A DNA stretch of 64,000 bases from Candidatus Woesearchaeota archaeon (GCA_016928155.1 JAFGLG010000009.1:1-64000); one strand, 5' to 3'. Shown: positions 1 to 64,000, numbered from the stretch's first letter. The notes: generated by a model from the sequence alone, not told the origin. Translations and numbers: made by a program.

Positions 1-1
1 T

Positions 2-166
2 ATTGACAAGCATTTATCAGAGAGCATCCCCTTTGTCAGCCAGAAAATCACTCATCCGGACTTTGACCTGATGCCACTAACCTACATTCCGGACAGAGCC
101 GGGATAAAAATGTTCCGGCAATATTTAAATGGACTTAAGAAAGGCAATCTTGGGAAGATCCCTTGA
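2..166 (+). CDS. 3' end of an unidentified protein (partial)
   Basis: An open frame enters from the left window edge and runs 54 codons to a TGA at 164-166. The residues look protein-like, with a mix of charged and hydrophobic positions and a basic C-terminal tail ending GKIP. Too little remains to name a family. It converges on the SLOG-like gene and would overlap its 3' end by 42 nt, unusual but possible in a compact genome. It could be a chance open frame; the sequence left of the window would decide. Confidence 0.45.
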   Translation: MDKHLSESIPFVSQKITHPDFDLMPLTYIPDRAGIKMFRQYLNGLKKGNLGKIP

Positions 167-649
167 ATGGATATATTCAATATTAAGCCTGGACTCTATC
201 TCGGCCGGGAGGCGGTCAGTTATGAAATCCTGCAGAACAAGTATCTTCTTCACAGGATACCATTTGGCATAACATATCTCAATCATGGAACCAGGACCCA
301 GACCCAAGCAGAGCATGGCATCAGCATTGCTGACCAGAAATATCGGGACCTCTCTCCAATTCGGCGGATGCAGGGTCTCATCAGAGATGTCCTGATTAAT
401 GCCTGAGATACCAAACTCAGAATCCTTCAACGGATAGATGCCGTGCACTTTTCTCCCTTTCTCATCAACATAAATCTTTGCAAAGAACTCTGAGACAGAA
501 TCCTTATGCGGCACAATGACAATCTCGAACCCATTCTGCGCGACATACTTGGCGATCTTCTCAATCTTATCAAGATACTCGAACTCATCCCTCTGGAGAA
601 GATCGCAGAAATGCTTCACATCAGTAGGACCGATTATGGCCAGCTTCAT
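125..649 (-). CDS. SLOG/LOG-like Rossmann-fold nucleotide-binding protein
   Basis: A 174-residue soluble protein. It opens with MKLAIIGPTD, a Rossmann beta strand and glycine turn. Near residue 115 it has GLGPGSMIEI, resembling the Gly-rich phosphate-binding loop and following Glu of the SLOG superfamily (LOG, TIGR00725-like, DprA). SLOG proteins bind or hydrolyse nucleotides or nucleotide-derived signals; the substrate here is unknown. Its ATG overlaps the stop of the 39-aa gene upstream by ATGA, so the two are probably translated in tandem. The family call rests on the two motifs and the alternating strand/helix pattern. Confidence 0.6.
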   Translation of the reverse strand: MKLAIIGPTDVKHFCDLLQRDEFEYLDKIEKIAKYVAQNGFEIVIVPHKDSVSEFFAKIYVDEKGRKVHGIYPLKDSEFGISGINQDISDETLHPPNWREVPIFLVSNADAMLCLGLGPGSMIEICYAKWYPVKKILVLQDFITDRLPAEIESRLNIEYIHSRDLPKIAFLKSI

Positions 650-765
650 TTTATCTTCCTTGACCTATTCCTGCCCCCGGTCCTGTAAGGGGAGTGAGAT
701 GGCTTGGCCTTCTTTGATCTCTTATCAGCAGGGTAGACATCGTGATGAGGGTCGAAATCTGACAT
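646..765 (-). CDS. small basic hypothetical protein (39 aa)
   Basis: A short gene reading MSDFDPHHDVYPADKRSKKA and continuing with a Lys/Arg/Ser-rich tail. Two things support it. A TATA-like ATTATATAAT lies at about 785-795, roughly 25 nt upstream of the ATG at 765, as expected for a leaderless archaeal mRNA. The TGA overlaps the ATG of the SLOG-like gene by four bases (ATGA), the usual translational coupling. Without it the SLOG-like gene would have a 5' leader of over 100 nt. No family is recognised. The high positive charge suggests nucleic-acid contact, but that is only a guess. Confidence 0.6.
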   Translation of the reverse strand: MSDFDPHHDVYPADKRSKKAKPSHSPYRTGGRNRSRKIK

Positions 766-805
766 ACACAGAAAGTTGGAAGAGTATTATATAATGATTA
801 CGGCT

Positions 806-2107
806 TTAGGGCTTGAATCTGAGCATTGTCCTTGGGAAGGGTATCGCGTCCTTGATGCTGTCCAGACCGCAGATCCAGCTGATGACCCTCTCAACACCAA
901 AACCAAAACCTCCATGAGGGACAGAGCCATAACGGCGAGTGTCAAGATAGAAAGAATACTGGCTCACATCCTCACCCATCTCCCTGAGCCTTGCCTCAAT
1001 CTTGGCCAGATCAGACTCCCTCTCACTGCCCCCTATGATCTCACCATAACCCTCAGGAGCGATGAAGTCGACACCATGCACAGTGTCCGGGTTATCAGGA
1101 GATTCCTTCATGTAGAATGCCTTGACAATCTTAGGATAATGAGTGACCAGAATCGGGGTGTCATACAGAGAACTCAGCTTGTCCTCCTCAATAGTACGCA
1201 AGTCCTTGCCCCACCCGATGCCCATCCTGAAATTATCATTTAGGAGCTTGACTGCATCAGAATAAGTCATGCGCGGGAATGGCTTTGAGACAGTAGGCTC
1301 AAGCTTCTTCGGATCCCTCTCAAGAATCTTCAGCTCATCCTGATTCTTCTCAAGCACCCGCTTGACCACATGTTTGATAAGGGCTTCACCATAATCCTGG
1401 ATCTGCTTGAAATCTGCCCATGCAACCTCCATCTCAGCATGCCAGTATTCTGTCAGATGACGACTTGTCTTTGATTTCTCAGCCCTGAAAGAAGGCGAGA
1501 CAGTATATATCTTCTCAAGCGCAAAAATCGCGGGCTCGGCATAGAGCTGCCAGGTCTGAGCAAGAAAGACACCTTTCTTCCTGAAATAATCGACAGCAAA
1601 CAAAGTGGAACCGCCTTCGCACTGCACAGACTGGAAAATCGGGGAATGATATTCATAGAAACCCGCACCCCTGAAATACTCGTGGATGGCGCCGAATATC
1701 GTGCTCCTCATCTTGAGTATTGCAGACATCCTCCTGCTCCTCAGCCAAAGATGCCTGTTGTCATCAAGGAACTCACGGTCCTGGCCTGCCTTGACAGGGA
1801 ACATATCGCTGGGTCCGACCAGGTCAAAATCCTTAACAAGGATCTCATAACCGGTAGGCGCTCTCTCCTCCTTCTTGATTGTGCCGGTGAGCTCGATCGA
1901 GGCCTCAATCTGAAGCTTATCTGCAACCATGAACTTCTCTTCTCCAACATCAGACTTTGCTATAACACATTGTATAATATCAGTCGAATCCCTCAAGACA
2001 ACGAACTTTATCTTATTTGAACCTCTTTCCCTATAGACCCAGCCCCTGATACTCACTTCACCAGAGCCCTTATCCATAGCTTCCCTGATAGATATGTAAT
2101 CTGCCAT
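806..2107 (-). CDS. asnS: asparaginyl-tRNA synthetase
   Basis: Class IIb aminoacyl-tRNA synthetase of 433 residues that charges tRNA-Asn with asparagine. An N-terminal OB-fold anticodon-binding domain (about 1-110, with SIRGWVYRERGSNKIKFVVL) precedes the catalytic domain. Motif 2 is visible as FRAEKSKTSRHLTEYWHAE and motif 3 as GFGFGVERVISWICG near residues 400-414. The EYWHAEMEVAW stretch after motif 2 fits AsnRS rather than AspRS. The ATG at 2107 lies about 30 nt from a TATA-like ATTTTTATAT at 2131-2140. The next gene upstream is asnA, so supply and use of asparagine sit side by side. Confidence 0.93.
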   Translation of the reverse strand: MADYISIREAMDKGSGEVSIRGWVYRERGSNKIKFVVLRDSTDIIQCVIAKSDVGEEKFMVADKLQIEASIELTGTIKKEERAPTGYEILVKDFDLVGPSDMFPVKAGQDREFLDDNRHLWLRSRRMSAILKMRSTIFGAIHEYFRGAGFYEYHSPIFQSVQCEGGSTLFAVDYFRKKGVFLAQTWQLYAEPAIFALEKIYTVSPSFRAEKSKTSRHLTEYWHAEMEVAWADFKQIQDYGEALIKHVVKRVLEKNQDELKILERDPKKLEPTVSKPFPRMTYSDAVKLLNDNFRMGIGWGKDLRTIEEDKLSSLYDTPILVTHYPKIVKAFYMKESPDNPDTVHGVDFIAPEGYGEIIGGSERESDLAKIEARLREMGEDVSQYSFYLDTRRYGSVPHGGFGFGVERVISWICGLDSIKDAIPFPRTMLRFKP

Positions 2108-2138
2108 TCTGCAATTCGGAATCCATGAGCATATAAAA

Positions 2139-2162
2139 ATATTGTGCTTGATATTGTGCTTG
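2139..2162. repeat. perfect tandem 12-bp repeat upstream of asnS
   Basis: Two adjacent copies of ATATTGTGCTTG (2139-2150 and 2151-2162) lie just upstream, on the asnS strand, of its TATA-like box and after the asnA stop. The position suits a transcription-factor site, but no factor can be named and it may be a simple duplication. Confidence 0.5.
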
Positions 2163-2194
2163 AAAATGCTCCTGAATAATGCACTTCAATGCGC

Positions 2195-3247
2195 TCAGAG
2201 CAGGGATATCCCTGCTTTCCTACATTCTTCAAGAGTTGAAGCAGGCCAGATGCTTGACTGCACCTCACCTATATGCGCCTTCCTGAGGAAAAACATGCAA
2301 AGCCTGGACTGGCCAATGCCTCCTCCGATGCTCAACGGAAGCTCATCCCTGAGCAACCTCTTATGCCAGTCCTGCTCCTTCCTGCTGACCGCATCCCTGA
2401 TCATCAGCTGAGCCATCAAAGCATCCTTATCAACCCTGATGCCCATGGAGCTTATCTCAAAAGCACATTGCAGAACAGGATGCCACACAATGATATCACC
2501 ATTCAATCCTCTCTTGCCATCAACTGTCTCAGTTGTCCAATCATCATAATCAGGAGCCCTGCCATCATGGATCGAACCATCTTCCAGCTCACCGCCAATA
2601 CCTATCAGGAAGACAGCGCCATATTCCCCGGCAACAAGATCCTCCCTCTGCTTAGGAGAGATATCAGGATAAGACTTCAGAAGATCCTCTGTATGAAGAA
2701 ACGTGATCTCATCAGGCAGTACAGGAGATATGCCCGGATAAGCGCTGCAGATCATCCTCTCTGTATCCTTCATGACAGAATAGATCTTCCTCACAGTCTG
2801 CCTGAGATAATCAAGAGACCTGTCTTCCTTGCCTATTATCTTCTCCCAATCCCATTGGTCGACGTAAACAGAGTGCAGGTTGTCAAGCACATCCTCGTCA
2901 GGACGGATCGCATTCATATCCGCATAAAGGCCTTCACCTTCCCCAAAACCATAATCTGAAAGGGCCAGCCTCTTCCATTTAGCAAGAGAGAAGACAATCT
3001 CGGCTGGCGAATCATCATGGGCCTTTATCCTGAAAGAGACCTTCTTCTCTGTGCCGTTCAGATCATCATTGATGCCAGTGCCTGTCGAGACAAACAAAGG
3101 GGCAGAGACCCTCTGCAGCTTAAGCGCCTTTGCCAGGCCATCCTGGAAAAAATCCTTTATCCGCTTTATCGCAACCTCTGTCTCCCTCAATGAGAGATGG
3201 TTCGTGTATCCTTCCGGAATCTTAATGCTTGAAGTTCTGGTTGACAT
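2195..3247 (-). CDS. asnA: aspartate-ammonia ligase (asparagine synthetase A)
   Basis: Ammonia-dependent asparagine synthetase: aspartate + NH3 + ATP to asparagine + AMP + PPi. The full-length bacterial-type protein (about 350 aa) is related in fold to class II aaRS. Recognisable blocks are a SFRIKAHDD-like segment near 85, DQWDWEK near 150, YDDWTTETVDGKRGLNGDI in the middle, and the C-terminal GGGIGQSRLCMFFL and GEVQSSIWP signatures. I chose the ATG at 3247, preceded by a GGGGGG ribosome binding stretch, over a start five codons earlier. It is followed by asnS, and an Lrp/AsnC gene is transcribed divergently, as in the E. coli asnA-asnC pair. Confidence 0.92.
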   Translation of the reverse strand: MSTRTSSIKIPEGYTNHLSLRETEVAIKRIKDFFQDGLAKALKLQRVSAPLFVSTGTGINDDLNGTEKKVSFRIKAHDDSPAEIVFSLAKWKRLALSDYGFGEGEGLYADMNAIRPDEDVLDNLHSVYVDQWDWEKIIGKEDRSLDYLRQTVRKIYSVMKDTERMICSAYPGISPVLPDEITFLHTEDLLKSYPDISPKQREDLVAGEYGAVFLIGIGGELEDGSIHDGRAPDYDDWTTETVDGKRGLNGDIIVWHPVLQCAFEISSMGIRVDKDALMAQLMIRDAVSRKEQDWHKRLLRDELPLSIGGGIGQSRLCMFFLRKAHIGEVQSSIWPASTLEECRKAGISLL

Positions 3248-3413
3248 ATTATCCCCCCACAATCATGTATCATATATCCTAAACCCTTTTTTTGATAAGC
3301 TGAAAATCATAGAAAAATCGCTAATTAGAAAGGAGCCTGAACAGCCTATGAAAGACTGCACTTCCCTGAAACTGCAATATATGAGCTGCCATAAGCAATA
3401 ATATGATTGAACC

Positions 3414-3493
3414 ACTATATAAAAATATTCCATAAAATTTGGAAATATTTGCAAAAATAATGAGAAAAATATATAAATATGGAAAAATATTCC
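3414..3493 (+). promoter_or_regulatory. lrp promoter with inverted-repeat operator candidates
   Basis: Two TATA-like boxes, ACTATATAAAAA at about 3414 and ATATATAAATAT at about 3469, precede the regulator gene. Around and after them lie AAATATTCC and its inverted partner GGAAATATTT (about 3422-3450), and the near-palindrome GGAAAAATATTCC (3481-3493). Such AT-rich dyads are typical of Lrp/AsnC binding sites, suggesting autoregulation and perhaps control of divergent asnA. If the second TATA box is used, transcription would begin near TTG 3503, giving a slightly shorter leaderless product. Confidence 0.45.
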
Positions 3494-3937
3494 ATCACTA
3501 CCTTGAAACTGGACAAGCAAGACCTCGGGATCCTCGAATTGCTCAAGCAAGATGGGAACCTCACAACGAGCAGGATAGGCAAGAAGCTCGGGCTCCCCAT
3601 AACAACAGTGCACAACAGGATCAAGAAACTGAGGAAAGAGGGCATCATCAAAAGATATACAATAGAGACAGATGATGCAAAGCTCGGGTATATCCTCAAG
3701 GCATTCATACTGGTGACAGCAGATTACGGAAGGGACAAGCAGATAAGCCAAGAAGGGATCGTCAAGAAACTCCTCAAGCTTGAGGAAGTGGAAGAAGCGA
3801 AGATAGTGACAGGGACAATCGACATAATAATCAGGATAAGGACAAAAGGCATAGAGGACCTAAACAATTTCCTCCTGAAGAAACTGCGCAACATCGAAGG
3901 AATCGACAAGACACAGACAATGGTCATCCTGGGATGA
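3479..3937 (+). CDS. Lrp/AsnC family transcriptional regulator
   Basis: A 152-residue protein with the two-domain Lrp/AsnC layout. The N-terminal winged HTH (about 10-60, LDKQDLGILELLKQDGNLTT, then a recognition helix around ITTVHNRIKKL) is followed by a RAM ligand-binding and oligomerisation domain (about 70-150, ending IDKTQTMVILG). Family members are DNA-binding regulators that sense amino acids. Its divergent position next to asnA suggests control of asparagine synthesis, by analogy with bacterial AsnC. The start is ATG 3479; TTG 3503, encoding the family-typical MKLDKQDL start, is the alternative. It converges on corA. Confidence 0.85.
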   Translation: MEKYSITTLKLDKQDLGILELLKQDGNLTTSRIGKKLGLPITTVHNRIKKLRKEGIIKRYTIETDDAKLGYILKAFILVTADYGRDKQISQEGIVKKLLKLEEVEEAKIVTGTIDIIIRIRTKGIEDLNNFLLKKLRNIEGIDKTQTMVILG

Positions 3938-3968
3938 TGGCTGAGCTGCAGACCGCACAATAATCCTC

Positions 3969-4907
3969 TCAGATCCAGTCAAGAACCTTAGCCACAACAA
4001 GCACAGATACAGTGATCAATGACATAGAAGCGGCAACTATCCAGAAACCATAAGGATGATCATAAAAAGGAATATGGGCAAAATTCATGCCCCACATGCT
4101 GGATATCACAACAGGTATGGAAATTATCAGGGCGAGGACCGTGATGCGCTTCATGAAGTTGTTTATCTTAGAGCTTGTGATGATCGAATGAAGATTGAAC
4201 AGATTCGTAATCATCTCACGCTGGATCTTCTCAGTATCAAGTATCTGCAGAGCATCGAAATAAAGCTCTGTGAAATAATGCCTGTCATCAGACTCAAAAG
4301 ACCTGTACTCGCTCTTCTTCAAAGCATTCAGCACCTCAATGTTAGCCAATACAGACTGATTGAAGAAAGCAGAGGTGATGGATGACGAGTAGAGCTTCTC
4401 ATAATCCTTGTTCCCCAAATCAGTGCCCTTCTCCTGCAAAAGATCAAGCATGTCCGAAATCTTCTCTGCGATGGCCAGATAATGATCATTTATGTTGTCC
4501 AGGAGATAATAAAGGAAAAATCCCGGAGAACGCCCGAACAGGAATCTGGCCTTGCGCTGCTCAATCTTCTTCTCCAGCTTGTCAAGGACATAAATCCTCT
4601 GGGTCTCAATCGTCACTATAAGATTGTTCACTATATAGATATGGACAGGGACAGTGACGACATCCCCCTCTTCAGTCACAGGCGCACTATAGATCAGCTC
4701 CAGATACCTGCCAATGTTCAGCTTAGGCCTCTCAGTCTCTTCCTTTGATTCCTTCAGTTCATCTATAGGTATCTTTGTCAGATCAGCGACCTTCTCAAGA
4801 TCCTCCAATGAAGGGTTGATCAGCCTGGTGTATGACATCTTGCCTGTACTCACCCTAGAGAAATCAACCTTAGCGATCCTGCCATTCATCAGGGTATAAG
4901 ACTTCAT
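3969..4907 (-). CDS. corA: CorA family Mg2+/divalent cation transporter
   Basis: Inner-membrane CorA-type channel of 312 residues. A long soluble N-terminal domain with helical stalk (to about 250) is followed by two C-terminal membrane helices (about 255-272 and 286-308). The family-defining GMN motif is at residues 273-275 (SSMWGMNF) at the end of TM1. The length is normal for CorA. CorA pentamers carry Mg2+ and sometimes Co2+ or Ni2+; the ion cannot be told from sequence. The ATG is about 29 nt from a TTTTTTAAAA TATA-like box. It stands alone, convergent with the lrp gene. Confidence 0.93.
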   Translation of the reverse strand: MKSYTLMNGRIAKVDFSRVSTGKMSYTRLINPSLEDLEKVADLTKIPIDELKESKEETERPKLNIGRYLELIYSAPVTEEGDVVTVPVHIYIVNNLIVTIETQRIYVLDKLEKKIEQRKARFLFGRSPGFFLYYLLDNINDHYLAIAEKISDMLDLLQEKGTDLGNKDYEKLYSSSITSAFFNQSVLANIEVLNALKKSEYRSFESDDRHYFTELYFDALQILDTEKIQREMITNLFNLHSIITSSKINNFMKRITVLALIISIPVVISSMWGMNFAHIPFYDHPYGFWIVAASMSLITVSVLVVAKVLDWI

Positions 4908-5041
4908 CCGTATCGATTAAACAGGGTGTTTTAAAAAACTTTTGATTATTGAAAACAGACAAATGCAGATGAATCCAAACTAGATGCACAGACCGAACAT
5001 GACCTGAAAAATCATCCAGAGAACACCATGCAATCAGCCAA

Positions 5042-6781
5042 TCATCTCTTTCGGACATCAATATTCAATTCATCAAGCTGCTTCCTGTCTATAACAGAAG
5101 GGGAATCATCCATAGGACACTGCGCAGACTTGTTCTTAGGGAAAAGGATGACCTCCCTTATATCCTCAAGCCTGCACATCAAAGCAACAACCCTGTCAAA
5201 GCCTATGCCTATGCCACCATGAGGGGGGGCACCATACCTGAAAGCGTTGAGCAGGAAACCGAACTTCATCTGAGCCTCCTCTTCTGACATGCCGATTACC
5301 TTCATCACCTTCTCCTGGATATCAGGCCTGTTTATCCTGATAGAACCGGATCCCAGCTCGACGCCATTCAAGGCAACATCATACTGGGTGCAGAACACCT
5401 TGCCCGGATCAGTCTCAAGCATCTTGATATGCTCTTCCTTCGGCATGCAGAACATATGATGCGCAGGATCCCATTTCTTCTCATCCTTGTTCCATTCAAA
5501 CAAGGGGAAATCAGAGATCCAGCAGAACTTGAAATCCGAGGGATCAAAGAGCTTGAGCTCTTTCCCTAGGTGAATCCTCAACTGACCTAGGACAGTGCAT
5601 GCTGTCTGCCATTCATCTGCAATGAACAACAAGAGGTCGCCATCTTTTGCACCAGCTGTCCTGATGAGATCCTTCTGGATCCTTTCATCGAGGAACTTGG
5701 CAGCGCTGCCGTCCAGCCTGCCATCTTTCACCTTAAGTGTGACAAGACCTTTAGCATGATGGACCTTAGTGAGTTCAGTGAGCCTGTCAATATCCTTTCT
5801 TGAATAATCACCACAGCCTTCTGCCTTCAGCCCTTTCACGACACCGCCTTTATTGACAGTGTCCTTGAATACGCCAAAACCACAATCCCTGACAATATCA
5901 GAAACATCAAATATCCTCATATCATACCTTATATCCGGCTTGTCTATCCCATACTGATCCATGGAATCTTTCCAGGAGATGACAGGGAAAGGTGTCTTGA
6001 GATCATAACCGATGGCCTTCTTGAAAATATGCCTGAACAAGCCTTCAACAATCCTCCAGATATCCTGGACTTCGCTCACATAGCTCATCTCAAGATCAAT
6101 CTGAGTGTGCTCTGGCTGACGATCCTGCCTCAAGTCTTCATCTCTTAAGCATCTTGGTAGTTGAAAGTACCTATCAAAACCAGCAACCATAAGGATCTGC
6201 TTGTAAAGCTGAGGAGACTGGGGGAGTGCATAGAACTTTCCAGGATTGACTCTTGATGGAACAACATAATCCCTTGCGCCTTCAGGAGTGGACTTGACTA
6301 GCATAGGGGTCTCGAGTTCCATGAAATCCTGCGACGAGAGATATTCTCTTGCAGCCATTGCAGCCTTGTGACGCACAGCAAAATAATTCTGCACTGCCGG
6401 CTTCCTGAGATCAAGATAACGATACTTCAGCCTTGTCTCTTCTGTTGATGCAATCTCCTCAGAAATCGACATAGGAAGAGTGTCACAGGTGTTGAGAATA
6501 TTAAGCTCCTGCGCAGTGATCTCAATATCCCCAGTCGGAAGCTCCTTGTTCTTATCCTTCCTTTCCACCACCTTACCTTTAACCTGGATGACAAATTCAG
6601 GCTTCAGCTTAGAGATGTCAATCTTCGGATCAACAACAACCTGGGTTATGCCGTATCTATCTCTTATGTCAATGAAGGTAAGAGAACCGAAAGTCCTGAG
6701 CTTGTTGAGCCAGCCAGCTAACTGCACTTGTTTCCCGACATCTGCCTTACGCAGCTCGCCACAAGTATGAGTCCTTAGCAT
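5042..6781 (-). CDS. aspS: aspartyl-tRNA synthetase, bacterial type
   Basis: A 579-residue class IIb synthetase charging tRNA-Asp. The order is bacterial: N-terminal OB fold (MLRTHTCGELRKADVGKQVQ...), catalytic core with motif 2 LRDEDLRQDRQPEHTQIDLE near 215, an inserted GAD domain (about 280-400, around GGVVKGLKAEGCGDYS), and motif 3 GIGIGFDRVVALMCR near 525. Archaeal AspRS lack the GAD insert and are about 430 aa, so this gene was probably acquired from bacteria. Residue F31 sits where discriminating bacterial AspRS have Leu and non-discriminating ones have His, suggesting specificity for tRNA-Asp. A TATA-like TATTTAAATA lies about 30 nt upstream. Confidence 0.93.
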   Translation of the reverse strand: MLRTHTCGELRKADVGKQVQLAGWLNKLRTFGSLTFIDIRDRYGITQVVVDPKIDISKLKPEFVIQVKGKVVERKDKNKELPTGDIEITAQELNILNTCDTLPMSISEEIASTEETRLKYRYLDLRKPAVQNYFAVRHKAAMAAREYLSSQDFMELETPMLVKSTPEGARDYVVPSRVNPGKFYALPQSPQLYKQILMVAGFDRYFQLPRCLRDEDLRQDRQPEHTQIDLEMSYVSEVQDIWRIVEGLFRHIFKKAIGYDLKTPFPVISWKDSMDQYGIDKPDIRYDMRIFDVSDIVRDCGFGVFKDTVNKGGVVKGLKAEGCGDYSRKDIDRLTELTKVHHAKGLVTLKVKDGRLDGSAAKFLDERIQKDLIRTAGAKDGDLLLFIADEWQTACTVLGQLRIHLGKELKLFDPSDFKFCWISDFPLFEWNKDEKKWDPAHHMFCMPKEEHIKMLETDPGKVFCTQYDVALNGVELGSGSIRINRPDIQEKVMKVIGMSEEEAQMKFGFLLNAFRYGAPPHGGIGIGFDRVVALMCRLEDIREVILFPKNKSAQCPMDDSPSVIDRKQLDELNIDVRKR

Positions 6782-6871
6782 AGCCTAAGTGTACTTGATG
6801 TGCTTATTTAAATATTGCGGTTTATATATTAAATAGGAGAAACCGCATAATGCCATAGTACCTGAGGGAAC

Positions 6872-7501
6872 CTATCTCTTCTTAGTCTGTGATTTTGACA
6901 ACACTGACATCACAACAATCAAAAAAATGAGGAGCGCAGAAAGGACAACAAAGAAAACAAACAATGAATCTGCCTTCCCTCTCTCTTTCTTTGACAGTTC
7001 GGGATATTCCCCATCCATACCTGCACCATCCTTATACACTGAATCAGCACCGGAGAGCTTATGATCCATCGCAAAATATGAAACATCCACATCAAGAACC
7101 TTCCTGTGCCCGCTGTCAAACACTTCAATATTCTTTGCAGAGCTGCTGTAAGGCAGATAAAGAACCACTTCTTCAGCATCCACCATAACATCCCTGTCAA
7201 AAACCATGCGCCCCAAATCCACATCAAATCTCTCGCTTACAATCATATGAGAGACAGAAAAATTCTGAGAGAACAGGGGAGTGCCTGCAAAGCTGACAAT
7301 CCTGACTGAATAATTCCCGGAAGAAGGACGCAGACGACCATAGTGCACATCAATGCTCCCGAACCCCAAGTCCCCATGATCATTGGAAAGCTTCAGTTCA
7401 TATCTGTAATCCAAGGCCTGTACAGTGAAAGAAGACAAGGAAAAAACAATCATGAATAGGAAAATCAATCTACAAGATCCTGTCTCAGTCATCTTTCTCA
7501 T
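6872..7501 (-). CDS. secreted single-pass membrane protein, beta-rich ectodomain
   Basis: A 209-residue protein with an N-terminal signal segment (about 10-29, ending FTVQA), a beta-rich ectodomain, and a C-terminal membrane helix (about 180-200) with a basic cytoplasmic tail (KSQTKKR). The ectodomain resembles residues 25-135 of the protein at 36692-37651: both have a strand ending in VHY or TGYY, then ...VSFAG/LLSFKG..., then a Tyr/Pro strand and LDVDVS/LTVDVS followed by FA. It is the last gene of an overlapping operon (ATGA overlap with the metallopeptidase). A shared surface-complex role is inferred; the family is not named. Confidence 0.6.
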   Translation of the reverse strand: MRKMTETGSCRLIFLFMIVFSLSSFTVQALDYRYELKLSNDHGDLGFGSIDVHYGRLRPSSGNYSVRIVSFAGTPLFSQNFSVSHMIVSERFDVDLGRMVFDRDVMVDAEEVVLYLPYSSSAKNIEVFDSGHRKVLDVDVSYFAMDHKLSGADSVYKDGAGMDGEYPELSKKERGKADSLFVFFVVLSALLIFLIVVMSVLSKSQTKKR

Positions 7502-9939
7502 TGTCCTGTGATATACTTATATTCAGCCTGATCTATAAAACCGATCCTCAGCATCACATCAGCGATGGCCCTGTATCTCGCCATCATGCCATACTGATAT
7601 CTCTGTATGACATTCGGGTCAGTGATCCCCAGCCTCGACCAATCAATATCATAATCACCCAAAGTCTTGTCTCTCCTTATGTCCACCGGTTCCTCATACC
7701 AGGTCGTGAATGTCTCCTCATATGTGCCAACCTGGTATTTTGACCCATACCCTTCCTGACCATAGATTTTCTGATTGCCATAATTCCTGAATGAATACAA
7801 AGAAGGCATGCCATTGCCTTCAACAAAAAGATCAAGCCTATCAAAACTATCCTTGACACTGCTCCATGCCTGCTCATTGGCCGGATCATATTTGTAAGAA
7901 GACCTGTCAAGAGCCCTATAGATAATCTCGGCTGCAAAAGGGTCCTTAATCGCAAGGTTCCTTATCTGCCTTTCAGATGGTGAAGGATCACCAAGATGTG
8001 TCTGCAAAAGCTGTTCAATATCATTCCTATCAGACTGATCCATAGATGAAAGCGCAGCATATGCCTGACTGGCAAAATCCTCTGCAAAAGCCTGATAATT
8101 CGGATCATGACTGAACTGGCCTCGGGATTTGGTGATCATCTCATCAGCAAACCTCAAGGGGATGCTATAATCCTGAGGGTAATTGCTCTCTTTACTCTGC
8201 CACCAGTCCATGTAACCATGCCCGTACTCGTGGTTCAGCACACTAAATGCACCCTGAATACTGAACTCCCTGTCAAGAACAGGATAATCATATTTTCCTC
8301 TCATGCTGCTGAGGATATCCTCCTCCTTCAGATTTATGAATCCGGTGCTCCTGCTATAATGTGACCCCATATCAAATCCACCCTTAACCATAGAGTCAAA
8401 AACCTTGATCCCTCCAAGCGCGGGCCTAGTATTCGTTCTCAGCCAGACATCCAGCATCTTGACAATCTCAGGACGCTCCTTTATAGAATAGTCTATCTCA
8501 ATGCCCCTGTCCCCCCAATAATCCACCAGCTCATCCTTGGTGAGCGGGTCCTCAAAATATTTGGAAATAGGTATACCATTCTGATTCACAATATGGCCTT
8601 CAGCATTAACCCCCTGGTGAAAATCAGACCAAATAATATCTGCAATCTGAGTGTCTGACTCGTAGACTGCATAATTGTTATTGGCATCGACCAAAACATT
8701 ATAGTCATTAGGGCCTGTCAGATAATAATCTAACCTTCTCTGCATCTCATCTGCCTTTGCCTGGTCCCCACGGCTGGTGTAGAAATCTATCCATCTCTCA
8801 TTCTCCCTTATTATGTCCTGGTCCAGAACACCCAAAGAAGGAGAGTCTATCTCAATCGGCACAGAAAATTTATTCTTATATAAATTATCTGAGCCCTGTG
8901 TCATGATACCATTACGCATAGAAAACCATAAGGATCCGGTTTCAATATTTGTCTGACTCGCCTTCCCCCCATCAGGATTATGGATCAGAGTCGGCACAGG
9001 CTGCCTGCCGTTCTCATCAACAGGAGGCAATACAATATCAACAGAATCACCATTGGCAACATTCACTTCAAAGCGCTGGTCTTCAGTGATATCCAATCCG
9101 AGGAAATCATCATGAGCGTTGAATGTCAGATAAGAACCGGGTTCAGATCCAACTGAAAAAATGCCGCCTGAAGATGAAACATATGTCCCGACAGGATTTG
9201 CCGGCGCATCATCCACATAAATATCGAGCTCAATATCCTTTGATGATGAACTGAAAACCACATCTGCACAATCAACACTTATCATATGATTATTACCACT
9301 GACAGAAATCGGACCACCCTCATGGATCGTGGCCCTGCTCTCATCCTTGGTGATAATATCAAACCTGCCATCAGGGTTAGAGACATGACCCGAAACAGTC
9401 ACAGAACCTGGTTCATCTGTCGACAGATCACCGCTGACGATGTATTGGCCCTTATCACCGAACTGGATGCTTCCATCTGACCTTATTTCAGGATTATCCA
9501 TCTGAGCCAGCACATCATTGGAAAAAGTCGTGCCTGTACCGGATGTAGTGTACAGGCCGTCCTCATAGAAATCAATCTCGCCCTGCATATCCAGATCAGA
9601 ACCTGTCTCTGCTCCAATATAATTCTCAAATGCATCAGGATTCTCATTTATTATATCACAATCATCCTCCACAACACCCTCATACGAATCCGGATTCTCA
9701 CCAGCAGCCTCAGGCTTCATATCCAAATAGACCTTATAAGCAGAAGGATGGGCCCTGGCTTTCTCAGGATCAGAAAAAAAAGTCTCAGCCGCGGCAAAAT
9801 TCTCAGAGATAAAACCCTCAACATCGTCAGTGCTTGTCAAGCCGGTCTCAAACTCATCCTCCTGAGTCACATTGCCCTCCTGAGCAACAGCTACAGAGAG
9901 CAACAATACAAACACCAAAAAATACAGTATCTTCCTCAT
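7498..9939 (-). CDS. secreted zinc metallopeptidase (HEYGH, gluzincin-like)
   Basis: An 813-residue exported protein with a clean signal peptide (MRKILYFLVFVLLLSVAVAQ). A long N-terminal region (to about 370) is beta-rich and acidic. The C-terminal half carries a zinc-binding HEYGH at 570-574, and AEDFASQAY about 45 residues later gives a plausible third ligand, Glu621, as in gluzincins. No transmembrane helix follows, so it may be released or held by its partners. It overlaps the pilin-like gene upstream and the membrane-protein gene downstream by ATGA each. It may process surface or prey proteins; the substrate is unknown. The peptidase call rests on the motif and signal peptide. Confidence 0.65.
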   Translation of the reverse strand: MRKILYFLVFVLLLSVAVAQEGNVTQEDEFETGLTSTDDVEGFISENFAAAETFFSDPEKARAHPSAYKVYLDMKPEAAGENPDSYEGVVEDDCDIINENPDAFENYIGAETGSDLDMQGEIDFYEDGLYTTSGTGTTFSNDVLAQMDNPEIRSDGSIQFGDKGQYIVSGDLSTDEPGSVTVSGHVSNPDGRFDIITKDESRATIHEGGPISVSGNNHMISVDCADVVFSSSSKDIELDIYVDDAPANPVGTYVSSSGGIFSVGSEPGSYLTFNAHDDFLGLDITEDQRFEVNVANGDSVDIVLPPVDENGRQPVPTLIHNPDGGKASQTNIETGSLWFSMRNGIMTQGSDNLYKNKFSVPIEIDSPSLGVLDQDIIRENERWIDFYTSRGDQAKADEMQRRLDYYLTGPNDYNVLVDANNNYAVYESDTQIADIIWSDFHQGVNAEGHIVNQNGIPISKYFEDPLTKDELVDYWGDRGIEIDYSIKERPEIVKMLDVWLRTNTRPALGGIKVFDSMVKGGFDMGSHYSRSTGFINLKEEDILSSMRGKYDYPVLDREFSIQGAFSVLNHEYGHGYMDWWQSKESNYPQDYSIPLRFADEMITKSRGQFSHDPNYQAFAEDFASQAYAALSSMDQSDRNDIEQLLQTHLGDPSPSERQIRNLAIKDPFAAEIIYRALDRSSYKYDPANEQAWSSVKDSFDRLDLFVEGNGMPSLYSFRNYGNQKIYGQEGYGSKYQVGTYEETFTTWYEEPVDIRRDKTLGDYDIDWSRLGITDPNVIQRYQYGMMARYRAIADVMLRIGFIDQAEYKYITGQ

Positions 9940-10700
9940 TCTCTCAGCGCAAAGGAAAAAATCCCTGTCGGATCATCTTTCTGGAAAACCTCAAATACGG
10001 TCACATTATCATAAGAATCATACATGCTTGTCCGCACACCATACATCTCTGAAAACAAGGTCATGCAGCTGAGGCATACTGACTGATCGTTCTCAGCAAA
10101 ATGCATCGCATACCTGCTCGCAACATAATAAAGTATCCAGATATCAGAATCAAGAGTGTATTCGAAATCACTTATCTCGATCTCAGAAGTGGGATTGTAA
10201 ATCACAACAGGATAATCCATCCTGAAGATGACCATATCCTCCTCAATATCAACAACTGTGCTGATATCACCTTTCCTGTAGAACTTATAACCCATATCAG
10301 TGAAATCCTTAAAAGATTTAATGCAGAAAAGGAATTCATTATTAAACATATCAGCCAGCTCTGACTCAACCCTCTCCTCTCCCGGGAGATAAGGCATGAT
10401 GCCCACAGCATAGAATGGGATCTTGAGATCATAGTCAGCCATTGAAGGCTCAGGGACACTGAAATAACCGCCCTGCAAAGAAACAACATGAACAGAGGTC
10501 TCTGCAGCCTCCCTTATGCACGAATGGACAAAATTCTCAACAGGATCATCCAAGAACTGCGACTTCTGGACAACCGTGACCTGGTGCTTCAATAATCCTG
10601 CCTGTTGGTCATGATAAACAAAAAATAAAATTCCGGCAAGAAACACAATTATAATCCCAATTAGTATGAAATGGGTTATCTGACCCCTTTTCTGCACCAT
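9936..10700 (-). CDS. type IV pilin-like membrane protein
   Basis: A 254-residue protein whose start MVQKRGQITHFILIGIIIVF has the archaeal class III signal layout: short basic head, KRG before the presumed cleavage site, then a hydrophobic helix. The large ectodomain has several cysteines (CIREA, CIKSF, CLSC). I chose ATG 10700, 13 codons into the longest frame, because GGTGGTTTT precedes it and a TTTAAA box lies about 25 nt further up. It heads a three-gene operon with the HEYGH peptidase and the beta-rich membrane protein. It is probably a minor pilin or anchor. Confidence 0.6.
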   Translation of the reverse strand: MVQKRGQITHFILIGIIIVFLAGILFFVYHDQQAGLLKHQVTVVQKSQFLDDPVENFVHSCIREAAETSVHVVSLQGGYFSVPEPSMADYDLKIPFYAVGIMPYLPGEERVESELADMFNNEFLFCIKSFKDFTDMGYKFYRKGDISTVVDIEEDMVIFRMDYPVVIYNPTSEIEISDFEYTLDSDIWILYYVASRYAMHFAENDQSVCLSCMTLFSEMYGVRTSMYDSYDNVTVFEVFQKDDPTGIFSFALRE

Positions 10701-10735
10701 AAAACCACCAAAAACAAATCTCTTTAAATTGTTTA

Positions 10736-11500
10736 TCATTTATAAGCGCTTATCCAATCTAGCATGAAATTTGCTGCCCTTTCAAGCAGGACAGGATCCT
10801 TGAAAGTATGAGGAGCATTGGGGAAAATCTGAAGCTTTGAACCAGGGCAGGCTTCATGCAGAGCAAAAGCCTGGTCAACAGGAACAGACCTATCAGCAGA
10901 GCCATGGATGATGAGCCAGGGGATCCTGATCCTTGAAGCGGCTCCAAGGATATCATGCTTCATACCATCATCATAGAAAGCATAATCCACTCTGTAGGTC
11001 TTCTTCTCAGTATTTGAATAGAACATGGCAAAACCATTCTCTTTCCAATCCCCAAGATCACATTTCATATACAAAGTAACAGAGAAATCTGACAGAGCGC
11101 CTAGTGTTATAAGATTCTTGACCTTTGACAGATCTGAAAGAATAGATACAAACCCCCCAAGAGAAGCACAGAGGAGAGTAATACCCTCAGCATAAGGAAT
11201 TGATGATACGTAATCAATCATACATCTCAAGTCTTCAATATAATGAGATACCGTCAGGTTTCTAATATCCCCATCAGATTTCCCTGTCCCATGAGTAAAA
11301 TCAAACCTCACGTAACAAAAATTGTGCTTTGTGAAAAAATCAGCATACCACCTGATGTGCTCCTGATCCATGAAGCCCTTGAAGCCATGAACATAGATGA
11401 TCAGCGGATATTGTTTTTCCTTATCGAAGTCATCTGGCTTATGGAGAAAGGCCCTTATCTTCTGGCCAGACGGGTTCTTTATTGTAAATGGTTCCTGCAT
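10736..11500 (-). CDS. alpha/beta hydrolase (esterase/dienelactone hydrolase-like)
   Basis: A 254-residue cytosolic alpha/beta-hydrolase. The nucleophile elbow is CASLGG with Ser113, a variant of GxSxG. HGSADRSVPV gives the acid residue (Asp203) and PNAPHTF the catalytic His231. YVHGFKGFMDQ near 36-46 forms the oxyanion HG motif. The start is ATG 11500, since TATTTAAAA about 25 nt upstream indicates a leaderless message; the longer frame runs into repeat DNA. Substrates of such enzymes are small esters or peptides and cannot be predicted. It lies just upstream of the pilin-like operon, but that gene has its own promoter. Confidence 0.8.
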   Translation of the reverse strand: MQEPFTIKNPSGQKIRAFLHKPDDFDKEKQYPLIIYVHGFKGFMDQEHIRWYADFFTKHNFCYVRFDFTHGTGKSDGDIRNLTVSHYIEDLRCMIDYVSSIPYAEGITLLCASLGGFVSILSDLSKVKNLITLGALSDFSVTLYMKCDLGDWKENGFAMFYSNTEKKTYRVDYAFYDDGMKHDILGAASRIRIPWLIIHGSADRSVPVDQAFALHEACPGSKLQIFPNAPHTFKDPVLLERAANFMLDWISAYK

Positions 11501-11622
11501 TTTTTGGGGATGGAAGTCTGCTTTTAAATAGTTTATGTGATATCCAATATTTGGAGGTTGAAATTGATATTTGGATTTTTTGTACTGCTTTATGTTTCTT
11601 TGCCTCGCTTCTTTCACCTGGG

Positions 11623-11676
11623 GAAAATTCAAGAGAGAAGAGATTCCTTATCCGGATTTGCTTTGCAAATCCGGCC
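11623..11676 (-). repeat. palindromic dispersed repeat, copy 1
   Basis: About 54 bp that recurs in the other orientation at 17310-17363, with roughly six differences by eye. It contains a perfect hairpin, CCGGATTTGC (11652-11661) / GCAAATCCGG (11665-11674) with a 3-nt loop, next to a conserved tail whose inverse reads TCTCTTCTCTCTTGAATTTT. It lies between the MBL-fold gene and the hydrolase promoter. It resembles a REP-type or non-autonomous element. Confidence 0.7.
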
Positions 11677-11754
11677 ATTAACTCTTTAATTTTCTGTCTG
11701 CACAACCAGGCAGGGATGTGCAAAAGCAGCATTGGCCAAGAGTGCAAAGCTGTT

Positions 11755-12369
11755 TCACAGAATCTCGACCTTGCAAGTGGCCAGGGACTTGAAGCGCTCG
11801 GCATCAGAGGAAGATCCGACGATATCGCCATAATGCATTGGCACAGCAAGCTTGGGCCTGATAATGCTACATGCTTCAGCAGCCTCTTCAGGAGTCATCA
11901 CATAAGTGCCAGAGACAGGCAGAAAAGCTATGTCTATATCACCAAGCTTCGACATCTCAGGTATATTATCAGTGTCGCCGGCGTGATACAATCTCTTCCC
12001 ATCAACAGTTACCACATAGCCGACCTTATTGTCACTCTTTGGATGGAAAGGCACACCGGGAGAACGGAACTTGTTCAGGTTGTAAGCAGGGACCGCCTCA
12101 ATATTGATCCCTTTCACTTCTATCTTGTCACCGGGCTTCACAAACCTGATATCGCCTTCCAGCTTCGGCCTGCATTCCTCTGGAGCGACAATCACTGTGG
12201 TCGCTTTTCTGAGCTTCTTTATGTCATCCGGGCTGCAATGGTCAAAATGCTCATGAGTTATGAAAATAATATCAGCAGGCACATCAGAATCCAATTTGAA
12301 AGGGTCAAAATAGATCACAACACTGCCTGAGATCATTACAGAATCATGATTAAGCTTCTTGATATCCAT
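11755..12369 (-). CDS. metallo-beta-lactamase-fold metal-dependent hydrolase (UPF0173/UlaG-like)
   Basis: A 204-residue MBL-fold protein. The metal motif HxHxDH is at residues 39-44 (THEHFDHCS). Further ligands fit the family: HAGDTD near 128 and MHYGD near 178. The short length and the AYNLNKFRSPGVPFHPK segment match the UPF0173/UlaG-like group, general metal-dependent hydrolases of unknown substrate. GGGGGTG lies just before the ATG. It is the third gene of a run after the HD and M20 genes (24-nt gap to the M20 stop) and probably shares their transcript. Confidence 0.85.
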   Translation of the reverse strand: MDIKKLNHDSVMISGSVVIYFDPFKLDSDVPADIIFITHEHFDHCSPDDIKKLRKATTVIVAPEECRPKLEGDIRFVKPGDKIEVKGINIEAVPAYNLNKFRSPGVPFHPKSDNKVGYVVTVDGKRLYHAGDTDNIPEMSKLGDIDIAFLPVSGTYVMTPEEAAEACSIIRPKLAVPMHYGDIVGSSSDAERFKSLATCKVEIL

Positions 12370-12393
12370 GAAAACACCCCCATCATCCCAATA

Positions 12394-13551
12394 TCATCCA
12401 AAAGCATAATAGCAGACCAATCTCGTCATGTCTGCCAGCTGACTGACTTCAATGTACTCGTCAGCCATGTGAGCAACATGCTTCGGAGAACACCCTATGG
12501 CAACAGCCTTGATGCCCCTGATATTCAACGGCTTTGCAAATGTCGCACCTGAAAGGCCCTTCAGCTTCGGCTTCCTGCCGGTTATCCTCTTCATTGTCTT
12601 CTGCAAATCAGTGATCGGCCCCGATATCCTGAGCTTATGAGGAGGAAGATGCTGCCCAATCTCAAACCTGAACCTTGATCCTCTGACCCTCTTTGATAAA
12701 ACCTTGAGATCAGAGAGGATCCTCTTCGGATCCTGAGAAGGAAGATACCGGATATTGAGAATGAGCTCAGCCTTTCCCGGCACAATGTTCGGAGCTGAAC
12801 CCGCGCTCATCATTGCAGGAACAAGAGTCGGTGGTGTAAAAAGCTTGTCTTTCCTGAACTTCATCCTGTGCTTATTGAGCAAAGAGACAAAATCTGCTAA
12901 GTTCTGCAGAGCATTGATGCCTGAGCCTGGATCAGATGAATGAGCCTGCCTGCCGATAGAAGTTATCTTGATGTCAAGATAACCCTTCTCACCTATAGCA
13001 ATCATGTCGAGATGACCATCCATGTCAGGGATGATTGCAAAATCAGCCCTGACCAGGTTCTTCTTCAGGAGAAAATCCATGCCATAAGCATTGCCTCTCT
13101 CCTCGTCAGAAACAAAAGCGAAAATGAACTTTTTCTTAAGCCTGTGCTCATATGACTTCAGGATCGATGCGGCTATCAGAGCAGAAGCAAGCGCACCTTT
13201 GTTGTCTGAGGAGCCCCTTCCAAAAATCTTACCCTTCTTCTCAATGGGCCTGAAAGGATCAGACTTCCAGCCTTCGCCTGCAGGAACAACATCCAAATGG
13301 CAGGCGATGAGCGTTGATCTGCCTTTGCCGATCTCAACGATCATGTTAGGTCTCTTCTTATCCTTTGCATACACCTTGAAAGGTATCTTATGATTCTTAA
13401 GAAATGTCTTTATCACTGATGCTGCCAGATATTCATTGCCAGGGGGATTGACTGTCTGTTTGCTGATTATAGATTTTAGGAGGGCTTTGCACTGCTGCTC
13501 ATTCTCTTTCACTTCCTTGTCCATTTCCTTTCTCAATTTTGCTGATAACAT
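12394..13551 (-). CDS. M20 family metallopeptidase/deacylase (ArgE/DapE-like)
   Basis: A 385-residue M20 family enzyme, a cytosolic di-zinc amidohydrolase acting on N-acyl amino acids or small peptides. Metal-site motifs are IACHLDVVPAG near 80, GRGSSDNKGALAS near 110 and SDEERGNAYGMDF near 147. The dimerisation lid follows (about 175-280, with GRQAHSSDPGSGINAL), and the C-terminal His is in SPKHVAHMADEY. I use ATG 13551; a GTG at 13563 overlapping the HD gene stop (GTGA) is equally possible. Substrate cannot be fixed from sequence (ArgE, DapE, LysK or dipeptidase-like). Confidence 0.85.
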   Translation of the reverse strand: MLSAKLRKEMDKEVKENEQQCKALLKSIISKQTVNPPGNEYLAASVIKTFLKNHKIPFKVYAKDKKRPNMIVEIGKGRSTLIACHLDVVPAGEGWKSDPFRPIEKKGKIFGRGSSDNKGALASALIAASILKSYEHRLKKKFIFAFVSDEERGNAYGMDFLLKKNLVRADFAIIPDMDGHLDMIAIGEKGYLDIKITSIGRQAHSSDPGSGINALQNLADFVSLLNKHRMKFRKDKLFTPPTLVPAMMSAGSAPNIVPGKAELILNIRYLPSQDPKRILSDLKVLSKRVRGSRFRFEIGQHLPPHKLRISGPITDLQKTMKRITGRKPKLKGLSGATFAKPLNIRGIKAVAIGCSPKHVAHMADEYIEVSQLADMTRLVCYYAFG

Positions 13552-13559
13552 TTTATATC

Positions 13560-14156
13560 TCACAGCCTTCCAATCTTCTTAAGATCCTTCCACCAACGAT
13601 GATCCCTTTTCAGCAATGCAGATGCCAGCTTCCTGGCAGATTCGGTCTTAAGAAGGCCTTTTGCATTGTCGCTCCAATTCCTCGCATCCCTGAAACCCTG
13701 CTCGACATATTCACGCGACTGGGCTATGACCTCCAGGAGATCAGCATCCTTCGCTATGACGGCCTCTCTTGAGGACTGATCTTGGAGCTCCTCAAAAAGA
13801 TGGAGCCATTCCATCGCGATGTTAGCCGGCAGCGGATCCATCTGGTCCCTGAATGCGTCAAGCTCAGCCTTCCTGAAATCAATGTAGCGCTGGCCGACCT
13901 TGTGCAGATCATTGAGCCTTGTCTCATGAAGATCATGTATCATGCACATCACGCTGACCTTGAAAGGGTCTGCGTGCTCGAGCTTCGCAAGAATGAAACC
14001 TATCTGCGCTGTGCGGAGAGAATGCTCTGAGACAGATTCAGGATCCCGGATCCCGAGAAGCCACCACCCAGAACGCTTCACATTCTTAAGATTGCCCAAT
14101 TCAAAAATGAAATCAGCACATGCTGACAGATGCTGGTCTTTCTTGATAACAACCAC
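13560..14156 (-). CDS. HD-domain phosphohydrolase (YfbR/HDDC2-like nucleotidase)
   Basis: A 198-residue HD superfamily protein of the 5'-deoxynucleotidase group (YfbR/HDDC2). Visible hallmarks are LKNVKRSGW, DPESVSEHSLR (metal His), MIHDLHETR (the HD pair) and AKDADLLE (distal Asp). Such enzymes remove phosphate from deoxynucleoside monophosphates. The start is a GTG at 14156, since an in-frame stop lies just upstream and no ATG is available. It is the first gene of the HD-M20-MBL run. A 126-bp palindromic element sits directly upstream and may affect its expression. Confidence 0.8.
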   Translation of the reverse strand: MVVIKKDQHLSACADFIFELGNLKNVKRSGWWLLGIRDPESVSEHSLRTAQIGFILAKLEHADPFKVSVMCMIHDLHETRLNDLHKVGQRYIDFRKAELDAFRDQMDPLPANIAMEWLHLFEELQDQSSREAVIAKDADLLEVIAQSREYVEQGFRDARNWSDNAKGLLKTESARKLASALLKRDHRWWKDLKKIGRL

Positions 14157-14184
14157 CCCAAATCAAATGATACTCGTTTTCTTT

Positions 14185-14310
14185 TTTGTTTAGCATCTTC
14201 AAAATTCTTATATGTCACCTTGCAGGCTCTGCTTCCCCGTAGGGGGCCTCCCCCCGCGACGAGCAGGAAAGGTCAATCAATAGAATTTTGACCTTAGGAT
14301 GCTAAACAAA
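14185..14310. repeat. 126-bp palindromic, MITE-like element
   Basis: The ends are perfect 13-bp inverted repeats: TTTGTTTAGCATC (14185-14197) and GATGCTAAACAAA (14298-14310). Homology between arms continues inward (CAAAATTCT and AGAATTTTG; CACCTT and AAGGTCA), and a GC-rich core (about 14225-14270) pairs as CTGCT/AGCAG and GGGGG/CCCCC. The whole unit can fold as one long imperfect hairpin. No protein is encoded and no target duplication is obvious. Confidence 0.65.
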
Positions 14311-14317
14311 CTACTTA

Positions 14318-14896
14318 CTACTTCTTCAACTCAATGTCATAAATGACATTCTCGACCTTCTGGAGATTCCATTTTATTGCATCAGACTTCTTCCTCAACT
14401 CATTGTTACCTGGGGATATCTGGAGGAAGATGCCATGGATGTCATCGATCGTGTCCCTTATCCCCATGACCTCCTTATACTTCTTCTTTATGGACAAGAG
14501 GACTGCCCTCCTTGTGAGCTCACCTGTCAGATCACTCAAGCCCATGAGATAATCATCAAGATTCACAAAAGACTTCACAGAAGAATATGCAGGGACAGGC
14601 TTCTTTTCTGCAAATGCGAGAAAGGTCATGGCTTCAATGTACTCCTGCAGAGCAACAGAAAAGGAACCAGTATAAGCTGTGCCTACCAGACTGAACTTCT
14701 TGAGCCTGTCGATGACCTTCTTCGCATCAGCAAGCAGCTTCTTTGCTTCAGCCATCTTACCCTGATGGACAAGATAGATGGCCTGCTTTGAATCCTTAAG
14801 CACCTTCCTGGACTCATTGATGACTAGCTCCCGTGTAGCGCTCTCCTTCTCAAAAATCGACTTGATATTGGCTATCTCATCCTTATTGAATATCAT
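14318..14896 (-). CDS. translin family protein
   Basis: A 192-residue all-helical protein matching archaeal translin/TRAX homologs, which bind or cleave small RNAs. Family-typical stretches are the paired helices KMAEAKKLLADAKKVIDRLK, ALQEYIEAMTF, YLMGLSDLTGELTRR and the C-terminal LRKKSDAIKWNLQKVENVI. The acidic residues E and EA in the ALQEYIEA helix correspond to the region that carries catalytic acids in TRAX. The start is chosen among several ATGs as 14896, five bases after a GGGGGAT ribosome binding site. The TATA-like AGTATATAAT at about 14957-14969 gives a short leader. Confidence 0.75.
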   Translation of the reverse strand: MIFNKDEIANIKSIFEKESATRELVINESRKVLKDSKQAIYLVHQGKMAEAKKLLADAKKVIDRLKKFSLVGTAYTGSFSVALQEYIEAMTFLAFAEKKPVPAYSSVKSFVNLDDYLMGLSDLTGELTRRAVLLSIKKKYKEVMGIRDTIDDIHGIFLQISPGNNELRKKSDAIKWNLQKVENVIYDIELKK

Positions 14897-14911
14897 CATA
14901 TCCCCCATCAT

Positions 14912-15331
14912 TATCTTATCTTAATTGAAAATCATCCAATCTGAATTATCTAACCTTGATTATATACTTTATCGAATCTAATCGGATTATCAAATCTAAT
15001 CGAAAAATGGCATCTGGTTCAAACCTCATGCAAAAAATCTGATGCAAAAAACCACAAATATGATCCAAAAAACCACATACCCCTAATTCCATTTATATAT
15101 TGGGGGTCTGTATTTAAATTTTTGTGATTTATTCAGCAAATCGGCAGTATAAGAAAATAAATAGAATTTATTGAGCTAAAAGACTAAAAAATGCTTTAAT
15201 TGAATAAAATAAGCATAATAAATACTTAAAATTGGATAAAAGAGGCATATTGTCCATATTTTGCTCAGATATTTGCGAAACTAGGTTTTTCAGCAGAAAA
15301 AAACAAAAACTTTATATATTGTATTCTGATT
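14912..15331. other. 420-bp AT-rich intergenic region with divergent promoters
   Basis: No gene seen. It holds the leftward translin promoter (about 14960) and the rightward promoter of the membrane-protein trio (TTTATATATT at 15311-15320). Between them are direct repeats of AATCTAATCG near 14975 and 14995, A-tract repeats of the form ATGCAAAAAA near 15030-15075, and a hairpin ACCCCTAAT (15079-15087) / ATTGGGGGT (15099-15107) enclosing TTTATAT. The hairpin could be an operator or terminator. Confidence 0.5.
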
Positions 15332-15343
15332 ATGTATACTAAT

Positions 15344-15922
15344 ATGGCAGAGGAAAGTGCATTAAGAGGCATAATAGATTTTTTTGGCGACATAGGCATC
15401 TATGATGTGGTGCTACCATTCCTTCTTGTATTCACAATAATCTTCGCATTCCTTGAGAAGAGCAAAATCCTTGGGACTGTGACAATAGAAGGAGTGACCT
15501 ACACCAAAAAGAACCTGAATTCCATTGTGGCTTTCTCAATCGCCTTCTTTGTGGTCGCATCGACCAAACTGGTCGCAGTGCTGAATGAAGGACTGGCAAA
15601 CATCGCACTCATCCTGATAATCATATTCTCATTCCTCCTCCTCATAGGATCATTCTACAAGGAAGGGGAAGATGTATTCCTCGAAGGGGGATGGAGAATA
15701 GCATTCATGGCTGTCTCAGTCATATCAGTTGTGCTCATATTCCTATGGGCTATAAAGACAGATGACGGAGAGCCATGGCTCAAATGGTTCTGGTACTACA
15801 TGGAGGACCACTGGAGCTCAAACCTTGCAGGATCGATAATAATCGTCATCGTGATAGTATTTTTCATGTGGTTCATAACAAAGGACCCGAAAGCACGAAA
15901 AACAGAGACCAAGAAGAGCTAG
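15344..15922 (+). CDS. multi-pass membrane protein, paralog 1 of 3
   Basis: A 192-residue integral membrane protein with about five hydrophobic segments and a basic C-terminal tail. It shares its N-terminal signature VLPFLLVFTIIFAFLEKSKI with the next two genes, so all three are tandem paralogs. A loop WLKWFWYYMEDHW near 145 is rich in aromatics. ATG 15344 is about 25 nt from TTTATATATT, so it should be leaderless. Position beside the coiled-coil, ATPase and platform genes suggests a membrane subunit of the surface apparatus. No named family is recognised. Confidence 0.7.
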   Translation: MAEESALRGIIDFFGDIGIYDVVLPFLLVFTIIFAFLEKSKILGTVTIEGVTYTKKNLNSIVAFSIAFFVVASTKLVAVLNEGLANIALILIIIFSFLLLIGSFYKEGEDVFLEGGWRIAFMAVSVISVVLIFLWAIKTDDGEPWLKWFWYYMEDHWSSNLAGSIIIVIVIVFFMWFITKDPKARKTETKKS

Positions 15923-16008
15923 AAACACAATAATTATAAAATATAACACCTATACTCCAAAAATACCAAACAAACCAAGAGTCGCATTCAAAAAAGGAGG
16001 ATGAAAAA

Positions 16009-16584
16009 ATGAATCTGTGGGACTTTTTTTATTCACTGGACAGGTTAGGGGTGACCGAAATCCTATTGCCTTTCTTGCTTGTATTCACAATAGTCTTTGC
16101 GGTACTCCAGAAGACACACATCTTTGGAGCTGAGAAAAAGAACATGAACATGATGATAGCACTCATCATGGGAATGACAGTCATATTCGACCACATACTC
16201 AGATGGAGACCTGGCAGGTCAGTAGCTGAGATCATCAACAGCGCATTGCCGCAGGTGTCATTGATTGCAGTCGCAATCATCATGCTGCTGCTCATGATTG
16301 GAGTTTTCGGAGCAAGGCTGGAGATTGCAGGAACAAGCCTGGCAACATGGGTGGGCCTATTCTCGCTGATAGCAATAATAGTCATATTCGGACAGGCAGC
16401 AGGATGGGGATGGCACTGGCCATGGTGGCTCAGATGGCTCGATGACCCGGACACAGTATCAGTGATAATAATCGTGCTGGTGTTCGGAATCGTGATAGCA
16501 TATATCACACACGAGCCAAAAGAGAGGACCACTTTCGGCGGCCTCAAAGAGGCATTCCACAATCTAGGAAAGGCATTCAAGTAA
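16009..16584 (+). CDS. multi-pass membrane protein, paralog 2 of 3
   Basis: A 191-residue membrane protein with about five helices. LPFLLVFTIVFAVLQKTHIF near the start and WGWHWPWWLRWLDDP near 140 parallel paralog 1. A strong ribosome binding site, AAAGGAGGATG, lies eight bases before the ATG, as expected inside an operon. The next gene begins one base after its stop. Function is unknown; the trio probably assembles together in the membrane. Confidence 0.7.
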   Translation: MNLWDFFYSLDRLGVTEILLPFLLVFTIVFAVLQKTHIFGAEKKNMNMMIALIMGMTVIFDHILRWRPGRSVAEIINSALPQVSLIAVAIIMLLLMIGVFGARLEIAGTSLATWVGLFSLIAIIVIFGQAAGWGWHWPWWLRWLDDPDTVSVIIIVLVFGIVIAYITHEPKERTTFGGLKEAFHNLGKAFK

Positions 16585-16585
16585 A

Positions 16586-17197
16586 ATGGCTACAATCCTT
16601 GACCTGGGATTCCTGGCAAACTTTTCATTCATCTTCACATTCTTATTAGTGTTTGCCATAGTGTTCGCAATCCTGGAAAAGGCACAGCTTCTCGGAAAGA
16701 ACCGAGGCCTGAATGCAATAATCGCGCTTGTGGTGGGTTTCCTGGTGCTGCTCTCCGACAATGTACGCGCAGTCATAGAAATAGCTGCACCATGGTTTGT
16801 CCTGCTGATGCTCTTCATAATGTTCATCCTCCTCGCATTCAATGTATTTGGAGCAGACACAGGCAATTTCATGAGCGTACTGGTGAATCCAGAGCACAAG
16901 CACATAGTCTACTGGATTGTTGCACTGGCAATAATCATAATAATGTTCTCGCTGAGCCAAGTGATCGGACAGGATGTAGGGCCATTCCTCGACGAAGAGG
17001 GGCATCCTGTAGACAATGCAGACTGGAACAGGACATTGACAGCAGGAGAGAGGGCAGGCGGCGGGACAAGCACAGCAACAAGCGACTTCAACCAGAACCT
17101 CGGCGCGACAATATTCCATCCAAAGATATTAGGGATGATCCTCATCCTGCTGATAGCCTCATTCGCGATAAGGATGCTGTCACAAGTAAGCAAGTAA
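16586..17197 (+). CDS. multi-pass membrane protein, paralog 3 of 3
   Basis: A 203-residue membrane protein. The N-terminal FTFLLVFAIVFAILEKAQLL aligns with the other two paralogs. It differs by a longer polar loop of about 45 residues (DEEGHPVDNADWNRTLTAG and on, Gly/Thr-rich) before the final helix and ends in QVSK. It starts directly after the previous stop, so translation is coupled. It is the last gene of the trio; a dispersed palindromic repeat lies in the convergent gap beyond it. Confidence 0.7.
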   Translation: MATILDLGFLANFSFIFTFLLVFAIVFAILEKAQLLGKNRGLNAIIALVVGFLVLLSDNVRAVIEIAAPWFVLLMLFIMFILLAFNVFGADTGNFMSVLVNPEHKHIVYWIVALAIIIIMFSLSQVIGQDVGPFLDEEGHPVDNADWNRTLTAGERAGGGTSTATSDFNQNLGATIFHPKILGMILILLIASFAIRMLSQVSK

Positions 17198-17309
17198 AGT
17201 CCTATCATAGACTGAACAGAATATGTTTCTTGGAAAAGCAATCAGAATGATCTGTTCTACGCCCCACATACTTTGCTTGTGTGCCCAGATGGAAAATCCA
17301 AGAATTTCT

Positions 17310-17363
17310 GACCGGATTCGCAGAGCAAATCCTGATAAGAAATTTCTTCTCTCTTGAATTTTC
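17310..17363 (+). repeat. palindromic dispersed repeat, copy 2
   Basis: Second copy of the 54-bp repeat at 11623-11676, in opposite orientation. It reads ACCGGATTCGC AGA GCAAATCCTG, then the conserved pyrimidine-rich tail TCTTCTCTCTTGAATTTTC. Here the arms extend outward (GAATTTCT / AGAAATTTC), giving a longer imperfect hairpin than copy 1. It lies in the 254-bp convergent gap between the membrane trio and the coiled-coil genes, which also holds an inverted pair GAACAGA (about 17214) / TCTGTTC (about 17250). Confidence 0.7.
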
Positions 17364-17451
17364 AAGCTACATTAAAGGGCATTGCAAAGAAGCAGCAAGT
17401 CAGATATCAGTCAAAAAGTAATTTTCAGAACAAAAAAAAAACTAAGAAAAA

Positions 17452-18198
17452 TCATCTCTTTGTCTTGAGATCCTTGGATATCCTTGCCAGCTCATTGACG
17501 TTCTCAGTCATGGTCGGGATTATCTTCTGGAAAACCTTCTCCATGGCCTTTATTTCAGTGCCTACCTCAGTCAGGTTCTTGTCATACTCGCCGACCTTCT
17601 CAAGCACAGCAGTATGAAGCTTGTCGAAATTTCCCTTGAGATCCTGGAGGAGCTGCTCCATCTGGGCAAGCCTTGCATCAGTCCTCTCCTTCCACTCGAT
17701 AATCTTCTCGACGCTCTTGATCAGCTCATTCCATTTCTCATCTACAATAGCCTCGGCAATCTCCTCTATCCTCTCCCTGCTCCCGGAAGTCTCCATCCCC
17801 ATGTCAGGAGGCGGCATCCCTGAAGGTGGCATCATGTGCTGGGGCATCTGCATAGGCCCCTGCGGACCCTGAGGCATCTGCATATCCTGCTGGTTCTGTT
17901 GAAACGGAAACTGTCTAGGCGGCGGCATCCCCGGAGGCGCCTGCATTCCCATATTCGGCATATTATCACCCTTTTCCAGAGGGACCTTCTCCATCCCTCC
18001 CTTAAGATCTGCCTGTGTCATGGCATCAAATATCTCATGAAGCTCAAAGCCATCACGCTGAAGGTTCTGAGTGATCTGATTATTGGACAAGCCCTGCTGC
18101 CTCATGGCCAGCACCTGAGTGACAGGAGGGCCTCTAGGCCGCGGCATCCTCTGCGGCTGCTGAGGTCCCTGCTTCTTGAACATATCAGTGAATCCCAT
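17452..18198 (-). CDS. Pro/Gln/Met-rich coiled-coil protein
   Basis: A 248-residue soluble protein in three parts. The first is a short basic Pro-rich head and a helical segment (about 25-70, VTQVLAMRQQGLSNNQITQN), resembling small helix-turn motifs. Next is a low-complexity linker of Pro, Met, Gln and Gly (about 78-135). Last is a long C-terminal coiled coil (about 140-248). It starts one base after the stop of the other coiled-coil gene. Proteins of this type accompany archaeal secretion ATPases in DPANN genomes as likely cytoplasmic scaffolds, compare ArlC/D/E of archaella. That role is inferred. Confidence 0.6.
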   Translation of the reverse strand: MGFTDMFKKQGPQQPQRMPRPRGPPVTQVLAMRQQGLSNNQITQNLQRDGFELHEIFDAMTQADLKGGMEKVPLEKGDNMPNMGMQAPPGMPPPRQFPFQQNQQDMQMPQGPQGPMQMPQHMMPPSGMPPPDMGMETSGSRERIEEIAEAIVDEKWNELIKSVEKIIEWKERTDARLAQMEQLLQDLKGNFDKLHTAVLEKVGEYDKNLTEVGTEIKAMEKVFQKIIPTMTENVNELARISKDLKTKR

Positions 18199-18199
18199 C

Positions 18200-18658
18200 T
18201 TACTTATTCAGCTTCTCATCAACAATACGCCTGACAATCCTCTCAACCTCTGACTGTGTCACAAAATTAATAGGCTCCCATAAATTTATGTACTTCTGCA
18301 AGGTGTTGACCTCATCCTTTGTGGAAGTCATCTTGAGCTCCTTGATGATCAGCCTGACCTTATCCTTGATATCATCAATCTCCCGATGCATCTCATTTAT
18401 TGTGTTATTTGAGAGCTGGACCTCAGTGTTGACCCTCTTGAAGCTCTGAAGCATGTTCTGATCAGAAACCTGCACCTTGCGCCTCATGTTCGTATAGCGC
18501 TCCTCGATGACCCTCAGGCGCCTGCTGAGGTTATTGACCTCATTGGCCATCTCGGTGAACTTGTCAACACCACCGACATGCTTCTGCTGCCCAAGAAACA
18601 TGGGCTGGTCCCCCTGCTGCGGCTGGGGCGCCTGCGGCTTCTTATCAAGACCTAACAT
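18200..18658 (-). CDS. coiled-coil protein, ArlCE-like scaffold candidate
   Basis: A 152-residue protein. A Pro/Gln-rich head (about 1-30) is followed by a long heptad-patterned coiled coil (about 35-115) and a conserved-looking end, KYINLWEPINFVTQSEVERI near 122-141. That C-terminal block resembles the ends of other archaeal coiled-coil partners of secretion ATPases. It is first in a two-gene operon with the Pro/Gln/Met-rich coiled-coil protein. TATA-like sequences at about 18715-18735 (ATATATAAATATAATC) lie upstream, leaving an AT-rich leader. Confidence 0.6.
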   Translation of the reverse strand: MLGLDKKPQAPQPQQGDQPMFLGQQKHVGGVDKFTEMANEVNNLSRRLRVIEERYTNMRRKVQVSDQNMLQSFKRVNTEVQLSNNTINEMHREIDDIKDKVRLIIKELKMTSTKDEVNTLQKYINLWEPINFVTQSEVERIVRRIVDEKLNK

Positions 18659-19119
18659 TGTATCACCAAGTTTGTTATCAATAAAACCATATCCTGTTGA
18701 TAATCAATATTTATCGTCACATATATAAATATAATCATTAAAAAAAGCATACATAACAGGCGGGAAACACTATAAAATATATGGAATATGTATGTAACCA
18801 TAGCCAAGTAGTATATCCGATGATCCGAGAACTGACCATATGCCTGACATCTTCAAAACTCAACATATCACAACCAAAATATGATAACCAGATATGATAA
18901 CCAATGATAACAAGAGCTGCTTAGCGGGTGTGAAAAGGCCGCACTGCACCTGAGGGCTGTGATCCGGAGCCGAGCCAAAAAGATATGAGCCACAAAATCC
19001 ATAAAACCTGGCCGGCCATCCCCACAAGAAGCAGAATCTGCCAATTATCAGGGTTCTGACCCTTTGTATACAGGACAAATACCAAAAAAATATTAAACAA
19101 AAGAGCATTAGAGAGAACA
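18659..19119. other. 461-bp divergent intergenic region
   Basis: It carries the leftward promoter of the coiled-coil operon (TATA-like, about 18715-18735) and the rightward promoter of the ATPase gene (AATATTAAAC at about 19087-19096, 25-30 nt before ATG 19120). ATATGATAACCA recurs near 18879 and 18891. A GC-richer stretch (about 18915-19070) coincides with a leftward open frame listed separately. Confidence 0.5.
18921..19100 (-). CDS. possible small membrane protein (59 aa, TTG start)
   Basis: A leftward frame with no ATG but a TTG at 19100 reads MFNIFLVFVLYTKGQNPDNW, then a second hydrophobic helix (QILLLVGMAGQVLWILWLIS) and a polar tail ending HTR. The two-helix hairpin with a polar KGQNPDN turn looks like a real small membrane protein, and the region is less AT-rich than its flanks. 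Against it: no ribosome binding site, no ATG, and the start lies in the ATPase promoter. It may be a remnant or a chance frame. Confidence 0.3.
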   Translation of the reverse strand: MFNIFLVFVLYTKGQNPDNWQILLLVGMAGQVLWILWLISFWLGSGSQPSGAVRPFHTR

Positions 19120-21438
19120 ATGGCACTATTCGAGAAGCAAAAAGAGGAGTTCAGCTATGAGATAATAAGAGAAGGAGAAGACAACATACTGAAGATAGAC
19201 TGTGAAAACCTCAGCATATCACCGAGCATAGAAGATTCTCCGATAGTCATGGCAAAGACCATGGAGAGACTCATAGAAGTCTCTGATGTCACAAAGATCG
19301 TATTCTCACAGAAAAGGGACTATGAATATGACTACACCCAGACCCTGATGCTCCAGGAGATAGCGAAGATATACAACAGCCTGGTCAAGCAGAAACAGCT
19401 CTTCAGCTACCACGCGATGCACTATGGCGGGGAGTCGCCAAGAGAGCTGGATGAAAGGTACACCGAGATGCAGAGGATAATATTCCATCTGCTGAAAAGC
19501 GACCCACTCGGAGCATATGTCGAGCTGAAAAGAGCCCTCCGAAGGGAAGAGATAAAGATGGAGAAGCTGGTGGATCCGAGAGCACTGGACTCAGAGAAAA
19601 AATACCTGGCGCTCATAAACCAGCTGATAGGGCTGCTCGACAAGACAAAGATGATCATAATAACAAAGCCATACCTCCCAGGCTATGTGATAGGCAACAG
19701 GGACCAGTACAGGAAGATATTCACGCCGACAATAAAGCCGGACTTCATGTTCACAAAGCTCATGGCAAACTATCCGGCAAACGGGGAGGAGATAGACAAC
19801 TACACAGTCGGATTCGACACAGAGATCACAATCTTCAAGTTCCCGGACTCTGTACAATACCTCTATCACATGGTGCCCCCAGAGTTCAAGCTGTCAGAAG
19901 AGAAATACGAGATACTCGACATGGCAAGGAGGATAATGGCAGAGCATAAGCCGAAGAAATCAGAATTCGTGGATCCGCAGAGGATGAGACAGGTCTTCCT
20001 GAATGTAGGCATGGACCTCCTCGAAGAGCTCGTCAACTACAGGAATGTGGAGATGAGCCAGGACGAGATAAAAGAGCTCGGAAACATCCTCGTCAGATAC
20101 ACGGTCGGCTTCGGCCTGATAGAAGTCCTGCTGTCTGATGAGAAGATCCAGGACATCTCAATAAACTCGCCGATGGGCCAGATACCCATATTCCTGGTGC
20201 ACGCAGACTTCGACGACTGCAAGACAAACATCATACCTACGACAAGCGAAGCAGAATCATGGGCATCCAAGCTCAGGATGATATCCGGAAGGCCCCTCGA
20301 CGAGGCAAACCCCATCCTTGACACAGAACTCGAGCTGCCAGGGGCCAGCACAAGGGTGGCAGTCATCTCGCCTCCCCTGAACCCCACAGGGCTCGCATAC
20401 TCATTCAGGCGACACAGGGACAGGCCATGGACACTGCCCCTCTTCATGAAAACCAAGATGATCACACCGCTCGCAGGAGGACTGCTATCCTTCCTCATAG
20501 ACGGGACAAGAACAATGCTCATATGCGGGACAAGGAGCTCTGGAAAATCATCGTTCCTCAGCGCACTCCTGGTAGAGATAATGAGGAGATACAGGATAAT
20601 CACAATAGAGGACACGCTCGAGCTTCCGACAGGATCGCTCAGGAAGCTCGGATTCAACATACAGCCCATGAAAGTCGCGTCAGCATTGTCAAAATCAACA
20701 GGAGAACTCACAGCAACAGACGGCATAAGAGCAACACTCAGGCTTGGAGACAGCGCACTGATCGTCGGAGAGGTCAGGAGCAAGGAAGCGATTGCACTCT
20801 ATGAAGCCATGAGGGTGGGGGCAGCAGCAAACACAGTAGCAGGGACGATCCATGGAGATTCACCCTATGGGATATATGACAGGGTGGTCAATGACATCGG
20901 GGTGCCGAAGACAAGCTTCAAGGCGACAGACATCTGCATAATCGCGACACCTATCAAGACAGCAGACGGACTGCACAAGTACAGGAGAGTCACACAGATA
21001 ACTGAAGTCGGCAAGCTATGGGAAGATGATCCCCTCACTGAAAATGCTTTCAGGGACCTAATGAAATACAACGCGAAGACAGACCAGATAGAGCCCACTG
21101 ACGACCTGATAACAGGGGAGAGCGAGATACTCAAGACTATCGCAGGAAACATAAAGGACTTTGCAGGAGACTGGGATGCAGTCTGGCACAACATACTGCT
21201 CAGGTCAAAATGCAAAGAGACGCAGTGGAAGATGGCAGACAAAGTCGGGGATCAGGAACTGCTTGAAGCGCCATTCACAATACAATGCAATGACAAGATG
21301 CATGTGCTGACAGAAGTCATAAAGGAAGAGACAGGAACAATAAATCCCAAAAGGATATATGAGGAGTGGGAGCTCTGGCTGAAGCGCGAGATACGCAAGA
21401 GAGAGATGCAGAAAGGGGATGTGAAACTGGCCCTATGA
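19120..21438 (+). CDS. type II/IV secretion (GspE/TadA/ArlI-like) ATPase
   Basis: A 772-residue secretion ATPase of the VirB11/GspE/TadA superfamily, the motor for assembling type IV pilus-like filaments. An N-terminal region of about 270 residues is family-specific. The RecA-like C-terminal core has Walker A GTRSSGKSS near 468-476, Asp box ITIEDTLELP near 495, Walker B LIVGEVR near 546 and His box AGTIHGDSP near 573. A further 150 residues follow the core. It is leaderless from AATATTAAAC. It is the only such ATPase in the window and must serve one or both platform proteins. Confidence 0.9.
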   Translation: MALFEKQKEEFSYEIIREGEDNILKIDCENLSISPSIEDSPIVMAKTMERLIEVSDVTKIVFSQKRDYEYDYTQTLMLQEIAKIYNSLVKQKQLFSYHAMHYGGESPRELDERYTEMQRIIFHLLKSDPLGAYVELKRALRREEIKMEKLVDPRALDSEKKYLALINQLIGLLDKTKMIIITKPYLPGYVIGNRDQYRKIFTPTIKPDFMFTKLMANYPANGEEIDNYTVGFDTEITIFKFPDSVQYLYHMVPPEFKLSEEKYEILDMARRIMAEHKPKKSEFVDPQRMRQVFLNVGMDLLEELVNYRNVEMSQDEIKELGNILVRYTVGFGLIEVLLSDEKIQDISINSPMGQIPIFLVHADFDDCKTNIIPTTSEAESWASKLRMISGRPLDEANPILDTELELPGASTRVAVISPPLNPTGLAYSFRRHRDRPWTLPLFMKTKMITPLAGGLLSFLIDGTRTMLICGTRSSGKSSFLSALLVEIMRRYRIITIEDTLELPTGSLRKLGFNIQPMKVASALSKSTGELTATDGIRATLRLGDSALIVGEVRSKEAIALYEAMRVGAAANTVAGTIHGDSPYGIYDRVVNDIGVPKTSFKATDICIIATPIKTADGLHKYRRVTQITEVGKLWEDDPLTENAFRDLMKYNAKTDQIEPTDDLITGESEILKTIAGNIKDFAGDWDAVWHNILLRSKCKETQWKMADKVGDQELLEAPFTIQCNDKMHVLTEVIKEETGTINPKRIYEEWELWLKREIRKREMQKGDVKLAL

Positions 21439-21444
21439 GAAAAA

Positions 21445-22032
21445 TCAGGAGACCAGGATCACAGATCCGTTATATTCTATAAGTATGTTCGACCTGCCCT
21501 TGACAGTAATATCATCATAAGGGAAATCCAGCCTGTTCTCAGTGCCGCAATCTGGGTTAACATCATTATCAGGCAAGATGTCACAAAGGCCGTTCTCGAG
21601 AAGGATATTCGCCACATCCTCCTCCTTCACAGTGACTTCAGGCATGCTTGCAGGAGTGGTCAGCTCATAACACAGCAGAGGCTTTGTAAGACGGCCATAC
21701 TCTGTCTCTTTCCAACAGGCAAAAGCATATGCGGTTATGCTGAGATTTACAAGGCTTTTCAAGTCTCCGCCTGAGCCTCCGCCAAATGTGGAGTTTGTTA
21801 TCAGATCGACACGCAAGACCTGCTCCTCGACGCAATAGCTCTTATCCACCCTCAGGCCCTTTGGCACAAAAGTCGCTGAATAGACATGATAGAAAGTCTT
21901 GCAGTAGAGGGACTTAGAGAAACCAGGAAGCTTTGTAGCAAACAGGCCGACAAGCATAGCAACAGATATCACTGCGACAAAAAGGACCAGCATGAGACCT
22001 ATCGAGATATCCGCCTTCCTTGACCTTGACAT
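21445..22032 (-). CDS. pilin-like protein with Cys-rich ectodomain
   Basis: About 195 residues. The N-terminus MSRSRKADISIGLMLVLFVA fits a class III signal: basic head, RKA, then a hydrophobic helix. The ectodomain has paired cysteines (LYCK, SYCV, ACWK, LLCYEL, LCDIL, PDCGT) and ends GRSNILIEYNGSVILVS. The same NILIEY(S/N)G end closes the vWA protein at 28919-30964, so the two are related. The start may be ATG 22032 or ATG 22044; GAGGTGA lies just upstream. It follows the small membrane protein by a few bases and converges with the ATPase gene. Confidence 0.6.
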   Translation of the reverse strand: MSRSRKADISIGLMLVLFVAVISVAMLVGLFATKLPGFSKSLYCKTFYHVYSATFVPKGLRVDKSYCVEEQVLRVDLITNSTFGGGSGGDLKSLVNLSITAYAFACWKETEYGRLTKPLLCYELTTPASMPEVTVKEEDVANILLENGLCDILPDNDVNPDCGTENRLDFPYDDITVKGRSNILIEYNGSVILVS

Positions 22033-22048
22033 CGCCACATCCATCACC

Positions 22049-22435
22049 TCAATCTATCCTGACAACACGACAGATATTCCTGTCGCTCCTGAACTTAAGC
22101 TCATGCACGCCGACTGCGAGCTCCTCTGAAACATTGATGTCCTTATTGATGAGATAAATCCTCTCATTGATGATATCCTCATCCAGGGGCCCGCCCTCCA
22201 GGGTGACCTTCAGGATGTAACAATCGCGATTCATGTCCCTCTCCTCAAGGCACCTGCTGCAAAGAGTGACAATCGCATTCGCGACATGCTCAGGGCTGCC
22301 TTCAAACTCCTGGAACTGCTGGTCAGTGCCTATACCGGATGTGCTGTTCACAGCCTTCCTGACAAAACCCAGGGTCATCACAATCACTACAAGGGCGACA
22401 ACAACCATCCCGTACTTGAAAAATATATCCATCAT
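22049..22435 (-). CDS. small single-pass membrane protein (minor pilin-like)
   Basis: A 128-residue protein with one N-terminal helix (about 8-27, GMVVVALVVIVMTLGF) and a small extracellular domain with cysteines (TLCSRCLEERD, DCYILK, NICRVV). The pattern C..CL....CY(I/V)L followed by a long acidic segment resembles the protein at 28011-28454, suggesting a shared minor-pilin type. The start is ATG 22435 because GGTGG stands five bases before it; the longest frame uses a GTG. It lies between platform protein 1 and the Cys-rich pilin-like protein. Confidence 0.55.
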   Translation of the reverse strand: MMDIFFKYGMVVVALVVIVMTLGFVRKAVNSTSGIGTDQQFQEFEGSPEHVANAIVTLCSRCLEERDMNRDCYILKVTLEGGPLDEDIINERIYLINKDINVSEELAVGVHELKFRSDRNICRVVRID

Positions 22436-22494
22436 CTGAACCACCTAACCATAAAACACCATATCCTGCATGAGCGTCTTAGCTGAACCCGACT

Positions 22495-22562
22495 GAACCA
22501 AAGCGAAACCTAACTGGACCTGACCAAAACCAAACTGAACCTGAGCGAAACCTAACTGAAAC
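22495..22562. repeat. degenerate short tandem repeats
   Basis: Three imperfect units of about 21-24 bp built on CCAAAGCGAAACCTAACTG / CCAAAACCAAACTGAACCTGA / GCGAAACCTAACTGAAACC lie between platform protein 1 and the next gene and touch the end of the former. They sit inside the presumed operon and could affect the mRNA or be slippage debris. Confidence 0.55.
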
Positions 22563-24723
22563 CGGTAGAGGATATGCCCTGCTGCACAAGATTATTCAGG
22601 GCGAAAACACCCACCACAGTCACAATCACAAAAACTATTATTGCAAACAGCAGATTGCGCGCAATCATGCCATCACGCGATATCTTGTCAAAACCATTCT
22701 CCACACCATTCGCAAGGATCGACAGGAGGATGACAGTCTCGACCATGTATATGCCGACAAGCACCTGAAAGATTGTCGGCGGGGTTATCTTCGCAAAATT
22801 GATGAAATCACCAAAAAAATCCCCTGAAGCAGAATCAAGACCCCCTGTATTGAGCTGGAGAGCATTCATTATCTGGGTTATCTGGCTTGAGATCTGGTAA
22901 AGAGTCTGCACTATTATCAGGGTGAGAGATCCGACAAGACCAGCAATGAAGGGAGCCAGGAACTTGGCCTGCATCTTGATGCTGTTGACAGTCTCATTCA
23001 GCAAATCATATATCAAACCGCGCACCTTCTTCACATTATCCAGATATATGGAGATCTTTGTCAGGATGTTATAAAGGACCTTAGCCCCTTTCTTAGAACC
23101 CTCGACAATTATCCACGCGACCTCCTTGAGCAGAACACTCGGGAAACGCTGTATTATGCCGTACTTCGTGTCGAAAATGGCCTGCGAAAAAGTGACGCCT
23201 TCATCCTGCATCCTATCCCTGACTGCCAAGAAGAAATCGAAAATCTTCTTCTTCTTCATGTTCAGTATCTCAAACTGGTTCACAAAATTCTCGATAGCCT
23301 GCTCAATAGGTATCTCCTCAGTGAACTGGTTACTCATCTGAAAGAGGGAATCCCCCAGATCCTCCTCAATCTCTACGATATCCTGCCTTATCTGCAGAAT
23401 CTGCGTGCTCTTCATGTAATGATATATCGCGATCCCGATGCCTAGACCGACAGGAATCGTAATAGTGAGGAACATGGCCATCATCTTATACTCCCCCTCC
23501 GGAATGACGTTAGTCATGCCCTGCGCAGCAGCAGCCTTGGACTCCAGGTAAGAAGGGATTGTCTTGAAGATGAAATGATAAAGGCCCGGGATCATGATGA
23601 CAATGCCTGTGGTTACAGCGACCATCTTTATGGGGATATAATAAATCGTATCCTTCACCTTCAGGATGAACTTCCCCTTAGGCGGAACATAAGGGTTCCT
23701 GGAAAGGTCAGGAAATGAAAAAGCGCCCGGCCTCTTTGCGATAAGCCTTCTGGTGAAAAAGAAAAGAATCATCGGCAGGACCACGATATAACCGAAGAAG
23801 AGATGGGTCACATTGATGGAATCAGCCATGAATATGCTCATCAAGGGAAATGCAATAAGCCCGATCAAAGGGAGCATCATGCCGAAAGTGTGAAGCACAG
23901 TCACAGGCGTCTTGAGATTATATGCATAGATCTTCATCTTCTCATAGGTCGCATCAAGTATTGTGCTCAGGGACTTATCAAGGATCCTGGTCTGGTTCTC
24001 CTTGTCTGTCTGGGCAAGGACAGAATACAGAGTCATCATGGACTTGACAAAATCCGGGTTCCTCTTGATCCACAGCCCAACGAAAAAGTTTATCCCGCCC
24101 TCAATGGAATTTATCTTCTCCATATCAAGCATCCAGAGCACTGTCTTAAGGTCCCTGCCGAGAGGGCCGCTGAGATGCTGGGTTGAGAAGAACATGGCAT
24201 TCTCGAGAATCGGATTGACCCTCATATAGATGGTCATATAAAGGATCGCCAGCAGGGATTCCTGCTGAGCAGCAATCTTGGTGATCTCGGCCATGTAATC
24301 AACATAAGTGTAGACGACAAAAGAGATGAAAAGGCCGGAAGCAAAGACAAAGAATGAAAAGCTTGTGAATTTCAGGGCATAGAACGGGACAGCAGCAACA
24401 GAGAAAACAAGCACGGTGAGGATCGATGCAGAGATGATGGATTCAGGCTCGATATTCAGGCCCGCGACCTTTATCTGATCCCTGAAATCATTATACATCT
24501 TCTCATTTATCAGCTTCTTTACAAAATTCATATACCTCAGGGAAAAATTGCAGTACTTCTCAAAGAAAGAGGAAAGGATAAACTCGTCAAGCCTCTCCCT
24601 CCTGAACTCCTTATAGGTCCCTGTGAAGGTCTCCTGCATGTTGGAACTATCCTGCGGTAGTGATTTAGAAAGCTTATTGGCTACATCACCCTTTATAGTG
24701 TCAAAAGAAGGATATTCAGGCAT
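22552..24723 (-). CDS. TadC/GspF-like platform membrane protein 1
   Basis: A 723-residue integral membrane protein with two tandem T2SSF-type halves (about 60-330 and 420-715), as in archaeal platform proteins (ArlJ/TadC kind). Hydrophobic segments lie near 95-140, 275-325, 375-395, 430-450, 590-620 and 650-715. Landmarks are YMRVNPILENAMFFS, DATYEKMKIYAYNLKTP and FLAPFIAGLVGSLTL. It is a paralog of the protein at 40203-42338, with the same block order. It should anchor the ATPase and filament. A TATA-like TTTATATAAT lies about 100 nt upstream, giving an unusually long leader; AAGGGGAAAATA precedes the ATG. Confidence 0.88.
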   Translation of the reverse strand: MPEYPSFDTIKGDVANKLSKSLPQDSSNMQETFTGTYKEFRRERLDEFILSSFFEKYCNFSLRYMNFVKKLINEKMYNDFRDQIKVAGLNIEPESIISASILTVLVFSVAAVPFYALKFTSFSFFVFASGLFISFVVYTYVDYMAEITKIAAQQESLLAILYMTIYMRVNPILENAMFFSTQHLSGPLGRDLKTVLWMLDMEKINSIEGGINFFVGLWIKRNPDFVKSMMTLYSVLAQTDKENQTRILDKSLSTILDATYEKMKIYAYNLKTPVTVLHTFGMMLPLIGLIAFPLMSIFMADSINVTHLFFGYIVVLPMILFFFTRRLIAKRPGAFSFPDLSRNPYVPPKGKFILKVKDTIYYIPIKMVAVTTGIVIMIPGLYHFIFKTIPSYLESKAAAAQGMTNVIPEGEYKMMAMFLTITIPVGLGIGIAIYHYMKSTQILQIRQDIVEIEEDLGDSLFQMSNQFTEEIPIEQAIENFVNQFEILNMKKKKIFDFFLAVRDRMQDEGVTFSQAIFDTKYGIIQRFPSVLLKEVAWIIVEGSKKGAKVLYNILTKISIYLDNVKKVRGLIYDLLNETVNSIKMQAKFLAPFIAGLVGSLTLIIVQTLYQISSQITQIMNALQLNTGGLDSASGDFFGDFINFAKITPPTIFQVLVGIYMVETVILLSILANGVENGFDKISRDGMIARNLLFAIIVFVIVTVVGVFALNNLVQQGISSTGFS

Positions 24724-25005
24724 TATTTTCCCCTTTTTATTGAAATTCCCTTACAGGCGCAATAACTGACAATCTCTTCAGGCTTATTCATTCTTATTCA
24801 TCAAAATTATCAAGAGCCAAGGCTGCAAATTATATAAATGTATCGACAAAACCTGCAAAAGCAAAAAATCACAAAAATGCACTTAATAGCCCCAGAAACA
24901 TGATTAACCAGGTTTTAACCAAAATCAGGGCTTTCAAAAAATTTAAATACTAGCTTAAATATGTTACCAATAAATAATGATTCAATAATTATCTACGGTG
25001 GTAAT

Positions 25006-25587
25006 ATGACAAAAAAGGGTGAAAAGTCACTGCAAATGATATTCGGTTTATTTCTACTGCTGATCATCTCCCTGGTCGTGCTCAACCTCTTCTTCAAGTT
25101 CACAGAGAAGAGCAGCACCAAGATGCAGGGCGCATCAACAGAGTACTTCCAGAAAGCAGCCAAGGAACAGGCAATCCAGGACTGCCAGGCCATGTGCGAC
25201 AATATAAAGGATATCGGAAGCCTCATGAAATTCTGCAAGTCCTACCATTCACTTGACTGGAACTATAACCAGATAGCAAATGACAAGATATCAGAAGGGC
25301 TATATGACTTCTGCGAGAACAAGATCCCATGTTTCATACTTGTGGATGACTGCGGACAGACAAGCACACCAGTGGCTGAGCCTTATGACGGAGAAACATG
25401 CAGGAATGTCCTCAAAGACTGGGATAACAACAGAGTCCAATGGCTAGTGGATCTTTCATGCGACGGCAATGCAAACGATTTTGAAGGAAGCTGCGGCCTT
25501 GACCCGACAAGCAGGGCAAACTGGTATTATAAATACAATTACAGCTGTACATGGGCAAGGGATATACTGGCAAATTCGCCTCAATAA
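25006..25587 (+). CDS. pilin-like Cys-rich protein
   Basis: A 193-residue protein starting MTKKGEKSLQMIFGLFLLLI, a class III signal with KKG before the helix. The ectodomain is rich in cysteines (QDCQAMC, KFCKS, DFCENKIPCF, DDCGQ, ETCRN, LSCDG, GSCGL, YSCTW) that probably pair. GGTGGTAAT immediately precedes the chosen ATG 25006, and TTTAAATACTAG at 24942-24953 is a likely TATA region. It is divergent from platform protein 1 and followed by the coiled-coil gene. Probably a minor pilin. Confidence 0.6.
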   Translation: MTKKGEKSLQMIFGLFLLLIISLVVLNLFFKFTEKSSTKMQGASTEYFQKAAKEQAIQDCQAMCDNIKDIGSLMKFCKSYHSLDWNYNQIANDKISEGLYDFCENKIPCFILVDDCGQTSTPVAEPYDGETCRNVLKDWDNNRVQWLVDLSCDGNANDFEGSCGLDPTSRANWYYKYNYSCTWARDILANSPQ

Positions 25588-25642
25588 GCTTTTTTATTTC
25601 TTATTGACAATATTTATATAAGACAATTCTTTGGGGATATAC

Positions 25643-27472
25643 ATGGAATACGCAGAGCTACATTCTAAACTGGAACAGATAAACCAAGTCCAAAATCAGA
25701 TACTGGAACATGAAAAAGGAAAGCTTCAAAGCATCCAGACTGATGAGCAAAGGACCAAAAGCATGATAGAAGGGAGCAAGCTCAGCCAGAGCCTGGAGAA
25801 GACAAAAGAGCAGCTGATAAACAATGCCAGACAGGCAGTGAATGAAGGGAATACCGAAAGCTTAAGCATGATATTCGACCTGCTGATTAAGCTAAACAAT
25901 GCAGTCCTAGGGATAGTGCAGAAGGAGAAGGGCTTTGAAGCAGCCAAGCAGGCCAACTCCAAATCTAACTTCAGCATAGAGGGCCTTGAGATAGAAGACA
26001 ACAAGAAAAGCGATAAGATATACCAAGGAATCCTCGAGATGGTCAAGCAGGATCCTGACCTCGGCAGATACATCGAAGAGGGCAGACAGAACCTGGAACA
26101 GATCAACCAGCTGCTCGCACAGGAGAAAGGAGTCTTGGAAGATGAGATAAAGCAGATTGCAGTGGCACTGAATGAGCTGGACCAGCTTGAGAAAAACCTC
26201 AAAGAGCAGAACAGATGGCTCGAGAAAGCATTCAGGAAGAGATTCCTGGGAAAGACGGAATTCGACCCGAAAGCGAACCACAATGAGATAACAAACAATG
26301 TGAGCGCACTGTTCGCACAGGAAGTCGTGGAGAACAACAACATCCTCAGGCAGATATATGCAGGCACGCCAAGAAAGGAGATAAGCCAAAGAATAAAATG
26401 GCTAGAGGACAAAGAGATGCAGATTGAGGGGGACATAAACCTTCTGTTCAAGCAGTTCCTTATACCCAAGATGGAATTCCCTTCGGGAAACTACCTGACG
26501 CTGACCTGCAGCGTGCCGATGGCCATGGACTCGATCAAGAACAGGGAGATAGAGAGCAGGAGCACAAACACAGGAACAGAGAGGTTCAGGGTCGGGTCAA
26601 TGCAGATGGACCTCAGATATTTCGCATTCAAGCTGAACACACTACAGATAACATCGATAACCCAGGATAACCAGACCGCATTCCTGTTCCCTCTCGAGAA
26701 TGTGATGAGGAACAGCTATTTCGTCCACATACCGAGCCTCAATGAGCTGAGGGTATATCTAACACCAGAGAATGACGAGCAGCTGATAATGCAGATAAGG
26801 AAAGACATAACCCTGTTCGACAAGATCATAAAGGACATAGACGATGTCTCGCTGGAATGGTTCAGGGAAGCGAAGAAACTGAATGTCGACTTCAAGGTGG
26901 AGTGGAATGTCGAAGCCAAGAACATAATACGGCAGGACTTCACCAAGAGATACATAAACGAGCAGTTCGACATCCTCAGGGACAAGGAACACAGCCTATT
27001 CGACGCAATAGACTTCATGACAGACGAGGAATGGCTCAGCTCCATATCAGATGCCCAGAAAGCAGAAGTGCTCATCGGCAAGTATGAACCACAGAAGATA
27101 AAACCTAGGGATTTCAGGGAACAGCTCCTGAGGCTCAGCAAAGCGGAATTCATACAGGCAGTCATCAAAGCAAAGCAATTCTATGCCAAACTCCTCCAGG
27201 ATGCAGTGGACTTCCTGAAATCGAGGAACACCATGCAGAGCACCAACAGCGGCATATTCGTTGCACCGAAATCAAAGGTGCTCTTCTGGGAGAAATTCTT
27301 CGAAAGAGCCGGGAACAGGCCGAATGTGTTCTATTATGAAGGCGAAGACATAGCTTCAGGGATAAGCCAGTGCTACTCAAAATGCAAGAGCAATGCAACC
27401 AACAGGCCGATACCGAAGGCAAGAAGCCTCTATATCTACAACTGCCCAAGCCTGATGCTCCAGAAGCTCTGA
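25643..27472 (+). CDS. large cytosolic coiled-coil protein, unknown
   Basis: A 609-residue protein without signal peptide or membrane helix. Residues 1-220 are mostly coiled coil (Gln/Lys/Glu-rich heptads). A mixed domain follows (about 270-400, with GNYLTLTCSVPMAMDSIKN and ERFRVGSMQMDLRYFAF), and more helices (about 400-540) end in a C-terminal stretch with FFERAGNRPNVFYYEGED and two close cysteines (CYSKC). ATG 25643 is about 25 nt after TATTTATATAAG, so it is leaderless; the longest frame uses a TTG. No family recognised. Its place among secretion genes suggests a cytosolic partner, by location only. Confidence 0.6.
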   Translation: MEYAELHSKLEQINQVQNQILEHEKGKLQSIQTDEQRTKSMIEGSKLSQSLEKTKEQLINNARQAVNEGNTESLSMIFDLLIKLNNAVLGIVQKEKGFEAAKQANSKSNFSIEGLEIEDNKKSDKIYQGILEMVKQDPDLGRYIEEGRQNLEQINQLLAQEKGVLEDEIKQIAVALNELDQLEKNLKEQNRWLEKAFRKRFLGKTEFDPKANHNEITNNVSALFAQEVVENNNILRQIYAGTPRKEISQRIKWLEDKEMQIEGDINLLFKQFLIPKMEFPSGNYLTLTCSVPMAMDSIKNREIESRSTNTGTERFRVGSMQMDLRYFAFKLNTLQITSITQDNQTAFLFPLENVMRNSYFVHIPSLNELRVYLTPENDEQLIMQIRKDITLFDKIIKDIDDVSLEWFREAKKLNVDFKVEWNVEAKNIIRQDFTKRYINEQFDILRDKEHSLFDAIDFMTDEEWLSSISDAQKAEVLIGKYEPQKIKPRDFREQLLRLSKAEFIQAVIKAKQFYAKLLQDAVDFLKSRNTMQSTNSGIFVAPKSKVLFWEKFFERAGNRPNVFYYEGEDIASGISQCYSKCKSNATNRPIPKARSLYIYNCPSLMLQKL

Positions 27473-27525
27473 ACCGACGACATATATCAGAAATATCATA
27501 AGACATATCCTGATTTATATCCAAC

Positions 27526-28011
27526 CTAATCAGCATAAACATGCTTCCAGGCTATATCCACATCCTGAATGCCGACCTTCTGGACCTTGAACTCAACAGT
27601 GGCTTTCTTGCCCCTGCCGACAGCCTTCTGGATAAGATAGAAAAGAGAATCCTTCCTGGTGAGATCAAGGACAGGCATCGTGGCATTGCACAGGGAGAAT
27701 TCCTCGCAGATCTCGCCCTCATCCTTTATCGTGATGCAGAAGGTCCTGCCCTCGCCGACCTGGTTCGAGGAATTCTTGGTCGTGATATTGTTCACGATAT
27801 AAGGGAAAGTATAGACCTTTGTCTCCATGGCATTCCTGCCGCCACGGCAAACATTCTCAGCAGAGGCCTTGACAAGCTGGAAATTCTCGACAACAGCATT
27901 GACCTCGACATTATGGGTGTACTTGGAAAGGAGCACATAAGCGCTTGTGAGCACAATTATGCCTATCACCAAGCCCGCGATGGTCCACATCCAAACCTCG
28001 ACTGATTCCAT
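27526..28011 (-). CDS. pilin-like membrane protein
   Basis: A 161-residue protein with an N-terminal helix (about 8-30, WTIAGLVIGIIVLTSAYVLL) and a beta-rich ectodomain with cysteines (ENVCRGG, TFCITI, EICEEF, SLCNAT). The head MESVEVWMW lacks the basic KRG/KKG/RKA motif of its neighbours, so processing is doubtful. Its ATG overlaps the upstream stop by one base (TGATG). It is last in a five-gene operon from 32457 to 27526. Role inferred as a minor structural subunit. Confidence 0.55.
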   Translation of the reverse strand: MESVEVWMWTIAGLVIGIIVLTSAYVLLSKYTHNVEVNAVVENFQLVKASAENVCRGGRNAMETKVYTFPYIVNNITTKNSSNQVGEGRTFCITIKDEGEICEEFSLCNATMPVLDLTRKDSLFYLIQKAVGRGKKATVEFKVQKVGIQDVDIAWKHVYAD

Positions 28012-28454
28012 CAGCCGATCACCAACTTGAAATTTCCAGATTCAACTTCGATGTATATCGCCACATTATCAACATTATTTGTTCCCGAAACAGACAAGTT
28101 AGTGCCAGGCACCAAACCAATGGAAGCCAAGCCTTGCTCCACTTCATTTTTATTAATATCACAGGGACCCTTAAGGACATAGCATAGATTGCTGCGCACA
28201 AGACCCTGCTGGAACTTAGTCCAGCAAAGCTTGCCATGCTTGATGGCATCATCTGTGCAATCACCACCAGCATCTATCACCTGGGCATCGATCTCAGTCT
28301 CATCATCAGAACCCTGAAGCTTCTCCATGAACTTCTTTGTGCCAAAAGCCCAGTTGGAGAGGAGACCGACAACAATGAAAACAGATATTGTGCCGATGAA
28401 AATCAAGAAAATATAATTCAGAGACATATCACCCTTCTTATTATCTCTCTTCAT
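28011..28454 (-). CDS. minor pilin-like protein
   Basis: A 147-residue protein starting MKRDNKKGDMSLNYIFLIFI, a class III-like signal (KKG then helix). The ectodomain has DDCTD-type cysteines (GGDCTD, KLCWTKF, NLCYVLKGPCD) and a hydrophobic C-terminal strand (NFKLVIG). The C...CW...CYVL spacing recalls the small membrane protein at 22049-22435. Overlaps the upstream gene by ATGA and the downstream gene by one base. Confidence 0.6.
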   Translation of the reverse strand: MKRDNKKGDMSLNYIFLIFIGTISVFIVVGLLSNWAFGTKKFMEKLQGSDDETEIDAQVIDAGGDCTDDAIKHGKLCWTKFQQGLVRSNLCYVLKGPCDINKNEVEQGLASIGLVPGTNLSVSGTNNVDNVAIYIEVESGNFKLVIG

Positions 28455-28876
28455 GCCAGCATCACCACCAGACCACCGATGTTCCTGAAAACATCAATAA
28501 CACTGTTTCCGACAATCCTATAAGCGACATACAGCAGTATGAGAACCATCAGGATGATAAGCAGGATCCTGAATGTGCCAGAGACCTTCTCCTCCTGCTT
28601 ATGATCCTGCATCTCCTGCGTCTTGTCCTGCATGAACCTTGGCTTCTGAGCCTTCTCGGCCTGTCCTGCTTCTGACGATGCCTTTGACTCCATTGCCTTC
28701 TTCTGGGCCATGATATCCAATGTCGCCTTATTTATATCCCTGTCAAGGACCTTCTTGACATTACCATACGCATCCTCCTCAAAGATCTGGATTGCAGGAT
28801 TGCCATCCCTGAAAAGGACTGCCTCCTCAAGTGTCTTGAACTGCTTCCTAGTGCTCATGCCTGAAACTGTGTACAT
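28451..28876 (-). CDS. tail-anchored protein with basic/acidic linker
   Basis: A 141-residue protein. A soluble N-terminal domain (about 1-60, TRKQFKTLEEAVLFRDG) is followed by a highly charged Gln/Lys/Glu linker (about 65-100). A C-terminal membrane helix (about 104-124, FRILLIILMVLILLYVAYRI) ends in a second hydrophobic stretch. GAGGTTTT directly precedes ATG 28876. It lies between the vWA pilin-like gene and a minor pilin-like gene, so it may sit on the cytosolic face of the machine. No family recognised. Confidence 0.6.
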   Translation of the reverse strand: MYTVSGMSTRKQFKTLEEAVLFRDGNPAIQIFEEDAYGNVKKVLDRDINKATLDIMAQKKAMESKASSEAGQAEKAQKPRFMQDKTQEMQDHKQEEKVSGTFRILLIILMVLILLYVAYRIVGNSVIDVFRNIGGLVVMLA

Positions 28877-28918
28877 AAAACCTCTTTTTCGATATCGGGT
28901 ATCATTGAAATCAAAACC

Positions 28919-30964
28919 TCATGAAACAGTTATGTGGTGGTTCCTGCCGCTGTACTCAATAAGTATATTTCTTGCATCATTTATAGATTTTACTGTCAGC
29001 TGGTCCTTTGTGCCGCAGCCAAAGTCAGAATTGGCAATGATATGGCAGAGATTCCTCCTTAACATGAGCTCGCTTATATGGGTCTCGTTTATTGTACCAG
29101 TGTATTCATATATGAGAGGGACAGTTATCTCGCTGCATGTCATGTCCTTGACAGCAGTGCCATGATTTGACAGGGTCCAGCACTCCAAGACCTTGTCCAA
29201 TATCTCTTCCTTGATATCATAATAAGTATAGCTTATGGACAGATTGGAAAGCATGAGATAACCATCATCAGAGGAATCAACCTCAATGAATATCTCACAA
29301 GGATCCGATGTGCAGTCATCAATCTGGGACTGGATATCAAGGGTGAGGTCAAATGCCTCAGCCCTGTTGGATTCGTGGAGATTGAAGTTTTTTTCTGGTT
29401 GTCCTTTAACCTTAATTGAGCCAGACTGAGGCTGGAGATACCAAATCCTTATCCTGCCAAGAACGAGAGCACCTGTCTCAGCAGAAATCTCAACACTGCA
29501 GGAACCGCCTATATCCCCGAGACTGGAATCATCAGCAATCAGGATCCATGGGCCATTGGAAAGATTCAACTCGCCAGACCAGCTCCCGCTGATTATCGAT
29601 GATCCGCATTTGAACTCAAAATCGATATCACTTGGGAAAGGGATCTCAGTAAGCCTAAGTATATCATCCTGAAGCTTAGCGATGTCAGCAAATCCGCTGA
29701 AAAAACCCACACCCACATTTTCAGCAGTGGCAATCTTATCCATCCATTTATATATCCCAGTGTCACATATTCTGCTACCAGCAAAATAATTCCCATCTGC
29801 ATCATATTCAGGCATACAGTCATTTCTGCCAGACCTGAAAAGCTCAGAATTGTCCACATCATTGCCGAAAATCGGAAGGACATTGAAAGAAAGACCGTTG
29901 TTATTATTACCTTCAGCTGCCCCAATAAGCCTATTGACAGCATCACCCTCGGTGCCTGCAGTGCTCGGTTCATCGGCTGTGCCGCAAACACCAGAAACGC
30001 ATGGCGAACCCACCCACTTCCAGACAGCACCTGTTGGATCAGAATCACTCACAGGGATCACAATCCTTCTTGTCGCAGAATCATCAGACCAGACATCACG
30101 ATTCATCACAGCAGCGCCTCCAAGAGCCCAGGCCTCCTCGATGCTGTCAAAATTATTGAAATAGACTTTAGAAGTACACTCACAGTTCCATGAACCTTCA
30201 ATGAGAAGCGTGAGATCTGAGCCGTAAATGCCAGATGCAGTATGCATCTCTTCCGGCTGGATCCAATCATCTATGCAATCCTTTGGGAATGAATTATCCT
30301 TCATCCTCAAGTAGTTAGGAAGATTAGACTCCATGGCAAAAACAAGAAAAGTAGAATCAAGGCCAAGATTAAGCAATGATCTCTGGATGCTGTTACGGGA
30401 AGCACAAATGCCAACCCACTCATCAGACATGCTGCTTGAGGTGTCGACAACATAAGCGATGTTGAGCGAAGAAGGATAAATTGAGCCAGAAAGCTCAAAT
30501 TTCGCATCAGTGACTATGGCAGAAGTGGGAAGGGAGGTTATATCTTCTTCATAACTATCATCGTTGAACACAAACTTCTTGTATGTGGAGCCGTCAGTGA
30601 AGTTATTAATCATCTGAGGGACAAGGGACAGGGTCATATTAGCATGATTTATCTTTGACATCTGCGGCAGGAAAAAAGAGACATTCCCCTTACCGCTGAA
30701 CTGCCAGACCTTGGCTTTCCGACCATCTGAAAAATGCACAAGATCAGCAGATCTTGAACCGACAGCATAGACACTCAGGTAATCCTCACATATCGAGCTG
30801 TAGCCGCCCATCATCTTCCTGACACCATAAGCGGACTTGCAGTACATCTCCTGAGAGGCGCCAAGCCTATCCCCCAGAAGAGTGAAGACCAAACCTATGC
30901 CTACAACAGTTATTACAAGAGAAAAAATAAGAGCGAGCGGTGTCGCTCCTTTACCTGAAAACAT
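28919..30964 (-). CDS. pilin-like protein with von Willebrand A (MIDAS) domain
   Basis: A 681-residue surface protein. The start MFSGKGATPLALIFSLVITV is a class III-like signal (GKG then helix). A vWA domain follows from about residue 168, with the metal-dependent adhesion motif DTSSS (D174, S176, S178) in AYVVDTSSSMS. Many cysteines are spread through the ectodomain. The C-terminus ...ARNILIEYSGRNHHITVS matches the end of the pilin-like protein at 21445-22032. I use ATG 30964; a TTG at 30970 overlaps the upstream stop. vWA-tipped pilins mediate adhesion in other systems, so this is a candidate tip adhesin. Confidence 0.75.
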   Translation of the reverse strand: MFSGKGATPLALIFSLVITVVGIGLVFTLLGDRLGASQEMYCKSAYGVRKMMGGYSSICEDYLSVYAVGSRSADLVHFSDGRKAKVWQFSGKGNVSFFLPQMSKINHANMTLSLVPQMINNFTDGSTYKKFVFNDDSYEEDITSLPTSAIVTDAKFELSGSIYPSSLNIAYVVDTSSSMSDEWVGICASRNSIQRSLLNLGLDSTFLVFAMESNLPNYLRMKDNSFPKDCIDDWIQPEEMHTASGIYGSDLTLLIEGSWNCECTSKVYFNNFDSIEEAWALGGAAVMNRDVWSDDSATRRIVIPVSDSDPTGAVWKWVGSPCVSGVCGTADEPSTAGTEGDAVNRLIGAAEGNNNNGLSFNVLPIFGNDVDNSELFRSGRNDCMPEYDADGNYFAGSRICDTGIYKWMDKIATAENVGVGFFSGFADIAKLQDDILRLTEIPFPSDIDFEFKCGSSIISGSWSGELNLSNGPWILIADDSSLGDIGGSCSVEISAETGALVLGRIRIWYLQPQSGSIKVKGQPEKNFNLHESNRAEAFDLTLDIQSQIDDCTSDPCEIFIEVDSSDDGYLMLSNLSISYTYYDIKEEILDKVLECWTLSNHGTAVKDMTCSEITVPLIYEYTGTINETHISELMLRRNLCHIIANSDFGCGTKDQLTVKSINDARNILIEYSGRNHHITVS

Positions 30965-30966
30965 CT

Positions 30967-32457
30967 TCAAGCAGGGGGAATACCTAAACCAGGATCACCG
31001 GTACCGCCAGTATCATCACCGCAATCCTCGCCGACACATCCTCCGCCACCGCCACCGCCTGCTCCGCAGGCACAGCACATCTCATTGGGCGGGTCATCCA
31101 TCTGACCATCACCATCAGCATCAATAGGCGCACAGGGATTATCATCGCAATCCCTTGGATAATCACAGACAGGCACAATCTGGTCATTATCATTATTCAG
31201 ATTGACATGCACCAGGATCTCCCAAGTCAGAGGAGCAGTATCTGACTCCTCGACCTGCTGCTCATACCTTGAATCAGTGCATCTCACAGCAACCTGATAA
31301 GTTATGTTATGATGCTGAGCAAAGGTGCAGCAAGAACCAGACGGGCAGACCGAATCGATGCCAGTGACTGGAGAACCGCAATTATCGGGTGTGGGATTGC
31401 CATCAGCATCATAGCAGTTGTTCGCGCAGGAGACACTTGAATTCTCACCCCTCGGAACACCATCATTGCAGGAATCAGTCTCATAATCCCCGACATCAGC
31501 TGTGGTGTTCGATACGCTCTCCATATAAGTGCATCCATCTGCAGTCGTGCATTCTGCCTCACACATGATCAGCTCGGAGTCTGTTATCTCACATGCGCCA
31601 GAAGCACAAGACCAAGTATATACTTTGACAGGACCAAGACTTGGGCATGGCTTGATATTGCCGTCGCTTTTCAGGCCAGAAGAGACATTCTGGCAAAGGA
31701 TCTCATATTCACACTGGATATCAGGATCAAGGAACCTTGACTGCAGCTGAGCAGTACAGTATGTAGAGATGTTATCAACTATCTCATCATCCTGCCAAAG
31801 AGGAAGAATACAATCTGTAGTGGCGGGACCTCCCACTGCATTGATCAAAGGCATCTTCAGACAGGTTAAACCGGTAAAGCAGTCCTCAGAAGCCCAATCA
31901 TGGATCACCCTATAAAGGCGCCAGAACCTCCAGTTGTTGACATCCACTGTATCAGAATCCTGGACAGCAGAGATACCCCATGAGGCCTCAAAGCCGTTGT
32001 CATACTGACCTAAGCTTGCCAAGACCTCCTCGACATTCACAGTCACATAATCAATATCCTGACCTGCATAGTCAGTGCCAGAGAGCCTCTGGCTGAACTC
32101 ATTGGTTATCCTCTCCTCTACAATGCTTTTCATATCATAGAAACTTGGAGAAGAAACACCAGCATACCTTATCCAGTATCCTGCATTGCCTGCAATCCCA
32201 CCGAACTGATAATCAGGATTGCCTGCGATATCATAAGTCGACCCATAGCAGGATGCCATGAAAGCAGCAGCAGCCTCTGCACTGTTTGCAGCTGTTCTCT
32301 GCGACTCCTGCATGGACTCCTTGTCCTCAACAATATCAGTCTTGATATCATAATCGCCCTTCTTAACATTTGTCGCAACAAGACCAAAAACAACAATGAC
32401 AAGAGCCACAATAAACACAATAGTGAAGATAGAAGCCTTTCTTGACAAATCCCGCAT
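30967..32457 (-). CDS. pilin-like, Cys-rich surface protein with Gly-rich tail
   Basis: A 496-residue protein. The N-terminus MRDLSRKASIFTIVFIVALV is a class III-like signal (RKA then helix). A Cys-rich ectodomain follows (more than 30 cysteines, many as CxxxC or CC), with an Asp-rich DADGDGQMDD segment that may bind Ca2+. It closes with a Gly/Cys/Asp-rich tail containing seven consecutive Gly. GAGGGATATC precedes the ATG. It heads the five-gene operon and overlaps the vWA gene. The large disulfide-rich region suggests an exposed, stable filament or stalk component. Confidence 0.6.
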   Translation of the reverse strand: MRDLSRKASIFTIVFIVALVIVVFGLVATNVKKGDYDIKTDIVEDKESMQESQRTAANSAEAAAAFMASCYGSTYDIAGNPDYQFGGIAGNAGYWIRYAGVSSPSFYDMKSIVEERITNEFSQRLSGTDYAGQDIDYVTVNVEEVLASLGQYDNGFEASWGISAVQDSDTVDVNNWRFWRLYRVIHDWASEDCFTGLTCLKMPLINAVGGPATTDCILPLWQDDEIVDNISTYCTAQLQSRFLDPDIQCEYEILCQNVSSGLKSDGNIKPCPSLGPVKVYTWSCASGACEITDSELIMCEAECTTADGCTYMESVSNTTADVGDYETDSCNDGVPRGENSSVSCANNCYDADGNPTPDNCGSPVTGIDSVCPSGSCCTFAQHHNITYQVAVRCTDSRYEQQVEESDTAPLTWEILVHVNLNNDNDQIVPVCDYPRDCDDNPCAPIDADGDGQMDDPPNEMCCACGAGGGGGGGCVGEDCGDDTGGTGDPGLGIPPA

Positions 32458-32511
32458 GATATCCCTCTTTTTTCGCTTATTTGCTATATAACTAATTTAA
32501 TTTGCTGCATA

Positions 32512-32610
32512 TAATAATTTATATGGTCCTTTATATAGTCTTTTATATGGTATTACTATATCGTATTACTATAATCAAAAAGCTATCAATATATAAAATA
32601 ATACCTGCCT
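32512..32610 (-). promoter_or_regulatory. promoter region with repeated TATA-like units
   Basis: Immediately upstream of the surface operon lie three TTTATATGGT/TTTATATAGT-type units in a row (about 32519-32550), then two copies of GTATTACTATA (about 32551-32575). Any could act as a TATA element for the operon, and their regular spacing may allow graded expression. The 430-bp gap also holds the small frame at 32662-32796; the rest shows nothing clear. Confidence 0.45.
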
Positions 32611-32661
32611 TTTTAAAGGTTTTTATTTATCGAGGCACCAGCTATCCAGAAAGCCTGTTCC

Positions 32662-32796
32662 TCAAGATGCATATTTCATAATCCAGGGCTGGATGATGCC
32701 AAGCATGCTGTGACCTACCCAAAAATAAGTCCTGGGATGCGTGCCAAGCAGCAATGCTGAAAATATCTTATCCGGATAAAAATTCAGACAAAGCAT
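32662..32796 (-). CDS. possible small membrane protein (44 aa)
   Basis: A leftward frame starting MLCLNFYPDKIFSALLLGTH and continuing with aromatic and hydrophobic residues (TYFWVGHSMLGIIQPW). ATG 32796 lies about 23 nt from TTTAAA at 32817-32822, matching leaderless genes in this window; an in-frame ATG at 32808 is the alternative. The composition (P, D, W, G, H turns between hydrophobic runs) looks like protein. No family recognised. Confidence 0.4.
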   Translation of the reverse strand: MLCLNFYPDKIFSALLLGTHPRTYFWVGHSMLGIIQPWIMKYAS

Positions 32797-32889
32797 AACT
32801 ACAACCATAACTACAATTTAAACTCAATCAGATAATGCATGGCTGTACCGAATCCATAATACCAAATTTTGGATCATAGGATCATGAAG

Positions 32890-33744
32890 TCAGGTAAGCA
32901 GAAACGGCCAGACCAAAGAGAAGAACAGAAGAATAAGATAATCAAGGAAACCCAGGCCCCTGAACACATTATTGGACATAAGCCCTGATATGCATCTCCA
33001 GCCCCTCTTCATGAACACCACAAACAATGCAGCCCAAGCGACCCATAAACAGATTTCCCACAGCAGAAAGCCTTTCACATGAAGTATTATCTGGGTTACA
33101 ATGATGACATTATTCAGGAGATGGAAGAACAAGGTGGCAAGGATGCTGGAAGTCCTGACAAACAGCACAGTCACAAGGAAAGAGCCGAAGATTATGGATA
33201 TCACCATAGCAAGAGTATTCTTCCATCCAAGGGCTCCAAGCCAGGTCATATGGAACAGGGAAAAATTCAGAGAGACCGCGATGCACACAACAATCGGGGA
33301 ATAATGGGCCATAAGTGTTGACTGAATCATGGAGCGCTCAGTAAGCTCTTCCCTGACAACAAAGAATAACATGACTATGAAAAAAGCGAGAATACCGCCG
33401 GCAATGCTTGAATCATAATAGTCGAAATCGAACTGCGGGATGATAAGCCTGCCCAGCAGAGCAATAGGGAACAGAAGAGAAAAAAGGACAATCGCATCCA
33501 TGAAATGGGATGGAAGTGGAGAGACAAAACCTGCTTTCCTGAAACCCATCCTTGAGACCAGTACATAAAGGATGACGACAAGCAATGAAAAAATGAGCGA
33601 GTAAATGGCAAAACCAGAGACAAACCCAAGAGAAGGGAGGGAATCCAGAAGAAAATAATGGACATAGGACATGCCCTTGCCCAACAAAGAAGAAAAAAGC
33701 AAGACAAGCACCCAATCCAGCCAAAACCTGAAACCCCTCTTCAT
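32890..33744 (-). CDS. CPBP family intramembrane metalloprotease (CAAX-like)
   Basis: A 284-residue multi-pass membrane protein of the CPBP (Abi) family of intramembrane glutamic/metalloproteases. Motif 1 is VVREELTERSMIQ (EExxxR). Motif 2 is FSLFHMTW (FxxxH) in the next helix. Motif 3 is TLFFHLLNN with its conserved His. ATG 33744 (MKRGFRFWLDW) lies about 27 nt from ATTTATAAAAT, so the longer frame, which would run over the divergent gene, is rejected. Family members cleave membrane substrates or prenylated proteins; here it might act on pilins or bacteriocin-like peptides, by context only. Confidence 0.82.
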   Translation of the reverse strand: MKRGFRFWLDWVLVLLFSSLLGKGMSYVHYFLLDSLPSLGFVSGFAIYSLIFSLLVVILYVLVSRMGFRKAGFVSPLPSHFMDAIVLFSLLFPIALLGRLIIPQFDFDYYDSSIAGGILAFFIVMLFFVVREELTERSMIQSTLMAHYSPIVVCIAVSLNFSLFHMTWLGALGWKNTLAMVISIIFGSFLVTVLFVRTSSILATLFFHLLNNVIIVTQIILHVKGFLLWEICLWVAWAALFVVFMKRGWRCISGLMSNNVFRGLGFLDYLILLFFSLVWPFLLT

Positions 33745-33880
33745 GACATGCCACGGCATCCCTGATTTTATAAATTTAATGCAGAAAAACCGGGGAATAC
33801 ACAAAAATTCACAGACAATACACCAAAAAATACCAATAAAGCATCCAGAAAGGACAAAAATAATAAAGGAAAGCCCCACA

Positions 33881-34447
33881 ATGCTGAACATGCAAATGAA
33901 AATACTGATAGCCATAACAGCTGTGATCATACTCCTGATGCCCACAGCCCTTGCACAGGAAGAATGCGTAGTGAAGCTCGAATCATATATGGCAGGCGCG
34001 CTCTCGAGGCTGAAGCTCTCAAAGGACAAGATGTGCTTCAATATGGATGTATGCGGGCTGACAGAAGCAAGAGAATATGACCTGCACCTGATGAAATGCA
34101 AGAAAATCCCCATATGGGGATTTGACGAATACAAGACAGAAGGCCAGTTCTCAAGACAGCAACTGGCAAACATGCTTGAGATACCCATAGACAATATCAT
34201 ACTGCTGGATGACCCGAATGAATTCATCCCGACAGGGCCGGTGATCATAGCAAAAAAAGGCGGCAAGTACTATTTCGGCGGAAAGGAGACAGCCATAATC
34301 GGGGACCCATGGGCATTCAACAGGCTGATAATGGAATGGTGGTTCTGGGCAGCAATCATCGCAATATCCCTATTCTACTTCGTTCTGTTCCCGAAAATAA
34401 AGAAGAAGTGGACAGAATACAAGAGCCAGGAAGACGAGACAATCTGA
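33881..34447 (+). CDS. exported protein with C-terminal membrane anchor
   Basis: A 188-residue protein. The signal peptide (MQMKILIAITAVIILLMPTA, cleavage after ALA) precedes an ectodomain with cysteines (EECVV, KMCFN, DVCGL, MKCKK) and a C-terminal helix (WWFWAAIIAISLFYFVLF) with a basic cytosolic tail. The TEGQFSRQQLANMLEIPIDN segment looks like a small helical domain. Start is ATG 33881; in-frame ATGs at 33890 and 33896 are alternatives. It is divergent from the CPBP protease and convergent with a lipoprotein. No family recognised. Confidence 0.6.
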   Translation: MLNMQMKILIAITAVIILLMPTALAQEECVVKLESYMAGALSRLKLSKDKMCFNMDVCGLTEAREYDLHLMKCKKIPIWGFDEYKTEGQFSRQQLANMLEIPIDNIILLDDPNEFIPTGPVIIAKKGGKYYFGGKETAIIGDPWAFNRLIMEWWFWAAIIAISLFYFVLFPKIKKKWTEYKSQEDETI

Positions 34448-34473
34448 AACCGACAACCAAAACAATCCCGCCC

Positions 34474-35472
34474 TCAATCCAGCTTGAATTTCTCAAGAGC
34501 GATTACAGCACGCATCGTGGTGAAAGCCTGACCTGAATCCTCAGACGAGCCCACAAAAGGATAGAAGACACCATTGCGCCCCTGCCTGCTGACAAGCAGG
34601 TCCTTCATCTGGACAAGATCCTCTTCCGGGACACCGGCATCAAGCAGGACAGCAAGCATGTTCGAGACCATCAGTGTGTTATCCTGCACAGAGGGATTAG
34701 AATAATAATTGAAAATATCATCAATGAGCTGCTGCCTCTCTACCTCATACACACTGCCCCCAGCCTCATTGAATATCATGAGAAGATGGAGCATGACACC
34801 AGCCTTCTCGAGATCGTCATTATCTGCTGACAGGAATGCATCAACTTCCTTCATCTTTACATCAATCAACTCATCAACAGGGCCTTTCCCAGTCGACTGA
34901 AGGAGAAGAATACACCATGACTCATCAGCGATGTTCCTCCACTTATCGACAGAATAATAATCATCCTCCATCCAGTTATCCCCTTGGAGATACCCAAGAA
35001 CATTCTCGGCAATACCCGGATCAGAATAAAGACACCCGAGGATGCACAAGGTGTCAAGGGCCACGCCTTCCCGGCTCTCAGAAGCAATAACATTGGATAT
35101 CTTGAGATCCTTCCACACAGGCAGCAGAGCCCTGAGATGGGAATCGGCCTCATCAGTGAGGCCTGATATGGGATTCGACGGATTCTCATTCCTTATCATG
35201 ACAAGATCGAAATATGCATCAAGCTTCCTGTAAGTCAGGATACAGCCTTCGCCGAAACCAGGTGCACAACTGAGGCGTTCCCCCGGATAGACATACTTGA
35301 GATAATCGTCATGGAAGACATAATCCGGATCATGCACTGAAGAAAGATAATCATATGCCTTCTCAAGAGAAGAATCCAGGCCGGCCGGCGGCGTACAGGC
35401 CAAGAAAAATACCATAGGTATCAGCACTACAGATATCAGCACCATGGATATCAGCAAGACGAGAGGCCTCAT
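34474..35472 (-). CDS. lipoprotein with alpha/alpha-toroid-like repeats
   Basis: A 332-residue exported protein. A long hydrophobic leader ends in FFLAC, a lipobox-like site with Cys26. The mature part is helical with repeated ...L..LL..G... units and a C-terminal SRQGRNGVFYPF...TTMRAVIALEKF pattern, recalling the Q-G-x-F-(x)-TY/TM repeats of terpene-cyclase/prenyltransferase-like toroids. Catalytic residues are not recognised, so it is more likely a binding scaffold. Its ATG overlaps the stop of the pilin-like gene by ATGA, making it last in a five-gene operon. Confidence 0.6.
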   Translation of the reverse strand: MRPLVLLISMVLISVVLIPMVFFLACTPPAGLDSSLEKAYDYLSSVHDPDYVFHDDYLKYVYPGERLSCAPGFGEGCILTYRKLDAYFDLVMIRNENPSNPISGLTDEADSHLRALLPVWKDLKISNVIASESREGVALDTLCILGCLYSDPGIAENVLGYLQGDNWMEDDYYSVDKWRNIADESWCILLLQSTGKGPVDELIDVKMKEVDAFLSADNDDLEKAGVMLHLLMIFNEAGGSVYEVERQQLIDDIFNYYSNPSVQDNTLMVSNMLAVLLDAGVPEEDLVQMKDLLVSRQGRNGVFYPFVGSSEDSGQAFTTMRAVIALEKFKLD

Positions 35473-35972
35473 GGCGTGATCCTCACATAAAGCATCCCTT
35501 CCCTCCTTTCCTGCATGCAGAAGAGAGGATATGAAAAATCAATGGCCTCATATTCGATATTATCCTGGAGATGGCACCTTGAAAGGAACACAGCTTCAGA
35601 CTCTATGCAGATCTCCTGGTCAAGCTCCATCTTCCACCTATCCCTGCCGAATACAAGATCGCTCTTGTTCTGTATCGTCTGTATAGCCGGTATGGAGCCG
35701 AATTCGTAGTCAGCATTCTCCCCGTGATAACAGGTATAGAAAGAATAAAGCTCTATGAAGGGTATGTCATTCGCGCTGAGACGCGGAACAACAGAATGGG
35801 AGACAAGATTGTATATGGAATTATAGCTCCTGACAGTCTTCTCAGTCCTCAGAGCTGTCTGGGACGCAGTGCCAAGACGGTTGAAGAGCACAAAAAGCAC
35901 AAGAAGAATAATCAGAATCACCATCCCGATATATTCCGCACCCTGGGCTTTCCTAGATAATCTCAAGACCAT
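35469..35972 (-). CDS. pilin-like protein
   Basis: A 167-residue protein starting MVLRLSRKAQGAEYIGMVIL, with a class III-like RKAQGAEY site before a long helix (about 18-36). The AQGAEYIG run resembles archaeal pilins, which often have an acidic residue near mature position 5. Ectodomain cysteines are in TCYHG, EICIES, SRCHL and LFCMQ. ATG 35972 sits about 20 nt inside the previous gene with GGTG just before it, so translation is coupled; an ATG at 35981 is an alternative. Confidence 0.65.
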   Translation of the reverse strand: MVLRLSRKAQGAEYIGMVILIILLVLFVLFNRLGTASQTALRTEKTVRSYNSIYNLVSHSVVPRLSANDIPFIELYSFYTCYHGENADYEFGSIPAIQTIQNKSDLVFGRDRWKMELDQEICIESEAVFLSRCHLQDNIEYEAIDFSYPLFCMQERREGMLYVRITP

Positions 35973-36669
35973 CACCTGCATGTTTCATCAGCAGCAAATG
36001 CTGACCTTTAGACAATGAAAAGGACTTTACCGGGCAGCTGAAATAAGGGGCAAAGCAATTCCCGGCAGAGGGGATCCCGACACACATCCAATTCAGGTCT
36101 TGGTCATAGGATATGTCATACCTGAAATCGATGCTGTACCTCACCTCATCCCCTGAAAGGCACGCCTGCTTGATCTTTCCATAAAAGAATGGGAACTCAC
36201 CGGTATAAACATAAAGATACATGACCCCTGTGCTCACATCAACAAGGCTATAGCGCAGTCCGACAGGGAAAGAATTCGACAGCTTCCTCTCAGCCCACCC
36301 AGGATCAGTGTTCTGCAAACCGATAAGCCAGTCCTTCCCCTTCTCTATATCGACAACCTCGATGGAATACATCATCTGATAATTCTCGACACACCAATAA
36401 TCCTGGTTTATCCTGTCAAGCATATCAAGCTTCCCGACATCAAGGATGCCGACAACAGCACTTGAGCTTGCATTTGCAGTGAAGCTTGCGATGCCGATGC
36501 ACAGCGGATTCGTGAATATGGACATGACAAGCCTGTATGTCTGGCTGTAGACATCAAAATGCTGCTCCTGCTGAAGAGTGGTGGCCTTGGTGCCGAAAAG
36601 GCTGACAATCAGGAAAGAGACGAAGATGACAAGCAGGATGGCGAAAATCACCTTTATCCAGATCTCCAT
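35953..36669 (-). CDS. single-pass surface protein (pilin-like)
   Basis: A 238-residue protein starting MEIWIKVIFAILLVIFVSFL, a single N-terminal helix without the basic cleavage motif, and a beta-rich ectodomain with cysteines (PLCIG, DYWCVEN, QACLSG, NWMCVG, GNCFAPYFSCP). The start at 36669 follows AAGGAAGGGT; the longer frame would overlap the upstream gene. It lies between the Q/Y-rich membrane protein and a pilin-like gene in the same operon. No family recognised; structural role assumed. Confidence 0.55.
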   Translation of the reverse strand: MEIWIKVIFAILLVIFVSFLIVSLFGTKATTLQQEQHFDVYSQTYRLVMSIFTNPLCIGIASFTANASSSAVVGILDVGKLDMLDRINQDYWCVENYQMMYSIEVVDIEKGKDWLIGLQNTDPGWAERKLSNSFPVGLRYSLVDVSTGVMYLYVYTGEFPFFYGKIKQACLSGDEVRYSIDFRYDISYDQDLNWMCVGIPSAGNCFAPYFSCPVKSFSLSKGQHLLLMKHAGDGLEII

Positions 36670-36691
36670 ACCCTTCCTTGACCTAAGAAGA

Positions 36692-37651
36692 CTATTTATA
36701 CTGATCACCCGAATACTGCTGATCGTCCTGACCCTGCCCGTCCTTAGGTGGGTATTGCGGGTACTGAGGATACTGCTGCGACTGGCCATACTGCTGATAC
36801 TCCTGACCCTGCTGGCCTGCCCGCTGATACTCCTGACCTCCCTGAGGAGGCTGGCCCTTTATCTTCATGTAGAAGAAGAAACCCAGCACGCCGAGCACCA
36901 ACATTATGATGACGAGAATGATCAGATTCCTCATGCCCGACCTCTTCTCCTCCTCAAACTTCTCGCTGCAATCCTCAGGACAGTTCATGAAATTCTCGCC
37001 TGATTCACAGATGCCATTGCCACAGTACTTATCCTGCCGGACAGCATCCTGCTGGACATCACTGCCCTGGCCCTGCGAACCCTGATCCGGCCTGACAGCA
37101 GAAGAGCCGCAATCCTGCGGACACGCAGAAGCTGATTCAGAAGCATGGCAGACACCATCACCGCACAAGACAGAAACAGTCTCCTGCCCACAATCTGAGC
37201 ATGATGATTCCCAAGCATCACATGTGCTGTCCTCATTGCATGTCGCAAATCTTGAAACATCAACTGTCAAAAGAAGATCCTGGCCATTGTAGACCTTCAG
37301 CTCCATGCCATTAGGATGATAAGGGCACCTTATGCCTGCAGACACCCTCACTTCAGTAGGAGGAGTGCCGGCTCCGCCATCCTCAGGAGGAACAAACTGC
37401 CTTGATATGCCATAAGGATCAGGGAAAAAACCTCTTTCAAGGACAACACCTTTGAAAGATAACAGCTCGAAACGGAATGAGGACTCTTCCTCAGGAGAAT
37501 AATAACCGGTCACTGCCTCAACCTTATCAGCCTGCCATCCTGAATCAGACTCTGAAATGGAGACGATATACATAACCTTCCTCTCCTGAGAATAGGCACA
37601 GGGCAATACCAAGACCAATACAAGCAAGACAAAAAACCTGTTCAGCTCCAT
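36692..37651 (-). CDS. surface protein with Cys repeats and Gln/Tyr/Pro-rich cytosolic tail
   Basis: A 319-residue protein. A signal peptide (to about 22, ...PCAYS) and a beta domain (about 25-135) related to the protein at 6872-7501 come first. Two to three CGDGVCHASESASACPQDC-type Cys repeats follow (about 155-235; second copy CGNGICESGENFMNCPEDC), then one membrane helix (about 245-263, LIILVIIMLVLGVLGFFFYM). The cytosolic tail is about 55 residues of almost only Gln, Tyr, Pro and Gly. Its first bases overlap the M64 gene by 10 nt. The tail is low-complexity, prion-like in composition, and may cluster the protein or bind partners. Confidence 0.65.
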   Translation of the reverse strand: MELNRFFVLLVLVLVLPCAYSQERKVMYIVSISESDSGWQADKVEAVTGYYSPEEESSFRFELLSFKGVVLERGFFPDPYGISRQFVPPEDGGAGTPPTEVRVSAGIRCPYHPNGMELKVYNGQDLLLTVDVSRFATCNEDSTCDAWESSCSDCGQETVSVLCGDGVCHASESASACPQDCGSSAVRPDQGSQGQGSDVQQDAVRQDKYCGNGICESGENFMNCPEDCSEKFEEEKRSGMRNLIILVIIMLVLGVLGFFFYMKIKGQPPQGGQEYQRAGQQGQEYQQYGQSQQYPQYPQYPPKDGQGQDDQQYSGDQYK

Positions 37652-39963
37652 TCTTCTGCCTCCGTCAAGATTGTCTCAACACTTATTTCATTGAAATGCT
37701 GGCCTGCAATCTCATACATCAGACTCTTCTTAGTGGTCCTGTAAAGATTACTGAAACGGCAGCCAAGATTAAGCTCACAATCACCATACTCATCACACCA
37801 AGCCTGAGCATCGGAAGCAGAGCCTTCATAACAGTTAGGGCCCAGACTATCCCATGCATTATTACCTGAAGGATAATCCTCAGGTGGCGTATATAAGTAC
37901 TCATCATCAAGGCTGAAGGAATGGCCTAGCTCATGACACAATATTCGCCTCGCATTATCAGTAATGACAATCTTGTCATTTGCCACAGAGCCGATGGTAC
38001 CTTCACGATACCCGCTCCAATCACCTTCATTCAGCAATAAGACAACAGTCTCAAAATCGCCAGGGGGTATTGGACAATTGGTTGTGGCTTCATATCTTGG
38101 ATTACCAGCATTGCATACCCAGTAATAATTGAAAGAGGGATCCTGAGAACAATTGAAATACGAAAGATCATAGGTCTGGTTCAGATACCAGATATTGAAA
38201 TTATCTTTAATCTGGCTGAATGGGTTCTCATGACTTACAGCATACCAATAATTATCGACTATTCCTGCGAAACTGCTTAGCTCTCCAGGCCCAAAACCAA
38301 CTGGAATGAAAACAATATCATACTTATCAGTAGCAGTGCCTCCATCAACATGCTTGATGCAGACAGGGCTTATTATGCATGCAGTGCCATTCCATATCAT
38401 GTCAGAAGGACAACAATGGCTATTTGAGCAATATCCTAGTGAACATTGGGAATTGCAAGTGCAATTACCAGCCTGCTGGATATTCCCCGGAACACACCCT
38501 ATCTCAGTGGGATTCTGGGCTTCAGGACAGCAGACATAACCCGGACCTTCGATATAATAACAATCACAGTCATCAGGGGAATTTGTACAGGTCTCAAAAT
38601 AATAAGGGAGCATATCCTGTCTGCAACTGTTGTCAGATGTGTAATTATAACATAAATCAGAGCTATCATCCCAGTAAGTGCCCTGGGTACAGCAATGCAT
38701 ATCATTCAAGGAATCACCTGTGCAGGTATAAGGGCGCAGGCACTGGGAAGTGCAGATGCATTCCCCACCTTCACCCAGGCTGATAAGGGAAGTATCAGAA
38801 ACGCAGCCCAGCTCATCAGAATCCTCATGAGCAGGACAGCAGACACCAGCAGAACATTGCACATCCCTTGGGGAATTAAGGCAATTCTCACCAGGCCCAT
38901 AATTCCCATCCGAATCATCAACACCATCATTGAAATATCTTGTGCAGTTCTCACTGTTGAAAAAAGTTCCTTTAGGACAGCAATGACCCTGGCCCCCTAA
39001 TTTCGGGAGAGTGCAGTACAGGAAAGAATCACAATCATAATCATCAGTGCAATCAGAGCTGTTCTGGCCGAAGCTTCCTAAAAGACATCCATAAACATCA
39101 GCAGTGGGATGGTCAGGCTTGCAGGCCGCTGTGGCGCCATTCAGCAAAGTGCAGTTCCTGCAGTCAGGAGAGTTCTCACAGGTCTCAAATCTTTCAGACT
39201 GGCAGATGCCATCATAAGGACAGTCAATGTCATAGAAACCGCAGTCAGGATCACACACGCCATTCTGTCCGAAGCAGTCATTATCGCAGTAGCTGTCATA
39301 GATCATGTGGGTGTCAGGATCACAGATGGAATCATTTGACTCAGGGCAGTCAGGATCATAAACCCAGCCATTCTTGAAACTGTTGTAACAGTCAGGATCG
39401 CAGATGCCGTCAATGTCGCCGACATCGATGATGTTATTCAGGTTCCTGTCAACACATCTCGAAAGGCAGACATCACGCTCATAAGGCCTGTAACAGGCAG
39501 GATCGCAGACCCTCTCAGCAGCGCAACCGAGATCACAGACATCATCAGTTGTGTTGCAGCCAAGCCTGTCTATTATGAAAAGATTGCTGTCCTTGAGAAC
39601 AATATGGAATGAGGCTGCATCCTTGATGACAGTCGGTATCACATTCAGCTTGGAAACAAAGAAATGCCTGCTGAGAGTTATATCCGCATCAGGAAAATAT
39701 GCTTCCACCCTGTTGTTCTCGATAGTCATGGTGAATTTCTCAGACCTGGGAAGCTTTATCTCAGTCTGAGTGCCCATCGGAGAGGTCTGGGCACCCTCAA
39801 TAGAGCTCTTGACTGTGTCCAAGATGCTCTCATAGATGCCAATCTGGATATCCTTTGTCTGGCCAAATATGACATTCCGTATAGCCATCATTATTACAAC
39901 AGAAATCAAGAGCATTCCAATAAGAAGCACAAAATTCGTCATAGTGGCCCCTTTTTTCTGCAT
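37642..39963 (-). CDS. pilin-anchored M64 family metallopeptidase with Cys-repeat stalk
   Basis: A 773-residue protein with three parts. The N-terminus MQKKGATMTNFVLLIGMLLI is a class III-like pilin signal. A long stalk (about 145-560) has dozens of cysteines, with CDPDC units and CCP...GC modules. The C-terminal peptidase domain (about 575-773) carries HELGHSFSLDDEY (HELGH 677-681, third ligand probably D687), typical of M64 IgA-peptidase-like enzymes, preceded by a FIPVGFG strand. ATG 39963 is about 27 nt from ATATAAAT, so it is leaderless and heads a five-gene operon. It probably displays a protease on the cell surface. Confidence 0.78.
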   Translation of the reverse strand: MQKKGATMTNFVLLIGMLLISVVIMMAIRNVIFGQTKDIQIGIYESILDTVKSSIEGAQTSPMGTQTEIKLPRSEKFTMTIENNRVEAYFPDADITLSRHFFVSKLNVIPTVIKDAASFHIVLKDSNLFIIDRLGCNTTDDVCDLGCAAERVCDPACYRPYERDVCLSRCVDRNLNNIIDVGDIDGICDPDCYNSFKNGWVYDPDCPESNDSICDPDTHMIYDSYCDNDCFGQNGVCDPDCGFYDIDCPYDGICQSERFETCENSPDCRNCTLLNGATAACKPDHPTADVYGCLLGSFGQNSSDCTDDYDCDSFLYCTLPKLGGQGHCCPKGTFFNSENCTRYFNDGVDDSDGNYGPGENCLNSPRDVQCSAGVCCPAHEDSDELGCVSDTSLISLGEGGECICTSQCLRPYTCTGDSLNDMHCCTQGTYWDDSSDLCYNYTSDNSCRQDMLPYYFETCTNSPDDCDCYYIEGPGYVCCPEAQNPTEIGCVPGNIQQAGNCTCNSQCSLGYCSNSHCCPSDMIWNGTACIISPVCIKHVDGGTATDKYDIVFIPVGFGPGELSSFAGIVDNYWYAVSHENPFSQIKDNFNIWYLNQTYDLSYFNCSQDPSFNYYWVCNAGNPRYEATTNCPIPPGDFETVVLLLNEGDWSGYREGTIGSVANDKIVITDNARRILCHELGHSFSLDDEYLYTPPEDYPSGNNAWDSLGPNCYEGSASDAQAWCDEYGDCELNLGCRFSNLYRTTKKSLMYEIAGQHFNEISVETILTEAEEWS

Positions 39964-40202
39964 GATGCAACATTTATAAGCGTCATTTATATTTTTTAGG
40001 GAAAAAAATGGTCCAAGAGGGTCTGAAAAGACAGCAAAAGAACATTCCGCAAAAGACATTTCATTATTCTCCAATAGTAAGAGAATATGCATCTTCTGAC
40101 AATCTGCTGTGAATCTGACAATAAAATGCACGATAAATTTATAATAATCAAGCAAATAAAAACAGCCAAGATATTTAAAAAGGGGAGCAGAAGGGGCAGA
40201 GA

Positions 40203-42338
40203 ATGACCATTGACAAGAAAGAGATGGAGGATCTCATAAACAAATACAAGAAGAACTTCAATGCCCAGCTCCAGACACCCACACTTGATGAAGACGCACC
40301 AAAGGCAGTGACAACACAGGAATACACAGAATTCAAATCACAGTACCTGCCGAAGCACATGACCTTCTATGAGAACGCATGCAGGATAGCTGCCAAAGTG
40401 CTCAAGATACAGCCAGATGCAAAGAAGATCCCTGAGCTGAAGAACGCGATCAGGACATGCCATCTCACAGTAACCCCAGAAGGCGTGCAGAGCCTGGCGA
40501 TACTCGCGCCGCTTGTCATAATATTCTTCGGCGGCATGCTAAGCATACTTATATTCGGAAGCCCATTCCTGCTCTTCGTATCTGTGATAGTCGGCGCGTC
40601 TGTCTGGGGCGCATTCACGAAGATGCCATACTTCCTCGCAGACAACTGGAGGCTCCAGGCGAGCAACCAGATGGTGCTCTGCATATTCTATGTGGTGACA
40701 TACATGAGGCATACGAGCAACCTCGAGCTTGCAGTCGAGTTCGCAGCAAACCACCTGAATCCGCCATTATCCCTCGACCTGAAAAAAGTCCTGTGGGATG
40801 TGGAGACACAGGAGTTCGCGACAATAAAAGAGAGCCTTGACTTCTATCTGGACTCATGGAAGCAGTACAACATGGAATTCGTGGAGAGCTTCCACCTGGT
40901 CATGTCTTCGCTGTATGAGACAGACGAGGCACGCAGGGTCTCGACACTCGAGAAAGCCCTGTCTGTGATACTAGAAGAGACATATGAAAAGATGCTCCAC
41001 TACGCATACAATCTCAAGAGTCCGATAACCATGCTCCACATGCTTGGGATAATACTGCCTATCCTCGGCCTTGTCATACTGCCGCTCGTCGTCAGCTTCA
41101 TGAAGGGCATAACATGGTATCACATAGCTGTGCTCTACAATTTCCTCCTGCCTGCAGGGGTCTATTTCCTCGGCAAGACAATACTATCAAAAAGGCCCAC
41201 AGGCTACGGAAACAGCGACATAAGCCAGAGCCATCCTGACAAGGACAACCTGAACAAGATCATATTCAACCTCGGGCCGTACAGCATAGCAATCAACCCG
41301 GTATTATTCAGCTTCGCGATAGGCATCGCAATGATAATAATCGGATTCAGCCCAGTGATCATGCATGCACTCAAGATGCCTGATGCTACCATACTCGGAT
41401 TCGAACTCCTCGGATACAGGACAACAGATACAGGTGATGTCATGGGACCATACGGGTTCCTCGCATCGCTGCTGAGCCTCCTGATACCCATGGGGATAGC
41501 GCTCCTCTTCGGCCTGAACCTGACACTCAAGACAAAGAAATTCATAAAGATAAGGGAAGAGGCCAAGAAGCTCGAGATAGAGTTCGCATCAGCGCTGTTC
41601 CAGCTCGGAAACCGCCTCGGCGACGGGCTTCCGGCTGAGATAGCATTCAGCAAGGTGAGCGACACCATGGTTGGCACGAACAGCGGAAAATTCTTCGACT
41701 TCGTATCGCTGAACATACGCAGGCTCGGCATGAGCGTAGAACAGGCAATATTCGACACCCATGAAGGCGCGCTCTCCAAATTCCCGAGCAACATGATAGA
41801 GAGCTCGATGAAGGTGCTCACAGAAAGCGTCAAGAAAGGGCCCCTTGTCGCAGCGCAGGCGCTGATGAATGTGTCAGAATACATCAAGGAGATGCACAAG
41901 GTAGACGAAAGGCTCAAGGACCTCCTGCAGGACGTCATCTCATCAATGCAGTCGCAGATAAAATTCCTGACACCGACAATAGCAGGCATAGTCATAGGGA
42001 TAACATCCATGATAACATCAATAATAGGCAAGCTAAGGCTGCAGATGACACAGATAACAGACGAGGCAGCAGTGGGGGCAGGGACATCGCTTGTGCAGAT
42101 GTTCTCAGAAGGAATCCCGACATACTATTTCCAGATAATCGTCGGAGTCTATGTTGTGCAGATAATCTACATACTCACAGTGCTCGCGAACGGAATAGAG
42201 AACGGCTCAGACAAGCTGAATGAGAAATACACAGTAGGGACAAACCTCATGAAAAGCACGATGCTCTACTGCGTGATATCATTCATCATCATGATAATCT
42301 TCAACATCATCGCAAACCAGATCATGAAGACATTGTAG
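40203..42338 (+). CDS. TadC/GspF-like platform membrane protein 2
   Basis: A 711-residue paralog of the platform protein at 22552-24723, with the same two T2SSF-like halves. Matching blocks are YMRHTSNLELAVEFAANHLN, LEETYEKMLHYAYNLKSP, FLTPTIAGIVIGITSM and the last helices after VVQIIYILTVLANGIENG. A soluble N-terminal region of about 100 residues precedes TM1-2. A TATTTAAAAA box lies about 30 nt before the ATG. It is followed eight bases later by a lipoprotein gene with AGGTG. With one ATPase in the window, the two platforms may pair as a heteromer, as in some archaeal Tad-like systems. Confidence 0.88.
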   Translation: MTIDKKEMEDLINKYKKNFNAQLQTPTLDEDAPKAVTTQEYTEFKSQYLPKHMTFYENACRIAAKVLKIQPDAKKIPELKNAIRTCHLTVTPEGVQSLAILAPLVIIFFGGMLSILIFGSPFLLFVSVIVGASVWGAFTKMPYFLADNWRLQASNQMVLCIFYVVTYMRHTSNLELAVEFAANHLNPPLSLDLKKVLWDVETQEFATIKESLDFYLDSWKQYNMEFVESFHLVMSSLYETDEARRVSTLEKALSVILEETYEKMLHYAYNLKSPITMLHMLGIILPILGLVILPLVVSFMKGITWYHIAVLYNFLLPAGVYFLGKTILSKRPTGYGNSDISQSHPDKDNLNKIIFNLGPYSIAINPVLFSFAIGIAMIIIGFSPVIMHALKMPDATILGFELLGYRTTDTGDVMGPYGFLASLLSLLIPMGIALLFGLNLTLKTKKFIKIREEAKKLEIEFASALFQLGNRLGDGLPAEIAFSKVSDTMVGTNSGKFFDFVSLNIRRLGMSVEQAIFDTHEGALSKFPSNMIESSMKVLTESVKKGPLVAAQALMNVSEYIKEMHKVDERLKDLLQDVISSMQSQIKFLTPTIAGIVIGITSMITSIIGKLRLQMTQITDEAAVGAGTSLVQMFSEGIPTYYFQIIVGVYVVQIIYILTVLANGIENGSDKLNEKYTVGTNLMKSTMLYCVISFIIMIIFNIIANQIMKTL

Positions 42339-42346
42339 GTGAAAAA

Positions 42347-42805
42347 ATGAAATACATAAAAATGATGTACATATTGCCAACACTGATGATCCTTGCAGTA
42401 GGATGCACTGAAACAATGACTGACAAAGAGCCCCAACTCCCTGAAAGTTTCACGATAAGCATATTCTCAGACGGGACCAGCAGCGGAGCGACAAGAGAAT
42501 ACAGGGCTGCAACAGCATTTGAAGGCGAGCAGGCGGTGTATGCTAACAGGACTTATTTCAGCAGGGGCTCAGATGGGCAGAACCATTGCCTGCAAGAATA
42601 TGATATGACTGACAAAATATGGAAAGAGCCTGAATGGGAAGGTGTGTACATAGAAAACCTTGCTCCGGGCGAAGAGCTGCGCAACTGCAACGAATATTCT
42701 TATGTTGATAGGACAGCGATAATGGATGCCATCAACACAAAAAATATTGTCAATACAACACCTTATTGCCATAATGTGATCTGCTATGAGATCAGGGAGA
42801 ACTGA
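42347..42805 (+). CDS. lipoprotein, unknown
   Basis: A 152-residue protein with a signal segment ending ILAVGC, a lipobox with Cys20, then an acidic, mostly beta ectodomain. Four further cysteines (HCLQE, NCNEY, YCHNV, ICYEI) may form two disulfides. AGGTGAAAAA precedes the ATG, and the gene follows platform protein 2 by eight bases, so the two are cotranscribed. It could be a pilotin-like helper; that is inference from position. Confidence 0.65.
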   Translation: MKYIKMMYILPTLMILAVGCTETMTDKEPQLPESFTISIFSDGTSSGATREYRAATAFEGEQAVYANRTYFSRGSDGQNHCLQEYDMTDKIWKEPEWEGVYIENLAPGEELRNCNEYSYVDRTAIMDAINTKNIVNTTPYCHNVICYEIREN

Positions 42806-42948
42806 TATCCCTTATATGACGGATACTCTGCCCTGATCCGTATGGCACAAGGGAAAATTACAGGGATGAAATATGTTATATCAAATTTGCCTGAATCCTG
42901 AAATTTTCCCATCAAATCAACTGGCAAAAGGATGAAGCGAACAAGAAC

Positions 42949-43326
42949 CTATTTCCTCAGCCTTATCGTGAGAAGGATCAGCAGCAGGCTTCCAATAAGA
43001 AAAAAAGAAAGGGATGAAGCGAAGCCGATCGTATTTGCAAGGTGCTCTTCCTCTGCATCCTCGAGCTGATAGTATGAATCAAACCCTGCATCCTCCCCGT
43101 GATCTGCACCCTTGAATGAGACCTTCTCCTCGTGCACTGTGAATGCTACAACGCTGGTGGAGAGATCCCTCTCAAAACAGATAGCTGAGCTTTGGGGGCT
43201 GTGGCTATAGAAGTGGTACAGCTCATGGGAAAGAATGTTGACCTGAAACGAGGCTATCAGCAAGGTCGCTATGAAAAAGGCTACAAAAATGAAGAAAGCA
43301 ATTTTGTCTATCACCCCTTTTCCCAT
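42949..43326 (-). CDS. small two-helix membrane protein
   Basis: A 125-residue protein with helices near 8-27 (AFFIFVAFFIATLLIASFQV) and 100-120, and an external loop of about 70 residues with two-histidine HELYHFYSH. The HExxH-like HELYH is intriguing, but the loop is short, the context is not a peptidase domain, and I do not call it a protease. ATG 43326 follows GCAGGTG; the longest frame uses a TTG. A TATATAGAT box lies about 45 nt upstream. No family recognised. Confidence 0.5.
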   Translation of the reverse strand: MGKGVIDKIAFFIFVAFFIATLLIASFQVNILSHELYHFYSHSPQSSAICFERDLSTSVVAFTVHEEKVSFKGADHGEDAGFDSYYQLEDAEEEHLANTIGFASSLSFFLIGSLLLILLTIRLRK

Positions 43327-43672
43327 TGAAACACCTGCAAATGCCGATAATGTCTCCAACCACCCTATCTATATAAGATTTTATTAGGAGTCATTAATGA
43401 GCAAACTGAGTTCCTATGCATTGGGGATAGGAGCATATAAACATGGATCTGATCATAAATCGGAAAAAGAAAAAAAGAACAAAATATATTTCAATATATA
43501 TTTTCAATATTGTCAATAAACAAAAATCAGGTTGGACCAAATATCTGGCCCCTGAACCCAATCCAATGGTTATTGAACCCAATACAGCATTAAAATGATA
43601 TCCTGAAGAGCTGGCTAAAAATATTTAAATACTAGTTAGTACTTCTTAGTGGATAAATAGGGGGGATTATTA
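43327..43672. other. divergent intergenic region
   Basis: No gene seen. It carries the leftward TATA-like CTTATATAGAT (about 43367-43378) and the rightward TTTAAATACTAG (43624-43635), identical to the element at 24942-24953. TGAACCCAAT occurs twice (about 43553 and 43575). GGGGGG at about 43660 is the ribosome binding site of the next gene. Confidence 0.45.
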
Positions 43673-45313
43673 ATGAAAACAAGATATCTGCTCGCCAGTG
43701 CAATATTCAGTACAATACTAATGACTCTGATCCTTGCATTCTTTGCGCACACAGGAAGCGCATTCCTCAACAAGGACACTGCTGGAAGCCCAGAAAGCCT
43801 GCAGTACGAAAATCCGCAACTGATAACCAAAAGACCAATACTCAAACCAAGACAGATATGCATAGACAATGACTCAGATGGGTATGGGAATCCTGGTGAT
43901 GATGTCTGCCCGAATGGAAACCAGACAGACTGCAATGATCTCAATGCAACAATCTATCCGGGAGCGCCTGAAGTGTGTGATCTTGTCGATCAGGACTGCG
44001 ACGGAGATGCAGATGAAGGATTCGTATGCGACTGCTCTGAGACTGATGCAACACCAGGACCAGATTATGATAATATAGGAACAACCTCAGGCACAATCGG
44101 ATGCATAGGCATCTACTGCGGACCATACTCATTCACGGACTGGTGCAATGGGGATTATGTGGCAGAGTTCTACTGCGATACAGAAGGAAGACTGCAGATG
44201 AGCACACAACTATGCGCAGACGGATGCACAAACGGAGCATGCGATGCTGCACCTTTCTGCACAGACTCTGACGGAGGAGATGTGCCAGAGACAGCAGGAA
44301 CAGTGAACCACAATACCGGATCATACCCAGATGCATGCATCGATGCATTCAATGTACAAGAATACTATTGCGATGCATATCTTGATGTGGTCTCAACAAG
44401 CCACTACTGCGAGCTGGGATGCTGGAACGGAGCATGCGGCATCGATACAAACGGCGACGGATACTGTGATGTAAACTGCCCGCCAGGAAACGGGCTCCCG
44501 AGCGTGAGCTCATTCCATGTCGTGTTCCCATACCAGACAGGATACGGAGAAAGAAACAGCGACTATCCTGAATATGAATATGCCTACACAGGGAACATCC
44601 TGCACATCATGGTACAGGCATGGGACCAGACAGTCCCATATGTAGACGGCATGGATGCAGATGCGATACTGACATGCCCGAACCCTGTCGCAGACAGGGT
44701 GTTTGAAGTCAATCTTGCAAGGACATCAAATCCCATCTCGAGCGGGGCAGGATACAAGGCAAGATTCGAAGGCGACCTGGAAATAACAGAGAGGATGGAC
44801 GGAGACTGCCTGTGGAGCATAAGGCTAATCAATCCTGCGATGAAAGTCTTCTGGCATGAGCCATGGACAAACCCATTATATGAGAATGTCGACGAGGTAC
44901 TTGCGAACCAGCCGGTCACGATAACTGTGGGATCTGGCCTGAGCTGGGGCACACTCAAGGTCAACATGTACAACAATGCCCAGCAATGGCCTGTAATGAC
45001 ATCCATGGACTCGAATGATGACAAAGAAGGCCAGGGAGTGCTCATGGATGCCAAGCTCAGGGTGTCAAAGCTCGTCGGAAAAAACTACCCGGCCGACATA
45101 ATATACCCGAACAAGATCAGGTACAAGACAGGAAGCAACCCTGCATTAATAAACCTGGACCAGGATGAGAACATCTGGAATGACGTCGGAGTGTTTGACA
45201 CTGACGGAACAGGCTACAACGAACAGTTCTATTTCCAGCTCTACTATGATGCAAACCATATGGACTGGGAATACAATGGCGGTGTGTTAGCATTCTTGAT
45301 CGAGATAGTGTAA
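43673..45313 (+). CDS. secreted Cys-rich protein with MopE-like metal-binding motif
   Basis: A 546-residue exported protein (signal helix about 5-28). Early in the mature part a MopE-type motif is visible: DNDSDGYGNPGDDVCPNG, then DCNDLNATIYPGAPEVCD and DQDCDGDADEGF. Two to three repeats of a CTDSDGGD...GTV..C..YC......C..GC.NGAC type follow (about 120-270), common in DPANN surface proteins. The C-terminal 270 residues are beta-rich without cysteine clusters. GGGGGGATTATTA precedes the ATG. It is cotranscribed with the Tat-signal protein. Likely an extracellular binding or adhesion protein. Confidence 0.68.
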   Translation: MKTRYLLASAIFSTILMTLILAFFAHTGSAFLNKDTAGSPESLQYENPQLITKRPILKPRQICIDNDSDGYGNPGDDVCPNGNQTDCNDLNATIYPGAPEVCDLVDQDCDGDADEGFVCDCSETDATPGPDYDNIGTTSGTIGCIGIYCGPYSFTDWCNGDYVAEFYCDTEGRLQMSTQLCADGCTNGACDAAPFCTDSDGGDVPETAGTVNHNTGSYPDACIDAFNVQEYYCDAYLDVVSTSHYCELGCWNGACGIDTNGDGYCDVNCPPGNGLPSVSSFHVVFPYQTGYGERNSDYPEYEYAYTGNILHIMVQAWDQTVPYVDGMDADAILTCPNPVADRVFEVNLARTSNPISSGAGYKARFEGDLEITERMDGDCLWSIRLINPAMKVFWHEPWTNPLYENVDEVLANQPVTITVGSGLSWGTLKVNMYNNAQQWPVMTSMDSNDDKEGQGVLMDAKLRVSKLVGKNYPADIIYPNKIRYKTGSNPALINLDQDENIWNDVGVFDTDGTGYNEQFYFQLYYDANHMDWEYNGGVLAFLIEIV

Positions 45314-45323
45314 GGTGAAAAAA

Positions 45324-46583
45324 ATGAGCGACATAATAACATACCGGCCATCAGAATTAGAGAATATTGCAAAAAGATACAACCCAAGGACCATGATGGG
45401 AGACCTTGCAAAGACAGCAGCTGGGCTAGTTGTTCCAGTGACTGCACTCACTGCAGTTGCAGGTGCAGCAGTTGCACTTGAGAAGGCTCCGCCAACAACA
45501 AGGCGAGGGTTCCTGAGTGCTGCTGGGGGGATTTTTCTGATCGGCAATGCAGCAAGAGCTGAAGCAAGGGAGAACATCAATCCAGCAAGATATAATCTTG
45601 GACAAAGTGAGATGGGATGTTCAGTGGATCCCTTCCTCAAGGGCACATCAGACAGCGATCTTGTCAACAGGATACAATGGAAAGAGTGCGATCCATTTGC
45701 TGAGAATATAGATCTCATGGGATATGATGTGTTCAGGTCAGTGAATGGAGAAGCATGGGAGCAGATTGCATCAATGGAAAAAGGGACAACACTTGAGGAC
45801 TACATAGGAGACCAGTACTCACATGATCCACACAGTTTTCCAGGAGACAGGACACTTGCAGAACAGGTAAGGTTTGTCCAGTATTGCGTAAGACCCGTAG
45901 GGATGACAGACAGAGGAATCAAAGAAGGAGCATGGTCAAACACGATAACTGTTATTCCTGAACCATTCAAGCCACTCCGTGCAGAAGCATTGGAGAAGAA
46001 GGCAAATGAAACACTTGAAGATGAGGAAATCTCATTGCTTGTGCAGCCAGTTGTGCTTTCCGGAGTAGCTGGAAATGGGTATTGCGACCTGACATGGACA
46101 GCTGATCCAGCAGCATTCGGATACAATGGGGAAGTCGATGAGAACCTGACAGGATTCCAATGGCTTTTCGGACATCCTGCTGATCCCTTCCCAATGATGG
46201 CTACTAATTATAGGCATGATGGGATACATGCAACAGTTCCTGCTGTAAATGGAAGACAATATGACTACAGAGTGCAATCTGAAGATATGTGGGGAATAAA
46301 AAGCCCATGGTCAAATATTGTCAGCTTATTCCCAAGGAACCAGAACGATGGGATAGACCTTGAAGTGTATAAGATAACAGGCGGAGTGGAGCTTGCATGG
46401 AATGAGAACGGCAGCAACCTCTATGACATCTATCAGGGAACATCACTGCCATTTGTGCCAGAGCCGATACCTTTCGGTGATATTGTGGCAACAAAGCAGG
46501 CAGGACAGACCATGATGTACAGGCCAGACCCATCAACACTGAATGCGCCATTGGTATACTTCAGGATAGAAGGAAAAAATTAA
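45324..46583 (+). CDS. exported protein with twin-arginine motif and fibronectin-like domains
   Basis: A 419-residue protein. A first hydrophobic stretch (about 31-52) is followed by TTRRGFLSAAGGIFLIGNAA at 58-77, a good twin-arginine (Tat) signal, with R60-R61 and cleavage near ARAEA. The mature part has two or three beta-sandwich-like segments (KEGAWSNTITVIPE and KSPWSNIVSLFPR resemble FnIII ends). AGGTGAAAAA precedes ATG 45324. The signal sits unusually far from the N-terminus. It follows the MopE-like protein by 10 nt. Function unknown. Confidence 0.62.
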   Translation: MSDIITYRPSELENIAKRYNPRTMMGDLAKTAAGLVVPVTALTAVAGAAVALEKAPPTTRRGFLSAAGGIFLIGNAARAEARENINPARYNLGQSEMGCSVDPFLKGTSDSDLVNRIQWKECDPFAENIDLMGYDVFRSVNGEAWEQIASMEKGTTLEDYIGDQYSHDPHSFPGDRTLAEQVRFVQYCVRPVGMTDRGIKEGAWSNTITVIPEPFKPLRAEALEKKANETLEDEEISLLVQPVVLSGVAGNGYCDLTWTADPAAFGYNGEVDENLTGFQWLFGHPADPFPMMATNYRHDGIHATVPAVNGRQYDYRVQSEDMWGIKSPWSNIVSLFPRNQNDGIDLEVYKITGGVELAWNENGSNLYDIYQGTSLPFVPEPIPFGDIVATKQAGQTMMYRPDPSTLNAPLVYFRIEGKN

Positions 46584-46619
46584 TTCTTTTATTTTGTTCA
46601 ACTTTTTCTTATATTTATC

Positions 46620-46826
46620 TCAAAGAAACCTTTTCCAGAAAACCTTTGTCTCCCTGTTCTCTGAATCGCTCACCCTGCCAACAACCAGACCGCCCTGGAT
46701 CCTGACAAAGTCACCAACATTGAAACCAGATTCAACAAGCCTGGCCCTTGACTTATACTCACCGCGCCTCAGATGAGCCACACCACCCTCAATTTTTACA
46801 ATCTCCCACGGCACCCAAAGTGTCAT
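46620..46826 (-). CDS. HypC-like small beta-barrel protein lacking the catalytic Cys
   Basis: A 68-residue protein. Its layout MTLWVPWEIVKIEGGVAHLR ... VGDFVRIQGGLVVGRV resembles HypC/HupF hydrogenase chaperones (MCLAIPxxV ... VGDYVLVHxGxAI), but Cys2 is Thr and the conserved His is Gln, so the hydrogenase role is unlikely. The fold guess rests on this pattern. It is leaderless from AAATATATATAG about 28 nt upstream. It converges with the Tat-signal protein gene. Confidence 0.5.
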   Translation of the reverse strand: MTLWVPWEIVKIEGGVAHLRRGEYKSRARLVESGFNVGDFVRIQGGLVVGRVSDSENRETKVFWKRFL

Positions 46827-46901
46827 GAGACAAATATTCTACATAAACTATATATATTTTAAGCATATAGGATATATACTCAGATAATGATAATTTTGCC
46901 T

Positions 46902-46957
46902 GGTCTGCCCGGAATCTCGCTTCACCAGACCCAACTGGCTTCAGAACCGGACAGACC
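46902..46957 (+). ncRNA. candidate small structured RNA upstream of tRNA-Phe
   Basis: GGTCTGCCCGG (46902-46912) can pair with CCGGACAGACC (46947-46957), 10 of 11 positions, closing a 34-nt interior that is GC-rich in an otherwise AT-rich gap. A TATA-like GATATATACT at 46871-46880 lies about 25 nt before the stem, so transcription would begin at its base. No protein frame fits. It may instead be a processing or terminator structure. Confidence 0.4.
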
Positions 46958-47007
46958 TGATTTTACCATAAAGTATATAAATGAAGGTAATGAGCTTTTG
47001 AATTCAA

Positions 47008-47107
47008 GGGACGGTAGCTCAACCTGGGAGAGCACCACGCTGAAGAAGCCTGATTCCATCAGGTCTCTGATACGTGGGTGTCGGGGGTTCAAATCCCTCC
47101 CGTCCCA
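47008..47107 (+). tRNA. tRNA-Phe (GAA) with a 26-nt intron
   Basis: Cloverleaf by eye: acceptor GGGACGG/CCGTCCC (47008-47014, 47100-47106), discriminator A47107, D stem GCTC/GAGC, anticodon stem CCACG/CGTGG, T stem GGGGG/CCCTC with loop TTCAAAT. The anticodon loop reads CTGAAG...A, so GAA at 47042-47044 is the Phe anticodon. The extra 26 nt (47046-47071) lie at the canonical 37/38 position and fold as CCTGAT/ATCAGG, as in archaeal bulge-helix-bulge introns. TATA-like AAGTATATAAAT lies about 28 nt upstream. The 3' exon is the attachment site of the integrated element. Confidence 0.92.
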
Positions 47108-47109
47108 TA
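47071..47109 (+). repeat. attL: 39-bp core within tRNA-Phe
   Basis: The sequence from TACGTGGGTG to CGTCCCATA is identical to 55739-55777. It spans the whole 3' exon of tRNA-Phe (47072-47107) plus one base before and two after. Integration therefore leaves the tRNA gene intact on the left. Confidence 0.92.
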
Positions 47110-47994
47110 CTTAATCCTTCAATCCACGAAGGAAATAATGTCTTTTCTGCATTTCAACAGCAAAAACATGCGCATGATTTGGCCATAAAGTTTTCAAGAT
47201 ATGACGAATTCATTGAATGGCTCAAAACAAAGTATTATCCTCACACAATAACCCAGACCGGCGCCTATTTCAAGAAACACCTGTCCCAAAGGTCTTTCAG
47301 GAGCCCACAGGAGCTAAACAGATACATCCTGAGCAAGAAACGAGGCATAAAGAATCTCATTGTAGCAGCCAGGGTATACCTCAATTTCTGCGAGTATCAT
47401 GAGTATATGACTGAAGAGGCCATCAATTATTACAGGAAATACCTTAAGATACCAAGAGGCCATAAAGACATATACGTGCCCAGCAATGATGAGATAATAA
47501 AGAATTTTGAGATAATCAAGAGCCACAAGTCACTTAGGATGGTCTACATTGTGCTGGCCTGCTCTGGAATAAGGTATGTCGAAGCCCTGGACTTCCTCGG
47601 CAACTACGACCCCAAGCGCTTCAGGGTGCATTCCAATTATGTGTCTTACAGTGTAGGGCTCCTGCGCAATACCAAGAATATCAACAATATCTACTTACCC
47701 AAATTTGTTTATGAAATTTTGCATCCTGTCACCAATACTTACCAGTCCTTAGCTGTAAAAGTCAAAGAAAAAGGCGCCAGTGTCACATTCAAATACCTAA
47801 GAAAATGGAATTACAACTTTCTGCTCTATAACCAGGTGCCTGAGTCAGTAGCAGACTGGATTCAGGGGAGGTCAGGAAAGTCAGTCTCTGCCAACCACTA
47901 TCTAGCAAAAGGCCAGCAGGCTGACTACTGGTATGAGAAGGTTGCGGATAAGTTCCATGAATTGTTTAAGACTGTTCAGAACCGAGAAGGTTGA
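47074..47994 (+). CDS. int(C): SSV-type integrase, C-terminal catalytic fragment (IntC)
   Basis: The catalytic part of an archaeal tyrosine recombinase, open from GTG 47074 inside the tRNA gene. Active-site residues counted from there match the SSV1 integrase pattern: Arg167 in ACSGIRYVEAL, Lys240 and Arg243 in FKYLRKW (KxxR in place of HxxR), Arg266 in WIQGRSGKS, and nucleophile Tyr276 in SANHYLAKG. The first codons (GVGGSNPSRP) are the translated att core. In the excised circle it would continue from the 60-codon N-terminal part at 55598-55777, giving 354 residues. As it stands it lacks an own start signal and is probably silent until excision. Confidence 0.9.
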   Translation: MGVGGSNPSRPILNPSIHEGNNVFSAFQQQKHAHDLAIKFSRYDEFIEWLKTKYYPHTITQTGAYFKKHLSQRSFRSPQELNRYILSKKRGIKNLIVAARVYLNFCEYHEYMTEEAINYYRKYLKIPRGHKDIYVPSNDEIIKNFEIIKSHKSLRMVYIVLACSGIRYVEALDFLGNYDPKRFRVHSNYVSYSVGLLRNTKNINNIYLPKFVYEILHPVTNTYQSLAVKVKEKGASVTFKYLRKWNYNFLLYNQVPESVADWIQGRSGKSVSANHYLAKGQQADYWYEKVADKFHELFKTVQNREG

Positions 47995-47997
47995 CTA

Positions 47998-48024
47998 ACT
48001 GGTATAGATTCTGGACGAGGTAGG
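47998..48024. repeat. 27-bp direct repeat, copy 1
   Basis: ACTGGTATAG ATTCTGGACGAGGTAGG just after the IntC stop recurs at 50231-50257 with two differences. Both copies lie inside the element in intergenic positions. Confidence 0.7.
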
Positions 48025-48044
48025 CTGTGTCATCAGAGATTTTA

Positions 48045-48629
48045 TCATTTCCAATATTCTTTTGCTGAAATAATAGAATATTCCTTATTCTTCTTCTGGT
48101 TTTTATTTCTTATTGACAATCCTCTATTGATTTCCTTGTAAACCATAATAATATGGTATATGAGAAATGCTAACAAAACTATCGCTGATATCCATTTATA
48201 GGGTTTTGCAACAATTAGGTATATAAAAAAACCCAATATAATCCAATTAATAACACCAAAATTCTTTATTTGGTATACAACCAAAGCTAGCCATTTTTTA
48301 TGGTCATACAATGTCATTCGCATGCCAAAATCAAAGAACCATTCAAGCTGACCAAGAGTCTCCCAAGTAATCCAAAAAACAGGAACATTATTTGCATTAT
48401 AAATATCCGTCTTTTTCTGTTTTTGCTTACGATATTTTTTACTAGCTAGTTTACCTGCAAATTCAATGTAAATATCATATCGCTCTAAATAAAAATCCGG
48501 CTTGAATTGGTGAGGACCTGGATATTTGGAGGTGCCTTTTAAGTCAACAAGTTGTACTTTATTATTATACTTATACCCATTATCAATTAGATAATCTTCT
48601 ATTACCATTTCAGGCTCATTCTCAACCAT
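48045..48629 (-). CDS. membrane-anchored nuclease-like protein (PD-(D/E)XK pattern)
   Basis: A 194-residue protein. The N-terminal 110 residues have a nuclease-like core: HQFKPDFYL, then IYIEFAGKL, then KKYRKQKQKK, YNANNVPVFWITW. This is a D...ExK-like arrangement of PD-(D/E)XK/VSR-type folds. Two membrane helices follow (about 128-162), with a basic cytosolic tail. An active site next to a membrane anchor is unusual; it could degrade incoming DNA (superinfection exclusion) or act in element transfer. It starts 6 nt after the stop of the upstream surface protein. The fold call is from the motif pattern only. Confidence 0.5.
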   Translation of the reverse strand: MVENEPEMVIEDYLIDNGYKYNNKVQLVDLKGTSKYPGPHQFKPDFYLERYDIYIEFAGKLASKKYRKQKQKKTDIYNANNVPVFWITWETLGQLEWFFDFGMRMTLYDHKKWLALVVYQIKNFGVINWIILGFFIYLIVAKPYKWISAIVLLAFLIYHIIMVYKEINRGLSIRNKNQKKNKEYSIISAKEYWK

Positions 48630-48635
48630 TTTGCC

Positions 48636-50132
48636 TCACTTTTGTAACTTTTTTCTAAAATAAATAAGCATTATCAATATCGTCAGCCCAAGCATTGGGA
48701 CATAAAATATTGGCTTAATTGTGATAACATTGTCCTCTGTTCCTGCGACTGCTCCAGTTATTTCATTATTTTCTTTCTCAACAAGATTATTACTCTCATT
48801 AGAATTGTTATTATTGATTTGTAGGTTAGTTTCTTGAGTATTATTAGTATGATTAATAATTACTTCATTAGGTTTCTGGTCTGGGTAAACCACTTCCATT
48901 TCAAATATTATAGTATTATTTCCACTTTCTTTTTCAGGTTCTTCCATCTCTTCATTATCATTTTCATTGGATTCCCCTTCTTTCATGAAATCTTCATCAA
49001 TCTGTCCATCACAATCATTGTCAAGATTATCGTTAATTTCAGTCTCGGGAAAAGTAGCATCACAGTTTATCCATACACCATAATAACAAGATTCTTCTCC
49101 AAATGTGCATATACCCTTGTTGGTATCTCCACATTCTCTGGTTAAATCCTCATCAATTAACTGATTGCAGTTGTCATTCGCATTGTTGCAGATTTCAGTG
49201 GCACCCGGGTGGATTGATGCATCACTATCATCGCAGTCCTCAAATAAATTATAACCATCATTATCCTTATCCTCACACAAATCACCAATGCCATTATCAT
49301 TATTATCTTCTTGGTTGAGGTTAGTCAAGTCAGGACAGTTATCACAGGCATCACCAAAAGAATCATCATCACTATTTTCTTGTCCTGGATTGGCTATGTC
49401 TAAGCAATTATCTTGAGAATCCAATACTGAATCAGAGTCCCCATCACCCTCAATATCCACAAAATACGGCCCATTATAGCTTTGGAAAGTACCAGTATTA
49501 GTAGCTTCATTCATATTATTATCAATAGAGCTAACACGATAGAAGTATTTTGTATTATGTTTTTGATTATACAATCTAATCTTATGTTGCTCAACAAGTG
49601 ATTGATATTGTATTGTTCCTAATTCATAACTTTCTGTTTCACCATACTCAATCTTGCTGGTTGCAGGCTCATTCGTGGTCCAGACAAAATCTAGTTCTCC
49701 ATATTGTTTGTTTGTGGCCTTTGCATTCGATATTAAGGGAATAGATTTATCAGATACAATAAAATATAGGGATTTATCAGCATCCCCACAACTTGCTTCT
49801 AAATAATAAGCCCCGATATTAAGATTATTATCATAATAGAACTCATATTCTCCATCAATATTAGATGTTGTTTCTAAATCAATTGGCTCAAGAGTATTAT
49901 CAGACAAAGAGTTAATCCTCAACCCCACATCCTGCATGGAAGCTTCTACCCCATTTATCCGCACCATACCTTCGATATGTACCTGCTCATCCTCAGCATA
50001 TTCAAATTGATTAGTATCAACAGACAAGGAAAATAAGCCATCAGCAAAGCTCTGTGGACTTGATAGAAAAACTATAAAGACTATGAGGAATATATGCTTT
50101 AGTCCATAGATTCTATATAACAACTTAACCAA
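48636..50132 (-). CDS. large surface protein with TSP3/MopE-like repeats and C-terminal anchor
   Basis: A 498-residue exported protein. The signal helix (about 13-30, ending SFADG) precedes Ig-like domains (about 30-225). Thrombospondin type 3-like Ca2+ repeats follow (DGDSDSVLDSQDNC, DDSFGDACDNCPD, NNDNGIGDLCED), then MopE-like CDDSDASIHPGATEICN and DNDCDGQIDEDF. An acidic Asn-rich linker leads to one C-terminal helix (about 472-490). This is the element's only large surface protein and a candidate adhesin, spike or mating factor. The start is uncertain (TTG 50132 or later); CATTTAAATATT lies about 30 nt upstream. Confidence 0.7.
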   Translation of the reverse strand: MVKLLYRIYGLKHIFLIVFIVFLSSPQSFADGLFSLSVDTNQFEYAEDEQVHIEGMVRINGVEASMQDVGLRINSLSDNTLEPIDLETTSNIDGEYEFYYDNNLNIGAYYLEASCGDADKSLYFIVSDKSIPLISNAKATNKQYGELDFVWTTNEPATSKIEYGETESYELGTIQYQSLVEQHKIRLYNQKHNTKYFYRVSSIDNNMNEATNTGTFQSYNGPYFVDIEGDGDSDSVLDSQDNCLDIANPGQENSDDDSFGDACDNCPDLTNLNQEDNNDNGIGDLCEDKDNDGYNLFEDCDDSDASIHPGATEICNNANDNCNQLIDEDLTRECGDTNKGICTFGEESCYYGVWINCDATFPETEINDNLDNDCDGQIDEDFMKEGESNENDNEEMEEPEKESGNNTIIFEMEVVYPDQKPNEVIINHTNNTQETNLQINNNNSNESNNLVEKENNEITGAVAGTEDNVITIKPIFYVPMLGLTILIMLIYFRKKLQK

Positions 50133-50230
50133 CCCCTTTTACTTGTATTGCAAGAGAATATTTAAATGTTGTCAAGAAAAAGGCCCAATTTAAGATTTAG
50201 AAGGCTCATAAAGGGCATTTGTCAATTACG

Positions 50231-50257
50231 ACTGGTATAGGTTCTGGATGAGGTAGG
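50231..50257. repeat. 27-bp direct repeat, copy 2
   Basis: ACTGGTATAGGTTCTGGATGAGGTAGG, 25 of 27 bases identical to 47998-48024. It lies between the 4-TM protein gene and the promoter of the surface protein. Confidence 0.7.
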
Positions 50258-50274
50258 AATTATCTAAATTATAT

Positions 50275-50715
50275 TCATTTGTTTTTTCTCACCCTTTTTT
50301 TAGTTAATTTATCTGACCAGATATAAACCAGAAAAATGAATATAAACAATAGGAAGAAATAACCACTAAAATTTCCTAAATTCAACCTCAAGTTATACAA
50401 GAAAAGGCTACCAGATTCCCCAGTCTGATTATATCCAGGATTATACATCTGATAATCATAAACTGGAAAATAAGTAATACCAACAAAAATAAAATATATA
50501 ATAATAGCAGGAACAAGCAAATGTCTCATTAGTAATACTTTCTTGTCTTTTTGTTGTTTGCAGTATCTCACCCATTTATAGGTAAGAAATCCGAATACTG
50601 CATATAGAAACAGTTGCATAAAAATATCATTTGCCCAGATTAACATTAAAGTTCCGATAGCAATTACAAATATTATTAATAATCCTGAAAAGTAATCCTT
50701 AATATTATTATTCAT
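50275..50715 (-). CDS. four-helix membrane protein, unknown
   Basis: A 146-residue protein with four predicted membrane segments: about 10-27, 31-46, 64-82 and 115-133. A polar loop with YNPGYNQTGESGS lies between helices 3 and 4, and the tail is very basic (KKRVRKNK). GAGGAGATACTG precedes the ATG. No family recognised. It sits among other element membrane proteins and may be an envelope or exclusion protein. Confidence 0.6.
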   Translation of the reverse strand: MNNNIKDYFSGLLIIFVIAIGTLMLIWANDIFMQLFLYAVFGFLTYKWVRYCKQQKDKKVLLMRHLLVPAIIIYFIFVGITYFPVYDYQMYNPGYNQTGESGSLFLYNLRLNLGNFSGYFFLLFIFIFLVYIWSDKLTKKRVRKNK

Positions 50716-50805
50716 CAGTATCTCCTCTTTTTTACTTTAATAGGTAAACATATTTTTTCATTTTTCATCCAATCCACCACACTCCTCAGAAGCTTCAGGC
50801 GTTAA

Positions 50806-51153
50806 TCAAAAGATTGAGCCAACTGAAACTCCAAAAAGCAATAGTATAACAAAAATAGCAATTACAAACAATGGAAATACTATAAACATACCAATCGCGA
50901 TATTTATCCCGAGTGATATAGGATTTGCAATGTTAACATGATATATCTCTCTTTCTTGAGACTCATCAATTTGGTAAGCAGGATAATCTTTAACTTCTTC
51001 TGGCTTATCATGAGCTTCTACTTTTTCTATATGTTGTGGATGAGTTCGATGGTGTGTGGGTTCATGATGATGCGCTTCGTGGTGATAAGGTTGTGGCCTT
51101 GGTGGATGCTCTGAATGGTCTATATGTGAATCTAGAAATTCATTCGTTTTCAT
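50806..51153 (-). CDS. His-rich membrane protein
   Basis: A 115-residue protein. The N-terminal 45 residues hold a dense His/Pro/Glu cluster (YHHEAHHHEPTHHRTHPQH), a likely metal-binding or pH-sensitive tail. A charged linker follows, then one long C-terminal hydrophobic stretch (about 76-113) that could be one or two helices. GGGGTTAACAAA precedes the ATG. No family recognised. It might be a small envelope protein or a metal sequestration factor of the element. Confidence 0.55.
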   Translation of the reverse strand: MKTNEFLDSHIDHSEHPPRPQPYHHEAHHHEPTHHRTHPQHIEKVEAHDKPEEVKDYPAYQIDESQEREIYHVNIANPISLGINIAIGMFIVFPLFVIAIFVILLLFGVSVGSIF

Positions 51154-51259
51154 TTTGTTAACCCCATCAAAGTTAAATATTAAGGGCTATATTGATATTT
51201 AAATGTTATCACTGAATAAGAAAATAACCTTTATAAATACTACTTCATATATTAGTAAA

Positions 51260-52375
51260 ATGAAAAAGAGGATTATACTTGTCCCAATTCTGATTCTAGT
51301 ACTATTTATTTGGGGTTGCAGTTCTACAACTAACAAATCAGAGACAGATTTAATCTTTGAAGAATGTGAACAAGATACCTCAAACAATCCATTGGTATCT
51401 TATGTAATTGATGAAGACTGTCTTATTGAAAAAGCAGATAGTATTGAACAATGCAAGGATTATGAAGGAAAGACTACTTACTCAGGAATGGCTAGTAGAG
51501 AATTTACACAAGAAGATGTTGAAAAATGTATTTTTACACTAGCTGTAACAAACCTTGATGCAAATATGTGTGAAGAGCTTATTTCAACTAAAAATGATTG
51601 TTTTATGCAAGTAGCTAAAGGTTCCTATAATCATAGTATATGTTTGAAAACAGAAAATGTGACTGCATGTTATCAGCAATATGACCTTTATCATACCAAA
51701 TGCAAGAATGATACCTATAATTATATGGTAACAAACATTGCTTGTGGTTTCTCAAATCTTAAAATTACACAAGAAGATATGGAAATTGGTAATACAATAT
51801 GTGATTTGTCTCTTATCCCAACACAATTGTATGATGAAGAGGAAAGGCCTGATGTATGTTTAGCAGCAATGGGTGTTTATTTTAAAGATACTTCTCTCTG
51901 TGATGACGCAGGAGAATTCAAAGGTGACTGCTATGTCGGTCTTGCAAGAATAGTGCCAGAATTTTCTTTGGCAGATTGTGATAATGCAGGAGTTAACTAT
52001 GTGGGGTGCTATGTTGCAGTAGCAGTGAAGAATAAGGACCCATCAATATGTGCTAAACTTCCAGAAGGAAACAAAGAAAGTTGTATAAGCAGCATTTCAT
52101 CCCAAACCACCTCATATTCATCATGTGTTGAAATTTTTGGAGATGAAAGTGAATCTTGTGCAGAATATTTTGCTCCAAGAATGAAACCAGAAGAATATAC
52201 TATGGGTTTTTGTGAAAGTCTTATCAAAATAGGTCGTAGTGTGGGGGGACCACCACTAGACCAATGCTTTTATGAAGTTGCAACACGGACTCTAAATCTA
52301 GAAGCCTGTGATAAGATAAGAAACCTGGATAGTGTCAATGAATGTAAAACAGTTGTTAATCATGCATTGAATTGA
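51260..52375 (+). CDS. Cys-rich lipoprotein
   Basis: A 371-residue protein with a lipobox-like signal (MKKRIILVPILILVLFIWGC, Cys20). The mature part has more than 25 cysteines in repeated ...C......C(Y/F).A....+...C... units (for example DCYVGLARIVPEFSLADCDN and GCYVAVAVKNKDPSICAKL), an alpha-helical disulfide repeat I have seen described only loosely in DPANN lipoproteins. ATG 51260 is about 25 nt from TTTATAAATAC, so it is leaderless. It is one of the few rightward genes of the element. Function unknown. Confidence 0.65.
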   Translation: MKKRIILVPILILVLFIWGCSSTTNKSETDLIFEECEQDTSNNPLVSYVIDEDCLIEKADSIEQCKDYEGKTTYSGMASREFTQEDVEKCIFTLAVTNLDANMCEELISTKNDCFMQVAKGSYNHSICLKTENVTACYQQYDLYHTKCKNDTYNYMVTNIACGFSNLKITQEDMEIGNTICDLSLIPTQLYDEEERPDVCLAAMGVYFKDTSLCDDAGEFKGDCYVGLARIVPEFSLADCDNAGVNYVGCYVAVAVKNKDPSICAKLPEGNKESCISSISSQTTSYSSCVEIFGDESESCAEYFAPRMKPEEYTMGFCESLIKIGRSVGGPPLDQCFYEVATRTLNLEACDKIRNLDSVNECKTVVNHALN

Positions 52376-52399
52376 TAGTAAGACCAAATTGAGGTCAAC

Positions 52400-52891
52400 T
52401 TACATAAATTCTGGTGAAAACAAGCGAACACAATCTTTATAGAATATATCAAAGTCATTAACAATCATTTCAAAACCAATATTATTGATAATTGAATAAG
52501 CATTTAACCAATCCTTACCTGATTTCAATTCTTCCTCATCATCTAAATGGGCAATTATTTTATTGCGAAACCTTTCCAATTTATTAAGGTATTTTGGAAA
52601 CTTAGGAAAATGTATTGTAGAAGAGGAATTATACTTTCTTGCTAAATTATAAAAACTCACTATTTCTAAAATAATATACTCCCACAAGCGTTGTGAAGGA
52701 GATTGTCCAGTCTTAATCAATTCCATATTTTCTGGTACTTGTAATTGCTTAGCATTTTTATCAATGACTCGCATATAATCCAGTAAGGTAAGAACTCTAA
52801 TATAAGCAAAATTAAGCCGGCCAAATTTTTTCGGAGTGCTAGTTTCAATACTTTTAACTAATCTTTTCAAGTTATCTTGTGTGTTATTCAT
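52400..52891 (-). CDS. HEPN-domain protein (AbiU2/Cthe_2314-like)
   Basis: A 163-residue all-helical protein. The segment FRNKIIAHLDDEE carries RNxxxAH (R109, N110, H115), the RX4-6H signature of HEPN domains. HEPN proteins are often RNases in toxin-antitoxin or abortive-infection systems and act on RNA during stress or infection. Placement on an integrated element fits a defence or maintenance role. An obvious MNT nucleotidyltransferase partner is absent. Convergent with the lipoprotein gene. Confidence 0.6.
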   Translation of the reverse strand: MNNTQDNLKRLVKSIETSTPKKFGRLNFAYIRVLTLLDYMRVIDKNAKQLQVPENMELIKTGQSPSQRLWEYIILEIVSFYNLARKYNSSSTIHFPKFPKYLNKLERFRNKIIAHLDDEEELKSGKDWLNAYSIINNIGFEMIVNDFDIFYKDCVRLFSPEFM

Positions 52892-53014
52892 TTTAATACC
52901 CTAAATTAATAATAATATCTTATACCAAAACAAAATAGGAGATAACCCCCACAACACCCAAATTCATAAGGTGGATGGCAAGATAATATATAAATATTAC
53001 CATGGTTTTTTGAT

Positions 53015-53171
53015 ATTTGGGCAGTCGTCAGCGAGGTATACTATCCTGATGGTGTCAAAGAGGGCCATAAACTTTCTACTGGAATGCTACCAGGCTTAAA
53101 ATAAAGCGATTGGAGAGGCTTTTGTCGACCTGAACAACAAAGCAAGGACGTCAGAAAAGACCTCCCAAATC
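53015..53171 (+). ncRNA. candidate structured RNA of the element
   Basis: A strong TATA-like AATATATAAATAT (52985-52997) is followed by no coding frame. About 25 nt on, ATTTGGG (53015-53021) can pair with CCCAAAT (53164-53170), closing a region of about 155 nt that is GC-richer than its flanks. It has further helices such as CTGG/CCAG near 53080. It may be a regulatory or antisense RNA of the element; a decayed gene is the alternative. Confidence 0.4.
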
Positions 53172-53220
53172 AGCCCATTTTAGCCCTGGTGAGACATCAA
53201 AAATAAGGACAACAATGCCC

Positions 53221-53334
53221 TCAATACATACCTTTGATATCTCCAACATCCTCGTTGTCCCACGAGTCACTGTCTTCATAGTCTTGGGAGTCTTCCCAAT
53301 CCAACTTTTCAATATTCTTTCTTCGCTTCTTCAT
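53221..53334 (-). CDS. small acidic protein (37 aa)
   Basis: A short frame with basic start MKKRRKNIEKLDWEDSQDYE and acidic end (SDSWDNEDVGDIKGMY). It is supported by a textbook archaeal ribosome binding site, CAGGTGA, five bases before the ATG. No family recognised. The charge split suggests it contacts nucleic acid or a basic partner; an antitoxin-like or anti-restriction role is speculation. Confidence 0.55.
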   Translation of the reverse strand: MKKRRKNIEKLDWEDSQDYEDSDSWDNEDVGDIKGMY

Positions 53335-53533
53335 ATTGTTCACCTGTTTTCTTATTTTATCTCCAGTTACAAACTGGATAACTTAATGAAGAGCTAATAA
53401 ACACTCTTCAAAACAATATTACTCCCATACAGACTTTATTATTAACCAACACAGGTATTGTATTATTGATTCACAAACTGGAGTATGAATTGACCAAGGG
53501 ATATATGAACCAACATAGCAATACACTGTATTA

Positions 53534-53569
53534 CATACTGACAGACTTACTGACTTACTTACCAGTATG
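53534..53569. terminator. inverted repeat at the end of the 53555 gene
   Basis: CATACTG (53534-53540) and CAGTATG (53563-53569) enclose 22 nt with tandem GACTTACT units. The hairpin straddles the stop of the leftward gene and may end or stabilise its transcript. Confidence 0.35.
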
Positions 53570-54061
53570 TGAAGTCCGCTTGATTTCTTTCCATACATAC
53601 GTCTTCCTATTCTTATTCAACACTTTAAACGTCCGGTCATTCAAATCATAGTTGCCTCCATTGTTTTTGATATAGTTAGCCAGGCCAACCATTGCTCCAC
53701 GACTAAGGGCAAGCGGGTATTTGTCCCCCATTATCATATTTGAAGCATTGACATTGTATCTTACTGTCGCCAAAATTCCCATTGCATTTCTCTCTCCCAC
53801 ATTGCTTTTTGAGTGAAACTGATACTTTACTGCCTCAGGCCATTCTTCATGAAAGATAATGACCAATTCAACTTTCTCAGGCAAGGTATTGTATTCTCTT
53901 TCTCCAAAGACTTCATTCAACTCATCCACAATGCTCCCATAACTTCTACTCTTGTATTTCTCTGGAATTCTTATCTCTCCTCTTCGAAACATTTCTTCCG
54001 CTTCTTCACAGGCTCTAAAATCGTCAGAAGCTTCAACCTGTGTCTCTTCCCAAAAATCCAT
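53555..54061 (-). CDS. hypothetical element protein
   Basis: A 168-residue soluble protein. The N-terminal third is acidic (WEETQVEASDDFRACEEAEE), the middle is mixed (VELVIIFHEEWPEAVKYQFH), and the C-terminus is basic (FKVLNKNRKTYVWKEIKR). No family recognised. A perfect GGAGGTGA lies six bases before ATG 54061, and its start is one base from the previous stop, so it is third in a coupled operon with the DUF5131 gene and the 113-aa gene. Confidence 0.6.
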   Translation of the reverse strand: MDFWEETQVEASDDFRACEEAEEMFRRGEIRIPEKYKSRSYGSIVDELNEVFGEREYNTLPEKVELVIIFHEEWPEAVKYQFHSKSNVGERNAMGILATVRYNVNASNMIMGDKYPLALSRGAMVGLANYIKNNGGNYDLNDRTFKVLNKNRKTYVWKEIKRTSHTGK

Positions 54062-54062
54062 T

Positions 54063-54404
54063 TTAGCTCACCTCCACATATTTCCTCAATAAGGTATTCT
54101 CTCCTGCATCTTTCCTTTTCAATTTTCGAAGTTTAACACATCTCTGTTTGTCTCCGTTATACTCATATGTCTGACCTCTGAGAAATTCATCGACCCCGAC
54201 AGTGTAAATCAGGGTCTTATTCTCGTCTTTATAGGTTATTTCGATGTTATCCACTTTCAATTGCTTAAGGTCCAGCAAAACGTCCTCAGATATATTCACT
54301 GACATGAACATCCTGAAGACATTTTTAGGACTTCTCGTTGTGTAGTACGTTTTGCCTTTCACCTCTCCAACTATCTTGCCTTCTTTTCTTATTGGTATGC
54401 TCAT
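54063..54404 (-). CDS. hypothetical element protein
   Basis: A 113-residue soluble protein starting MSIPIRKEGKIVGEVKGKTY, beta-rich at first, then alternating charged strands (DNIEITYKDENKTLIYTVG) and a strongly basic end (KLRKLKRK). The start at 54404 follows GAGGTGACAGT and overlaps the DUF5131 stop by ATGA; the longer frame has no such support. No family recognised. The basic tail may bind nucleic acid. Confidence 0.65.
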   Translation of the reverse strand: MSIPIRKEGKIVGEVKGKTYYTTRSPKNVFRMFMSVNISEDVLLDLKQLKVDNIEITYKDENKTLIYTVGVDEFLRGQTYEYNGDKQRCVKLRKLKRKDAGENTLLRKYVEVS

Positions 54405-55072
54405 ACTGTCACCTCTGCCTTCGGAAATTCTTTTATCCTTTCCGGATAATTGTAATTGTCCTTGACCCATACAGGAATTCCTTTCTCTCTCGCTTGTGCT
54501 ATCAACTTATCAGCCCATTCTCGAGGAGGCCTCTCAGCACCTCGATTAGAATTCGCTCCGATAATAATCCACTGAAGGCCAGACAAGTCAACATTGACCT
54601 CTTCAAGCAACGGCTCAAAAGAGACAAACTTCACACTGGCCTCTGCTTCCTTCAATGGCGCCAGCACAAAATTAGCTCTTCCCTGCGTATCAATACTAGT
54701 TCCAATCCAGACATTAACCGGAAAATCATAGTCTTTATAGCCTTGAGGGTACTTTGACAATATCTGAAATGTATGCTGACTGCACTCCCTAATCTTTGCC
54801 AGTATTGCTTCAGTCCACTTTGGGTCGTTGTCCTTGCAGTTCCAATCATACATGCTATCAATGAAAATCTTCTTCGGCTTCTGCGTGGGCTTCAACTTAT
54901 CTAGTCTTTCCAAATGTGCATGAGGCACAAACTTATAACACAATTGACACCATGGCCTTCTTCTCATAGCCATTCTTCTTGCATAACAGTACGTACATCC
55001 ATGTGTGCAGCCTACAACAGGATTGATTGTAGCGTCTGTCCAATCTATCTTATCACTATTCTGATTATTCAT
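54401..55072 (-). CDS. DUF5131 (phage Gp37/Gp68) family radical-SAM-like protein
   Basis: A 223-residue protein of the phage Gp37/Gp68 family. The start KIDWTDATINPVVGCTHGCT and CxxxCxxC triad (C22, C26, C29, GCTHGCTYCYA) match the family, which resembles radical SAM proteins with a 4Fe-4S cluster. Other hallmarks are FIDSMYDW, VWIGTSIDTQ, SFEPLLEEV and IIGANSNRG. The family is frequent in phages and mobile elements; the reaction is unknown. It is first in a three-gene operon, with GAGGTAGATATA before the ATG and a TTTTAAATATTT box near 55143. Confidence 0.82.
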   Translation of the reverse strand: MNNQNSDKIDWTDATINPVVGCTHGCTYCYARRMAMRRRPWCQLCYKFVPHAHLERLDKLKPTQKPKKIFIDSMYDWNCKDNDPKWTEAILAKIRECSQHTFQILSKYPQGYKDYDFPVNVWIGTSIDTQGRANFVLAPLKEAEASVKFVSFEPLLEEVNVDLSGLQWIIIGANSNRGAERPPREWADKLIAQAREKGIPVWVKDNYNYPERIKEFPKAEVTV

Positions 55073-55597
55073 TATATCTACCTCTTATTTTTCAATTTCG
55101 TATAGCTAAAGCTACATCGTTTTTCAAATCAAAAGAAAATATTTAAAACTAAATCAAACCATCTTCTCTTTTTCACTTCATTCTAACCACTTCCCATTAT
55201 AGCTATCATAGTGATAGTTAATTTGAATAATTAAAATTCCAGCCACTAAAGGCTAGAATCTTAATGAGAATAATTTAGAATTCACTCTTATCTTTCTCAT
55301 CACTGTCATCGCTATAAAAGTCGTCAATTGATTATTCTTTATATTATATTAATACAACTTTAAATATATAAAGTTTTCGCTTTTCGTCCCTGTTTTGTAG
55401 TTACATGTAGTAAAAATGACGCAAAATTTGGCCAAAATTGAAAAATTACTAAAAAATTTCCGGACGCACTAAGTGTATATAATATCAATATCTCTTTAGA
55501 CTATTCCCGAGTCAGGCCACTAGCAAAAGGCGGCCAGTGTTGGCTTCCATGCCGGTACTACAAAGTATTAAATAAAATCTATGCGCATGATATTTAC
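55073..55597. other. 525-bp AT-rich region upstream of intN (possible origin/control region)
   Basis: It contains the leftward promoter of the DUF5131 operon, a near-palindrome ACTTTAAATATATAAAGT (about 55369-55386), TATA-like GTGTATATAATATC (55474-55487), a GC-rich patch listed separately, and TATTAAATAAAA (about 55567-55578), about 25 nt before the intN ATG. It is the longest non-coding part of the element and therefore its best candidate for a replication origin. Confidence 0.4.
55500..55561 (+). ncRNA. candidate small RNA upstream of intN
   Basis: A GC-rich patch starts about 25 nt after TATA-like GTGTATATAATATC. It has short hairpins GACT/AGTC (55500-55503, 55511-55514) and GCCACT/AGTG-TTGGC (about 55517-55545) and no coding frame. 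Its last bases, CCGGTAC, recur next to attR (55735-55741). It may be a small RNA, a leader, or a recombination arm site. Confidence 0.35.
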
Positions 55598-55789
55598 ATG
55601 ATTTCGAAGAAGCCAGTCAACTTGAGCCTTGATTTTGAATTAATCCAGAATTTGAAAAAGAAGCGCATAAACCTGTCCAAATACGTAGAAAAGCTCATTT
55701 TAAAGGATTTAGCCGCTATTCCTATGCTAAAAAACCGGTACGTGGGTGTCGGGGGTTCAAATCCCTCCCGTCCCATAATAAATTCCTAG
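55598..55789 (+). CDS. int(N): SSV-type integrase, N-terminal fragment (IntN), RHH domain
   Basis: A 63-codon frame; the first 60 codons (to 55777) are the missing N-terminus of the integrase, in the same frame through the att core as IntC. Residues 4-40 (KPVNLSLDFELIQNLKKKR, INLSKYVEKLILKDL) look like a ribbon-helix-helix DNA-binding domain. After the core only three chromosomal codons precede the stop. TATTAAATAAAA about 25 nt upstream makes it leaderless and probably expressed in the integrated state, so the fragment may act alone as a DNA-binding repressor. Confidence 0.85.
   Translation: MISKKPVNLSLDFELIQNLKKKRINLSKYVEKLILKDLAAIPMLKNRYVGVGGSNPSRPIINS
55739..55777 (+). repeat. attR: 39-bp core
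   Basis: Identical to 47071-47109, the 3' exon of tRNA-Phe. Here it lacks the 5' half of a tRNA and is not itself a tRNA gene. It marks the right end of the element. Confidence 0.92.
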
Positions 55790-55810
55790 AAACCGCAAAA
55801 AGAAAAAAAA

Positions 55811-56209
55811 TCAATATTCTATGTCTTCCTCATCCACATCAGAATCATCTGAAGATCCTGAATCCTCATCTTTGGGAGCTGCAGAAGGTGCAGGCCCTGC
55901 TGATTCCGGAGCAGAAGATGACTTCCCGACAACCTCGAGCTTTCCCATCCTGCCAGTGCCAAGCTGGAGCTCACCCTGCCACTCAGTCACATAGCCATTA
56001 GTTATATGGACCTGATCACCTATATTGACCTGATCGACCTGCTCATTCCAAAGAGTCAGCTTGATCCTGCCAGTCTGATCCTCAGCCATGGCATTGCAGA
56101 CCTGGCCGGTCTTGCCGAACTTCTCGAACTGCCTCGGGCCATCCTTGGAAACGACATTAACAGTGATATCAACATTCCCTTGTTTCGCTTTCAATTCAGA
56201 TATTGCCAT
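55811..56209 (-). CDS. single-stranded DNA-binding OB-fold protein
   Basis: A 132-residue protein with one OB fold (about 10-95: VNVVSKDGPRQF, AMAEDQTGRIKLTLWN, NIGDQVHITNGYVTEWQGE) followed by a Ser/Pro/Ala linker and a very acidic tail (EDSGSSDDSDVDEEDIEY). This matches the crenarchaeal-type SSB design (short RPA/SSB with acidic C-terminus for partner binding). GAGGTATTATA precedes the ATG, and it follows glyS by 9 nt, so they share a transcript. It should protect ssDNA in replication and repair. Confidence 0.82.
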   Translation of the reverse strand: MAISELKAKQGNVDITVNVVSKDGPRQFEKFGKTGQVCNAMAEDQTGRIKLTLWNEQVDQVNIGDQVHITNGYVTEWQGELQLGTGRMGKLEVVGKSSSAPESAGPAPSAAPKDEDSGSSDDSDVDEEDIEY

Positions 56210-56218
56210 TATAATACC

Positions 56219-57733
56219 TCACTCAAATTTTTCTCCGGCAAGAAAACAACTGATCCTGCCTTTAAGATCATCAATCCTCATCCTCAGCTGCCTGGTCGAA
56301 TCCCTGTCCCTCACAGTGACTGTGCTGTCCTGCAATGTGTCAAAATCTATTGTCACACAAAAAGGGATCCCGAGCTCATCAGCACGGGCATAACGCCTTC
56401 CGATGCTACCTGACCTGTCATAGAAGCAAGTGAAATCCTTCCTGAGAGACTCGAATACCTCCCTTGCCTTATCATTCACCTTGTTGACGAGAGGGAACAC
56501 AGCAACCTTTGTCGGAGCAATCCTCGGATCCAGCCTGAGCACAATATTGCCCCGCTCCTTGTCGTCATCATAAGCATCGACCAGCACTGCAAGGAAAACC
56601 CTCTCCATGCCAAAGGTAGGCTCAATCACCCTGGGGATGATGTGCTCCTTCTTGTCCTCGTCAAACACAGCAAGCTTCTCCTTGGACTCCTTGATATGCT
56701 GATTCAGATCATACTGGCCCCTGTTCGCATTGCCTGCTATCTCTTTAGAGCTGAAAGGATAATTGTAATCGATATCAAAGGTCGCTGAGCTGTAATGAGA
56801 AAGCTCCTTCTTGGTGTGCTCCCGGATCTTGAGATCCTCCTTCTTCAGGCCGATATCATAGAACCACATCATCTGCTCAGCGAGCCAATAAGCATGCCAT
56901 CCATCCAGGCGCTTGTCCTCGACCATCTTGCCGATTGTGGTCTCCTTGAGCTTAGCATCATCCTCATCCTGGGATTCCTTATCCAAAAGCATGACTTTGA
57001 GGTCAAGATGAGCCTTTGTCAGGAGATCGCACTTCTTATCATCCGGATGAATGAAGAACTCAAACTCTGCAATCGTGAACTCGCGGCTACGGAACATGAA
57101 ATCCCTGGGCGAGATCTCATTCCTGAAACACTTGCCGACCTGGGCAATGCCGAAAGGAAGCTTCTGGCGCGTTGTCTCTGCAATGAGCCTAAAGTCAGTG
57201 AACATGCCCTGGGCAGTCTCACCCCTCAGATAAACCTCGCTTGCAGAACCCTCTTCTGCGCCGACAAAAGTCCTGAAAAGAAGATTGAAATCCCTGACTT
57301 CCTTGAAAGCACCTCTGCATTTAGGGCAGACAAGGCCATTGTCCTGTATAATCATGTTGATATCAGATGCCTTGACACCCTCAACATTCCTGCCGGTCGC
57401 ATCCCCGATGAAATGATCAGCCCTGAGCTTATTATTGCACTTGGAGCATGAGAGGACCATGTCACCGAAGCTGTCAAGATGACCAGAAGCCTTCCATACC
57501 CTCGGGTTCGAGATGATGCTGGCATCCATGCCGACCATGTTCTCCTTATCATGGACAAAATGCTTCCACCAATGCTGCTTTATGTTGTTGAAAAGCTCGA
57601 CACCATAAGGCCCAAAATCAAAAAAACCAGAGATGCCGCCATAAATCTCAGAACTAGGAAAAACAAAGCCTTTCTTCTTGCAAAAAGAGGCTATCTCATC
57701 AATATCCAGCTCATTCTGCGGCCTTTTATCCAT
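56219..57733 (-). CDS. glyS: glycyl-tRNA synthetase
   Basis: A 504-residue archaeal/eukaryotic-type homodimeric GlyRS, charging tRNA-Gly. Features are GFVFPSSEIYGGISGFFDFGP at the N-terminus, a zinc-ribbon-like CSKCNN...CPKC insertion (about 95-155), motif 2 FRNEISPRDFMFRSREFTIAE near 215, motif 3 PTFGMERVFLAVL near 385, and a C-terminal anticodon-binding domain (about 405-500). ATG 57733 is about 24 nt from CTTATATATC; upstream in-frame ATGs are rejected. Cotranscribed with the SSB gene. Confidence 0.93.
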   Translation of the reverse strand: MDKRPQNELDIDEIASFCKKKGFVFPSSEIYGGISGFFDFGPYGVELFNNIKQHWWKHFVHDKENMVGMDASIISNPRVWKASGHLDSFGDMVLSCSKCNNKLRADHFIGDATGRNVEGVKASDINMIIQDNGLVCPKCRGAFKEVRDFNLLFRTFVGAEEGSASEVYLRGETAQGMFTDFRLIAETTRQKLPFGIAQVGKCFRNEISPRDFMFRSREFTIAEFEFFIHPDDKKCDLLTKAHLDLKVMLLDKESQDEDDAKLKETTIGKMVEDKRLDGWHAYWLAEQMMWFYDIGLKKEDLKIREHTKKELSHYSSATFDIDYNYPFSSKEIAGNANRGQYDLNQHIKESKEKLAVFDEDKKEHIIPRVIEPTFGMERVFLAVLVDAYDDDKERGNIVLRLDPRIAPTKVAVFPLVNKVNDKAREVFESLRKDFTCFYDRSGSIGRRYARADELGIPFCVTIDFDTLQDSTVTVRDRDSTRQLRMRIDDLKGRISCFLAGEKFE

Positions 57734-57852
57734 TTTCAGCCTAAAAATGCCGTCTGATATATAAGATTTTTGCCTCAAAATCAATCCAATCATATAAAAG
57801 AAGGCCAATAATTCATATAAACAATAACATAACAGACCGGTCTGGTGGTTAG

Positions 57853-58842
57853 ATGGGATTAGGCAGGTGGGTCAAAAGGATATCATTAACAGCGATGATG
57901 ATCACATTAGGTGCTGTTGCATTCAATAAATATTGGACAGATAAACCAGAGAAACTTGAGCCATGCATCGCATATGTCGGTCCAGTCAGCCAGGGGCATC
58001 CTATTGATGCGGCTGTGTTCGAGGGGATAAGAGAGGCTGAAAGAGAATTCGGAGAAGCTGAGGTGATCCCTACAGAAACAGGAAAGCCACTGCAAAGCGT
58101 GATTGAAGATAAGGATGTTGACTTCATCATATCACCAGCAAACCCGAACAGGCTCAGGATACCTGACAATGTATGGGTGTTCAGCTTCACAGACTCGGAG
58201 AGGATGAGAGGAACACCAAAGAACTGGATATCCTTGTACCAGAATAGGGAAGACCTTTATGATGCAATCGCGCAATACTGCAAGAGCCAAGGGCTTGATG
58301 TGATGCTAGAGCAGGAATCATTATCTTCACCATTGATATTCATGGATATATTCAAAGGAAGGGGAGTAGACCACCTTTGGATAGAGATGGACAGCTATTT
58401 CACAAAGAGATATCTGGGAAACAGAGCAGCAGTATTCCATGATGAATACCATATGAAAAAATACAAGGCTCTTCTTGATGATGCAGGAGTTGAAGCGATC
58501 ATATTAGAGAATTCAGAGTCCATTGTCATACCCCCAGAAGGATGCAAAGTGATTTACAAAGTGAACAGGTTCGGTCCGAGATTCAGTGCAGTAGCAAAGC
58601 AACGCTTCGGGTGGGGAGCCCCATATGGTTATGATGCAACAAAACTCATCTTGGAAGGGATAAGGGAATCACAAGGGGATCCTGCCAGGTTCAAGGAATT
58701 CATCTATGGCAGGACACATGAAGGCGCAACAGGAAGGTTCAGGTTCGACAGGCAGGGAGGAGCAAGAAGGGACATTGAACTGCGCGAACTTGACGGAACA
58801 TCAACAAGAGAATATAAATATGAGTATCTGGAAAGTGAATAG
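57853..58842 (+). CDS. membrane-anchored periplasmic-binding-protein-like receptor
   Basis: A 329-residue protein with an N-terminal membrane anchor (about 9-25) and a two-lobed ligand-binding fold of the type 1 periplasmic-binding (LivJ/Peripla_BP_6-like) kind. CIAYVGPVSQGHPIDAAVF starts lobe 1, and the C-terminal ...YGYDATKLILEGIRE...GATGRFRFDRQGG is characteristic. No transporter genes are adjacent. GGTGGTTAG precedes the ATG, and a perfect palindrome AGACCGGTCT is at 57833-57842. The polB start lies at its 3' end, so the two are cotranscribed. Confidence 0.7.
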   Translation: MGLGRWVKRISLTAMMITLGAVAFNKYWTDKPEKLEPCIAYVGPVSQGHPIDAAVFEGIREAEREFGEAEVIPTETGKPLQSVIEDKDVDFIISPANPNRLRIPDNVWVFSFTDSERMRGTPKNWISLYQNREDLYDAIAQYCKSQGLDVMLEQESLSSPLIFMDIFKGRGVDHLWIEMDSYFTKRYLGNRAAVFHDEYHMKKYKALLDDAGVEAIILENSESIVIPPEGCKVIYKVNRFGPRFSAVAKQRFGWGAPYGYDATKLILEGIRESQGDPARFKEFIYGRTHEGATGRFRFDRQGGARRDIELRELDGTSTREYKYEYLESE

Positions 58843-58843
58843 C

Positions 58844-61159
58844 ATGAAAGGATTCATAGTCTATCCGACATACAAGGTCGAGGGGGACAAGGCATATGTC
58901 TACCTGTTCGGCAGGCTTGAAGACGGGAGATCATTCCTGACAATAAACAGCTTCAAGCCATATTTCTTCATAAAGAAAAGCGACCTGGAGAAAGCGAAGA
59001 AGATCGCTGACAAGGAAAATCTCAGATGCGAATTCGAAGAAACAGGATTCAAGGATTTCGATGAGAATGAGGTTGCCAAGACAATATGCGACATACCGAA
59101 GAATGTGCCGAGGATAAGAAAAGAATTCTCTGACTACAACATAGCGAGCTATGAAGCAGACATCAGGTTCCCTTACAGGTTCATGATAGACAACGGGATA
59201 AAAGGATGCATCGAGATCAGCGGAAAGCCGAGAAAGCCGAAGGATGAATATGCCGATGCTGTCTTTGAAGAGCCAGAGCTAAGAGGGACAGAATACGAGC
59301 CAGAGCTGAAGACATTGTCATTCGATATCGAGACTGACCCGAAAGGGAATGACATCTACTGCATATCATTGTACTCTGATGATTACAAGAAAAGCCTCAT
59401 AATCAAGAAGGGGGAAGTAGAGGGGGCAGAGAGCTGCGAGAATGAGAAAAGACTCCTGGAAAGATTCTCTGAAGAGATAAGGAAATGCGACCCTGACATA
59501 ATCACAGGATGGAATGTCATAGACTTCGACCTGAAAGTCCTGAAAGAAAAATTCTCGATGCACAAGATACCCTTCTCCCTTGGCAGGATAAACTGGGAAT
59601 GCAAACTGAGGATAGAAAGCGAATTCTACCTCGACAGCAAAGCGGACTTCCCCGGGAGGATGGTGCTTGACGGGATACAGATCCTCAAGACAAGCTTCAT
59701 CAGGCTGAAAGACTACAAGCTCGAGACAGCAGCACAGGAATTCCTCGGAGAAGGCAAGGTCGATATCGACATAACAAACAAAGGGGACGAGATAACAAGG
59801 ATGTACAAGGAGGACCCTGCAAGGCTCATAGAATACAACCTGAAGGACTCAAAGCTTGTCTATGACATACTCGAAAAACAGAGACTCATCGGCCTAACGG
59901 TAAAGAGGAGCATGCTCACCGGCATGCAGCTGGACAGGGTGCGCGGCTCAATCGCTGCACTGGACTCGCTCTATCTCAGGGAAGCACGCAGAAGGGGCTA
60001 TGTGTGCCCATCAATCCTCAATGCAGAGAAAGAAAAGCCAGGAAAAGGTGGATTTGTGATGGAGCCAAAGTTCGGGGTATATGACTACATCATAGTCCTA
60101 GACTTCAAGAGCCTTTACCCAAGCATCATAAGGACATTCAATATCGACCCGCAATCACATAACCCAAAAGGGACAATAAAAGCGCCGAATGGGGCAAGAT
60201 TCCTGAATACAGAAGGCATACTGCCGATGATCATCGAGGGGCTCTGGAAGCAGAGGGACAAGGCAAAGAAAGAGAAGGATGCAAACGCCAGCTATGCCAT
60301 CAAGATCACGATGAACTCATTCTACGGAAGCCTATCCAATCCAAACTGCAGGTTCTTCAACATCAAGATATCAAACGCGATAACCTATTTCGGGCAGCAT
60401 ATCATTAAACTGACAGCCAAGAGGCTTAAAGAGAAGGGCTATGATGTGATATACGGCGATACTGATTCTGTATTCGTCAATGTGAAAGTGGAAAACACAG
60501 GAGATGCAGAGAAGAAAGGCAGGGAGATAGAAAAAGAGATGAACAGGTTCTTCGAGAGATATGTCAAGGAGGACTACGACAACAGGAAGAGCCATCTGGA
60601 GCTTGAGTTCGAGAAGACATACAAGGTTTTCCTGATGCCGAAGCTGCGAGGCTATGAACAGGGGGCCAAGAAAAGATATGCCGGACTGCTCGTCAAGGAC
60701 GGCAAAGAAGAGGTCAACATAGTCGGACTGGAATTTGTCAGGAGAGACTGGACAGGCCTGGCACGCAGGTTCCAGTATGAATTGCTTGACCTGATATTCC
60801 ACAAGAGGGGATTCGATGGGTACATACAAAAGCTCGTCGAGGACCTGAAATCAGGGAAACTTGACAGCCAACTGGTGTACAGCAAAGCCCTGTCAAAGAG
60901 CCCTGATGAATATGTCAAGACAACACCACCACATGTCAAGGCGGCCCGCAAGAAGAAAAAGCTGACAAGCAACATAATACAGTATGTGATGACAACAGAC
61001 GGGCCAGAGCCTATCGAGGACATAAGGCACAAGATAGACTATGACCACTATATCGAAAAACAGCTGAAGCCAATAGCAGACGCGATACTCACATTCTACA
61101 ACAAAAAATTCGAGGATGTCTTCGCGAACCAGAAGCAGAAGACCCTCTCCGGATATTAG
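58844..61159 (+). CDS. polB: family B DNA polymerase
   Basis: A 771-residue replicative-type PolB. The N-terminal domain (MKGFIVYPTYKVEGDKAYVY) precedes the 3'-5' exonuclease with Exo I FDIET (D161, E163), Exo II GWNVIDFDL near 205 and Exo III YNLKDSKLVYD near 333. The polymerase domain has motif A DFKSLYPSI near 420, motif B KITMNSFYGS near 490 and motif C YGDTDSVF near 535; all catalytic residues appear intact. The start is ATG 58844, just after the previous stop; ATG 58820 inside the upstream gene is the alternative. It converges with the Lrp gene, their stops sharing TTAG. Confidence 0.94.
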   Translation: MKGFIVYPTYKVEGDKAYVYLFGRLEDGRSFLTINSFKPYFFIKKSDLEKAKKIADKENLRCEFEETGFKDFDENEVAKTICDIPKNVPRIRKEFSDYNIASYEADIRFPYRFMIDNGIKGCIEISGKPRKPKDEYADAVFEEPELRGTEYEPELKTLSFDIETDPKGNDIYCISLYSDDYKKSLIIKKGEVEGAESCENEKRLLERFSEEIRKCDPDIITGWNVIDFDLKVLKEKFSMHKIPFSLGRINWECKLRIESEFYLDSKADFPGRMVLDGIQILKTSFIRLKDYKLETAAQEFLGEGKVDIDITNKGDEITRMYKEDPARLIEYNLKDSKLVYDILEKQRLIGLTVKRSMLTGMQLDRVRGSIAALDSLYLREARRRGYVCPSILNAEKEKPGKGGFVMEPKFGVYDYIIVLDFKSLYPSIIRTFNIDPQSHNPKGTIKAPNGARFLNTEGILPMIIEGLWKQRDKAKKEKDANASYAIKITMNSFYGSLSNPNCRFFNIKISNAITYFGQHIIKLTAKRLKEKGYDVIYGDTDSVFVNVKVENTGDAEKKGREIEKEMNRFFERYVKEDYDNRKSHLELEFEKTYKVFLMPKLRGYEQGAKKRYAGLLVKDGKEEVNIVGLEFVRRDWTGLARRFQYELLDLIFHKRGFDGYIQKLVEDLKSGKLDSQLVYSKALSKSPDEYVKTTPPHVKAARKKKKLTSNIIQYVMTTDGPEPIEDIRHKIDYDHYIEKQLKPIADAILTFYNKKFEDVFANQKQKTLSGY

Positions 61160-61635
61160 CTGACAAGCTCAGGATAAGACATGAAGCACTCTGTCTTGAG
61201 ATCCTCGATGACATGGAAGACCTGCCTGGACTTGATGGTGAACTTGTCATCGAGCCTTTCGAGGAAGCTCTCAAGCTCCTTTATGTTCCTGAATATGACA
61301 TCGATGAGGAAATCATACCCATTATTTATCTTATAGACTGAATTGATGTTGTCCATGCCGACAACCATATCCCTGAAAGCATCCTTCTGCCTCTTGCCGA
61401 CCTTGATCACGACATTAGCCCTTGTGTTGAAGCCCAGCATCTGATAATCAAGGAGACAGGTGTGCTTCTTTATCAGGCAGTTCTCGTTCGCCTTCAGGCG
61501 GTCATATATCGTTGATATCGGGATCCTCGTCTTCTTAGAAAGGCTTGTCAGGGTCTCCCTGGCATTCTGGCGCAGATGCGCAAGAATCAACAGATCCTTC
61601 TGCAAAATCCTCTTATCCGGAGCGATTATCTCCAT
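61156..61635 (-). CDS. Lrp/AsnC family transcriptional regulator
   Basis: A 159-residue regulator with an N-terminal winged HTH (about 8-60, ILQKDLLILAHLRQNARETL, PISTIYDRLK) and a RAM domain (about 70-150, NTRANVVIKVGKRQKDAF, DFLIDVIFRNIKELESFLE). GAGGTGATGGAT sits before ATG 61635; ATG 61641 is also possible. The divergent-style AT-rich promoter has TATATATAC-type boxes and a palindrome (61703-61726). It may respond to an amino acid or nucleotide-linked cue; targets are unknown. Confidence 0.82.
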   Translation of the reverse strand: MEIIAPDKRILQKDLLILAHLRQNARETLTSLSKKTRIPISTIYDRLKANENCLIKKHTCLLDYQMLGFNTRANVVIKVGKRQKDAFRDMVVGMDNINSVYKINNGYDFLIDVIFRNIKELESFLERLDDKFTIKSRQVFHVIEDLKTECFMSYPELVS

Positions 61636-61702
61636 ATCCATCACCTCTTTTTTCAGATATTTTGTATATATTCTTTGCAACAAAAAAAAATCAGCAACAA
61701 AG

Positions 61703-61726
61703 CCGAATAGTGTATATAATGTTCGG
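61703..61726 (-). promoter_or_regulatory. palindromic operator overlapping a TATA-like element
   Basis: CCGAA (61703-61707) and TTCGG (61722-61726) flank a GTATATA-containing centre, forming an imperfect palindrome 70-90 nt upstream of the Lrp gene start. Further TATATATA boxes follow at about 61728-61760. The arrangement suits binding of the regulator to its own promoter. Confidence 0.45.
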
Positions 61727-61816
61727 AAAATATATATACTTTTTTCTAATATTATATATACAAGTATCAATTTATATACAAAATTAGGTTTGATTACTCA
61801 GAAAGAGTCAACAAAG

Positions 61817-64000
61817 TCACGGTGAAAGCTCATCATCAATGCTCCTTCCGGGCTTTGGAGGGCCATTGTCAAGCACATTGCCAGAGAAATCCTTTGCACC
61901 TACATAGAAATAATAATCCTTATCAAACATCGAAGAAGCCGGATCATCCGAATCCTCCAGGCTGTCCAGAATATAGACGAACTGCTTCCTGTCAAGCAGA
62001 TAATACAGCTTTCCCCTCTGGATATCCATATAATCCTCTCCCGGATTCCTGACAAGATAAAGGGTCTTTCCGCCAGACTGGGTCTGGGATGCAAAGTCTA
62101 TATCATTGAGGATGAAATCAGGCCTGTTCGGATCGACATCAGAAAACCACATGCTGTAGACATCATCAATCCTGGAGGGATAATGATGCACACCATAGAA
62201 CTTCACATCAGATGAAGCAGACTTATTCCACTGCACAACAACAGATGATGATGCCTTAGGAAGATCAAAGACCCAAAAATCAAAAGCAGAAGGAGTTGAG
62301 TTATCCAGTATGTCCAATGCGAATCTTATTGTGACATTGCGTCCGGCAGTAGAATTCTCAAAATCATCAAACACCCTGAATGACTTATCCTGCACAGCAC
62401 ACACCCTTATGGTGCGGTTCTGATACTCGCACTGAGGAAGATTCAGTGATGCGAAACCTGCAGCATCTGTATAATACAGCAAGCCGTCCTTCCTGAAAAG
62501 ATAGAGCTTATCTGACCCGAATGATGAATCACCTGCAGAGATGGTGAATGAACCCCCCTTTAGCAACCCATACCTGGAAAAGACAAAGGAAAGAGTGGCA
62601 TTTGGCGTGCTGAAATAATTCCCGGCATAAAAGAAATTAAGGCTGATGTTCGGGGCGGAGACATATGAATAATCCTTGAGGCCATCAATGAAATATTCTG
62701 TGCCATCATCAGCTGTCCTGTTGACAATGATCACCATAGGCCAGTCCTTGTCGCCTGCAAAATCATCCCGATAATCAAGCTCGAACTCGCAGGTGCAGTT
62801 GTCATTAAAGGAGCTCCTGCACAGAGAATGCTTCTCGACTATGTCGAAATAGGCCTTCCTGATATTCTTAGAGCAGTCAAGCTCCCAAGTCAAGCCTTCT
62901 GGGGAGAAAGAATTCAAAGCCTCAATCTTCTCCTCTGCACAGGCCTTCACATCATCCTCATCCATGCACTCCCTGAACTTCCCCAGACTTGCATAGACCT
63001 TCTCATACACACCAAGATCATAATCGACTTCAGTGCGGAAATTAGGCTTCACCGAATACTGGGCAAATGATGAGAAAGAGGATGATGCAGAAGAAGACTG
63101 CGCAGAGGAATCCAGACCAAGAACCTGCCTCGGATTTATCCATTCGCCGTTCACATGGACACCGAAGTGCAGATGAGGCTGGCCCTTGGGAAGACCGCAT
63201 GCAGAAGGAAGTCTGCAACCATCCCTGCATCCTGCAGTCAGGCCAGTATATCCTATGATGTCGCTGGCCCTCACGCTCTTCCCGACAGCAATGCCCGGCG
63301 CATACCTGCTGAGATGGGCATAAAAGTAAAGCACACCATTACCATCAACCATCTTTATCATGTCACCGGCTGCACCACGACATCCCATATCCACAATCTG
63401 GCCGTCTGCAACAGCAAAAACAGGTGTGCCGACTGCTGCCCTGAAATCGATGCCCTCATGCCTGCCTGTATAAGGCCTGCCCTGGCTGTCATACCTCTGC
63501 CTCGGCCTGCCGAACTCGCTCGTGACAATAAGCTCCTGAAGAGGAGGATGCTCCAGTGAACCAGCGCCGGCGGAATCCCAGAGACCTACACCTATGAGCC
63601 TTGAAGAGAATCCCAGAACACCCAATGAACCTAACTGCTTCAGCAGGACATCATAACTATCAACAGGCAGAACACCGCCAGGGAATGAGAGCATGTAATA
63701 ATCCATGTTCCTGTTAAAAATTCTTGAATATGAACGGGCAAGATGATCCTGAGGCCTGCACCCCTCATCCCATATGGAATACTGATAGCTTGAACCGCAA
63801 TCCTGTGAATAGATGCCACCATACTGCCCTAAGTCATAAACAGACTTCTCGGCAGACAGGGAGGCTGAGCTGTCCACATAGAACAGGATATCCTCGCCCT
63901 CAGCATACATTGAGAGCAGGCCCATCTGCTTCTCACCAAGGAAGCGATCACGGGTCAAGGCCTTGTATTTCAGATTCAGGCTGATACCTGTGTAGACGAC
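61817..64000 (-). CDS. surface protein with M23 peptidase domain (5' end beyond window)
   Basis: At least 727 residues; the frame is open to the right edge, so the N-terminus is missing. Residues near 155-290 (from the edge) form an M23 (LytM) metallopeptidase-like domain: GRHEGIDFRAAVGTPVFAVA (His and Asp ligands) and PHLHFGVHVNG (HxH). Beta-rich and Cys-containing domains follow (about 340-720), with no C-terminal membrane helix. M23 enzymes cleave peptide cross-links in cell walls, which DPANN archaea lack, so the target may be a host, a neighbour or a protein. An N-terminal pilin-like signal, as in other large proteins here, is likely but not visible. Confidence 0.75.
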   Translation of the reverse strand, partial: VVYTGISLNLKYKALTRDRFLGEKQMGLLSMYAEGEDILFYVDSSASLSAEKSVYDLGQYGGIYSQDCGSSYQYSIWDEGCRPQDHLARSYSRIFNRNMDYYMLSFPGGVLPVDSYDVLLKQLGSLGVLGFSSRLIGVGLWDSAGAGSLEHPPLQELIVTSEFGRPRQRYDSQGRPYTGRHEGIDFRAAVGTPVFAVADGQIVDMGCRGAAGDMIKMVDGNGVLYFYAHLSRYAPGIAVGKSVRASDIIGYTGLTAGCRDGCRLPSACGLPKGQPHLHFGVHVNGEWINPRQVLGLDSSAQSSSASSSFSSFAQYSVKPNFRTEVDYDLGVYEKVYASLGKFRECMDEDDVKACAEEKIEALNSFSPEGLTWELDCSKNIRKAYFDIVEKHSLCRSSFNDNCTCEFELDYRDDFAGDKDWPMVIIVNRTADDGTEYFIDGLKDYSYVSAPNISLNFFYAGNYFSTPNATLSFVFSRYGLLKGGSFTISAGDSSFGSDKLYLFRKDGLLYYTDAAGFASLNLPQCEYQNRTIRVCAVQDKSFRVFDDFENSTAGRNVTIRFALDILDNSTPSAFDFWVFDLPKASSSVVVQWNKSASSDVKFYGVHHYPSRIDDVYSMWFSDVDPNRPDFILNDIDFASQTQSGGKTLYLVRNPGEDYMDIQRGKLYYLLDRKQFVYILDSLEDSDDPASSMFDKDYYFYVGAKDFSGNVLDNGPPKPGRSIDDELSP

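Follow-up and report, generated by a model that had tools for sequence, protein, structure and literature searches.

How did a GC-poor stretch of DNA come to lie between a tRNA-Phe gene and the OB-fold and GlyRS genes of an archaeal genome, and what moved it there? The window that we analysed, 64,000 nucleotides of a Candidatus Woesearchaeota genome (GCA_016928155.1, JAFGLG010000009.1:1-64000), contains such a segment. It is 8,668 bp long and has a GC content of 35%, against 46% in its flanks, an 11-point contrast. A sequence-only reading of the window had proposed an active or recently active SSV-like element with a split integrase in a DPANN-like genome.

The segment is bounded by two repeats, attL and attR, that are identical at exactly 39 of 39 positions; the match extends no further on either side. 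The coordinates given in the sequence-only reading are correct to the base. The left copy had been described as the 3' exon of tRNA-Phe; in full, the repeat consists of the final intron base, this exon and two bases downstream of the gene. Copies of the site occur only twice in the host genome (1.48 Mb, 99.7% complete), and these are the two ends of the element. The tRNA-Phe(GAA) gene has a 26-nt intron (47046-47071) at position 37/38, and was identified using ARAGORN with introns allowed. A run without the intron option missed the gene; this is an effect of the setting and does not conflict with the assignment. The 3' end of tRNA-Phe is restored on insertion, as expected for a type I integrase. 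The coordinates of all features are listed in Table 1.

Table 1. Features of the window element and loci in related genomes (L numbers).
Feature	Position	Strand	Basis
tRNA-Phe(GAA), 26-nt intron, restored insertion target	47008-47107	+	ARAGORN with introns
attL: last intron base, tRNA-Phe 3' exon, two downstream bases	47071-47109	+	39/39 identity to 55739-55777
int(C): catalytic part, GTG start inside att, PF16795	47074-47994	+	ORF, domain match
Weakly nuclease-like (PD-(D/E)XK) N-terminal part, predicted membrane segments	48045-48629	-	PADLOC PDC-S69, 8e-9
Surface protein, MopE/thrombospondin-3 repeats, C-terminal membrane anchor	48636-50132	-	PF11617, 9e-10
Small multi-pass membrane protein, no assigned function	50275-50715	-	sequence
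His-rich protein, C-terminal membrane segment, no assigned function	50806-51153	-	sequence
Predicted Cys-rich lipoprotein	51203-52375	+	sequence; weak lipoprotein PHROG, 0.0025
Weakly HEPN/AbiU2-like protein	52400-52891	-	PF18734, 0.0011, below cut-off
Protein restricted to window and G041 elements, 48% identical core	53555-54061	-	2/338 genomes
ORF, no assigned function; listed start overlaps next gene	54063-54470	-	ORF
DUF5131 (phage gp37/gp68-type) radical-SAM protein, 53% to G041 counterpart	54401-55072	-	PF07505, 6e-44
AT-rich non-coding region, about 526 bp, upstream of int(N)	55073-55597		no convincing ORF, GC 30%
int(N): RHH N-terminal part of split integrase, codons 1-60, enters attR	55598-55777	+	ORF, domain match
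attR: displaced copy of tRNA-Phe 3' exon	55739-55777	+	39/39 identity to attL
OB-fold and GlyRS genes	55811-57808
Lipoprotein genes of other elements	L024 5705-6640; L025 7641-8315; L127 4183-6044; L128 7148-8218; L027 13170-15632
Stand-alone RHH frames	L031 8607-8756; L032 7583-7708, 11593-11721; L033 17264-17148; L034 14999-14877, 16671-16561; L035 14164-14045
Integrase loci of S141 bin.181	L056, L057, L060, L063, L064, L065, L070

The two integrase fragments can be read as one gene. When position 55777 is joined to 47110, as the sequence-only reading proposed, the frame from ATG 55598 continues through attR for 60 + 294 codons, giving a stop-free 354-residue protein. In this joined circle form, attP corresponds to codons 48-60 of the integrase gene. 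Each half is recognised independently by domain search. PF07362, a model of RHH antitoxins, is matched by residues 4-38 of the N-terminal piece (1.1e-5 when the joined protein is searched), and Phage_integr_3, PF16795, by residues 182-340 in the C-terminal piece (2.6e-34). The catalytic R..KxxR..R..Y residues are R215, K288, R291, R314 and Y324 in joined numbering, and are invariant in the family alignment. The family profile also matches the solved catalytic domain of the SSV1 integrase (1e-18). A gene-internal attP, splitting on insertion and PF16795 catalysis form the signature of type I 'suicidal' archaeal integrases (PMC8371274). By homology, the joined gene is a type I (SSV-type, suicidal) tyrosine recombinase with predicted activity; the proposal of an SSV-type integrase split by insertion into tRNA-Phe stands. 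The AT-rich region upstream of int(N) is likely to be the promoter of the integrase gene. No perfect palindromes with arms of at least 8 bp, which might signal an origin, occur in the element's two non-coding stretches.

The segment is very probably an integrated mobile element, a plasmid or a virus, that encodes a tyrosine recombinase of type I (suicidal, SSV-type, pT26-2-like) and would form a circle of 8,668 bp when free. The split gene, the att sites and the restored tRNA are directly visible in the DNA. In the circle, an attP that copies the tRNA-Phe 3' exon would lie inside the integrase gene and, judging by homologous enzymes, the integrase would recombine it with the chromosomal tRNA-Phe gene. 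On insertion, the element's copy would complete the tRNA while the integrase gene is split. Int(C) would thereby come to lie immediately behind the tRNA and its promoter, as for pTN3, and int(N) would end up at the opposite end, retaining a start and an upstream region of its own. To be excised, the element would then depend on a complete related integrase supplied in trans or, as proposed for pTN3, on int(C) expressed from the tRNA promoter.

The nearest named homologues are in Candidatus Woesearchaeota MAGs, one of which is labelled Nanoarchaeota, and the nearest relatives sit in genomes of the window's own GTDB order. On these homologies the host is a DPANN archaeon of a woesearchaeal order, in agreement with the sequence-only reading. 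A related integrase (1e-8 or better) is present in 17 of 353 genomes of the order. Seven further Woesearchaeota elements have both att copies, and rejoining restores an open integrase frame in each. Their targets are tRNA genes of six kinds: Leu(CAA) in G041 (7.0 kb) and G193 (9.7 kb), Glu in G040 (11.1 kb), Phe in G093 (6.8 kb, far att at the contig end), Thr in G123 (5.9 kb, antisense to the tRNA), Pro in G012 (~15.4 kb) and Arg in G292 (7.4 kb, with a short, decayed att). For G041, a short exact att was rejected as the crossover boundary, as it reflects one mismatch within a longer match. Archaeal genomes commonly hold tRNA gene fragments, and a displaced fragment could in principle have come to lie in frame with an unrelated ORF near an old integrase fragment. 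We give this explanation virtually no credence. About 1e-14 repeats of 39 bp are expected by chance in 64 kb, both integrase halves have their own domain matches, and the same layout recurs in eight elements from different genomes; these replicates already exclude a coincidence.

A maximum-likelihood tree was built from 65 catalytic domains. Nine woesearchaeal integrases, including that of the window, form one clade (support 100/99), which is spread over many families and uses several different tRNA genes. The larger group around this clade (95/91) includes suicidal integrases of Thermoplasmatota, Archaeoglobi and Thermococcales. The integrases of G123 and of some family f84 genomes are separate lineages, and among viral contigs a single distant integrase was matched. 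Three other loci bear on the wider family. At L130 (3134-4162, minus strand) a related one-piece integrase with an RHH N-terminus and no tRNA-derived peptide, possibly a non-suicidal relative, adjoins type III restriction-modification-like genes. On an Archaeoglobaceae contig (L076, 157-17500) a suicidal element of 8.7 kb is present twice in tandem, with an intact integrase restored between the copies; this represents either two real copies or an assembly of circle and integrated copy. At least seven related integrase genes are present in the archaeal MAG S141 bin.181, and five of these directly follow different tRNA genes (Lys, three Arg and Gly).

The best characterised relatives are the integrases of pT26-2 and of an Archaeoglobus provirus rather than that of SSV. 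The joined protein is homologous over residues 3-347, including the RHH-like N-terminus, to the integrase of the Thermococcales plasmid pT26-2 (PMC6972569, PMC8371274). Coverage is 97%, with 25% identity (tblastn 1e-16) and a profile alignment probability of 99.8%. The sequence-only reading was to be refuted if, among other things, the joined N-terminus resembled no other integrase; it does resemble that of pT26-2, and this refutation fails. As in pT26-2, attP lies within the gene, the tRNA 3' end is targeted and many different tRNAs are used. Conversely, pT26-2 and pGE2 group in the tree among Archaeoglobi and Thermococcales sequences, while the window integrase belongs to its own woesearchaeal clade; both lie inside the larger group (95/91). 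The att peptide of pT26-2 is antisense to the tRNA, whereas the nine woesearchaeal clade members are read in the tRNA sense. Intron-bearing targets, with the anticodon loop outside the shared site, are a further difference. The best match in the phage collection is the integrase of Archaeoglobus profundus pleomorphic provirus 1 (Pleolipoviridae; 29%, 7e-23), whose att peptide is antisense, unlike that of the window; no other gene of that provirus is shared with the element. The fusellovirus SSV1 shares splitting on insertion, PF16795, the R..KxxR..R..Y residues and a tRNA target. However, identity to SSV integrase (27%) is confined to the C-terminal part, the N-terminus of SSV-RH is unrelated in sequence, and the SSV1 exchange point in the anticodon loop lies outside the window's shared site. 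By description alone, the integrase also resembles that of pTN3 from Thermococcus nautili, which is suicidal with int(C) behind the tRNA promoter; host phylum and element differ. Two candidate novelties were rejected. An RHH N-terminus is not a woesearchaeal invention, being present or very similar in pT26-2 and an Archaeoglobaceae integrase. Nor is an int gene in the tRNA sense new, as int(C) of pTN3 has been reported to be transcribable from its tRNA promoter.

The term 'SSV-like element' requires a narrower use. It holds for the integrase, whose family profile reaches the SSV-type catalytic domain, but not for the element. In pairwise sequence searches, window ORFs matched no pT26-2 gene besides the integrase. 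At the sequence level, only the integrase matched two Archaeoglobus pleolipovirus genomes, so that no shared VP3/VP4-like or ATPase gene was found. As for fuselloviral structural and conserved genes, the window genes compared had no structural PHROG or Pfam match, and no gene besides the integrase matched the 3.7-kb stretch of the SSV-RH integrase region. It should be said that 'SSV-like' applies to the integrase alone.

What else does the element carry? The genes between the integrase halves are listed in Table 1; for the ORF at 54063-54470, an internal ATG is more likely to be the true start. The neighbouring 53555-54061 protein occurs in 2 of 338 genomes of the order searched, each time within a split-integrase element and beside a DUF5131 gene. 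The window genome and G041 are members of separate families, and the gene pair sits in elements at two distinct tRNA targets, an arrangement that speaks for horizontal transfer of the pair. No relatives of this protein were found in viral contigs, and its predicted structure (pLDDT 35.5) is too low in confidence to use. Predicted lipoproteins, one or more per element, are encoded by six of the eight complete woesearchaeal elements; many are rich in Cys, and most are unrelated in sequence.

Searches that included Pfam and PHROG recognised no replication or capsid genes in the window element. Likely replication genes are present in two sister elements: AAA_25 with a CHC2 zinc finger in G040 and a D5-like gene in G123. 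This difference, together with decayed copies in several relatives, fits a fixed genomic island, inserted by such an integrase and since immobile through loss of its replication module, with surface-protein genes that serve the host. We consider that a real possibility, though one that falls somewhat short of an even chance. Against it, both int halves are fully open, attR has kept 39/39 identity to attL even though no tRNA constraint acts on it, and the GC content is unameliorated. The open frames, att identity and GC contrast fit a fairly recent insertion, which is a narrower statement than the 'active or recently active' of the sequence-only reading. Small size and the lack of a replication gene of its own could also describe a satellite, for which a helper virus or plasmid supplies replication, packaging and a complete integrase, as SSV2 does for pSSVi and pSSVx. 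Excision with a split integrase depends on a related enzyme supplied in trans (PMC8371274), which also fits a satellite. We consider this unlikely, since no helper was seen in the host genome, whose one PF16795 gene is the split integrase itself.

We return to the mobile element with a type I integrase, and to its target. Strand exchange by SSV1 occurs at the anticodon loop, and the recombination sites of pTN3 and pT26-2 have to include this loop (PMC8371274). Protection of tRNA genes from integration by their introns has been discussed as an idea (PMC3293823). Nevertheless, four of the eight complete elements target an intron-bearing tRNA gene. At these targets the shared site starts either 1-10 nt from the intron's 3' end or within the 3' exon: at the last intron base in the window's tRNA-Phe, in the last 3 nt in tRNA-Pro of G012, in the last 10 nt in tRNA-Leu of G193, and downstream of the intron in tRNA-Leu of G041. 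Thus, the intron has not prevented insertion at these targets. In the window the intron, apart from its final base, lies 5' of the shared sequence, which confines strand exchange to the 3' exon; a crossover near the T arm is more likely than one in the anticodon loop. Introns were found in 3 of 4 element-bearing and 3 of 12 element-free tRNA-Phe genes; at p = 0.12, we do not claim enrichment.

Several relatives contain stand-alone int(N)-like RHH frames with no catalytic half, some of which adjoin a tRNA fragment repeat. They are either decayed elements or retained RHH regulators. The 60-residue int(N) itself forms a nearly complete RHH domain and has its own start and upstream region. Insertion might accordingly act as a switch: the circle would make integrase, and the integrated form would make only int(N), which would repress the element or block further insertion, with exchange in the 3' exon being indifferent to introns. 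We think this combination very unlikely. If it were true, open int(N) frames in decayed copies would be retained regulators.

The insertion locus has a history of its own. Among OB-gene loci of relatives (L137-L165), tRNA-Phe lies within ~1.2 kb of the OB-fold gene in 12 of 29, always co-directional, and several of these have GlyRS on the other side. The window's tRNA-Phe points in the opposite direction, and the element lies between it and the OB-GlyRS genes. Given the conserved co-directional order, the window lineage has undergone an inversion of tRNA-Phe and perhaps of its element too. In G071 and G041 the order is OB gene, tRNA-Phe, element remnants and a homologue (53-55%) of window 40203-42338. 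On contig C16 of G041, a low-GC stretch of 14 kb lies behind tRNA-Phe and repeats the 3' end of this gene four more times, once with a mismatch; it also contains two open int(N) frames (L169 3573-13001, L032 7138-11780). These extra copies and frames indicate repeated, serial insertion at one tRNA-Phe gene. Thus, the OB-gene/tRNA-Phe locus is a recurrent insertion site.

Suicidal integrases have been described mainly from hyperthermophilic Crenarchaeota and Euryarchaeota, in viruses and plasmids of heat-loving archaea. DPANN archaea do not feature in a 2021 review of archaeal tyrosine recombinases, and in the open-access literature, a scope outside which most subscription papers lie, we found no description of such enzymes in DPANN archaea. 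On sequence evidence, the type I family in DPANN is genuine. Two features are worth following, the intron-bearing targets and the recurrent insertion locus. The idea that tRNA introns give protection (PMC3293823) becomes directly testable, because half of the complete elements occupy intron-bearing tRNA genes. The woesearchaeal clade provides exactly delimited mobile elements in a group of archaea whose mobile elements are hardly known.
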